Source: Candidatus Sulfotelmatobacter sp. (lineage in GTDB: Bacteria > Eisenbacteria > RBG-16-71-46). From it: a stretch of 32,963 nt of DNA. Position 1 is the stretch's first letter. Every line of letters begins with the position of its first letter. The notes below the pieces were generated by a model that saw only the letters and a list, made by a program, of their open reading frames with translations, was not told the DNA's origin and did no database searches. Location: the NCBI GenBank assembly GCA_035498555.1, contig DATKAB010000138.1, forward strand, positions 1 through 32,963, in the 5' to 3' direction. The position numbers were made by a program, and so were the translations under genes. Positions 1 through 32,963 of the stretch are shown here, piece after piece.

Positions 1-19
1 TCTGGTAGAGGCTGGACAT
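1..19 (-). CDS. 5' end of an unidentified gene cut by the window edge
   Basis: Only the first six codons (M-S-S-L-Y-Q) are inside the window. The start is supported by a GGAGAG ribosome binding site 5 nt upstream of the ATG and by a promoter-like pair at 111-139 on the same strand. The gap to the preceding minus-strand gene (stop at 170) is about 150 bp, so this is more likely a separate transcription unit than a continuation of that gene. No function can be read from six residues. Confidence 0.35.
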
Positions 20-110
20 GATGGCTCTCCGTGCCGGGCGCGGCCGGAACGACGCGGACTCGAGAGCGGGCGGAGGCCCATCCGAGATGCGCCCGGCAAA
101 AGGACGGGAG

Positions 111-139
111 AGACTAAGGCGACCGAAGCGGGGAAGCAA
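111..139 (-). promoter_or_regulatory. Putative sigma-70-type promoter for the left-edge gene
   Basis: On the minus strand TTGCTT (139-134) is separated by exactly 17 bp from TAGTCT (116-111). Transcription would start near 104 and give a leader of about 85 nt before the ATG at 19. The arrangement matches the TTGnnn-N17-TAnnnT form seen at several other genes in this window. It is a pattern match only. Confidence 0.35.
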
Positions 140-169
140 GCAAGGCGCGGCGTGCGGCCGCTCCCGCTT

Positions 170-961
170 TCAATGGTAGAGCGACTTGAGTCCGCCCCAG
201 GTGCTCTGCTTCGGGGTGTTGATCGCGGCGCACTGGCTGCCGGAGGAGCTCGCGCCGCTCTGCCACGTAATCTTCTGGCGGAGCAGCGCCGTGTTGAGCA
301 CCTGCGGGCCCAGGGTGGGTGGCTGCGACAGGTCGGTGCTCGGCTGAGACAGGACCACCTGATCGAGCACGAAGCACAGGGCGTCCGAGCAACCGGCGCA
401 GGAGCTGCTCGTCGCCCCGGAGTTGTTGATGGCGATCGAGCACAGATAGTACTCGTTGCCGGTGTTGGCCGTGATCGAGGCCGATGGTTGCACGGCGCAG
501 ACCACCTTGATACGAGCGCGGGAACTCGAGGTCAGGTCGTAGTATTGCCAGCTGATGCCGCCTGCGGCGTTGCCCCCCCAGGGATCCTCGCAACTGAACG
601 GCCCCGTGGTGAAACTGAAGTTGGCGGAGAGCGATCGCGAGCGGCAGCCTCCCGACGACTCGAGATGCCACCACGGCGATAGCGTGGACGCGCTCGAATA
701 CACGCTGATCGAGGCATCGAATGCGACCAGCTGGGGAATCGGTGAGTCCGGCATGGCCGAAATGTAGAAGACGTTGGTGCCCGATTCGGAGTTGCAGGCG
801 AAGCTCCTGGAATCCGCGCCGTTGGTGCCGCAGTCGTTCCAGGCGATGTTGAAGCCTCCGGCCAGGACCGTGGCCGGCTGATCGAAGCCCATGGTCAGGG
901 CGAGGACCAGCAGCGCCCCGCGGGCGGAGCGTGCATGCCGATTCGGGATGATCGAGTTCAT
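170..961 (-). CDS. Secreted Cys-rich hypothetical protein
   Basis: 263 aa. The start at 961 has a GGAGGG Shine-Dalgarno 9 nt upstream; a longer frame to 1069 lacks one. Residues 1-35 form a Sec signal peptide: a basic head, a hydrophobic core (ALLVLALTMG), and probable cleavage around TVLA|GG. The mature protein begins GGFNIAWNDCG and contains ten cysteines, an even number that fits disulfide bonds in the periplasm or outside the cell. It is rich in Ser, Thr, Asn and Gly and has no enzymatic motif I recognise. From memory, secreted proteins opening with a WNDCG-like sequence are common in Candidatus Eisenbacteria-like genomes; I cannot check this here. The gene is downstream of hldE-C on the same strand but has its own promoter, so it is probably expressed alone. 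Confidence 0.75.
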   Translation of the reverse strand: MNSIIPNRHARSARGALLVLALTMGFDQPATVLAGGFNIAWNDCGTNGADSRSFACNSESGTNVFYISAMPDSPIPQLVAFDASISVYSSASTLSPWWHLESSGGCRSRSLSANFSFTTGPFSCEDPWGGNAAGGISWQYYDLTSSSRARIKVVCAVQPSASITANTGNEYYLCSIAINNSGATSSSCAGCSDALCFVLDQVVLSQPSTDLSQPPTLGPQVLNTALLRQKITWQSGASSSGSQCAAINTPKQSTWGGLKSLYH

Positions 962-1020
962 GGGTTCGGCCCTCCGCGCATGCGCGACCGGGGCGGTACC
1001 GCCGGAGGGACCTCCCCATG

Positions 1021-1049
1021 ATTGTGCCGGGTCGCGCGATTTCGGTCCA
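1021..1049 (-). promoter_or_regulatory. Putative promoter of the secreted Cys-rich protein
   Basis: Minus strand TGGACC (1049-1044), 17-bp spacer, CACAAT (1026-1021). It lies in the 100-bp gap between hldE-C and the secreted protein. Transcription starting near 1014 would give a leader of about 50 nt, which opens with two small palindromes (GGAGG/CCTCC and GGCGGTACCGCC at 992-1003) before the gene's own GGAGGG site. Confidence 0.4.
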
Positions 1050-1061
1050 GCGCGAAATCCG

Positions 1062-1556
1062 TCAGTCATCGAGCGCGCTGCGCCCCTCGGCGGCTCGCGC
1101 CACGATGCGCGACGTGCTCTGGCCGTGGCGCAGCGGCACGTTCAGCACCCGGCCGCCTCGTTCGAGCACCAACTCGCGACCGACGATGTTCTCGACCGGC
1201 CAGTCCCCGCCCTTGACCAGCACGTGGGGCGCCACCTCCTCGATCAGGGCGAGCGGCGTGTCGTCGTGGAAGATGGGGGCCAGGTCCACGCACTCCAGCG
1301 ATTCCAGCAGCGCGGCGCGTTCCTCGGCCGGCACGATCGGGCGGCCGACGCCTTTCAGGCGCGCCACCGAGGCGTCGTCGTTGACGCCCACCACCAGGCG
1401 GTCGCCGAGCCCGCGTGCCTCCTCGAGATAGTCGAGGTGCCCGCGATGGAGCAGATCGAACACGCCGTTGGTGAACACGATCACCTCGCCGCGCTCGCGC
1501 CACTCTTCGACCGACTTGCGTTGTGCGGGCGTCAGGATCGCGGGCCGGCTCGGCAT
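1062..1556 (-). CDS. hldE: D-glycero-beta-D-manno-heptose 1-phosphate adenylyltransferase
   Basis: 164 aa cytidylyltransferase-fold protein equivalent to the C-terminal half of E. coli HldE (RfaE2). It adenylates heptose 1-phosphate to ADP-heptose for the LPS inner core. The nucleotide-binding motif is clear: FTNGVFDLLHRGHLDYL around residues 28-44 with the HxGH signature (HRGH), then VVGVNDDASV and the VKGGDW segment typical of the family. It overlaps the stop of the kinase gene by one base (TGATG), so the two are translationally coupled. The kinase and transferase are separate genes here, as in many non-enterobacterial species. Specificity for ADP-heptose is inferred from the paired kinase. 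Confidence 0.92.
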   Translation of the reverse strand: MPSRPAILTPAQRKSVEEWRERGEVIVFTNGVFDLLHRGHLDYLEEARGLGDRLVVGVNDDASVARLKGVGRPIVPAEERAALLESLECVDLAPIFHDDTPLALIEEVAPHVLVKGGDWPVENIVGRELVLERGGRVLNVPLRHGQSTSRIVARAAEGRSALDD

Positions 1557-2554
1557 CAGGCGCGGGCTTCCAGCGATTCCAGCAGCTGCCGCGGCGAGCA
1601 GCAGGCGGTGCCGACTTCGCGGATCACCACCCCGGCAGCGTGATTGGCGAGATGGCAGGCCTCGGGAAACTCGGCGCCGGCGGCAAGCGCGAGCGCCGCG
1701 ACGCTGACGACGGTGTCGCCCGCGCCGGTGACGTCGAACACTTCGCGCGCCATCGTCGGCAGGTGCGTGTAGGCGCCGCCGCGCTCGAACAGGCTCATGC
1801 CTTCGGGCCCGCGGGTCACGAGCACCGCCCGCGCATCGAGCCGCCGCTGAAGACCCCAGCCCACCTCCATCAGGCTCTTCTCGTCGCGAACCCGCGTGCC
1901 CTGCACGTAACCCGCCTCGTGCTGATTGGGAGTGAGCAGACTGACACCTCGGTAGGCGTCGATGTGGCTCTCCTTGGGGTCGACGCTGACCTCAAAGCCG
2001 CGCTCGCGCGCCACGCGCAGCGAGGCCTCGAGGGTTGCGGGAATCACCACCCCCTTACCGTAGTCGCTCACGATCAGGCCTTCGCACCGGGGCAGCACCG
2101 CCGCGATGCGATCGAGCAACGCCGCCAGCGCCGCACCCGACAGCTCGGCGCGCGACTCGAAGTCGAATCTCACCACCTGCTGGGCGTGCGCCACCAGCCG
2201 CGTCTTGAGCGTGGTGGGCCGCGACGGGTCACGAACCACTCCAGCCGCATCCACTCCCCGTTCCGCCAGCGCGACCAGAATGCGCTGCGCGGCGTCGTCC
2301 TCGCCCAGCACTCCGAGCAGCACGGGTCGCGCGCCGAGCGCGGCGAGATTGGCGCCGACATTGCCGGCGCCGCCGAGCGTAAACGACTCACGCTCGATCT
2401 CGACCACCGGCACCGGAGCCTCGGGCGAGATGCGCTCGACGCGGCCCCACAGATAGCGATCGAGCATCAGGTCGCCGAGCACCGCGATGCGGCGGTCGCG
2501 GAATCGCCCGACGAGCTCTCGCATCCGCGCGAGCTCGAAGTGAGTCGTGGGCAT
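1556..2554 (-). CDS. hldA: D-glycero-beta-D-manno-heptose-7-phosphate kinase
   Basis: 332 aa PfkB/ribokinase-family sugar kinase corresponding to the N-terminal half of HldE (RfaE1). It phosphorylates D-glycero-D-manno-heptose 7-phosphate at C1. Family marks: GDLMLDRYLWG near residues 27-37, the substrate-binding GGAGNVGANLAALG near 61-74, and the C-terminal anion-hole and catalytic-base motif DVTGAGDT near 274-281. It is first in a two-gene unit with the adenylyltransferase. There is no Shine-Dalgarno; a TTGACC-N17-TAGCGT promoter ends 9 nt before the ATG, so a leaderless or nearly leaderless transcript is predicted. The rest of the heptose pathway (gmhA, gmhB, hldD) is not in the window. 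Confidence 0.93.
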   Translation of the reverse strand: MPTTHFELARMRELVGRFRDRRIAVLGDLMLDRYLWGRVERISPEAPVPVVEIERESFTLGGAGNVGANLAALGARPVLLGVLGEDDAAQRILVALAERGVDAAGVVRDPSRPTTLKTRLVAHAQQVVRFDFESRAELSGAALAALLDRIAAVLPRCEGLIVSDYGKGVVIPATLEASLRVARERGFEVSVDPKESHIDAYRGVSLLTPNQHEAGYVQGTRVRDEKSLMEVGWGLQRRLDARAVLVTRGPEGMSLFERGGAYTHLPTMAREVFDVTGAGDTVVSVAALALAAGAEFPEACHLANHAAGVVIREVGTACCSPRQLLESLEARA

Positions 2555-2563
2555 GGGTGCGCG

Positions 2564-2592
2564 ACGCTACACCGCGACCTGAGGAGGGTCAA
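2564..2592 (-). promoter_or_regulatory. Promoter of hldA (divergent, near-leaderless)
   Basis: Minus strand TTGACC (2592-2587), 17-bp spacer, TAGCGT (2569-2564), then nine bases to the hldA ATG at 2554. The expected start about 7 nt past the -10 leaves a leader of only about 3 nt. The -35 box shares the inverted repeat at 2588-2603 with the opposite promoter. Confidence 0.6.
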
Positions 2593-2603
2593 CGTTCGTT
2601 GAC
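2588..2603. repeat. Perfect inverted repeat joining two divergent -35 boxes
   Basis: GTCAACG (2588-2594), TT, CGTTGAC (2597-2603). Each arm contains the TTGAC core of a -35 element, one pointing left to hldA and one pointing right to the GNAT gene. The symmetry may be a by-product of two facing promoters or an operator for a dimeric regulator. Confidence 0.6.
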
Positions 2604-2627
2604 GCTCGCCGCGCGCGCACCTAACGT
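2599..2627 (+). promoter_or_regulatory. Promoter of the GNAT gene (leaderless)
   Basis: TTGACG (2599-2604), 17-bp spacer, TAACGT (2622-2627), then seven bases to the ATG at 2635. The predicted transcription start coincides with the first base of the start codon, and no Shine-Dalgarno lies in front of this ATG. Confidence 0.6.
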
Positions 2628-2634
2628 GCCGCGC

Positions 2635-3537
2635 ATGTCGATCGCGATTCGCTCGTGGAACGCAGGCGAAGTGAACGCGCTGCGCGCACTGGCTCGGCAC
2701 CCATCGCTGCAGCGAGAGTTCGAGCTGTTGCAGGGACGCGGCCTCGACCAGCGGCTCGCCGACGCCTACAACCTCGAGTCCCTGCGACGCCTCGCGACGC
2801 TCGATGGTCGCGACGCCGGGTTCGCGTTCACGTTCGTCGTCCCGACCCTGGACGGGCTGCTGGCCGTGGTGCGCATCGGCGTGGTCGCGGAAGCACGCCG
2901 CCGCGGCGTGGGCCGCGCCCTGCTCGAGTCCTCGGTGGAGGGGCTGCGCTCCGCGGCCCCCGAATGTCGCCTGGTCTCACTCGGCGCCACCCTGCCCAAC
3001 GACGGCGCGGGCGCGTTCGCGGATCGCATGGGCTTCCTGCCGGTGCGGCGCTTCTGGCTGATGGAGCGCCGCGATCACTCGATCCCGCCGCCGGAGTGGC
3101 CGTCGGGAACCTCGGTCGAACCGTTCCGGGGCCGGCGCGAGCTCTCGCGATGGGTCGACGTCTTCAATCGTTCGTGGCGCGAGCACTGGCACGGAGTGCT
3201 CGCCCGCGAGGCCGATTTCTCGCGCCAGCTCGAGAGCGGCGCGGTGAGCGCAGATGGAATGCACTTCGCTCGCGCCGGCGATGCCGACGTCGGCTTCGTG
3301 CGCCTCACCCTGCACGAGAGTCGAGGCGAGATCGCAGTGGTCGGAGTGATTCCCGAGTGGCGGCGCCGCGGACTCGGACAGGCGCTGCTGCGCTTCGGCG
3401 GCCGCTGGCTGCTCGATCACGGTGCCCGGCGCGTGACCCTCACGGTGGACGGTGAGAACGAGCGCGCGCTCTCGCTCTATCGCAAGGAGCGCTACGAGGT
3501 GGTCGAAACCCGTCAGGTCTGGGAGCGCGGGATCTAG
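2635..3537 (+). CDS. Tandem-GNAT N-acetyltransferase
   Basis: 300 aa with two acetyl-CoA-binding GNAT domains, the arrangement of mycothiol synthase-like proteins. The first domain carries motif A as VVAEARRRGVGRALLES (about residues 85-101). The second carries it as VIPEWRRRGLGQALLRFG, followed by the VDGENERALSLYRKERYEV motif-B region near the C-terminus. The substrate is unknown: MshD-like architecture alone does not prove a thiol substrate, and no mshA-C genes are nearby. I chose the ATG at 2635 because it lies 7 nt after a strong -10. An alternative TTG at 2599 has GAGGAGGG upstream but would put the -35 box inside the gene. The gene ends against the convergent TonB-domain gene: both stops share the palindrome CTAG at 3534-3537. 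Confidence 0.88.
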   Translation: MSIAIRSWNAGEVNALRALARHPSLQREFELLQGRGLDQRLADAYNLESLRRLATLDGRDAGFAFTFVVPTLDGLLAVVRIGVVAEARRRGVGRALLESSVEGLRSAAPECRLVSLGATLPNDGAGAFADRMGFLPVRRFWLMERRDHSIPPPEWPSGTSVEPFRGRRELSRWVDVFNRSWREHWHGVLAREADFSRQLESGAVSADGMHFARAGDADVGFVRLTLHESRGEIAVVGVIPEWRRRGLGQALLRFGGRWLLDHGARRVTLTVDGENERALSLYRKERYEVVETRQVWERGI

Positions 3538-4181
3538 TCGCCGCTCGCGTCCGCCGGCCGCGCCGCCCCCTCGCTCCCGAGCACGAACCGCTGCCGGCAC
3601 CAGACCGGAATCGGCCTCCCGTTCTGCAGCGCGGGGTGAAATTTCATCGCCAGCGCACACTCCACCGTCGCCCGGACCGCCGACGAGTCGGCACTGCCGC
3701 CCGCCCACAGCGCGTCGCTGACGTCGCCGTTCTCGTCCACGCGCACGTCCAGCTCCACCCATTCCGATCGGCCGCGCAGCTTCGGGAATCGCAGCCGCGC
3801 GGGCTGACGCAGAATCGGCGGCTTGAGATCTTCGTCGGTGGCCAGCGCCGGCGCCGGCATCGGCTCGGGCTTCAGCGTGTCGAGTCGCGCCTCGGGCGGC
3901 GGCAGATCGAGCGCCGACGGACCCGGCGGGCTGGCCGCGACCGGTGGCGGCGCACGGCGCGTCACCGAGGCGATCCAGGCTCTCGCCGTGTCACGCGGTG
4001 CCGATGCACCGGGTCGCGCCACCGCCAGCGGGGTCGCGCGCCCGCTGTCGGCCACGATCTGGATCGGCAAGGGCAGTGACGCGCGAGACGATTCTCGCTC
4101 GCGAGCCTTCCCGCAACCCGGCAGCGCGAGCAGTAGGCCGACGAGAATCGCCGTGGCGAAACGTGATGAAACCCCGTGCAT
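3534..4181 (-). CDS. TonB C-terminal-domain lipoprotein
   Basis: 215 aa. The N-terminus is a lipoprotein signal peptide with lipobox LPGC (Cys about residue 23). A Pro/Ala-rich linker follows (residues about 45-125, with PPPVAASPPGPS), then a C-terminal domain of about 80 residues with the TonB_C pattern: a FPKLRGR stretch, a VELDVRVDENGDVSDALW beta-hairpin, and a VECALAMKFHPALQNGRPIPVW segment resembling the family's A.....W.F.PA...G.PV. Such stand-alone TonB_C lipoproteins differ from classical TonB, which has a transmembrane anchor and contacts outer-membrane receptors. No exbB/exbD lies nearby, so an energy-transducing role is doubtful. The -10-like TAGCGT ends 6 nt before the ATG. Confidence 0.8.
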   Translation of the reverse strand: MHGVSSRFATAILVGLLLALPGCGKARERESSRASLPLPIQIVADSGRATPLAVARPGASAPRDTARAWIASVTRRAPPPVAASPPGPSALDLPPPEARLDTLKPEPMPAPALATDEDLKPPILRQPARLRFPKLRGRSEWVELDVRVDENGDVSDALWAGGSADSSAVRATVECALAMKFHPALQNGRPIPVWCRQRFVLGSEGAARPADASGD

Positions 4182-4187
4182 GGCACG

Positions 4188-4193
4188 ACGCTA
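4188..4193 (-). promoter_or_regulatory. Possible leaderless -10 box of the TonB-domain gene
   Basis: TAGCGT on the minus strand, six bases before the ATG at 4181. It is the same hexamer as the -10 of hldA, but no TTGnC box lies 16-18 bp upstream, so this is weaker than the other examples. Confidence 0.3.
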
Positions 4194-4246
4194 CCACTCG
4201 GCCCGACTGTCGGGGCGGGCGGGGCGAGCCCACGGATTCGAGCCCC

Positions 4247-4275
4247 TTGTCGCGGCGCCCGCCCTCCTCTAGAGT
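4247..4275 (+). promoter_or_regulatory. Promoter of the UroD/MtaA-like gene
   Basis: TTGTCG (4247-4252), 17-bp spacer, TAGAGT (4270-4275). The predicted start near 4282 gives a leader of about 43 nt before the ATG at 4325. The region between the divergent TonB-domain gene and this one holds nothing else that I recognise. Confidence 0.5.
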
Positions 4276-4324
4276 CGGGTTGCAAAGAGATTCAGGCACT
4301 GCTCCCGCACCCGGACCTCCTTCG

Positions 4325-5344
4325 ATGTCCATGACTTCACGCGAGCGAGTTCAGGCCGCGCTTCGAGGCGACGCGGTGGATCGGCCTCCGGTTTCGTTCT
4401 GGGGCCACTTCTACGAGCGCGAATCCACCGCTCGCGAGCTGGTCGACGCGACGCTCGCCGCTCAACGCCAGTACGGCTGGGATTGGGTGAAGCTCAATCC
4501 GCGGCGCCAGTACCACGCCGAGCCCTGGGGGGTGCGCTGGCGCTACACGGGCAAGCCCGCCGAGAAGCCGGTGATCGAGGAGTGGCCCATTCACGGTCCC
4601 GACGACTGGGCGGCGATCACCCCGCGACCGTACGACCGCGGCGCCTTCGCCGAGCAGATCGAGGCGGTGAGGCTGCTGCGCGCCGGACTCCCCGCCGAGG
4701 TGCCCATCCTCCAGACCCTGTTCTCGCCGCTCGCCGTGTTGCGCGAGATGGTGCGCGAGCCCGCCGAGGTTCGGTCGCACCTGCGCTCGCACCCCGATCG
4801 AGTGCGGGGCGCCCTCGAAGCGGTGACTGCGACCCTCACGCCGCTCGCTCGGGCGTTCCTCGACGCGGGCGCGGACGGCCTCTACTTCGCGACCGTGGAC
4901 TGGGCGTCGCTCGATATGCTGACCGCCGAGGAGTATCGGCTCTGGGGCCGGCCCTACGATCTGCGCGTGCTCGCCGCTGCGCGCGGCGCGTGGTTCAACG
5001 TCCTGCACGTGTGCAAGCGGCGCAACCTCCTGTTCGAGCTGCGCGACTACCCGGTCGCCGCGTTCTCGTGGGCGGCGACCGATCCGCTCAATCCGACGCT
5101 CGCCGACGGCCTTCGCGAGCTGAAGGGCGCGGTGATGGGCGGCATCACTCACGACGAGCTCGCCACGCGGCCCGATCCCGAGTTCTTCGTCAGCGAGTAC
5201 CAGCGCGGGCTCGAGCAGACCGGAGGCCGCCGCTGGCTGGTGGCCCCCGGCTGCTCGATTCCGCCGACCACGCCCGCGGGCCACTTGCGAGCGGTCAAGG
5301 ACGCGGTGGAGGCCACACGTCTCATTCCGGAGCGTTCTCGGTGA
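4325..5344 (+). CDS. UroD-family protein with MtaA/CmuA-type zinc site (putative methyltransferase)
   Basis: 339 aa, a single uroporphyrinogen-decarboxylase-fold domain. The start is the ATG at 4325 (a second ATG at 4331 is equally possible); the longer frame upstream runs through the promoter. Haem-pathway UroD has a conserved Arg/Asp active site and no metal. Here I see H228-x-C230 (in LHVCKRR) and C310 (in APGCSIPP), which match the HxC...C zinc ligands of corrinoid-dependent methyltransferases such as MtaA and CmuA. That favours methyl transfer from a methylated cobamide to a thiol or similar acceptor. No corrinoid protein or methyltransferase partner is encoded nearby, so the substrates are unknown. 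It is followed 24 bp downstream by an exported thioredoxin-fold gene. Confidence 0.8.
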   Translation: MSMTSRERVQAALRGDAVDRPPVSFWGHFYERESTARELVDATLAAQRQYGWDWVKLNPRRQYHAEPWGVRWRYTGKPAEKPVIEEWPIHGPDDWAAITPRPYDRGAFAEQIEAVRLLRAGLPAEVPILQTLFSPLAVLREMVREPAEVRSHLRSHPDRVRGALEAVTATLTPLARAFLDAGADGLYFATVDWASLDMLTAEEYRLWGRPYDLRVLAAARGAWFNVLHVCKRRNLLFELRDYPVAAFSWAATDPLNPTLADGLRELKGAVMGGITHDELATRPDPEFFVSEYQRGLEQTGGRRWLVAPGCSIPPTTPAGHLRAVKDAVEATRLIPERSR

Positions 5345-5368
5345 GCGCGCTTCGGGGGAGGTATCGCC

Positions 5369-5956
5369 ATGAAGCGGATTCGCTGCGCAGGGATGCTCGT
5401 GCCGGCAATCGCTCTGGCCACGGCGGCGTTTGCCCAGCCCGACGCCCGGCAAACGGGGAAACAGCCGCCGCCCGCCACGACCTCGGCGTCTGGGGCGCCC
5501 CAGTATCACGCGCGCGCCAGCGGCCAGGTTTCGATTGGAGAGCTGGCGCCTGACTTCGAGCTCGACGGCTCGAATGGAAAACCGGTCAAGCTCTCGTCGC
5601 AGCGCGGGCGCTGGGTGCTGCTGGTATTCGGCGATCGCAAGGAATCGTTGCTCGCCCTGCGCGAGGTCTATCCGTCGCTCGATTCCGCCGGTGTCGAGCT
5701 GGTGGGCGTGTGCGCCGAGAAGGCTTACATCCTGGTCGACTACGCGAAGAAGTCGGGGCTCCCCTACCTGATGCTCGCCGACGTCTCGCGTGAGATCTCC
5801 GAGCTCTACGGGCTCTACGACGCCGAGGCGCGCACGGTGGTGCCCGGGTATCTGATTCTCGATCCGGACGGGAACATCCGCATGACGCTGCTCGGGCAGC
5901 GCTTGCCGGCCGCCGATCTTGCGCGGCTCGCCATCTACGTGTCGACGCGCACCTGA
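5369..5956 (+). CDS. Exported AhpC/TSA-like thioredoxin-fold protein lacking peroxidatic Cys
   Basis: 195 aa. GGGGGAGG precedes the ATG at good spacing. Residues 1-22 form a Sec signal peptide (cleavage about AFA|QP), then a Gln/Pro/Ser linker, then a thioredoxin-fold domain from about residue 55: GELAPDFELDGSNGKPVKLSS, WVLLVFG, and the cis-Pro region TVVPGYLILDPDGNI. In peroxiredoxins the WVLLVF strand is followed by a PxxxTxxC loop; here it reads GDRKESLLAL with no cysteine. The only cysteine in the mature domain is on the next strand (LVGVCAEK). Peroxidase activity by the usual mechanism is therefore unlikely. It sits just after the UroD-like gene and before a second protein of the same kind. 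Confidence 0.8.
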   Translation: MKRIRCAGMLVPAIALATAAFAQPDARQTGKQPPPATTSASGAPQYHARASGQVSIGELAPDFELDGSNGKPVKLSSQRGRWVLLVFGDRKESLLALREVYPSLDSAGVELVGVCAEKAYILVDYAKKSGLPYLMLADVSREISELYGLYDAEARTVVPGYLILDPDGNIRMTLLGQRLPAADLARLAIYVSTRT

Positions 5957-6048
5957 CCCGCCGCTAAAGCCGCCTCCGAGACGTGCCGAAAACGATGGCC
6001 ACGGCACGAACGAGTCATTTGGCCGACTCCCAAATCCTCGGAGGCCCC

Positions 6049-6657
6049 ATGAAACCCGCGGGCTTCGTGCTGGTCGCGCTCCTCGGCGCCTTCAATGGCG
6101 GTGACGGGATCGAGCGCGCCAGCCCGTTACCCTTTGATGGCCATTCGTCCACGACGCTCAGCGCGATCGCTCCGGAACCTCCCAACGCGCCGGTGCAGGT
6201 CGGCGATCGGGCGCCGGATTTCGCGTGGACGTCCGCGGACAACCACTCGCGGCGCCTGAGCGACGTGCTCGAGCACGCGCACGCGCTGATCGTCTTCGCT
6301 CCCACCGACGCGGTGCTGCAGAGTCTCGAAAGCGAGCGCGAGTCGCTCGCCGACATGGGCGTGGTGCCGGTGGCGATTCTCGAAGGTCGCAACGGCGCGG
6401 TGGCGGCTCACGCGCGGCGCGTGGGCGCCCACTATCTGGTGATCGCCGATAATCGCCACGTGATCGGTTCGGAATTCGACCTGGTCGACGCGACCACCGA
6501 TCGCACCGAGCCCTGCTGGTTCGTGGTGAGCCGCAGCGGCACGGTTCGGGGCCGCTGGCACGAAGGCGATCCGACTCAGGGCTGGACGCGGATCGCGGCC
6601 TCGGCGCTGGCGCTGCCGCTCGGCGAGGCGACCCGCCCGGCCTCTCGCGCTCGCTGA
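6049..6657 (+). CDS. Second exported thioredoxin-fold protein lacking active-site Cys
   Basis: 202 aa. I chose the ATG at 6049 because of the adjacent GGAGG and because it opens a signal-like segment (KPAGFVLVALLGAF); the frame extends upstream to 5983 without support. The domain begins near residue 53 with VGDRAPDFAWTSADNHSRRLSD, then ALIVFAPTDAVLQSL where peroxiredoxins have the peroxidatic cysteine, and RTEPCWFVVSRSGTVRG near the cis-Pro position. The one mature cysteine is in EPCWF. It is a diverged paralogue or analogue of the preceding gene, 92 bp downstream on the same strand. Role unknown. Confidence 0.7.
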   Translation: MKPAGFVLVALLGAFNGGDGIERASPLPFDGHSSTTLSAIAPEPPNAPVQVGDRAPDFAWTSADNHSRRLSDVLEHAHALIVFAPTDAVLQSLESERESLADMGVVPVAILEGRNGAVAAHARRVGAHYLVIADNRHVIGSEFDLVDATTDRTEPCWFVVSRSGTVRGRWHEGDPTQGWTRIAASALALPLGEATRPASRAR

Positions 6658-6668
6658 GTCGCCGCCGT

Positions 6669-8108
6669 TCAGGCGGCGCGTCGATTCGAGGCCCCGGCTG
6701 CGAGGTTCAGTAGCGCGCGCTCCAGATCGTCGAGCGTCACCGGCTTCGAAATCACGCGATCCACGCCGTGCGCCTCGGCGGCGCCGGCCTCGAGCTGAGT
6801 GCCCCAGCCGGTCACCAGCACCACACGCACCGCGGGACGTACGGCTTTGACCGCCAGCGCCAGATCCCAGCCGTTCAGCTCGGGCATGCCGAGATCCGAG
6901 ACCACCAGGTCGAACTCGCCATGCGTGAACGCCTCACGGCCGGCCGGTCCGCCCAGCGCCGTCGTGACGTGCTGTCCGAGCGCGCGCAGCAGATCGGCGA
7001 GCACCTCGAGCACCACCGGCTCGTCGTCCACCACCAGCACGCGCAGCTCGGGCGGCCGGCCCGAAACGGGTTCGCTCGCAGGCCGCGGCCGACCGTGACC
7101 GATCGGCAGTCGCACCGTGAATTCGGTGCCGAGATGCGGCTCGCTCTCGACGAGTATCGCGCCGCTGTGGCGGGTGACGATGCCATAGGCCACCGAAAGC
7201 CCGAGGCCGGTGCCCTTGCCGGGTTTGGTGGTGAAGAATGGATCGAAGATTCGCGGTCGTGATTCGGGCGGAATCCCAACGCCCGAATCGGCGATCCGCA
7301 CCACCACGCTCGCCGGTTCGTCGCGGCTGGTCACGCGCAAGTCGCCACCCCACGGCATCGCGTCCACCGCGTTCAGGATCAGGTTCGTGAACACCTCGCG
7401 CAGCTCGGAAGCGTTGCCGGCCACGGTCCGGCGCGCCTCGAGCTCGATCGCCGGTGTGATCGCCGCGCCGCGGCGCCGGCCACCCTCCTCCCACACCGGC
7501 CGCGTCAGTTCGAGCGCGTCCTCGAGAATCCGATTGAGATCGAGGGTCTCGAAGTCCGCGTCCTGGCGAACGCGCGTGAACTCCTGCACCCGGCGCACGG
7601 CTTCGGCGCCATCCAGCGCCGCCTGCTCGATCACGCGCAGCTGGCCGCGGATCTCGACCGAGCCCGACTGCTGGAGCAACAGCTGCGTGCGGCCCAGAAT
7701 CGCCGCGAGGATGTTGTTGAAGTCGTGCGCGACTCCGCCCGCGAGCTCGCCCAGCGCGTTCAGACGCGCGAGTTGCGCGGGCGGGACCGGCGACACCCCA
7801 TCGAGCGCTCCGAGCTCGGCGGGCCGAAAGGGAATCAGCAGCGCGTCACGAGCTTCGGCGCCCGCGACGCCACGCGCCGTCCAGCGCTCCGTGGCGCTGG
7901 CCAGGCAGCGGCGAAGCGGTCGCGATCGCCGCGTGGCGAGCGCGCGTACCAGCTCGCGCAGCCAGACTTCGGCTTCGTGCTTCGCGTCGTCTCGCGGAAG
8001 GGCTGCGGCGAGCTTGTCGGCAACGCGAGCGGCGAGCGCCTGCCGATGTCTCACGACGAACCGGAAGAGCAAGGGGTCCAGGGGAATCCTCCAGTCGAAT
8101 GCGGTCAA
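6669..8108 (-). CDS. Soluble hybrid histidine kinase with C-terminal receiver domain
   Basis: 479 aa. Residues 1-115 are an unassigned, mainly helical N-terminal region without transmembrane segments, so the protein is cytoplasmic. The H-box is NtrB/HisKA-like (LGELAGGVAHDFNN, His near 130). The ATPase has N-box NLILNAVDAMP, G1 DSGVGIP, F-box FDPFFTTK and G2 GTGLGLSVAYGIV. The C-terminal receiver (about 355-475) has the acidic pair VVDDEP, phospho-acceptor VVSDLGMP, Thr in VLVTGWG and Lys in ISKPVT. No output domain or partner regulator is adjacent. The start codon is TTG at 8108, 7 nt after a GATACT -10-like box; this is the least certain end, because no good Shine-Dalgarno fits it and the first ATG is far inside. 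Confidence 0.9.
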   Translation of the reverse strand: MTAFDWRIPLDPLLFRFVVRHRQALAARVADKLAAALPRDDAKHEAEVWLRELVRALATRRSRPLRRCLASATERWTARGVAGAEARDALLIPFRPAELGALDGVSPVPPAQLARLNALGELAGGVAHDFNNILAAILGRTQLLLQQSGSVEIRGQLRVIEQAALDGAEAVRRVQEFTRVRQDADFETLDLNRILEDALELTRPVWEEGGRRRGAAITPAIELEARRTVAGNASELREVFTNLILNAVDAMPWGGDLRVTSRDEPASVVVRIADSGVGIPPESRPRIFDPFFTTKPGKGTGLGLSVAYGIVTRHSGAILVESEPHLGTEFTVRLPIGHGRPRPASEPVSGRPPELRVLVVDDEPVVLEVLADLLRALGQHVTTALGGPAGREAFTHGEFDLVVSDLGMPELNGWDLALAVKAVRPAVRVVLVTGWGTQLEAGAAEAHGVDRVISKPVTLDDLERALLNLAAGASNRRAA

Positions 8109-8269
8109 CGGCTGCAGTATCGGCTCGTCCCCGCCCGCTCTTCAGCCTTGGAACACGGAGTGTGGGATGACGGAACCCGGGCCGTGCTTCCCGTGCCCGG
8201 CTGTCGAGTCATCCCGGCACGTCTCTGGCAGCTCGTGCGATTCCGACAACGCTCCCCCGGAGGAATCGC

Positions 8270-9784
8270 ATGCTCAGCCGAGTCCGCACCGGAGCGATGT
8301 GGGGAATTGAAGGGTTCGCGGTGGATTGCGAGGTGGACGTGGGGCCGGGGCTGCCGGCCTTCCTGCTGGTGGGACTCCCGGACGCCACCGCCCGCGAAGC
8401 GCGCGAGCGCGTCTGGCCGGCGCTGCGAAACGCGGGCTTCCTGATTCCCGATCGCCGTGTGACCGTCAATCTCGCGCCCGCCGAGCGCCGCAAAGAAGGC
8501 GCCTCGGCCGACCTGGCGGTCGCCCTCGGCGTGCTGGTGGCGACCAGCCAGGCGCCGTCGCTACGCCTCGACCGCACCAGCGTGATCGGCGAGCTGGCGC
8601 TCGACGCCTCGCTGCGGCCGGTGCGCGGCACGCTGTCGCTGGCCGAGGCGGCGTGGCGCGCGGGCGCGACTCGGCTCCTGTGCGCGCGCGAGGCCGCGCC
8701 GGAGGCGGCGCTGGTCGAGGGCTTGAGCGTCCACGGCGTGCGCACTCTTGGCGAGGCCGTGGACTGGTTGCGCGGGGCGAACGTCGAGCCGCTTTCGGCC
8801 GCCGAGCCTGATCGCGCGTTCGACGCCGGACCCGACCTGTCCGACGTGCGCGGTCAGGCCGTGGCGCGCCGCGCGCTCGAGATCGCCGCGGCCGGAGCGC
8901 ACGCGCTGCTCATGGTGGGACCGCCGGGCAGCGGCAAGTCCATGCTCGCGAAACGCCTGCCCGGCATCCTCCCCGAGCTGTCGAGCGAAGAGGCACTGGT
9001 GGTGACGCGGCTCCACTCCGGCGCCGGTCTCAGGGCGCCGGGGCGCGGTCTGGTGCGCGAGCGGCCATTCCGCGCCCCGCATCATTCGGTGTCGCGCGCC
9101 GGTCTGGTGGGTGGCGGTTCGCCGCCGCGGCCCGGCGAACTGTCGCTCGCGCACCACGGCGTGTTGTTTCTCGACGAGTTCTCTCAGTACCCGCGCCACC
9201 TGATGGACGCGCTGCGCGAACCGCTCGAGAACGGCGAGATCGTGATCGGCCGCGCGGCCGGCACCGCGCGGTTTCCGGCGCGCGCGCAGCTGGTAGCGGC
9301 GATGAATCCCTGCGCCTGCGGCTGGCTCGGGCACCCGAAGCGTGGCTGTCAATGCTCGCCGGCCGACCTCGCGCGTTACGCTGCGCGCCTCTCCGGCCCG
9401 GTGCTCGACCGGCTCGATCTCCAGATCGAGGTGCCGGCGCTCACCTCGCGCGAGCTGCTGCGCGCGGCGACCGGCGAGCCGTCGGCCGAAGTGAGGCGAC
9501 GGGTCGAGGCCGCGCGCGAGCGGCAGCTCGCGCGCGGGAGTCTCAACGCGACGCTGCCGAGCGCGCGGCTGCGCGAGGTCTGCGCGCTCGATTCCGCCGG
9601 CGAACGGCTGACGGTCGACGCGGTGGATCGCGGCGGCATGTCGGCGCGCGGGGTGCATCGCGCCTGGCGCGTGGCGCGCACGATCGCCGATCTCGAGGGC
9701 GAGGAGCGGGTGAGCGCGCTGCGGCTGGGCGAGGCGCTGCAGTACCGGGCCTACGAGGCGCGGAGATTCGCGCATCGCGGATGA
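8270..9784 (+). CDS. YifB/ComM-family Mg-chelatase-like AAA+ ATPase
   Basis: 504 aa, normal length for the family. GGAGG lies 6-7 nt before the ATG. The order is: N-terminal ChlI-like domain (residues 1-125, with MWGIEGFAVDCEVDVG and LVGLPDATARE), AAA+ core (Walker A GPPGSGKS near 220, Walker B VLFLDE), the PCACGWLGHPKRGCQCSP cysteine segment near 345, and a C-terminal Mg-chelatase helical domain. ComM is known as a hexameric branch-migration helicase acting in natural transformation. The assignment to the family is firm; a role in DNA uptake here is inferred from the family, as no com genes are in view. The 160-bp gap upstream separates it from the divergent histidine kinase. Confidence 0.93.
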   Translation: MLSRVRTGAMWGIEGFAVDCEVDVGPGLPAFLLVGLPDATAREARERVWPALRNAGFLIPDRRVTVNLAPAERRKEGASADLAVALGVLVATSQAPSLRLDRTSVIGELALDASLRPVRGTLSLAEAAWRAGATRLLCAREAAPEAALVEGLSVHGVRTLGEAVDWLRGANVEPLSAAEPDRAFDAGPDLSDVRGQAVARRALEIAAAGAHALLMVGPPGSGKSMLAKRLPGILPELSSEEALVVTRLHSGAGLRAPGRGLVRERPFRAPHHSVSRAGLVGGGSPPRPGELSLAHHGVLFLDEFSQYPRHLMDALREPLENGEIVIGRAAGTARFPARAQLVAAMNPCACGWLGHPKRGCQCSPADLARYAARLSGPVLDRLDLQIEVPALTSRELLRAATGEPSAEVRRRVEAARERQLARGSLNATLPSARLREVCALDSAGERLTVDAVDRGGMSARGVHRAWRVARTIADLEGEERVSALRLGEALQYRAYEARRFAHRG

Positions 9785-9851
9785 CGGGTGCCGCTTGCGG
9801 GGTGACGCGGCCCGAGTTCCCATGTGCCGGCCGGCTGGCGGCACTTCGGCA

Positions 9852-11174
9852 TCACGCCGGGGATTTCCTGCCGAACCCCGGCTCGAGTGGCAGGCGGAGC
9901 GTCACGAGAAAGCTGGGAACCGTGGCGAGGATCACGCACAGGAAAAAGCGTGGATAGCCGATGTGGTCCTGCAGCCAGCCGCTCCACATGCCGGGGATCA
10001 TCATCCCGAGCGCCATGAAGCCGGTGCAGATCGCGTAGTGCGCGGTCTGATGCTGGCCACGCGCCACGTACATCATGTACATCAGGTAGGCGGTGAAGCC
10101 GAACCCGTAGCCGAACTGCTCGACCGCGATGCAGGCCTGGATCGCCGCGAGGCTCGCCGGTTGCGCGTGAGCCAGGTAGAGGAAGACGGCGTCGGGCAGA
10201 TGGATGGCGAACAGCATCGGCCAGAGCCACGCCTTGAGCCCGTGGCGCGCGATCACCCAGCCGCCGACGATCCCGCCCACGCTGAGCGCCGCGATCCCGA
10301 CCGTGCCGTAGACCACGCCGACCTGCGCGGTGGAGAGCGCGAGCCCGCCCCGATCGCGCGCGTCGAGCAGGAAGGGCGCGACCATCTTCACCAGCTGCGC
10401 CTCACCCAGGCGGTAGAGCAGCAGGAACGGCACGATTACGATCATGCCGGGCTTGCGGAAGAACGAGCCGAACGTGCCGAGGAAGGCGCGCGTGAATTCC
10501 GGGATGCGGCGCGCGTCACCCGGGCGATCGCTCGCGGGGCGCGGCAGCACGAAGCGATGCCAGACGCCGAATAGTACGAAAAGCGCCGCGAGCGAACCGA
10601 ACGCGATGCTCCAGGCGAGTCGCGGATCACCGGTGCGCGCCTGGAGCCGGCCGGCGAGCACCACCAGTGCGCCCTGCCCGGCGATGGTGGCGAGGCGGTA
10701 GAAGAGGTTCCGGACACCGACGAAGTACGCCTGCTGCTGCTCGGTGGTGCCGAGCAGGTAGAAGCCGTCGGCGGCGATGTCGTGGGTGGCGGAGTCGAAG
10801 GCCATGAGCCAGAAGAACACCAGCGTCCAGCGGAAGAAGTGCGGGCCCGGCAGCGCCAGCGCCACGCCGGCGAGCCCGGCGCCGATCACGAGCTGCGCGG
10901 CCCAGATCCACGTGCGGCGCGTGCCGAGCAGGTCCACCACCGGCGACCACAAGGGTTTCACCACCCAGGGCAGATAGAGCCAGCTGGTGTAGAGCGCGAT
11001 GTCGGTGTTCGAGATCCCGAAGCCCTTGTAGAGGATGACCGACACGGTCATCACCACGACGTAGGGCAGTCCCTCGGCGAGATAGAGCGTCGGGATCCAG
11101 GCCCACGGACTGCGCGGGCTCGGGCGAAGTTCGGCGGCGTGCTCGGCGATCGGGAGCCGGACGGGGTCGGCCAT
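9852..11174 (-). CDS. AmpG-like major facilitator superfamily transporter
   Basis: 440 aa with about 12 hydrophobic segments. The opening PWAWIPTLYLAEGLPYVVV and the DIALYTSWLYLPWVVKPLWSPVVD loop are characteristic of AmpG-type permeases, which import anhydro-muropeptides for cell-wall recycling. Other members carry different solutes, so the substrate is not settled, and no recycling genes are adjacent. I placed the start at 11174: it has no Shine-Dalgarno but follows TTGCCC-N17-TACACG by seven bases, like other leaderless genes here. An upstream ATG at 11258 (28 more residues) is an alternative. It converges with the ComM-like gene across 67 bp containing a weak GTGCCG/CGGCAC hairpin. Confidence 0.85.
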   Translation of the reverse strand: MADPVRLPIAEHAAELRPSPRSPWAWIPTLYLAEGLPYVVVMTVSVILYKGFGISNTDIALYTSWLYLPWVVKPLWSPVVDLLGTRRTWIWAAQLVIGAGLAGVALALPGPHFFRWTLVFFWLMAFDSATHDIAADGFYLLGTTEQQQAYFVGVRNLFYRLATIAGQGALVVLAGRLQARTGDPRLAWSIAFGSLAALFVLFGVWHRFVLPRPASDRPGDARRIPEFTRAFLGTFGSFFRKPGMIVIVPFLLLYRLGEAQLVKMVAPFLLDARDRGGLALSTAQVGVVYGTVGIAALSVGGIVGGWVIARHGLKAWLWPMLFAIHLPDAVFLYLAHAQPASLAAIQACIAVEQFGYGFGFTAYLMYMMYVARGQHQTAHYAICTGFMALGMMIPGMWSGWLQDHIGYPRFFLCVILATVPSFLVTLRLPLEPGFGRKSPA

Positions 11175-11181
11175 TCCGCCC

Positions 11182-11210
11182 CGTGTAGCACGGGAAACCG
11201 GGCCGGGCAA
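11182..11210 (-). promoter_or_regulatory. Promoter of the AmpG-like transporter (leaderless)
   Basis: Minus strand TTGCCC (11210-11205), 17-bp spacer, TACACG (11187-11182), seven bases, ATG at 11174. The geometry is the same as the GNAT promoter, though the -10 is a poorer match. Confidence 0.45.
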
Positions 11211-11265
11211 CTGCGCGCGGTCCGGCTCGTCGCCGGTCGGCTGGCGGGCGCTCCTCATGGGCGAG

Positions 11266-11382
11266 TTATCGGCCCGCCCGGGGCTTCGAACGAGCGCCCC
11301 GGCGCAACACCGCCACCTTCTGTCTGATCCGCGCGCTTCCGGCGTCGAGGAACAGGAAGTAGAGACCGGGCGACCCAGTCCA
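11266..11382 (-). pseudogene. Remnant of a FlgD/Por-type C-terminal sorting domain
   Basis: This frame is open from a stop at 11458-11460 to a TAA at 11266-11268 and ends W-T-G-S-P-G-L-Y-F-L-F-L-D-A-G-S, followed by ARIRQKVAVLRR. That matches the tail of FlgD-Ig-like or Por-secretion sorting domains (GxYFVRLxAG......KVVVLR). Only the last 30-odd codons are recognisable; no start codon or upstream body is present, and the other frames nearby do not continue it. I read it as the surviving 3' end of a decayed secreted-protein gene. It fills part of the 343-bp gap between the transporter and the YceI gene; the rest (11383-11517) shows nothing I can name. Confidence 0.45.
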
Positions 11383-11517
11383 AGCGTCGTCAGAGCGCGA
11401 TCGAGCGGCTTCGCGTATGCTGCCATGGAGCCAGTGGTTCTCGGAGCTGCGGCGGGATCAGACGCCGGCGATGAGGCTCGGGATCGAGTCCCGGATACAT
11501 GGGCGTCGGCGCGTCGC

Positions 11518-12564
11518 TCAGTTCATCTCGACCCTTCTCAGGATCTCCATGGCGCGGGTCGCATTCGGCACCTGCTGGAGCGCCCGCCGACAATGATCCG
11601 CCGACGCCTCGCGCTGCCCGAGCGCGGCATAGGATTGCCCGAGCCCGACCTCGGCGAATGCGGAATTCCAGGTCTCGGCCTCGAGCGAGAACACCTCCAG
11701 AGCCTGCTGGTTCTGGTTGTGGCGCAGTAACCGGTAGCCGAGCGCGTTCAGCGCGTCTTCGGTGACGATCATCGAGTCGGGATGCGCCGCGCGCCCGCGC
11801 GCGCCACGGTATTCGCTCACCATCGTTCCGACCCCCACGGCAGCGACACGCTTCGCCAGAGAGTCCACCACCGAGCCGTCGGTCTGGTCACCGACCTGCG
11901 CGGTGGCCTGCAGCTCGAGGTCGATCTCGACTTCGTCTCCCAGCAGCTTCTTCCCCGCCTGCTGAACGACGTTGAAGCGTTGGGGACCCACCAGCCCGTA
12001 GTCGTTCCGATTGAGGGCGAGCCGACCGGCGAACGCCCGGCGCCGCCCGAACGGCGAATCGAAGATGCCGAGATCGCGAGCATCGATGGTCACCGGACGC
12101 TTGAGGTCGCGGATGGTCAGCTCGCCGTGGATCTTCAAGCTGTCGCCGCTCTTCTCCACCGAAGTGCTGCGAAAGATCGCGCGCGGAAATTTCTGGACGT
12201 CGAACCAGTCCGCGCCCTTGAGATCCTTGTCGCGAAGATCGTTGGCGGTGAAGAGACTCGCGGTGTTGATCGCCACCGAGATCGACGAGCGCGTCACGTC
12301 GGCGCTGTCGTAGGCCACCGTCGACCGGAAATCGGAAAACGTCCCGTGGACGTGGCTCAACGCGAACCACGCGACCGAGAACTGGATGGCGCTGTGGCCG
12401 CTGTCCACCTGATAGAGCTGGAGCCCGGCGAGCGCTGAGGGCGCGGGAGCGGCGCCTCCAGTGGCAGGCTTCGCTTTCGAATTCGCGGCCGCCGGCGCAG
12501 ACGCGGAGCTGAGGAGGCCGAGCCACAACGACAGGATCGCGATCCACATGGAATGCTGACGCAT
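11518..12564 (-). CDS. Exported YceI-like lipid-binding domain fused to TPR
   Basis: 348 aa. GGAGG lies 6 nt before the ATG at 12564; the longer frame to 12978 crosses the next gene. Residues 1-27 are a Sec signal peptide (cleavage near APA|AA). The YceI beta-barrel spans about 48-220: LYQVDSGHSAIQFSVAWFALSHVHGTF, DWFDVQKFPRAIFRST, GELTIRDLKRPVTIDA and DEVEIDLELQA. The family binds isoprenoid or fatty-acyl chains in a lipocalin-like cavity in the periplasm. After a linker, residues about 265-345 form two TPR-like helical repeats (ALNALGYRLLRHNQNQQALE, AEVGLGQSYAALGQREAS). Classical YceI proteins are about 190 aa and lack this C-terminal extension. It stands alone on its strand. Confidence 0.85.
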   Translation of the reverse strand: MRQHSMWIAILSLWLGLLSSASAPAAANSKAKPATGGAAPAPSALAGLQLYQVDSGHSAIQFSVAWFALSHVHGTFSDFRSTVAYDSADVTRSSISVAINTASLFTANDLRDKDLKGADWFDVQKFPRAIFRSTSVEKSGDSLKIHGELTIRDLKRPVTIDARDLGIFDSPFGRRRAFAGRLALNRNDYGLVGPQRFNVVQQAGKKLLGDEVEIDLELQATAQVGDQTDGSVVDSLAKRVAAVGVGTMVSEYRGARGRAAHPDSMIVTEDALNALGYRLLRHNQNQQALEVFSLEAETWNSAFAEVGLGQSYAALGQREASADHCRRALQQVPNATRAMEILRRVEMN

Positions 12565-12674
12565 GTTTCCTCCGGGAGAGTGTGGGGCGTTCGCGCGTTG
12601 CGGAGGCTCGGGGAATCGAGCGGGTTGAGGAACTCGCGAGTGATGAGCGGGCGGGCGGCCGGGATGGGGCGGCG

Positions 12675-13304
12675 TCAGAACCCCTGGCCGTGCGGAGGGA
12701 GACCGTGCTCGAGCCGGACGCGGTGATCGCGCTGGAGCAGCACCGGATAGAAGTTCATGGGCAGGTCGAGCGCCAGCAGCCAGATGGCATTGGCGCGATA
12801 GCCGCGCACGAACGCCAGCACCGCGAGCAGGATCACGATGCCGAACGCGATCGCGTGACCCGCCTCGGCGGCGCGCGTCTCGCGCTCGATCCGCGCCAGG
12901 TCGCCACTGTGCCACGCGGCAGGCAACGCGCGATTGAAGATCGACAGCGGACCGCGGCGCACCACCGCTCGGAACCACGAGACTCCGAGCAGGTGATAGA
13001 GGCGGCCGCTACGCTCCCAGCCCCGCAGGCGATAGTACTCGTCGAAGGGTGGCAGCCCTCGAAGCGGCAGCACGAACGACGACCATCCCACCACCGCGAG
13101 ATTGGCGAGCGCCGCGCGCACGAAAGGCAGCTGGTCGCCATCGCTGGCGAGCCCGTAGAGGATCGCAGCGAGCGCGAGGCTCGCCGCCCCGAACCACACT
13201 CGTCGCCGAATGCGCAATCGGCGTCGCTGCGACTCAGGGACCGGCTCGAGTTGCGGCGCGGGCTCGATTCGCGCGCCGGGGCCGAGATCCGCGCCGCGCG
13301 TCAT
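12675..13304 (-). CDS. CrtO-like (glycosyl-diaponeurosporenoate acyltransferase family) membrane protein
   Basis: 209 aa, with about four hydrophobic segments (near 37-55, 63-88, 150-170 and 174-192). The core RGLPPFDEYYRLRGWERSG..LYHLLGVSWFRAVVRRGPLS and the closing NFYPVLLQRDHRVRL match glycosyl-4,4'-diaponeurosporenoate acyltransferase (CrtO) proteins, whose C-terminal signature is N.YP...QRYNR.R. In staphylococci CrtO adds a fatty acyl chain to the sugar of staphyloxanthin. No carotenoid genes are seen here. The start ATG overlaps the stop of the polysaccharide deacetylase gene (ATGA), so both are made together, and a glycan or glycolipid substrate seems more likely than a carotenoid. Family assignment rests on remembered motifs. 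Confidence 0.72.
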   Translation of the reverse strand: MTRGADLGPGARIEPAPQLEPVPESQRRRLRIRRRVWFGAASLALAAILYGLASDGDQLPFVRAALANLAVVGWSSFVLPLRGLPPFDEYYRLRGWERSGRLYHLLGVSWFRAVVRRGPLSIFNRALPAAWHSGDLARIERETRAAEAGHAIAFGIVILLAVLAFVRGYRANAIWLLALDLPMNFYPVLLQRDHRVRLEHGLPPHGQGF

Positions 13305-13960
13305 GACTGCCCCACCAGCTCGGAAATCGTCACCGCGCGCAAACCTTCGGATTCGGCCTGCGCGAGGATCGCCTCGAGCGCTTCCACGGTCTGCGAGCGA
13401 TCGGGATCGCCGAGCGGCGAACCATCGTGAAGGATCACAATCGAGCCAGCCCTCAGTCTTCGCATCACGCGTCGCACGATGCGCGCGGTTCCCGGTCGCT
13501 GCGGATCTTCGGGATAGACGTCGCCCAGCACCGGCTCGTAGCCGAGCGAGCGGATCTGCTTCGCCTGCCCCGGGAACATCAGCCCGAACGGCGGCCGATA
13601 AAAGCGGGCACGATGCCCGGTCACCAACGATAGCGCTTCGGCGCAGCGCTCGACCTCGGCGCGGATTTCCCACGGCGGCAGCACCGACACCGGCCAGTGA
13701 CGGCTCCCGTGCAGCGCCGGCTCGTGGCCCTCGCTCAGCATCCGGCGCACCACTTCTCCGCTCCTGCGGATGTTGGGCTCGAGCAGGAAGAACGTCGCGC
13801 GGGCGCCGTGCCGTGCGAGCACCTCGAGCACGCGCGGAGTCCAGCGCGGGCTCGGCCCATCGTCGAACGAGAGCGCGAAGCGCCCGGGCGTCGACTCCAC
13901 GCGGCACAAGAGGTGACCGCGTGCCCAGCTCGAGAATTGTCGCGCGTGAAGGATCGACAT
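13301..13960 (-). CDS. Polysaccharide deacetylase (carbohydrate esterase family 4)
   Basis: 219 aa NodB-homology domain. Motif 1 is FALSFDDGPS with the two catalytic/metal aspartates. Motif 2 is the metal-binding HxxxH (HGSRHW). Motif 3 is RPPFG. The C-terminal ILHDGS supplies the last His. These enzymes remove N-acetyl groups from peptidoglycan, chitin-like polymers or polysaccharide precursors. I took the ATG at 13960; the frame continues to 14149 but that part is Arg/Pro-rich and looks non-coding. No signal peptide is obvious from the chosen start (MSILHARQFSSWARG), so the location is uncertain. It is the first gene of a two-gene unit with the CrtO-like acyltransferase, suggesting sequential modification of one glycan. 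Confidence 0.9.
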   Translation of the reverse strand: MSILHARQFSSWARGHLLCRVESTPGRFALSFDDGPSPRWTPRVLEVLARHGARATFFLLEPNIRRSGEVVRRMLSEGHEPALHGSRHWPVSVLPPWEIRAEVERCAEALSLVTGHRARFYRPPFGLMFPGQAKQIRSLGYEPVLGDVYPEDPQRPGTARIVRRVMRRLRAGSIVILHDGSPLGDPDRSQTVEALEAILAQAESEGLRAVTISELVGQS

Positions 13961-14000
13961 ACCCGCTACTCGCCTGCTTTGCGGCCCCCGGACTGCCAAG

Positions 14001-14019
14001 CCGTCAGCCCGCCTGACGG
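14001..14019. repeat. 7-bp perfect inverted repeat upstream of the deacetylase gene
   Basis: CCGTCAG (14001-14007), five bases, CTGACGG (14013-14019). It lies about 40 bp upstream of the deacetylase ATG in the 247-bp divergent gap with the UbiB-like gene. It could be an operator or a leader hairpin. The rest of that gap shows no convincing promoter. Confidence 0.3.
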
Positions 14020-14207
14020 TCTGGCCGGCCCCCCGTCGCCCGCGTGGCGACGCGCTGGGATCGACCGCCGGCGCGATCGCTCGCGGTGCCATGGAACTGG
14101 CCTTTGGCGGCACTTCGCTCACGCACCGCGCCTCCCAGTCTCGCGGCATATGTCATGCAATTCGTGATCCGAGGTCAATCGGCGGCTGCTTCGAGACGAG
14201 GTCCCAG

Positions 14208-15887
14208 ATGACAACCCTGACGGTTCCGGGTTGGTTCGTGCGCGGTCCGGTCGTGCACCGGTCGCGTCAGATCGCACGCGTGCTGACGCTGCACGGCCTC
14301 GGGACGCTGGCCGACCAGCTCGGCCTTGGTCGCTTCGCGCCGGTGCTCAGGACCGGGCCGCCGCGCGCGCCACTCAGCCAGGCGGAACGCGTGCGGCTCG
14401 CGCTCGGCGAGCTGGGCGCCACGTTCATCAAGCTCGGCCAGACGCTCAGCACGCGCGCCGACTTGCTGCCGCCGGATTTCATCGAGCAGCTCTCGATGCT
14501 GCAGGACGCGGCGCCTCGCGTTCCGATTGAAGCGATTCGCGAGACGATCGCAACCGACCTCGGCGAGGTTCCCGAGCGGCTATTCGCGAAGTTCGATCCG
14601 GCGCCGATCGCTTCGGCCTCGATCGGCCAGGTGCACGCGGCCGAGCTGCCGAACGGCGCGCAGGTGGTGGTGAAGGTCCGGCGGCCCGGGGTGCGGGACG
14701 AAGTGGAGCGCGATCTCGAGATCCTGACCGGCATCGCGCGCTGGGTGGAAACGCAGACCGCTCTCGGGCGCGACTACGAACTCATGCCGATCGTCGAGGA
14801 GTTCGCTTTCACGATCCGCAACGAACTCGACTACCGGGCCGAAGCGCAGAACGCCGACCGGCTGCGCCGCTTCCTGGCCGGCGACGCTCGGTTTCGGGTG
14901 CCCTTCGTCTACTGGGACTGGACCACGGAGCGCGTGCTCACCCTGGAGCGCATCGAGGGCGTGAAGATCCTTGATCTCAAGACGCTCGAAGAGCGCGGCA
15001 TCTCGCGGCGCCTGATCGCCGAAAACGCGGTCAGCCTGTTCCTGCGCACCGCGCTCGAGCTCGGCCTGTTCCACGCCGATCCCCATCCGGGCAATTTCTT
15101 CGTTCAGCCCGACGGCGCGCTGGGAATCGTGGATTTCGGCATGGTAGGCCGGCTCAATCCGGCGCTCCGCCAGCATCTCATGCGCGCGGGCGCCGCCGCG
15201 ATCCAGCAGGACGCCGACAGCCTGGTCGAGGAGCTCTACGCGCTCGGCGTCGCCGGTCGCAATGCGCAGCGTCACGGGTTCCTCCGCGACATCGATCACG
15301 TGATCACCCGATACGGCGGCCTTTCAATCCGAGAGATCAGCGCCACCGAGGTCACGAATCAGCTCACTGCGATCGCGTTCAGGCACAAGCTCCAGCTCCC
15401 CGGCGAGCTGGCGCTGCTCCTGCGCGTGCTGACGATGAGCGAGGGGGTCGGCCTCAGGCTCGACCCGGAGTTTCGCTCGCTCGAGTACGCGACGCCGTTC
15501 TTCAAGCGCCAGTGGCTCGAGGCTCATTCGCTGAAAACCACGGTGCGCCGCCTGGAGCGGGCGGCATCCGATGCCGCGCAGCTCGGTGCCGAGCTTCCGC
15601 GCCGCACCGAGCGACTGCTGAGCCGCCTCGAACGCGGTGAGCTCGAGCTCAACATCCGCACCGAGGGACTCGAGCGGCTCACGAATCAGTTCCAGCACAT
15701 GACCAATCGCCTGGCGCTGGCCGTGGTGCTCGCCGCCTCGGTGGTGGCGCTCGGCGTGGCACTCGGCGTGCGGCGCGTGCCCGGGCTCGAGCACTATCTC
15801 AACTGGCTCTTCACGCTCGGCTTCCTGTTCTCGCTCGCGTTTGGCGTCTGGCTGATCCTCAGCATTCTGCGCTCGAATCGAAGGTGA
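14208..15887 (+). CDS. UbiB/ABC1/AarF-family atypical kinase, membrane-anchored
   Basis: 559 aa. GAGG precedes the ATG at 14208 by 7-8 nt. Family signatures: the N-terminal KxGQ motif (FIKLGQTLSTRADLLP, residues about 78-93), the Ala-rich nucleotide loop (PIASASIGQVHAAEL), VVVKVRRPG with the ATP-site Lys, and the catalytic/metal segment ADPHPGNFF...IVDFGM. The C-terminus has two transmembrane helices (about 505-525 and 535-555), as in UbiB/COQ8. UbiB ATPases support ubiquinone biosynthesis and lipid handling in the inner membrane; the partner pathway here is unknown because no ubi or men genes are present. The 3' end overlaps the convergent PRPP-synthetase-like gene by 94 bp. Confidence 0.92.
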   Translation: MTTLTVPGWFVRGPVVHRSRQIARVLTLHGLGTLADQLGLGRFAPVLRTGPPRAPLSQAERVRLALGELGATFIKLGQTLSTRADLLPPDFIEQLSMLQDAAPRVPIEAIRETIATDLGEVPERLFAKFDPAPIASASIGQVHAAELPNGAQVVVKVRRPGVRDEVERDLEILTGIARWVETQTALGRDYELMPIVEEFAFTIRNELDYRAEAQNADRLRRFLAGDARFRVPFVYWDWTTERVLTLERIEGVKILDLKTLEERGISRRLIAENAVSLFLRTALELGLFHADPHPGNFFVQPDGALGIVDFGMVGRLNPALRQHLMRAGAAAIQQDADSLVEELYALGVAGRNAQRHGFLRDIDHVITRYGGLSIREISATEVTNQLTAIAFRHKLQLPGELALLLRVLTMSEGVGLRLDPEFRSLEYATPFFKRQWLEAHSLKTTVRRLERAASDAAQLGAELPRRTERLLSRLERGELELNIRTEGLERLTNQFQHMTNRLALAVVLAASVVALGVALGVRRVPGLEHYLNWLFTLGFLFSLAFGVWLILSILRSNRR

Positions 15888-16801
15888 TCGGGGCGAAGCG
15901 CGCTGGCGAGCAGCGGCGCCACCGACTCGATTTCGAGGAATCCGCCGGCCAGGGCCACGGCGCGAGGGTGGCTGTCGGTGGTGACCAGCCGATCGAGGAG
16001 GCCGCTGGCGCCGAGGCGATCGAGCGCGTCTCCCGGGAACACTCCATGGGTGGCGAACGCGCTGACTCCCGCCGCGCCCGCTTCGCGATAGGCGCGCGCC
16101 GCGCCGAGCAGCGTGGAGCCGCTCCGAATCATGTCATCGCAGATCACCACCTGACGGCCACGGACGTCGGCGAGCAGGGCGACCACTTCCGTGCGCTCGG
16201 GGCCGAGGCGCCGCTTGTGCGCGAACGCCGCCCTGACGTTCAGCTCGTCCGCCAGCCGCTGCACCCACTTCGCCCGCCCGGCGTCGGCGCTCGCCAGTAC
16301 GAAGTCGCTTCCGCCGAGGCGGCGCGCCACCTCGGCGACCAGCGGCTCGACACCGATCGCGGCCGCTCCGAGTCCCGGACGGAAGTAGTACGGGAGGCCT
16401 TCCGAGTGTGGATCGAGAATCGCGATCCGGGTCCCGCCTCGCGCCGGAGGAATCGCCGACAGCAGTGACGCCCGCGTCTTCGCCGTGACGACTTCGCCCG
16501 GCCGTCCGGCGCGATCCATGGTGGAGTAGCCGAAGTAAGGGATGACCAGCGTCAGTCGCGAGGCGCCGGACTCGACCAGGCCGGTCGCCAGATCGAACAG
16601 CCGGCAGGTCTGTTCGTCGCTCACGGTGCCGGCGATCAAGACGACATCGCGCCCCGCAAGCGGCGTCAGGATCCGCTGGAAGAGTTCGCCGTCGGGAAAG
16701 ATCTCCCGCGCGACCTCGCCGGGTTCGAAGCCGCGTAGCCGGCATACGGCCGCGCCCAGCTCCCGATAGGGCTCGCTCGTGAACAGCAGCGCCGAGCTCA
16801 C
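15794..16801 (-). CDS. Ribose-phosphate pyrophosphokinase-like protein
   Basis: 335 aa. The start is GTG at 16801, with GGGAG 7 nt upstream, inside the stop of the preceding gene (GTGA). PRPP-synthetase features: IFPDGELFQRI near 34-45, IPYFGYSTMDR (canonical IPYxxYxRQDR) near 87-97, LDPHSEGLPYYF near 129-140, ASADAGRAKWVQ near 170-181, the KRRLGPERTEV flexible loop near 196-206, and the PRPP loop VVICDDMIRSGST near 218-230. The enzyme makes PRPP from ribose 5-phosphate and ATP; several variant residues suggest a divergent member. The last 30 or so residues (after LLASALR) are antisense to the UbiB membrane helix and look like an extension past the family's normal end. Confidence 0.88.
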   Translation of the reverse strand: MSSALLFTSEPYRELGAAVCRLRGFEPGEVAREIFPDGELFQRILTPLAGRDVVLIAGTVSDEQTCRLFDLATGLVESGASRLTLVIPYFGYSTMDRAGRPGEVVTAKTRASLLSAIPPARGGTRIAILDPHSEGLPYYFRPGLGAAAIGVEPLVAEVARRLGGSDFVLASADAGRAKWVQRLADELNVRAAFAHKRRLGPERTEVVALLADVRGRQVVICDDMIRSGSTLLGAARAYREAGAAGVSAFATHGVFPGDALDRLGASGLLDRLVTTDSHPRAVALAGGFLEIESVAPLLASALRPDHLRFERRMLRISQTPNASENRKPSVKSQLR

Positions 16802-17496
16802 GATTTCACTCCCGAGAGGGGGCCGCGCGCGGGCGGGCCCGAAGCGGGACGAGGGCTCGCGAACTCGCGCAGCACTTCCAACACCCGTTCGTCCGAAACC
16901 TGCTCGAACTCGCGGTAGAACTGGCCGATCGCCCACAGGAAATCGGCCTCGATCAGGCAGACGACGCGCTCGCAGAGCGGGCGAATCTCCTCGAGCCGCT
17001 CGCGCGCCGCCACCGGCACCGCCATCACGACCTCGCCGGCCCCTCCCGCGCGCACCGCGCGGAGGGCGGCGATCATGGTGGATCCGGTGGCGATCCCGTC
17101 ATCGGTGACGATCACCGTGCGGTCCGCCACCCTGGCCTGCGGGCGGACCTGACGGAACAGGCGGCGCCGGCGCTCGATCTCGGACATCTGCCGCCGCCGC
17201 TCCTCGTCGACGTAGCGCTCGCTGGCCTCGATGAGGCCCTCGGCGCGCGGATCCAGATAGACCTCGCCGGTCTCCGAGATCGCCCCGAGCGCGAGCTCGG
17301 GCTGATTCGGAGCGCGAAGTTTTCGCGCCAGCACAATGTCGAGCTCGGCCGGAAGCCGGCGGGCTATCGGCAGCGCGATCTCGATTCCGCCCCGCGGAAT
17401 CGCCAGCACCAGCGGGTTCGTGACGGGGAGACCACGCAACCGGTCCGCCAGCCGGTGACCGGCGTCCTCGCGATTCTCAAATTGAGTGAGCAGCAT
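16798..17496 (-). CDS. Phosphoribosyltransferase-family protein
   Basis: 232 aa type I PRTase fold. Near the N-terminus LVLAIPRGGIEIALPIA contains the PPi-loop region (PRGG). The PRPP-binding motif is TVIVTDDGIATGSTMIAAL (about residues 127-145) with the paired Asp and the GST loop. An Arg-rich helix (YVDEERRRQMSEIERRRRLF) lies between them. Members with this architecture are often annotated only as phosphoribosyltransferase; the base or acceptor is unknown. The gene overlaps the hydrolase upstream by 20 bp and the PRPP-synthetase-like gene downstream by 4 bp, so the three are co-translated. Hydrolase plus PRTase is a pairing I recall from many bacteria and archaea. Confidence 0.88.
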   Translation of the reverse strand: MLLTQFENREDAGHRLADRLRGLPVTNPLVLAIPRGGIEIALPIARRLPAELDIVLARKLRAPNQPELALGAISETGEVYLDPRAEGLIEASERYVDEERRRQMSEIERRRRLFRQVRPQARVADRTVIVTDDGIATGSTMIAALRAVRAGGAGEVVMAVPVAARERLEEIRPLCERVVCLIEADFLWAIGQFYREFEQVSDERVLEVLREFASPRPASGPPARGPLSGVKS

Positions 17497-18151
17497 CGGT
17501 CGCCTCCTGCCGCAGGTGCGCGAGGAACCAGTCTCGCGCCATCGCCGCCGCCTCTTCGAGCGCGCCGGGTTCCTCGAACAGATGGGTCGCGCCCGGAACG
17601 ATGCTCAGCCGGGTCTCACATTCCAGCTTCGCCATGGCTTGGCGATTGAGCCGCAGCACCTCCTCGTCCCGCCCTCCCACGATCAGCAGAGTCGGCGAAT
17701 CCACCCGGACGAGCCAACCGCCCGCGAGATCCGGACGGCCTCCTCGCGAGACCACGGCGCGCACGCGGTGATCGCGCGCCGCCGCCACCAGCGCCGCGGC
17801 AGCGCCGGTGCTGGCGCCGAAGATGCCGAGTGGAGCCGCGCAAGTCGCGGGGTTGCGGCGCGTCCAGCGAATCGCGGCCAGCAGCCGGCTCGCGAGCAGC
17901 TCGATGTCGAACACGTTTCGGCGATCCTCGGCCTCGCTCTCGATCAGCAGGTCGAACAACAGCGTCGCGAAACCGGCCTCGCTGAGAGCCCCGGCCACGA
18001 ATCGATTGCGCGGGCTGTAGCGGCTGCTCCCGCTGCCGTGAGCGAACAGCACCACGCCCCGCATTGAGCCCGGCAGCGACAAGGTACCGGGAAGCGCCGC
18101 CTCGCCTGCCGGGATCACCACTTCTCTCGACTCCACGCGCGCCGTCATCAT
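17477..18151 (-). CDS. Dienelactone-hydrolase-like alpha/beta hydrolase
   Basis: 224 aa. The catalytic triad is readable: nucleophile Ser114 in GASTG, Asp162 in VGGRDEEV and His190 in GATHLFEE; the oxyanion region is FAHGSGSSRYSPRN near 37-50. The fold matches the dienelactone-hydrolase family, but the classical enzyme uses Cys, so the substrate should not be assumed to be a dienelactone. It starts at ATG 18151 (a second ATG follows at once) with GGGAGGGAG upstream. The same ATG overlaps the stop of the very long prim-pol frame (ATGA). It is the first gene of a three-gene unit with the PRTase and PRPP-synthetase-like proteins. Confidence 0.88.
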   Translation of the reverse strand: MMTARVESREVVIPAGEAALPGTLSLPGSMRGVVLFAHGSGSSRYSPRNRFVAGALSEAGFATLLFDLLIESEAEDRRNVFDIELLASRLLAAIRWTRRNPATCAAPLGIFGASTGAAAALVAAARDHRVRAVVSRGGRPDLAGGWLVRVDSPTLLIVGGRDEEVLRLNRQAMAKLECETRLSIVPGATHLFEEPGALEEAAAMARDWFLAHLRQEATDAAHSI

Positions 18152-20004
18152 GAGACTCCCTCCCGCGTTCGGGTTCGGGTACGTTGGCGTTCGTCCTGCA
18201 GGTCACGCCCCGGTCGAGAGAGCTTCCCCAAGTGAACGCCTCCAAGTCGTCGCAAGCTCGGGTGGTCGCGCGGCTCGGCTGGCTGGTCGGCGGCGCAGTC
18301 CTCGTCGCGGTGATCCTCGTCGCCTTCAGTGTGTCCGAGGCTCGGGTCTTCTCTCGCTTGCTCACCGGCGCCGATCCCCGATTCCTCCTTCCCGCCCTGC
18401 TGCTTCAGGGCGGAACCTATTTCTCCCAGGCCGAGATCTTCGGCACGGCGCCGCGCGCCGCGGGGTTTCCGGTTCCTCGATCGAGGTTGCTCGAGCTCAG
18501 CCTTTCGAAGCTCTTCCTCGACCAGACGCTGCCCACCGCTGGGCTCGGCAGTACGGCGGTCGTCGCCGCGGCCCTGGTCCGGTGCGGCGTGCCGCGCCCG
18601 GCGGTCGCCGCCGGCGCCGTGCTCAACTTCGTTTCTTACCAGGCGGCCTATGGCCTGATGCTGCTGGCCGCGCTCGCGATCTTCGCGATGCTCCGAGGCG
18701 CCGGCCTCGTGCTGGTGCTCGCGATCGGCCTGCTCTCCGTGTTCAGCCTCTCGCTGGCTTTCGCGCTCCTCTCGCTGGCCGGCCGCCGGCCCGCTCCCGG
18801 CTCCGCGTTGCCGCGCCTCCCACTGGTACGCGGCCTGCTGAGCTTCATCGCCGACGCCGACGTGGCTCTGACGCGTGGGCCGCGGTGGCTCGCCGAGAGC
18901 GTGCTGTGGCAGATGCTGATCTTTCTCCTCGACACCGGCACTCTGTGGCTGGTGATCCGTTCGCTGGGCGCCGTCTCTCCACCGGTCGTGGTATTCACGA
19001 GCCTGATGATCAGCAGCCTCTTCCGCGTGGTCGGATTCCTTCCCGGCGGCCTCGGCACCTACGAGGCCAGCTCGGTGCTCACCCTGAAGCTGATGGGGGT
19101 CGGCGTTCCGATCGCGCTCGCGGCGACCCTCATTTTCCGGCTCCTCACCTTCTGGGCGCCCATGCTGCCGGGGTTCTGGTTCTCGCGCCGCGCGCTCGGC
19201 CGCTGAACGCGGCGTCTCCCCGGCGCGCGCCGCGCGGGTTCGCATCACGCTGACCACGGTGCGCTCGACTTCGTGGTCGGAGAGCGGCGGCCGGCAGCAA
19301 GTGCGGTTCCACGCGATCAGCAGCTCGAGCGCGACCGCCGGGTCCACGCCATGCCACAGCAGGTGCCCGGTCAGCGAGGCGATGGTCTGATTGCGCGCGC
19401 CCTGCTCCACGCCGGAGCGAACCAGATCGCGCCATTGCCCGAGCGAACGGCCGCGGGGACGCGTGTCGGCATGCAGGCGATCGAGCAGCCACTGAGGCAT
19501 CGGAGCGGGAGCGACCGAACCGGGCTCGTGTCCCGGGCGCCACTGATAACGACCTCCCGAAGGGTGCAGCGAAGGGGGGACGATCACGATCCCGCCATCG
19601 CCCTCGAGGTCGAGGCCCGGGGCGAACCCGATGCGACTGTGCATGGGCGCCTCGGGAGCCACGAAGAACAGATGTCGGCCACCGCCTCCGGTGATCGACT
19701 CGAGAGTGGCGGGGATCGGCCCATGCTTGGATTCCAGCGACGCGAGAGTCTCGTCGCCGCGGTGGCGAGGATCCGCGTCCAGCACCACGATTCCCGAGAC
19801 GCGACCGGTCACGACGCCGAGATTCGCGTCCGGCCAGCTCTCGAGCCAGCGCCGAATCTCGGCCGGGTCGGCCAGCCGGTGCTGGAACTCCTCCCAGGCA
19901 ATCATCGGCACCTTGGAGCCGGGCCGGATCGGAATCACCGACCAGCCACGGCGACGGCAGTCGAGGGCGCTGCCCAATCGATCCGGGATCGGCGATGGTT
20001 TCAT
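18148..20004 (-). CDS. Prim-pol (bifunctional DNA primase/polymerase) protein with antisense read-through tail
   Basis: 618 codons from ATG 20004 (GGGGAG 7-8 nt upstream) to the first in-frame stop at 18148. Residues about 10-175 are an AEP prim-pol domain: VVLDADP with the metal pair D76/D78, GGGGRHLFF with H111, and GLDLEGDGG with D132. Residues about 188-258 resemble a primase C-terminal helical domain (RDLVRSGVEQGARNQTIASL, LSDHEVERTVVSVM). From Ser267 onward the frame lies exactly in codon register on the reverse strand of the UPF0104 gene (18232-19206). Its sequence turns into a low-complexity Glu/Gln/Arg/His-rich stretch, as expected for the complement of membrane-helix codons. The useful protein is probably residues 1-270; the natural stop seems to be lost. 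No replicon or phage genes adjoin it. Confidence 0.7.
   Translation of the reverse strand: MKPSPIPDRLGSALDCRRRGWSVIPIRPGSKVPMIAWEEFQHRLADPAEIRRWLESWPDANLGVVTGRVSGIVVLDADPRHRGDETLASLESKHGPIPATLESITGGGGRHLFFVAPEAPMHSRIGFAPGLDLEGDGGIVIVPPSLHPSGGRYQWRPGHEPGSVAPAPMPQWLLDRLHADTRPRGRSLGQWRDLVRSGVEQGARNQTIASLTGHLLWHGVDPAVALELLIAWNRTCCRPPLSDHEVERTVVSVMRTRAARAGETPRSAAERAAREPEPRQHGRPEGEEPENEGRRERDRNADPHQLQGEHRAGLVGAEAAGKESDHAEEAADHQAREYHDRWRDGAQRTDHQPQSAGVEEKDQHLPQHALGEPPRPTRQSHVGVGDEAQQAAYQWEARQRGAGSGPAAGQREERESQREAEHGEQADREHQHEAGASEHREDRERGQQHQAIGRLVRNEVEHGAGGDRRARHAAPDQGRGDDRRTAEPSGGQRLVEEELRKAELEQPRSRNRKPRGARRRAEDLGLGEIGSALKQQGGKEESGIGAGEQAREDPSLGHTEGDEDHRDEDCAADQPAEPRDHPSLRRLGGVHLGKLSRPGRDLQDERQRTRTRTREGVS
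18232..19206 (+). CDS. UPF0104/AglD-like (lysylphosphatidylglycerol synthase TM region) membrane protein
   Basis: 324 aa from GTG 18232, which has GAGAG about 9 nt upstream; a TTG at 18184 would add 16 residues. It has seven or eight hydrophobic segments. The family signature FLPGGLGTYEASSVLTLKLMGVG near the C-terminus and LFLDQTLPTAGLGSTAVVAAAL near residues 100-120 are diagnostic of the UPF0104/DUF2156-less flippase-like group found in MprF and AglD. These proteins are thought to act on lipid carriers or phospholipids. There is no soluble synthase domain, so it is the membrane part alone. The whole gene is antisense to the 3' part of the prim-pol frame; the clear membrane-protein motifs argue that this strand is the real one. 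Confidence 0.85.
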   Translation: MNASKSSQARVVARLGWLVGGAVLVAVILVAFSVSEARVFSRLLTGADPRFLLPALLLQGGTYFSQAEIFGTAPRAAGFPVPRSRLLELSLSKLFLDQTLPTAGLGSTAVVAAALVRCGVPRPAVAAGAVLNFVSYQAAYGLMLLAALAIFAMLRGAGLVLVLAIGLLSVFSLSLAFALLSLAGRRPAPGSALPRLPLVRGLLSFIADADVALTRGPRWLAESVLWQMLIFLLDTGTLWLVIRSLGAVSPPVVVFTSLMISSLFRVVGFLPGGLGTYEASSVLTLKLMGVGVPIALAATLIFRLLTFWAPMLPGFWFSRRALGR

Positions 20005-20558
20005 GGCGGACTCCCCTTCGGTCCCGAGCGGCCGCCCCCCACATCGGGTCGTGAATGACGGAACCCCGCAGGCAGCGACCGCCGCCCACGGGGTCCGTTC
20101 GTGCCGGAAGGCGACGGGCTTCATTGCCCTCGCATGACCACCGACTCGAGCTGACATCCAGCGCCAGGCGGCGAGCCTTTCCAGGCTCTGTGCCCGGACC
20201 ATCCGACGGCGGCTCGTTCGTCCGTCGATTTGCGCTGGCGTCGGCGGGAGAACCCGCCCGGCGGTCGCGGTTCGGACCCTTCCGGCGTCTCGCATCAATT
20301 GCATCACGCGGGCCAGGCCGATGCTGGCGACGTAAGCGCGCACCCGCTCGTCGCCCGTAGCGGCTCATGCTGTGTGACCACTTCGGGTTCCGGAGAGAGC
20401 GCCGAACAGCACGCGGTCTCGGGTTCTTGGGTCTCGTCCCGGTTCCTCGCCCCGGACTCCTGTCAATCCGGCACTCGACTGCCGGCATGGCAGCAGTCGG
20501 CACGCGGCAGGTCGCATGCGAGTGCTGCGTGCGGCTGATCGACCAGGCCCTGAGCCGT
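20005..20558. other. 554-bp intergenic region, no recognisable gene
   Basis: This lies between the divergent prim-pol and DinB-like genes. The prim-pol frame stays open upstream to 20343 but the extension has no family features or Shine-Dalgarno. The short plus-strand frame 20367-20561 has no ribosome binding site and an odd composition. I see only imperfect hairpins (for example GACTGC...GCAGTC near 20479-20500) and an AT-rich patch near 20295. I cannot assign a function. Confidence 0.5.
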
Positions 20559-20564
20559 TAGAAT
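20559..20564 (+). promoter_or_regulatory. Leaderless -10 box of the DinB-like gene
   Basis: TAGAAT (five of six consensus bases), seven bases before the ATG at 20572. A weak CTGATC lies 18 bp upstream of it as a possible -35. No Shine-Dalgarno is present. Confidence 0.45.
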
Positions 20565-20571
20565 CGGCTGC

Positions 20572-21114
20572 ATGAGGTTTCGAGTCGATCAGGCGGCCGA
20601 AGTGCTGCGCCGCACTCCCACCACCCTGCGGGCCTTGCTGTCGGGTCTGAGCGTGCCGTGGATTGGGGGCAACGAAGGCCCGGACACGTTCAGTGCCTTC
20701 GACGTGGTCGGCCATCTCATCGACGGCGAGGAGACCGATTGGATTCCGCGCGCCCGCATCATCCTCGCGCGCGGCGAAAGCGTGCGCTTCGAACCCTACG
20801 ACCGGTTCCGCCACCTGGCGCGCAACCGTGATCGCGCGCTCGATTCCTTGCTCGACGAGTTCGCGGTGCTGCGCGCCGCCAATCTCGACCTGTTGGAGTC
20901 CTGGCGGCTGACCGATAACCAGCTCGATCTCCCCGGGCTGCACCCCACCCTCGGTCCCGTCACGCTTCGCCAGCTCCTCGCGTCGTGGGTGGTGCACGAC
21001 CTGGGGCACATCGCGCAGGCGGCGCGAGTCATGGCGAAGCAGTATCGGGACGAGTCCGGCCCCTGGGTTCCGTTTCTCCCGGTGCTGACCGATCACGAGG
21101 TGCCTCGCTCCTAG
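20572..21114 (+). CDS. DinB-like four-helix-bundle protein
   Basis: 180 aa. It has the DinB/YfiT superfamily pattern of three metal-binding histidines: one in FDVVGHLIDGEETDW (about residue 48) and two in VVHDLGHIAQ (about 143 and 147). The family includes thiol-dependent S-transferases (bacillithiol or mycothiol) and many uncharacterised proteins. There is a tandem-GNAT, MshD-like gene in the same window, but it is 17 kb away and no direct link can be claimed. The gene heads a plus-strand series of four, with 30 bp to the next. Confidence 0.85.
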   Translation: MRFRVDQAAEVLRRTPTTLRALLSGLSVPWIGGNEGPDTFSAFDVVGHLIDGEETDWIPRARIILARGESVRFEPYDRFRHLARNRDRALDSLLDEFAVLRAANLDLLESWRLTDNQLDLPGLHPTLGPVTLRQLLASWVVHDLGHIAQAARVMAKQYRDESGPWVPFLPVLTDHEVPRS

Positions 21115-21144
21115 GCCCGCGCCCCGTCACCGGCGAGGCCGCTC

Positions 21145-21774
21145 GTGATCGAGACCGAACAGTCTCCCCCGTATCGCGTGTTCGAGGATTCCTCTCTGTA
21201 TGGAATCCTGATCGGCAACGCGCTCGCCTTCCTCTCGGCGGTAACGCGGCACTGGTCGATTGCACCGCTGCTCTGGATCTACTGGGGCCAGAGCGTGGCG
21301 ATCGGTGTCTCGAACGTGATTCGCATGCTGCGGCTGCGGGAGTTCTCGACCGAGGGCTTCCAGCTGGGCGGCCGGCCGGTTCCGGCCACGCGGGATTCGC
21401 TCGAGCAGAGCGCGCTGTTTTTCTCGTTCCACTACGGGTTCTTTCACCTCGTGTACGCGCTGTTCCTCGCCGCCGGCGCTGTCGGCGGCCGGCTCGCCGA
21501 GGCGGAGGTGCCGTGGGTGCTCGGCAACATCGCGACCTTTGCGATCGCGCACGGCTATTCACTCCTGATCAATCATGGGCGCGACTTCCGCCAGAAGAAG
21601 CCGAATCTCGGAACGCTGGTGTTCTATCCCTACCTTCGCATTCTGCCCATGCATCTGGCGATCATCCTGGGAAGCACGATGATCGGCGTCGCTGTGCCGG
21701 TGTTCATCGGGCTCAAGACCCTCGCCGACGCCGGTCTTCACGCCGTCGAGCGCCGGCTGTTCCGGGGCGAGTAG
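21145..21774 (+). CDS. Multi-pass membrane protein, DUF6498-like
   Basis: 209 aa. The start is GTG 21145, with GAGG about 8 nt upstream. There are five or six hydrophobic segments: near 18-35, 39-58, 88-113, 123-140 and 160-190. Recognisable patterns are IYWGQSVAIGVSNVIRML and FFSFHYGFFHLVYALF, with HGYSLLINHGRDFR in a loop. I associate these with the DUF6498 family, from memory. No enzymatic residues stand out beyond several conserved-looking histidines. The stop codon TAG forms part of the TAGAAT box in front of the next gene. Confidence 0.75.
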   Translation: MIETEQSPPYRVFEDSSLYGILIGNALAFLSAVTRHWSIAPLLWIYWGQSVAIGVSNVIRMLRLREFSTEGFQLGGRPVPATRDSLEQSALFFSFHYGFFHLVYALFLAAGAVGGRLAEAEVPWVLGNIATFAIAHGYSLLINHGRDFRQKKPNLGTLVFYPYLRILPMHLAIILGSTMIGVAVPVFIGLKTLADAGLHAVERRLFRGE

Positions 21775-21777
21775 AAT
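21772..21777 (+). promoter_or_regulatory. -10 box overlapping a stop codon, six bases before the next GTG
   Basis: TAGAAT begins with the stop TAG of the membrane-protein gene and ends six bases before GTG 21784. It is identical to the -10 of the DinB-like gene. No -35 match is seen at 16-18 bp, so it may be a weak internal promoter or chance. Confidence 0.3.
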
Positions 21778-21783
21778 GCTCTT

Positions 21784-22386
21784 GTGCTCGCTCGGTTCGA
21801 GGAACTTGCCTGGATGCCGGTCGCTTCCCGGGCGCTGGTCGCGCTGGGGTGGCTGCTCTTCTTTGGGTTCTTCCTGTTTCGCCGCTCGCCGGCCGAGCCG
21901 GGGGGCGTCAAGCGTGACTCGGTGTCGCTCCTCGGGATCGCGCTGCAGGGCCTGGCGTTCGCCGCGGTCTGGATGATCCAGCGCCCGATTCCTCGCGCCG
22001 GAGCGCATCTCGAGCTCGTCGAAGTGGCGCTCGATCTCGCGGCCCCGGTGCTCTCGATCGCTTCGGCATGGTTCGGTCTCTGGGCGGTGCGCACCCTCGG
22101 ACGGCAATGGAGCTATGCGGCGCGCCTCATCGAAGGGCATCAGCTGATCGTCGCGGGCCCTTATCGCTGGGTGCGGCATCCCATCTACACGGCGATGCTG
22201 GGCAAGCTCATCGCCACCAATTTCGCGTTCGGCCATCCCCTCGGGCTGGGCATCGCGCTCGTGTTCTACATGGCCGGGACTGCGATTCGCATCCGCTCCG
22301 AAGAGAGGCTGCTCCGCGGCACGTTCGGAACGCAGTACGACGACTACGCGCGCCGAGTACCGGCGTTGATTCCGGGGATCTACTGA
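21784..22386 (+). CDS. Isoprenylcysteine carboxyl methyltransferase-like membrane protein
   Basis: 200 aa, about five transmembrane segments. The C-terminal ICMT/PEMT signature is clear: GPYRWVRHPIYTAMLG (about residues 122-137), then IRIRSEERLLRGTFGTQYDDYARRVPALIPGIY. The paired R-H-P and EE motifs bind S-adenosylmethionine in this superfamily. In bacteria the substrate is generally unknown; lipid or isoprenoid methylation is plausible. The start is GTG 21784, only 10 nt after the previous stop. The following phosphatase frame begins at or just after its stop. Confidence 0.87.
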   Translation: MLARFEELAWMPVASRALVALGWLLFFGFFLFRRSPAEPGGVKRDSVSLLGIALQGLAFAAVWMIQRPIPRAGAHLELVEVALDLAAPVLSIASAWFGLWAVRTLGRQWSYAARLIEGHQLIVAGPYRWVRHPIYTAMLGKLIATNFAFGHPLGLGIALVFYMAGTAIRIRSEERLLRGTFGTQYDDYARRVPALIPGIY

Positions 22387-22457
22387 GCCCGCCTCGACAG
22401 GCCGCGCCTCCTCGCTCGCCGAAGCGCCCGGATTCGGCGACCCGGGACTTCCTTCGG

Positions 22458-23618
22458 ATGTTCTGGGTGGTGCCGCTGTGGACGATCCCGTTCGGCGTGT
22501 TCTTCGGGCTCATCTACGGCAAGCAGCGCCACGACTTCGTCGACGCCTACGAGATCTCGCTGGTCTTCTCGCTCTCGGTCTGTCTGTTCCTGTGGGTGAC
22601 GAAGTGGTTCGTCCTGCCGCTCGTGCTGCCGTCCAGCGGCCAGCCCGGCCCGCGCCGCGTGGTGCGACACATCCTGCTGTTTTCCGGCGCCACGGTGCTG
22701 GGCACGATCGTCGCCGCGCTGGTTCTGCACTTCACGATCGTGCCGCAGATGCTCGGCAGCGCGCGGAGCGTGGCCACGCTCGGCATGTTCACGCTGCTCT
22801 TCCTGCTGCTGATCTCCGGCATACTCACCGCGCTCCGCTTCTATCGCGACGCGCTCGAGCGGGCTCGCTCCGACCACGAGCTGACGGTGGCGCGACGCAT
22901 CCAGAGCTCCTTCCTGATCTCGGAGTTCCCGCCCATGAAGGGGCTCGAAGTGCATGCGCTCAACGTCCCGTCGCGATCGGTGAGCGGGGACTTCTACGAC
23001 GTGGTGTCGGGATTCGGCGGCAGCCACCTGCTGGCGGTGGCCGACGTGGCCGGCAAGGGCGTGCCCGCGGCGCTGCTCACCTCCATGCTTCAGGCGTCGC
23101 TGCGGATGCAGGCCCAGGAGAATCGCGAGGTGAGCGACATGCTGGCGCGCATCAACTCGCTGGTCTATCGCAGCACCGAGGTCGAGCAGTTCGCCACCTT
23201 CTTCCTGGCCCGCGTCGAGGAGGAGACGCTGCATCTCTGCTATTCGAACGCCGGGCACAACATTCCCGTGGTCTTCCAACGCGACGGTGGCCGCCGCATG
23301 CTCGAGCGCGGGGGCACGGTGGTCGGGATCCTCGAACACTGCGCGTTCGAGGAGGAGACCGTGCGGCTCGCCGCGGGCGACCGGGTGGTGTTGTACAGCG
23401 ACGGCATCACCGAGGCGGCGCGGGAGGACGGCGAAATGTTCGGCGAACACCGCCTCTACGAGGCGGTCGAGCGCCTGCCGCTCGAACTCGAGGCGCGCGC
23501 CGTGACCGCCGCGATCCTCGAGGAGGTGCGCCGTTTCCTGAGCGGCAACGAGCCCGGCGACGACATGACGGTCATGGTGCTGCGCGCGTTGCCGGCCGAG
23601 GGCTCGCCGCCGGCCTGA
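22458..23618 (+). CDS. Membrane-anchored SpoIIE-type PP2C serine phosphatase
   Basis: 386 aa from ATG 22458. The frame is open upstream to a CTG at 22383 that would overlap the previous stop, so about 25 more N-terminal residues are possible; no good Shine-Dalgarno settles it. The N-terminal part has four transmembrane helices (about residues 1-20, 30-55, 70-95 and 105-125), then a short coiled segment (RDALERARSDHELTVARRIQSSFL) and the PP2C/SpoIIE domain. Metal motifs are SGDFYDVV, ADVAGKGVPAALL, SDGITEA and the closing GDDMTVMVL. Such RsbU-like proteins dephosphorylate anti-anti-sigma factors; none is encoded nearby, and the kinase at 6669 is a His kinase, not a partner. It ends 2 bp from the convergent nosY. 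Confidence 0.88.
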   Translation: MFWVVPLWTIPFGVFFGLIYGKQRHDFVDAYEISLVFSLSVCLFLWVTKWFVLPLVLPSSGQPGPRRVVRHILLFSGATVLGTIVAALVLHFTIVPQMLGSARSVATLGMFTLLFLLLISGILTALRFYRDALERARSDHELTVARRIQSSFLISEFPPMKGLEVHALNVPSRSVSGDFYDVVSGFGGSHLLAVADVAGKGVPAALLTSMLQASLRMQAQENREVSDMLARINSLVYRSTEVEQFATFFLARVEEETLHLCYSNAGHNIPVVFQRDGGRRMLERGGTVVGILEHCAFEEETVRLAAGDRVVLYSDGITEAAREDGEMFGEHRLYEAVERLPLELEARAVTAAILEEVRRFLSGNEPGDDMTVMVLRALPAEGSPPA

Positions 23619-23620
23619 CC

Positions 23621-24472
23621 TCACCAGTCGCGGCGGCGGAACCTCCACGCGCCGACGGCGAGTGGTGCGGCCAGCTCCGCGCCCAGCACGGCGACGCCGA
23701 GCGCGATTCCACCGGCGGTGCCGAACCACCGGACCAGCACCGCTGACGTCGGCCCGAACAGCGCGCCCGAGCCGGTCGCCAGCGTGGTGAGCACGCGCGC
23801 CAGGTCCACGGGATTGACGAGCAGCGCCGGAAACAGCATGGCCTGCAGCCGAACGCCGTTGAAGGTGGCCGTGGCGCCGAGCAGCACCAGATCGTAGGCC
23901 ACCACCGTCAGCAGCCACAGACCGATCGCCGCCGAGGTCGCGCGCAGGCGGTCCGGCCACAGCACCGCGAGCAGCATCGAGGCCGCCACCGAGATCGCGC
24001 CGAGCGCGAAGGCCACCGCCGTCAGCACCAGGAATCCGCGCAGCTGATCGGCGCCGGCTTCGATCGCGATCACCACGCCCCCGGCGCCGAAGCCGACCGC
24101 CAGAGCGACCGACAGCGCCGCGAGCAGCCCGAGGTACTTCCCGGCGTACACCTCGGTGCGCGCGACCGGCTGGGCGAGCAGCAGCGGCAGGGTGGCGCTC
24201 CCCGCGGTGAGACTGGCGACTCCGAGCAGAAGACCCATCAGCGGCACCACGAACAGGACCAGATTCATCAGGCTAAGAGTGACGCGAGCGAATCCCTGAA
24301 AGCCGAGCTCGCCGCTCTGCACCATGCCGAAGTAGGAAAGTCCGGCGATCAGTGTGGTGAGCAGCGCCGCGAAGCCGAACAGCCAGCGACTCTCGAGCGC
24401 GCCGCGATATTCCTCCTCGGCGACGACCCGCACCCGGCGCCAGCTCCCTGGAAACGCGCGGAGCCGGTTCAT
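23621..24472 (-). CDS. nosY: ABC transporter permease of the nos operon
   Basis: 283 aa with six hydrophobic segments. ABC2-type permease with the NosY features: the N-terminal EEEYRGALESRWLFGFAALLT and the middle TLPLLLAQPVARTEVYAGKYLG, where NosY typically has the LL..P..R....GK..G pattern. With NosF and NosD it forms a membrane complex needed for copper/sulfide assembly of the CuZ centre of nitrous oxide reductase. The start ATG overlaps the stop of the upstream small gene (ATGA). It is the last gene of the operon and ends two bases from the convergent phosphatase, with no terminator space. Confidence 0.88.
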   Translation of the reverse strand: MNRLRAFPGSWRRVRVVAEEEYRGALESRWLFGFAALLTTLIAGLSYFGMVQSGELGFQGFARVTLSLMNLVLFVVPLMGLLLGVASLTAGSATLPLLLAQPVARTEVYAGKYLGLLAALSVALAVGFGAGGVVIAIEAGADQLRGFLVLTAVAFALGAISVAASMLLAVLWPDRLRATSAAIGLWLLTVVAYDLVLLGATATFNGVRLQAMLFPALLVNPVDLARVLTTLATGSGALFGPTSAVLVRWFGTAGGIALGVAVLGAELAAPLAVGAWRFRRRDW

Positions 24473-24876
24473 TGGTGGCCCGCGACGAGATGCGACCCGG
24501 CGACATCGAATCGCCCGCGCGGCACGCCGTCCACCAGCCAGGCGAGCGGTACGCCGGGCCGATCGGCGACCAGGGAACCGCGCCAGGTGGAGTCGGGCGC
24601 CAGCGCGATCACGCTCAGGCGATCCTCGTAGCCCGACAGGCTGACGCGCGCCTGACGTCGGGTGCGATTGACGATCGCCAGCCGGAGGTCGTCGCCGACC
24701 GCGACCACCGCCGGGCGGCTGAAGACGCTGTCGTCGCGCAGCTCCACTTCCACCACGCGCGACTGCGCGGGCCGCGCCGGCTCGCTCATGGGAGGACGCT
24801 CGCCGCGGAACAGCACCTTCGCCAGCCCGAGCGCCAGCAGCGCGATCACGAACAGTACCAGGTAGCGGCGAATCAC
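24469..24876 (-). CDS. Small membrane-anchored cupredoxin-like protein without copper ligands
   Basis: 135 aa. The start is GTG 24876, with GGGAGGAA 6-7 nt upstream, overlapping the NosF stop (GTGA). One N-terminal membrane helix (RRYLVLFVIALLALGLAKVLF) is followed by a roughly 90-residue all-beta domain reading VEVELRDDSVFSRPAVVAVG...LRLAIVNRTRRQ...GRFDVAGSHL. This has the strand order of a cupredoxin, but the usual His/Cys/His/Met copper ligands are missing: the domain has no Cys and no Met, and only the C-terminal SHLVAGHQ offers histidines. It replaces nosL in the gene order. A scaffold role in CuZ assembly or in the NosFY complex is inferred only from position. Confidence 0.65.
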   Translation of the reverse strand: MIRRYLVLFVIALLALGLAKVLFRGERPPMSEPARPAQSRVVEVELRDDSVFSRPAVVAVGDDLRLAIVNRTRRQARVSLSGYEDRLSVIALAPDSTWRGSLVADRPGVPLAWLVDGVPRGRFDVAGSHLVAGHQ

Positions 24877-25814
24877 GGCGTTCCTCCCGGTGGGACCTCG
24901 CCGTGTCGCGGAGCGCCGCGCACCACGCCGAGGAAGATCTCTTCGAGTGTCGGCCGCTCCACCTCGAAGGAGCCGACGCGAACCCCGGATTCCCGCAGCG
25001 CCTCGAACACCCCCATCCCGCGGCCGTTCGCGGCTTCGAGAACCAGGCGCGTGTCGCCGCGGCAAACGATCGGGATCCCGGCGCCGCTCAGAACGCGGGT
25101 CGCCCGTTCGGTGGCCTCCGCCCCCGGCAGCTCGATCGCGAGCCGGGTGGCACTCGCCTGGCGCGCGCGCAGGGCGTCGAGCCGTTCGAGCGCGGCGCGG
25201 CGTCCGTCCACCAGTATCAGCACCCGGTCGGCCACGCGCTCGACCTCCGCCAGCAGGTGAGAACAGAGCAGAATCGTGATCCCCTGGCGGCGCAACTGCT
25301 CGACCAGGCTGCGGAATTCCCAGGTCGCTTCGGGATCGAGGCTGGCGGTCGGCTCGTCGAGCACCAGGATCGCGGGATCTCCGAGCAGCGCCTGGGCCAG
25401 CGACAGCCGCTGGGCGTAGCCGCCGGACAGGTCGCGCGCCCGGCGGTCGCCGAGCTCCGACATCCCGACTCGCGCGAGCGCCGCGCCGACCGCGGTGCGC
25501 GGCAGGCCGCGCAGATCCGAGAAGAAGCCGAGCACCTCTCGAACGGTGCGGCCGGCCGGGAACTCGACGCGTTGGGGCACGTAGCCGAGGTGCAGCCGCG
25601 CCCGCGCCACGCGCGGCTCCCACTGCTCGGGGCCCAGCAGGATGCGCCCGCGGTCCGGATGCACGAGCCCGAGCAGGAGTTTGAGAGTGGTGGTCTTGCC
25701 AGCGCCGTTGGGCCCGACGATCGCCAGCGTCTCTCCGGCAGCGACCTCGAACGACAGATCGTTCACGGCGGTGACGCAGCCGAATCGCTTGACGAGCCCC
25801 GCGGCTTCGATCAT
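24873..25814 (-). CDS. nosF: ABC transporter ATP-binding protein of the nos operon
   Basis: 313 aa. Walker A GPNGAGKTT near residue 36, signature LSGGYAQRLSLAQALLG near 138, Walker B ILVLDEPTASLD near 162, and switch His in LCSHLLAE. A C-terminal extension after about residue 215 is typical of NosF/CcmA-type ABC2 ATPases. It powers NosY (ABC2 permease) for CuZ maturation with NosD. The start ATG overlaps the NosD stop (ATGA), and the stop overlaps the GTG of the small downstream gene, so nosD, nosF and that gene are tightly coupled. Confidence 0.92.
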   Translation of the reverse strand: MIEAAGLVKRFGCVTAVNDLSFEVAAGETLAIVGPNGAGKTTTLKLLLGLVHPDRGRILLGPEQWEPRVARARLHLGYVPQRVEFPAGRTVREVLGFFSDLRGLPRTAVGAALARVGMSELGDRRARDLSGGYAQRLSLAQALLGDPAILVLDEPTASLDPEATWEFRSLVEQLRRQGITILLCSHLLAEVERVADRVLILVDGRRAALERLDALRARQASATRLAIELPGAEATERATRVLSGAGIPIVCRGDTRLVLEAANGRGMGVFEALRESGVRVGSFEVERPTLEEIFLGVVRGAPRHGEVPPGGTP

Positions 25815-27817
25815 GACGACTCCGATTCCCCGCTCCGGGATCGCGAGGGTCGGATCATGCCGGCCATTCCGCCGGCGCCGAGCAGCGCGAACGCGCCGGC
25901 CGCCCCCCACGCGGGTCGCGTGGCGCCGTGCCCTCTCCCGGCCCGCCGCGCGCCGGACGGGAGCCGCGCGCTCATCAGCGGGAACGAGTCCACCGCCTCG
26001 CTGGGCCGAAGCGCGGGCAGCACGCGCTCGGCGACGCCGAGCGCCGCCACCGCCGGACTCTCGGCCAGAATGGTGAGATCGGGATACTGCTTCGAGAGGA
26101 AGGCGAACGCCGTCACCGGCGAGTGCGGCACGTCGCTCACACCGTCGCCGTCGAGATCGAACGCCGGATTGTCGCTCCAGTAGTTGCCGAGCCGGCCTTC
26201 GTCGAACCGATTGCTGGTGCGCCGCATGTCGAGCGCCACCGGATAGTCGTTCTGAATGAACTGGTTTCCGGCGAAGACGTTGTCGGCGCACGAAGCGAAG
26301 ATCAGCAGACCCCATCCGTTGTTTTCGATCAGGTTGCCGCGAAATCGATTGCGATTGGAGCCATCCATGAACACGGCGATGGTGTTGGACCCGAGCCGAT
26401 TCTCGAGAAACGTGCCGTCCGAGCAATCACGCAGGAGCAACCCGTAAGTGCGCGGGCCGCGATTGAACACGAAATCGTTGTGCTCCACCTCGAGCTGATT
26501 CGAGAACATCAGCGCGCAGCCGGCGGCGTTCCGAGTGAAGAGATTCCCGCGCAGGTGTGAACGCTGGCTGTACATGCTGTGCAACCCGTAGCGCCCGTTC
26601 CGCTCGAGCTGGTTTTGGTCGACGTCGACCTGATTCGCGAACGACAGGTAGATCGCGTCGAGGAAGCGCTCGACATGGTTGCGGTGCAGCCATACGTCGC
26701 TCGAATACCAGAGGTGGATCCCGTTGCCGTTGCCGAGATCGTCGAGCGGGGCGACCCGTCCGGTGAAACGGCAATTGTCCACCGACAGGGCGGTCGAGCG
26801 TTCGCAGTTGAGCCCGTAGAGCACGTCACTCACCTCGAGATCGCGCAACACCGCGTGATCGGTGACCGCGACGTGGATGCCGGCGTCCACGTTCATGAGG
26901 TTGGAGCCGCTCCCCCTCACCGCGAAGTGTTCGAGATGGACGCCGGGCGCGGCAACGGTGATCACCGTGCCCAGGCCGCCGCCATCCACGACCGCGCCGG
27001 GCTGCGCCAGGACCGTCACCGAGCGCCGGATGACGAGCGGCCCGCGATGCACCCCGGCCGCGAGCCACAGCGTGTCACCGTCGTGCGCCGCCTGGAGCGC
27101 GGCGGCTGCGGCGCCGGGGGTCGCCGGCACGACGAACCCGGCTTCGGCCCGCCCGGCGCCGATGCCGAGAGCGGCGATCCCGACCAGCGCGGTGACCGCG
27201 GCGGCTCGCGCGGCGGGAGCGGCGTGCCGCTTCGAGACGCGCCAGTCCCACCAGACCACCAGCGGCCCGATCACCCAGGCGAGGCCCAGCAGCCAGGTGC
27301 CGATCGCGGGCAGGCTGAGCACCCGGAAGTTCGCCATGCGCGCGTAGCCGATCAGCGGCGGCGTGAACGAGGGCATCTTGAGCGCGGCGCGCGGGTCGAG
27401 GTCGTGGCCGTAGTGCCACAACCACTGGGCGTAATCGCGAAACATGTAGCCCGCGAACCCGGTGAACAACAGCCAGCCGAGCAGCGCCACCCAGCGCCGG
27501 TTGACCAGCGCGGCCAGCAGCGCGAGCAGCCCGAACAGCGTCAGCGCCAGCGGCATGTAACCGAACTCGCGGAAGTCGTGCGGGGTGATCGCCTTCATGC
27601 CGACGTAGTGATTCAAGGCGTTGATCTTCCCCAGGTCGCCACGAATGGTGTTGGTATAAATCGTGAGCTGGAGCCCCTCCGGGTACTGCGGCGCGTGCAG
27701 TCTCATCATCCAGATCGGCAGCACCGGCAGGAAGAACACCGGAAGCAGAAGCACCGCCGCCAGCGCGATCAATCGGCGTTGGCTCGGACCAAAGCGCCCC
27801 GTCAGCCAGCTCGTCAT
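25811..27817 (-). CDS. nosD: NosD copper-site maturation protein fused to an N-terminal membrane module
   Basis: 668 aa; NosD proteins are normally about 400-450. Residues about 1-193 are an extra membrane domain with four helices (16-38, 88-105, 108-126, 171-190), a LHAPQYPEGLQL loop and NALNHYVGMKAITPH. These motifs I associate with a separate membrane protein next to nos genes in clade II organisms. Residues about 205-226 then form a hydrophobic stretch ending GRAEA|GF, which looks like a former NosD signal peptide. The right-handed beta-helix (CASH/NosD repeats, about 230-610) follows, with GNGIHLWYSSDVWLHRN and NYWSDNPAFDLDGDGVSDVPH near its end, then a final helix (about 635-653). AGGAG lies 8 nt before the ATG. 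It should act at the periplasmic face in CuZ assembly with NosFY. Confidence 0.9.
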   Translation of the reverse strand: MTSWLTGRFGPSQRRLIALAAVLLLPVFFLPVLPIWMMRLHAPQYPEGLQLTIYTNTIRGDLGKINALNHYVGMKAITPHDFREFGYMPLALTLFGLLALLAALVNRRWVALLGWLLFTGFAGYMFRDYAQWLWHYGHDLDPRAALKMPSFTPPLIGYARMANFRVLSLPAIGTWLLGLAWVIGPLVVWWDWRVSKRHAAPAARAAAVTALVGIAALGIGAGRAEAGFVVPATPGAAAAALQAAHDGDTLWLAAGVHRGPLVIRRSVTVLAQPGAVVDGGGLGTVITVAAPGVHLEHFAVRGSGSNLMNVDAGIHVAVTDHAVLRDLEVSDVLYGLNCERSTALSVDNCRFTGRVAPLDDLGNGNGIHLWYSSDVWLHRNHVERFLDAIYLSFANQVDVDQNQLERNGRYGLHSMYSQRSHLRGNLFTRNAAGCALMFSNQLEVEHNDFVFNRGPRTYGLLLRDCSDGTFLENRLGSNTIAVFMDGSNRNRFRGNLIENNGWGLLIFASCADNVFAGNQFIQNDYPVALDMRRTSNRFDEGRLGNYWSDNPAFDLDGDGVSDVPHSPVTAFAFLSKQYPDLTILAESPAVAALGVAERVLPALRPSEAVDSFPLMSARLPSGARRAGRGHGATRPAWGAAGAFALLGAGGMAGMIRPSRSRSGESESS

Positions 27818-27832
27818 GGAAGACTCTCCTGG

Positions 27833-27865
27833 CCGGGCGCGAGCCGGTGGCTGGCTCGCGCCCGG
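27833..27865 (-). repeat. 13-bp perfect hairpin between nosZ and nosD
   Basis: CCGGGCGCGAGCC (27833-27845), a seven-base loop, and its exact complement (27853-27865). It occupies much of the 85-bp gap between the nosZ stop and the nosD start and ends about 15 bp before the nosD ATG, leaving the AGGAG site just outside the stem. There is no T-tract on either side, so it is not a classical intrinsic terminator. A role in stabilising the nosZ 3' end or in lowering nosD expression is plausible. Confidence 0.7.
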
Positions 27866-27902
27866 ATCGTTTCCGGCGCCCTCCCCCCGGGCACCGGCGA
27901 GT

Positions 27903-29813
27903 TCAATTGCGCGTCATCTCGGCCAGCGCGGCGGCCACGTTCCGAGGATCGGCACGCTGCGTCTGGGCGACCGGGGTACCCTTCGGCCGCACCTCGATGT
28001 AGCCCTGCATCTCCTGGTGCAGCGCGCTGCAGAAGTTCGAGCAGTAGAAGGGATTGATCCCCTCGTGCTCCGCGGTCCATCGCATGGTCTTGGTCTCACC
28101 CGGTTCGATCTGCATGTTCTTGCTCGACCACAGGATGCCGAAGCCATGCGCGATGTCGTCGTCCTGCTCGAGATTGGTCCAGTGGAAGTAGACGTCGTCG
28201 CCCTGATTCACGCGCACGATGTCGGGCACGAAGTGCGAGCGCACCACGATGCCGTACACGTCCACGCGATTGCCGTGGCGCTCGATACGCGCGTCCTCGG
28301 GTTTGAGGACCGCACCCGGTTTGTGGTTCTCGGCCAGCGGATAGACCGTGAACGGCTTGAGCTTTTCGGCGCGGATCATCTGCGCGTAATGAGGCTCGAG
28401 GTAGGTCGGGAAATCGTAGAGCAGCTGCATCTTCGGCCCGCGCAGATCGATCAGTTGGGCGGCCTCGGGATGCGTGGGGCCCACACTGAGATAGCGATCC
28501 TTCGACAGCTTGTCGAGCGCCACGACGTACTCACCGGTGGGGTGGCGCGTGTCGCCTCCCGACGCCATGAGATGGCCGATCGAGTAGTACACGTCGATCT
28601 TGTCCACCACGTTCCACGGCGGCCCGACCTTCCACTTCGCGATCTGGGAGTCGAGGAACAACGAGGTGTAGGCGTAGCCCTTGTCGTCGAACTGCGTATG
28701 GAGCGGACCCAGACCGACCGGCACCCTGGCTTCCATCACGTCCTCGAACTTGAGCACCGGGATGCCGAACTTCTCGCCGTCGAACTTGCCTGCATCCACC
28801 GACGCTTTGAACTTGGCGTAGCTGAAGACCGTCACTTCGGCCTGCAGCTTGCCGGAGGCGCAGATGTACTCGCCGGTCGGATTCACGTCGATGCCGTGCG
28901 GACTCTTCGGAACCGGCACCAGGTACACCATGCCCTTGACCTCGGCGGGATCCACGACCGGTGCGCCGCCGATCATGCGTGCCTTGCCGCTGTCGACGGC
29001 CTTCTGCGCCGCTCGCCAGTCCACGGCGGCGAAGTAGTCCATCTCGTTCTGCGACGCGTTGATCTCGAGCGTGTCGTAGGCCATCTCGCTGTTGTAGCAG
29101 GTGAAGAACTCCCAGCCGTTGCTCGGGCCCTTGCCGGCGTCGGCGAGATCCCAGTCGAACGGTGGCATCAGGATCTCGAAGCCCATGGACATGTTTCCGT
29201 CTTTCGGATCCACCTTGATGCCGGCGACGATGCCGCGGAACTCCCGGGCGTAGTCCTCGACGTGCACGAACCGATTGGGCACGGGGACCGAGAACCGCGA
29301 GGCGGCAAACACGTACTCGGTGTTCGGCGTCGGGAAGGGACAGGCGTGCGCGGCGGAAAGGTTGGGAATCGGCCCGAAGATCTGGCGGGTCTTGAACTCC
29401 TTCAGGTCGATGCGCGCGATTCGCGCATTGGGCATGTCGTTGATGAACAGCCAGCGCCCGTCGTAGTCGCCGTCAGTCTCGGACAGGCCGGGGTGATGGG
29501 CGTCGCCCCACGTGAAGCCGCCGAGCATGGCTTTGGTCTCTTCGTCATAGCCATATCCGACGGCCGGCTCGGGGGTGAATACCGGGATGGTGGTGATGTG
29601 GCGGCACGATGGGATCCCATAGACGTAAACGTTTCCGTGGTGCCCGCCGGACAGGAACGCGTAGTACGCGTCGTGCTCACCGGGCTTCACGTACACCTTT
29701 TCCGCGGCGTTGCTGGCGGACGAGCCGCCGCGACCCGCGGCACAACCCAGGATCTGCGCCGCGCCGATTCCCAGCGTAAGCGCGCCCGCAGCGACCAGCC
29801 ACCAGCGCTTCAT
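27903..29813 (-). CDS. nosZ: Nitrous oxide reductase, clade II, lipoprotein type
   Basis: 636 aa. It reduces N2O to N2 in the periplasm. A lipoprotein signal peptide (lipobox ILGC, Cys24) replaces the Tat signal of clade I enzymes. The seven CuZ histidines can be picked out: H58 and H59 (GGHHG), H106 or H107 (DAHHPG), H306 (KSPHG), H372 (PLHTQFD), H414 (SIGHLMA) and H475 (LEPHYAQ). The C-terminal cupredoxin domain holds CuA: H556, then C591, C595, H599 and M602 in CSNFCSALHQEM. I chose ATG 29813 because AGGGAG lies 7 nt upstream; ATG 29819, overlapping the cytochrome stop, is the alternative. It is the third gene of the operon. Substitution of Asn-Phe for the Trp-Phe usual in clade I is typical of clade II. 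Confidence 0.97.
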   Translation of the reverse strand: MKRWWLVAAGALTLGIGAAQILGCAAGRGGSSASNAAEKVYVKPGEHDAYYAFLSGGHHGNVYVYGIPSCRHITTIPVFTPEPAVGYGYDEETKAMLGGFTWGDAHHPGLSETDGDYDGRWLFINDMPNARIARIDLKEFKTRQIFGPIPNLSAAHACPFPTPNTEYVFAASRFSVPVPNRFVHVEDYAREFRGIVAGIKVDPKDGNMSMGFEILMPPFDWDLADAGKGPSNGWEFFTCYNSEMAYDTLEINASQNEMDYFAAVDWRAAQKAVDSGKARMIGGAPVVDPAEVKGMVYLVPVPKSPHGIDVNPTGEYICASGKLQAEVTVFSYAKFKASVDAGKFDGEKFGIPVLKFEDVMEARVPVGLGPLHTQFDDKGYAYTSLFLDSQIAKWKVGPPWNVVDKIDVYYSIGHLMASGGDTRHPTGEYVVALDKLSKDRYLSVGPTHPEAAQLIDLRGPKMQLLYDFPTYLEPHYAQMIRAEKLKPFTVYPLAENHKPGAVLKPEDARIERHGNRVDVYGIVVRSHFVPDIVRVNQGDDVYFHWTNLEQDDDIAHGFGILWSSKNMQIEPGETKTMRWTAEHEGINPFYCSNFCSALHQEMQGYIEVRPKGTPVAQTQRADPRNVAAALAEMTRN

Positions 29814-29815
29814 GT

Positions 29816-30298
29816 TCATTCTCCCTTCCCGGCTTCCTGCGCCTGGTGATTCTTGTGCTTCAGGAACTCGATCACCGATCGGGCCTCGTCGGGAGTGAGT
29901 CCCTGATTGGGCATCTGCAGCGAGTACTGTCCGAACAGCTGATGAGAGATCGGGTCCTGTTTCACCATGACGTCGGGGTGCAGAATCTGGTTCTCCATCC
30001 ACTGCGCGGTGCGCCGCATGGTTACGCCGTTGAGATCAGGGCACTGGAGCCGCTTCCCGAAGGCGTGGCAGGCGGAGCAACCCTTGTTCGTGAACAGCTT
30101 CTCTCCGGCCGTGACCCGCGATTCGTCGATCGGCTGCTCGCCGGCCCGCGGCCCCGAGTCGTATTGCGAGACCGCCGCGACGACCGTGCCGCTGGAGGCG
30201 GAAGGAGCGGATGCGGTGGATCCCGATCCACTCTTCGAGCCGCAACCGGCCAGCGCCATCGCGACCACGAGCAAGCCCACTTGAGTCCTGCTATTCAT
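29816..30298 (-). CDS. Lipoprotein mono-haem cytochrome c
   Basis: 160 aa. The signal peptide has lipobox LAGC (Cys about residue 19), then a Ser/Gly-rich linker. A class I cytochrome c domain begins near residue 60 with AGEKLFTNKGCSACHAFGKR, containing the CxxCH haem site; the distal ligand is probably Met in SLQMPNQGLTPDEA near residue 130. The closing RSVIEFLKHKN helix is usual for the fold. It lies directly upstream of nosZ (2 bp, or 4-bp overlap), and clade II nos clusters often contain such cytochromes, so it is the obvious electron donor to CuA of NosZ. Its start overlaps the hemerythrin stop (ATGA). Confidence 0.92.
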   Translation of the reverse strand: MNSRTQVGLLVVAMALAGCGSKSGSGSTASAPSASSGTVVAAVSQYDSGPRAGEQPIDESRVTAGEKLFTNKGCSACHAFGKRLQCPDLNGVTMRRTAQWMENQILHPDVMVKQDPISHQLFGQYSLQMPNQGLTPDEARSVIEFLKHKNHQAQEAGKGE

Positions 30299-30801
30299 GC
30301 GGATGTCCTCCGAAAGGAGTCTCGAGAATCGTTCGGGGGCACGCCGAGCCGAGCCGCGAGAGTTTCGAGCTCGGCGGTGGCGAGCACACGGGAAGCCACC
30401 GCGAACACGGTGGCTTCCTCCTTCTGAATGTGCAGTCGGAGCAGGTCCACGAAGTCGCGCAGCTCCACTCGCACCCGACCATCGCGCACCATTCCGGCCG
30501 GCGAGTCGAGCAGCGCGCTCAAGTCCCCCAGCATCTGGCGCAGCTCCGCGTGCTCCGCCTCTAGCGGACCAAGCGTCACGCTCGCCATTGGCAGCGTTCG
30601 AGCCAGCACGGGGAACAACACGTCCTCCTCGGACCGCATGTGGGTCGCGAACTGGCGCTCGAGGTGCTCGATCAGTTCGCGCACCGCCGGCTCCCGAATC
30701 GAACCCGCCGGCCCCATGCCGGTGTTCGACGCGCGCTCGAGATCCTCGAGCCGCTCGAGGACGCCAGCGTGGTCCTCGCGAAGCCTCTGAAACGCATCCA
30801 C
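30295..30801 (-). CDS. Hemerythrin-like (HHE cation-binding) protein
   Basis: 168 aa four-helix bundle with di-iron ligands in the right places: His10 (REDHAGVL), His54 and Glu58 (FATHMRSEEDVLF), His82 (EAEHAELR), and His122 with Glu126 (LRLHIQKEEATVF). The start is GTG 30801, with GGGGGGAGGG about 10 nt upstream; there is no ATG nearby. No signal peptide, so cytoplasmic. Proteins of this kind bind O2 or NO or take part in repair of damaged iron-sulfur clusters. As the first gene of the nos operon it may protect or report on NO or O2 during denitrification. That role is inferred from position. Confidence 0.9.
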   Translation of the reverse strand: MDAFQRLREDHAGVLERLEDLERASNTGMGPAGSIREPAVRELIEHLERQFATHMRSEEDVLFPVLARTLPMASVTLGPLEAEHAELRQMLGDLSALLDSPAGMVRDGRVRVELRDFVDLLRLHIQKEEATVFAVASRVLATAELETLAARLGVPPNDSRDSFRRTSA

Positions 30802-30878
30802 CGGCTTGATGCCCTCCCCCCGAGCCGGGTGGTCGGCCCCGTCTCAAGGAAAGGATCGACGCCGGCGCCGGACCCGGG

Positions 30879-30894
30879 TATGACGCGGGTCATA
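30879..30894. promoter_or_regulatory. Crp/Fnr-type palindrome between the nos operon and its regulator
   Basis: TATGAC (30879-30884), GCGG, GTCATA (30889-30894): two perfect 6-bp arms with a 4-bp centre, the spacing of Fnr/Dnr/FixK sites (TTGAT-N4-ATCAA). The arms share TnTGAC-like bases with the family, not the exact Fnr sequence. Counting 41.5 bp from its centre toward the nos operon puts the start near 30845. A GATCCT at 30857-30852 would serve as a weak -10, which fits a class II activator site. Confidence 0.55.
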
Positions 30895-30981
30895 TCCGGA
30901 GCCGATTTCCTGCCCGGCCCCCGGTGGGGGAAAATGCTCACGATGCAGGTTGGTACCCGGTTTCACCGTCAGGAGATACCC

Positions 30982-31731
30982 GTGTCCCAGCGAACTCCCG
31001 GGCCGGCCGAAGGCTCGCGTAACGCGCTGATGAAGGAGCGTGTCGAGGCGGCGGTGCACTCACTGCCGGTGCTCCAGGGCCTCGCGCGCGAGGATCAGTC
31101 GCGCATCGCGCGGCTCGCGACGCTGCGCGACTTCGAGCGCGGGGAATGGATCTGGCGGGCCGGCGATGCGTCGGAGCAGCTGACCCTGATCGTCCACGGG
31201 CGGGTCAAGATCGTCCGCCACGCCGAGCAGGACGACGTGATCCTCGAGATCTTCGGCGAAGGCGAGCCGGTCGGCGCGATTGCGGTGTACAACGGCTTCC
31301 CCTATCCGGCGAGCGCAGCGGCGCTCGAACCCACCACCCTGCTCTGCATTCCTCGGCGTGAATACTTCGAATTGCTCGATCGCCATCCCGAGGTCGCCCG
31401 CGCCGTGATCCGTGAGCTGACGCGCCTGAACCTGTCGCTGACGCGCAAGCTCGAGGAATCGAGGAGCCAGCGCGTCGATGTTCGCATCGCGCAGCTGTTC
31501 CTGACGCTGGCCGAGCGGATGGGTCGCGAGAGCGCCGACGGTGTCGAGGTTCCGCTCGAGCTCACCCGCCACGAGATCGCGCAGCTGGTGGGCACCACGG
31601 TCGAGACCGCGATCCGGGTGATGTCGCGTTGGGGTCGCGAGGGGTTGCTGCTCACCGGCGAGGGCCGCTTCGTGATTCCCTCGCTCGAACGCCTCGAGGA
31701 GGCGGCGCGAGGCTCCGCCGACGCTACCTGA
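30982..31731 (+). CDS. Crp/Fnr-family transcriptional regulator (Dnr-like)
   Basis: 249 aa from GTG 30982, which has AGGAG 6-7 nt upstream; ATGs at 30934 and 30943 would extend it. The cyclic-nucleotide-binding-fold sensor spans about residues 25-145 (WIWRAGDASEQLTLIVHGRVKIV, EIFGEGEPVGAIAVYNGFPYPASA). A dimerisation helix follows, then a winged helix with LTRHEIAQLVGTTVETAIRVMSRWGREGLL, whose E-T-A-I-R is the DNA-recognition segment. No N-terminal cysteine cluster of Fnr is present, so it is not a [4Fe-4S] O2 sensor; Dnr/NnrR-type haem NO sensing is a possibility. It is divergent from the nos operon with a palindrome in between, so nos activation is the likely job. It overlaps the convergent protease gene by 8 bp. 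Confidence 0.9.
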   Translation: MSQRTPGPAEGSRNALMKERVEAAVHSLPVLQGLAREDQSRIARLATLRDFERGEWIWRAGDASEQLTLIVHGRVKIVRHAEQDDVILEIFGEGEPVGAIAVYNGFPYPASAAALEPTTLLCIPRREYFELLDRHPEVARAVIRELTRLNLSLTRKLEESRSQRVDVRIAQLFLTLAERMGRESADGVEVPLELTRHEIAQLVGTTVETAIRVMSRWGREGLLLTGEGRFVIPSLERLEEAARGSADAT

Positions 31732-32425
31732 AGAACAGGTGCGCGAACCGCGCCTCGAGATTCCAGTAGATGATCGCGACCGCGGTCACGTCGAAGGCGG
31801 CGTGGGCGATCATGAGCGGCCAGATCTGCCGCGTGAGGACATAGATCGTCCCGAACGCCAGGCCGACGACCGCCGCCTGTTCGGCGCCCACGCGACCCTG
31901 ATCCGGGAGATGCGCGGCGGCGAACACCGCGGTGGTGAGCAGCACGATCGCGGCTCGCGCACCGACGCCGCGGCCGAGCCCGGCTTCCAGACGCAGGAAC
32001 AGGAACGAGCGGAACAGCAGCTCTTCGCCGAATCCCGCGCCCACGATCACCATGAAAAGCACGCCGGGCAGCGCGGCGCGATTGCCCACCAGGAAATGGT
32101 AGGCATGATTGACCGGGTCGGCGCCGAGCAACGGCAGCACCACCGACTTGAGCGCTAGCTTGAGCGCGATTCCGAATCCCAGGCTGGCCAGCACGGTCCA
32201 GCCAACGCGCCGGCCACGTCGGAATCCCAGCTCCTCCCAACCGGTGCCCGACAGCGCCGCCCATAGCAGCACCGGCAGCGATTTCAAAGGTCCGAGCACG
32301 GCTGCGAGCGCCAGCGCGAGGATCGTGCCGAGGATTCCCACCGGGCCGAGACCTCGGAGTTGCGCGGGGAGGCGATCGTCGTCGGCCGGGCGCTCGGGCT
32401 CGAGAGGCGGCGGCGCGATTCTCAC
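31724..32425 (-). CDS. CPBP-family intramembrane metalloprotease
   Basis: 233 aa with about six hydrophobic segments after a Pro-rich head. The three catalytic motifs of the CAAX/ABI (CPBP) family are present: EExxxR in GFGEELLFRSF (about residues 131-141), FxxxH in VFAAAHLPDQG, and the last His in LMIAHAAFD. These enzymes cleave within the membrane or process prenylated or peptide substrates; bacteriocin self-immunity is one known role, but no bacteriocin genes are near. The start is GTG 32425, overlapping the stop of the glycosylase gene (GTGA), so it is the second gene of that unit. Confidence 0.9.
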   Translation of the reverse strand: MRIAPPPLEPERPADDDRLPAQLRGLGPVGILGTILALALAAVLGPLKSLPVLLWAALSGTGWEELGFRRGRRVGWTVLASLGFGIALKLALKSVVLPLLGADPVNHAYHFLVGNRAALPGVLFMVIVGAGFGEELLFRSFLFLRLEAGLGRGVGARAAIVLLTTAVFAAAHLPDQGRVGAEQAAVVGLAFGTIYVLTRQIWPLMIAHAAFDVTAVAIIYWNLEARFAHLFFR

Positions 32426-32850
32426 CGGCGCTCCCAGCTCTCGACCGGGCCCGGCCGGAGCCGAAACAGGGGATGCGGCTCAGGCCGGACCACGCGCCGC
32501 CACCGGCGGTGGAGGGCCGGGCTGCGGCGCCGGAGCTTGTGCATCAAGTGGCGCCATTCGAACGCCAGTTGCCCGCGGGTGGCGACGAGGCGCGTGCGCG
32601 AGCGGGCCGGGCGGATCTTGCGGCGATCGAACGCGTAGCCGCGCGCTTCGGCCTCGAGCAGGACGTGCGCCAGATACGCGTCGATCCACTGGCGGGGCAA
32701 GGGCTGGAGCCGAAACCGCTCGAGCTGAGGGTGTCGCCGGTAGCCGCGCGTTTGGCCGCGCAGCACCGCTCGCGCGAGCAGTCCCTCACGCCAGAGCGCG
32801 ACCAGTCCCCGGGCGTCGAGATATCGCGGGTGGAGCGTCCAGAGTCTCAT
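32422..32850 (-). CDS. Pyrimidine-dimer DNA glycosylase-like protein
   Basis: 142 aa. MRLWTLHPRYLDARGLVALWREGLLARAVL and GYRRHPQLERFR match the Pyr_excise family (T4 endonuclease V-like), including the repeated R-L-W...HP..LD opening and the A-x-L-V..W pattern. The family excises UV-induced pyrimidine dimers by glycosylase/AP-lyase action using the N-terminal amine; in T4 endonuclease V that residue is Thr2, while here Arg follows Met, as in many bacterial members. I took ATG 32850 because the upstream extension (to 32925) lacks family features. It precedes the protease with a GTGA overlap. Confidence 0.82.
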   Translation of the reverse strand: MRLWTLHPRYLDARGLVALWREGLLARAVLRGQTRGYRRHPQLERFRLQPLPRQWIDAYLAHVLLEAEARGYAFDRRKIRPARSRTRLVATRGQLAFEWRHLMHKLRRRSPALHRRWRRVVRPEPHPLFRLRPGPVESWERR

Positions 32851-32963
32851 GGTCGGACCTGCAGGTTGTGCGGCGGAGAATGTTGATGGCCGGGGTCGTG
32901 CACTGCGATCCCGACCATGCCGCATTCGGACACGTCGTTCACCCCTCCCTTCTGCCCCAGGCC
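32847..32963 (-). CDS. Possible 3' end or small frame coupled to the glycosylase
   Basis: A 38-codon frame open to the window edge whose stop TGA overlaps the glycosylase ATG (ATGA). GGGAGGGG near 32940-32947 precedes an internal GTG at 32933, which would give a 28-residue peptide rich in His (HDPGHQHSPPHN). It could be the C-terminus of a gene beyond the edge, a short coupled ORF, or chance in an untranslated leader. Confidence 0.2.
   Translation of the reverse strand, partial: GLGQKGGVNDVSECGMVGIAVHDPGHQHSPPHNLQVRP

Follow-up and report, generated by a model that had tools for sequence, protein, structure and literature searches.

A clade II nos operon without NosL in an Eisenbacteria genome, with a CuA-like companion protein and a regulator-hemerythrin cassette

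Nitrous oxide is a greenhouse gas, N2O reductase is its main biological sink, and copper loading is the weak step of this enzyme. How could such an enzyme be furnished with copper where the usual chaperone, NosL, is not encoded, and what is a hemerythrin gene doing at the head of its operon? These questions are raised by a nos operon in a genome (G000; 3.8 Mb, 100% complete, 219 contigs) of the Eisenbacteria, to our knowledge a phylum without any cultured member. The window, that is, the whole stretch of 32,963 nucleotides that was analysed, carries seven genes on its minus strand between positions 23621 and 30801, in the order hem-cytc-nosZ-nosBD-nosF-cup-nosY (Table 1). All seven reading frames are intact. 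Five junctions are 4-bp ATGA or GTGA overlaps, and the sole intergenic gap, of 85 bp, separates nosZ from nosBD. A search against Rfam gave no match. The gene order and coordinates given in an earlier note hold, as judged by reading frames, overlaps and Pfam and NCBIfam matches, and Sec-type NosZ, NosB and NosDFY are all present, as expected of the clade II operon that it had recognized. The hemerythrin gene is indeed the first gene: it overlaps the cytochrome c gene, and a divergent Crp/Fnr gene lies upstream of it. The system is of a known kind with three unusual features, namely recurrent NosL loss as favoured by the best tree, a CuA-like companion of NosL and a shared regulator-hemerythrin cassette, for none of which a report was found in the open-licence literature.

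Table 1. Features of the nos operon and its upstream region (positions in the window)
Feature	Position	Strand	Evidence
hemerythrin (HHE di-iron), first gene, 168 aa, no signal peptide evident	30295..30801	-	PF01814 1.2e-21
lipoprotein mono-haem cytochrome c	29816..30298	-	PF00034 1.5e-10; LAGC lipobox, CSACH, conserved Met129
nosZ, Sec-type clade II	27903..29819	-	TIGR04246 869 bits, cut-off 625
NosB-NosD fusion	25811..27817	-	TIGR04247 378 bits, residues 239-615
NosB membrane part of fusion	~27203-27817	-	
NosD beta-helix part of fusion	~25973-27103	-	
nosF, ABC ATPase	24873..25814	-	PF00005 2.8e-32; same place in related clusters
cup, one-TM cupredoxin-like, 135 aa	24469..24876	-	no Pfam/NCBIfam family
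nosY, ABC-2 permease, last gene	23621..24472	-	PF12679 1.2e-23
operator-like dyad ATGACGCGGGTCAT (ATGAC-N4-GTCAT)	30880..30893	.	between hemerythrin and Crp/Fnr genes
Crp/Fnr-family regulator, divergent	30934..31731, start uncertain 30934-31030	+	PF00027 and PF13545

In an alignment with solved N2O reductases, NosZ has all ligands of the CuZ centre (His108, 109, 158, 308, 374, 416 and 477) and of the CuA centre (His558, Cys593, Cys597, His601 and Met604); the identities of these ligands are those of the P. stutzeri enzyme, which we take to be established. Its N-terminus has a possible lipobox, ILGC. A lipoprotein NosZ was rejected as an unusual trait, since clade II enzymes often have lipobox-like N-termini. 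The CuZ centre would be built by NosDFY. In the NosD fusion, the first 205 residues contain the motifs LNHYVGM and YGHD and align with the NosB proteins of Bacillus and Bacteroidota; the marks of NosB in print are LNHYIGM and YGHN (PMC9697520). To judge by these residues, the membrane part of the fusion is NosB, which is known from other clade II bacteria and may keep here the role that it has in them. NosB and NosD are encoded by separate genes in most relatives and are fused only here and in L102, which amounts to two changes on the tree; a sequencing artefact is unlikely, as the fusion occurs in L102 too. The fusions known so far are of NosB with NosL (PMC9697520).

For the supply of electrons, the lack of nosR and nosX had been regarded as a notable feature. 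An FMN_bind domain is absent genome-wide, and with it nosR, and NosX (ApbE) is absent from the operon. However, clade II clusters generally lack both genes (PMC9697520) and, as this is a rule of the clade, no new electron route is forced. From the earlier proposal that electrons must pass through the cytochrome c or the membrane part of NosD, the cytochrome c is retained as a plausible donor, while the obligation disappears and the membrane part is NosB. The cytochrome c has a lipobox, a CxxCH motif and a conserved Met, its orthologues occupy the same place in relatives, and many clade II clusters have a cytochrome c gene upstream. This lipoprotein is likely to pass electrons to the CuA centre of NosZ. 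It belongs to one family with the C-terminal cytochrome c domain of a NirK-like protein that this genome encodes (38% identity) and does not clearly resemble the cytochrome c domain of the NirKs of G003 and G018. An NO reductase of the COX1 family was not found in the genome. A comparison with other clade II clusters, which the earlier note had suggested, was made over 80 nos loci. The operon resembles the clusters of Bacteroidota, Wolinella and Gemmatimonas (PMC9697520) in its Sec-type, often lipoprotein-like NosZ, in NosB, NosDFY and the upstream cytochrome c, and in the absence of NosR and NosX; it differs in the loss of nosL, in the fusion of NosB to NosD, in the position of cup between nosF and nosY and in having a hemerythrin as first gene.

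NosL is the normal copper chaperone of such clusters, usual but not universal in clade II, and its lack is therefore less usual than that of NosR and NosX. In the operon nosF directly adjoins cup, as it does in G001, G033 and G035, and a genome-wide search with PF05573 found no NosL in G000. PF05573 alone was rejected as a test of absence, because it misses the genuine NosL copies of two relatives (L016 and L102); for this reason a search with an Eisenbacteria profile was needed. Built from the NosL copies of G002, G004, G006, G043 and G025, this profile recovers these five separate-gene copies with E < 1e-50 (the same copies from which it was built) as well as the more distant fusion of G052 (7e-13), and it has no match in G000, G001, G033 or G035 (completeness 94-100%). 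Thus nosL, held to be missing and worth seeking elsewhere in the genome, was found neither in the operon nor outside it, an absence that holds for a 219-contig assembly and for the reach of the profile: an assembly gap could hide a NosL, as could a divergent or unrelated substitute. That NosL is encoded elsewhere and was missed, or that a known periplasmic copper chaperone, for example of the SCO1 type, has replaced it, seems rather unlikely to us; the fragmented assembly, the failures of PF05573 and the SCO1 proteins encoded in the hemerythrin-nirK operons of relatives speak for it, whereas the lineage profile, which does detect the separate copies and even the fusion, finds nothing in the four genomes. 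Clade II clusters without NosL do not appear to be confined to the Eisenbacteria, as Pfam, which can miss a divergent NosL, does not find it in the genomes of L030, L033, L057 and L075 either.

The absence of nosL, which the earlier note listed among the missing genes, was well observed; the striking point is instead that nosL sits at the very same spot in relatives and by the best tree was lost repeatedly, while cup was always kept. In G002, G004, G006 and G043 nosL lies exactly between nosF and cup, and the NosL of relatives carries a CxxCGM motif. On a tree of NosZ-B-D-F-Y, the presence and absence of NosL needs three changes, and about three losses are implied. Forcing the four NosL-free loci into one clade costs 30 log units with a p-AU of 0.056, so that the tree speaks for repeated loss without proving it. 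A single ancestral loss followed by horizontal spread of the NosL-free operon is improbable. Its one-clade constraint is not rejected at the 5% level, but, besides the changes needed by the best trees, the four NosL-free genomes fall in two families, each of which also has NosL-bearing members with NosL at the same place. Still less credible is a decaying cluster, in which NosL was lost because N2O reduction is little used and NosZ is short of copper or without activity. It would accord with more than one loss by the best tree, and in P. denitrificans loss of NosL leads to a CuZ-deficient enzyme (PMC6530538). However, the operon retains every frame, every copper ligand of NosZ and its translational overlaps. 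In the other three NosL-free relatives the clusters are complete and keep their operator, and the deletions have left a clean junction of nosF with cup. The preferred reading, of a functional operon that has dispensed with NosL, is supported by the N2O reductase of P. denitrificans, which without nosL is still partly active when copper is sufficient (PMC6530538). Under this reading, the chaperone would bring Cu(I) in the relatives while the CuA-like cup protein assists at the membrane; here, NosDFY and cup would have to obtain their copper in some other way, and would probably need more of it. With NosL-free clusters and their NosL-bearing sisters, nature provides a ready-made pair from which the need for NosL can be judged.

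The cup protein had been described as a ligandless cupredoxin. It consists of a single N-terminal transmembrane helix and a beta-sandwich (predicted model, pLDDT 86), and among the many cupredoxins that match this model in Foldseek the CuA domain of N2O reductase is one of the best. The superposition on 1fwx, with an rmsd of 2.2 A, is the closest among the matches listed, and the N2O reductase CuA structures 1fwx and 5i5i together give 2.2-2.6 A. The cup profile also weakly matches NosZ C-termini; the matches of the iterated profile inside NosZ were rejected as extra cup genes, as they are the CuA domain. Cup differs from that domain by a shorter ligand loop, the lack of Cys, His and Met ligands, the membrane anchor and a C-terminal tail with two His. 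In an alignment of Eisenbacteria orthologues no Cys or Met is conserved and no type-1 or CuA copper ligands are present, while the tail, GSHLxxGH, is conserved. Ligandless is therefore correct for type-1 and CuA ligands but not for the tail with its two His. As modelled, cup resembles a CuA domain that is anchored to the membrane and devoid of copper ligands. Nor is it a NosL (PF05573), in view of its cupredoxin fold and the lack of a Cys/Met site.

Cup occurs in 10 of the 59 genomes searched, all of them nosZ-positive, and in none of the nosZ-less ones; no Eisenbacteria nos locus lacks it where the contig extends far enough. In L031 and L100, which belong to other phyla, NosL carries it as a C-terminal fusion. 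A partnership of cup with NosL in copper-centre assembly is indicated by gene order, fusion and co-occurrence, and the retention of cup after the loss of NosL suggests a function of its own. We tentatively imagine a maturation factor of N2O reductase, a ligand-free relative of the CuA domain, that would as a rule act alongside NosL by docking on NosDFY or on apo-NosZ and that allows Eisenbacteria to assemble CuZ after repeated loss of NosL. A ligand-free cup leaves the route of Cu(I) delivery unaccounted for. Being always retained, it is a specific and testable candidate partner of NosL.

The hemerythrin had been proposed to handle O2 or NO in a manner tied to N2O respiration. His11, His54-x3-Glu58, His84 and His124-x3-Glu128 are invariant in eight orthologues; these four His and the carboxylates are conserved across the orthologues, while a fifth, His46, occurs only in the protein of the operon itself. 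The best PDB matches are to the hemerythrin domain of YtfE. With the RIC/YtfE/DnrN families, however, it scores only 17-27 bits, against cut-offs above 200 (TIGR03652, 27 bits against 204.7), and Pfam detects no ScdA_N domain. Denitrifiers and related bacteria have di-iron NO proteins, namely NorA, DnrN and YtfE (PMC9045102, PMC1274295). The hemerythrin is like them in its domain, its His and Glu ligands and its linkage to nir, nos and nnrS genes, and unlike them in the missing ScdA_N domain, the low scores and its place at the head of nos and nirK operons.

A search for co-occurrence with nosZ gave a twofold answer. Where an Eisenbacteria nosZ cluster has its upstream side on a long contig, an orthologue accompanies it, in eight of eight cases; in G025, with a short nos contig, the cytochrome c is present and no hemerythrin match was found in the genome. 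But orthologues also occur in G003, G016 and G018, which lack nosZ. In G003 and G018 the cassette of Crp/Fnr gene, operator and hemerythrin stands at the front of a nirK operon that includes porin and SCO1 genes and, in G003, nnrS as well; in G016 no N-oxide gene was seen near the hemerythrin before the contig ends. As the same cassette precedes nirK in nosZ-less relatives, the hemerythrin is, by this gene context, a part of N-oxide handling in general and not of N2O specifically. Of the proposal, NO binding is kept as the most likely role and the tie to N2O falls away. By analogy, a cytoplasmic di-iron hemerythrin would bind NO, and possibly O2, thereby shielding the cell or tuning the regulator. 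It is possible, though we would not expect it, that the protein is instead a sensor or scavenger of O2 that protects the maturation of NosZ or signals O2 to the operon. Binding of O2 is frequent among hemerythrin domains, this protein has all five His and the two bridging carboxylates, and the genome encodes aa3 and cbb3 oxidases, so that the organism lives at changing O2. Against this, the cassette also heads nirK operons, which produce NO and in one case include NnrS, and the solved structures closest to the protein are those of YtfE, a di-iron protein of nitrosative stress.

Finally, the Crp/Fnr gene diverges from the hemerythrin gene across the ATGAC-N4-GTCAT dyad and has divergent orthologues in relatives. 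The protein has the Crp/Fnr domains and one Cys only, where FNR has four that bind its cluster, and hence would lack an iron-sulphur cluster of the FNR type. In FNR and CRP, a Glu and an Arg of the recognition helix read the TGA core, and the helix TxE(S/T)AIR of the present family keeps both. Like regulons of the DNR, NnrR and FNR types (TTGAT-N4-ATCAA box, PMC1274295), it combines a Crp/Fnr gene beside nos or nir genes with a 5-N4-5 dyad and a TGA core; it is unlike them in the dyad sequence, the one Cys and its unnamed subgroup. The regulator would act at the dyad and control hem-cytc-nosZ-nosBD-nosF-cup-nosY as one unit, as the conserved sequence and the gene overlaps suggest. That the cluster is a single, locally regulated operon for clade II N2O respiration is, taken jointly with the whole mechanism proposed here, the reading that we hold to be reasonably probable. 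The shared cassette of regulator, operator and hemerythrin gives a handle on N-oxide regulation in the Eisenbacteria. A relaxed form of the operator pattern matched 59 of 59 genomes and is uninformative; only the strict form and promoter regions count. The dyad, or a one-step variant, lies upstream of the hemerythrin in 10 of 11 relatives; in the remaining one, L015, no Crp/Fnr gene was found at that place. The strict form occurs as a single copy in the whole host genome, and 16 dyad sites, including that of the window, were seen where shuffled sequences lead one to expect 0.03.

True NosL proteins of two Eisenbacteria loci (L016 and L102) remain undetected by the Pfam family PF05573, and calls of NosL absence that are based on this family alone are therefore unsafe. 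Fusions of NosL with a ligand-free CuA-like domain occur in two phyla other than that of the window (see table).

The operator is present as a single copy in the window (ATGAC-N4-GTCAT, 30880-30893). Some relatives have two copies of the operator in the intergenic region, one near each divergent gene (L097 and L213). The nos operon of another genome (G006, locus L015) retains the hemerythrin gene but has neither a divergent Crp/Fnr gene nor an operator. Eisenbacteria without nosZ also contain operons in which Crp/Fnr and hemerythrin genes are found together with nirK. In the window's own genome, a NirK-like copper protein scores below the family cut-off, and no NorB-type NO reductase was found.

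Features outside the window
Feature	Locus	Coordinates	Remark
Crp/Fnr, hemerythrin, nirK operon with SCO1 and NnrS	L212	1425-8115	nosZ-less Eisenbacteria
Crp/Fnr, hemerythrin, nirK operon with SCO1	L210	5998-11452	nosZ-less Eisenbacteria
NirK-like copper protein, C-terminal cytochrome c fused	L140	466-2748	own genome (G000:C178); 183 bits versus cut-off 296
NosL and ligand-free CuA-like domain, one fused protein	L100	7059-7826	other phylum
NosL and ligand-free CuA-like domain, one fused protein	L031	8778-9623	other phylum

A second copy of the nos cytochrome c gene flanks the nos cluster in two relatives (L095, 14424-14978; L097, 5874-6614), and Pontibacter genomes (L052, L053, L058, L067, L068 and L076) carry two clade II nos clusters in tandem.
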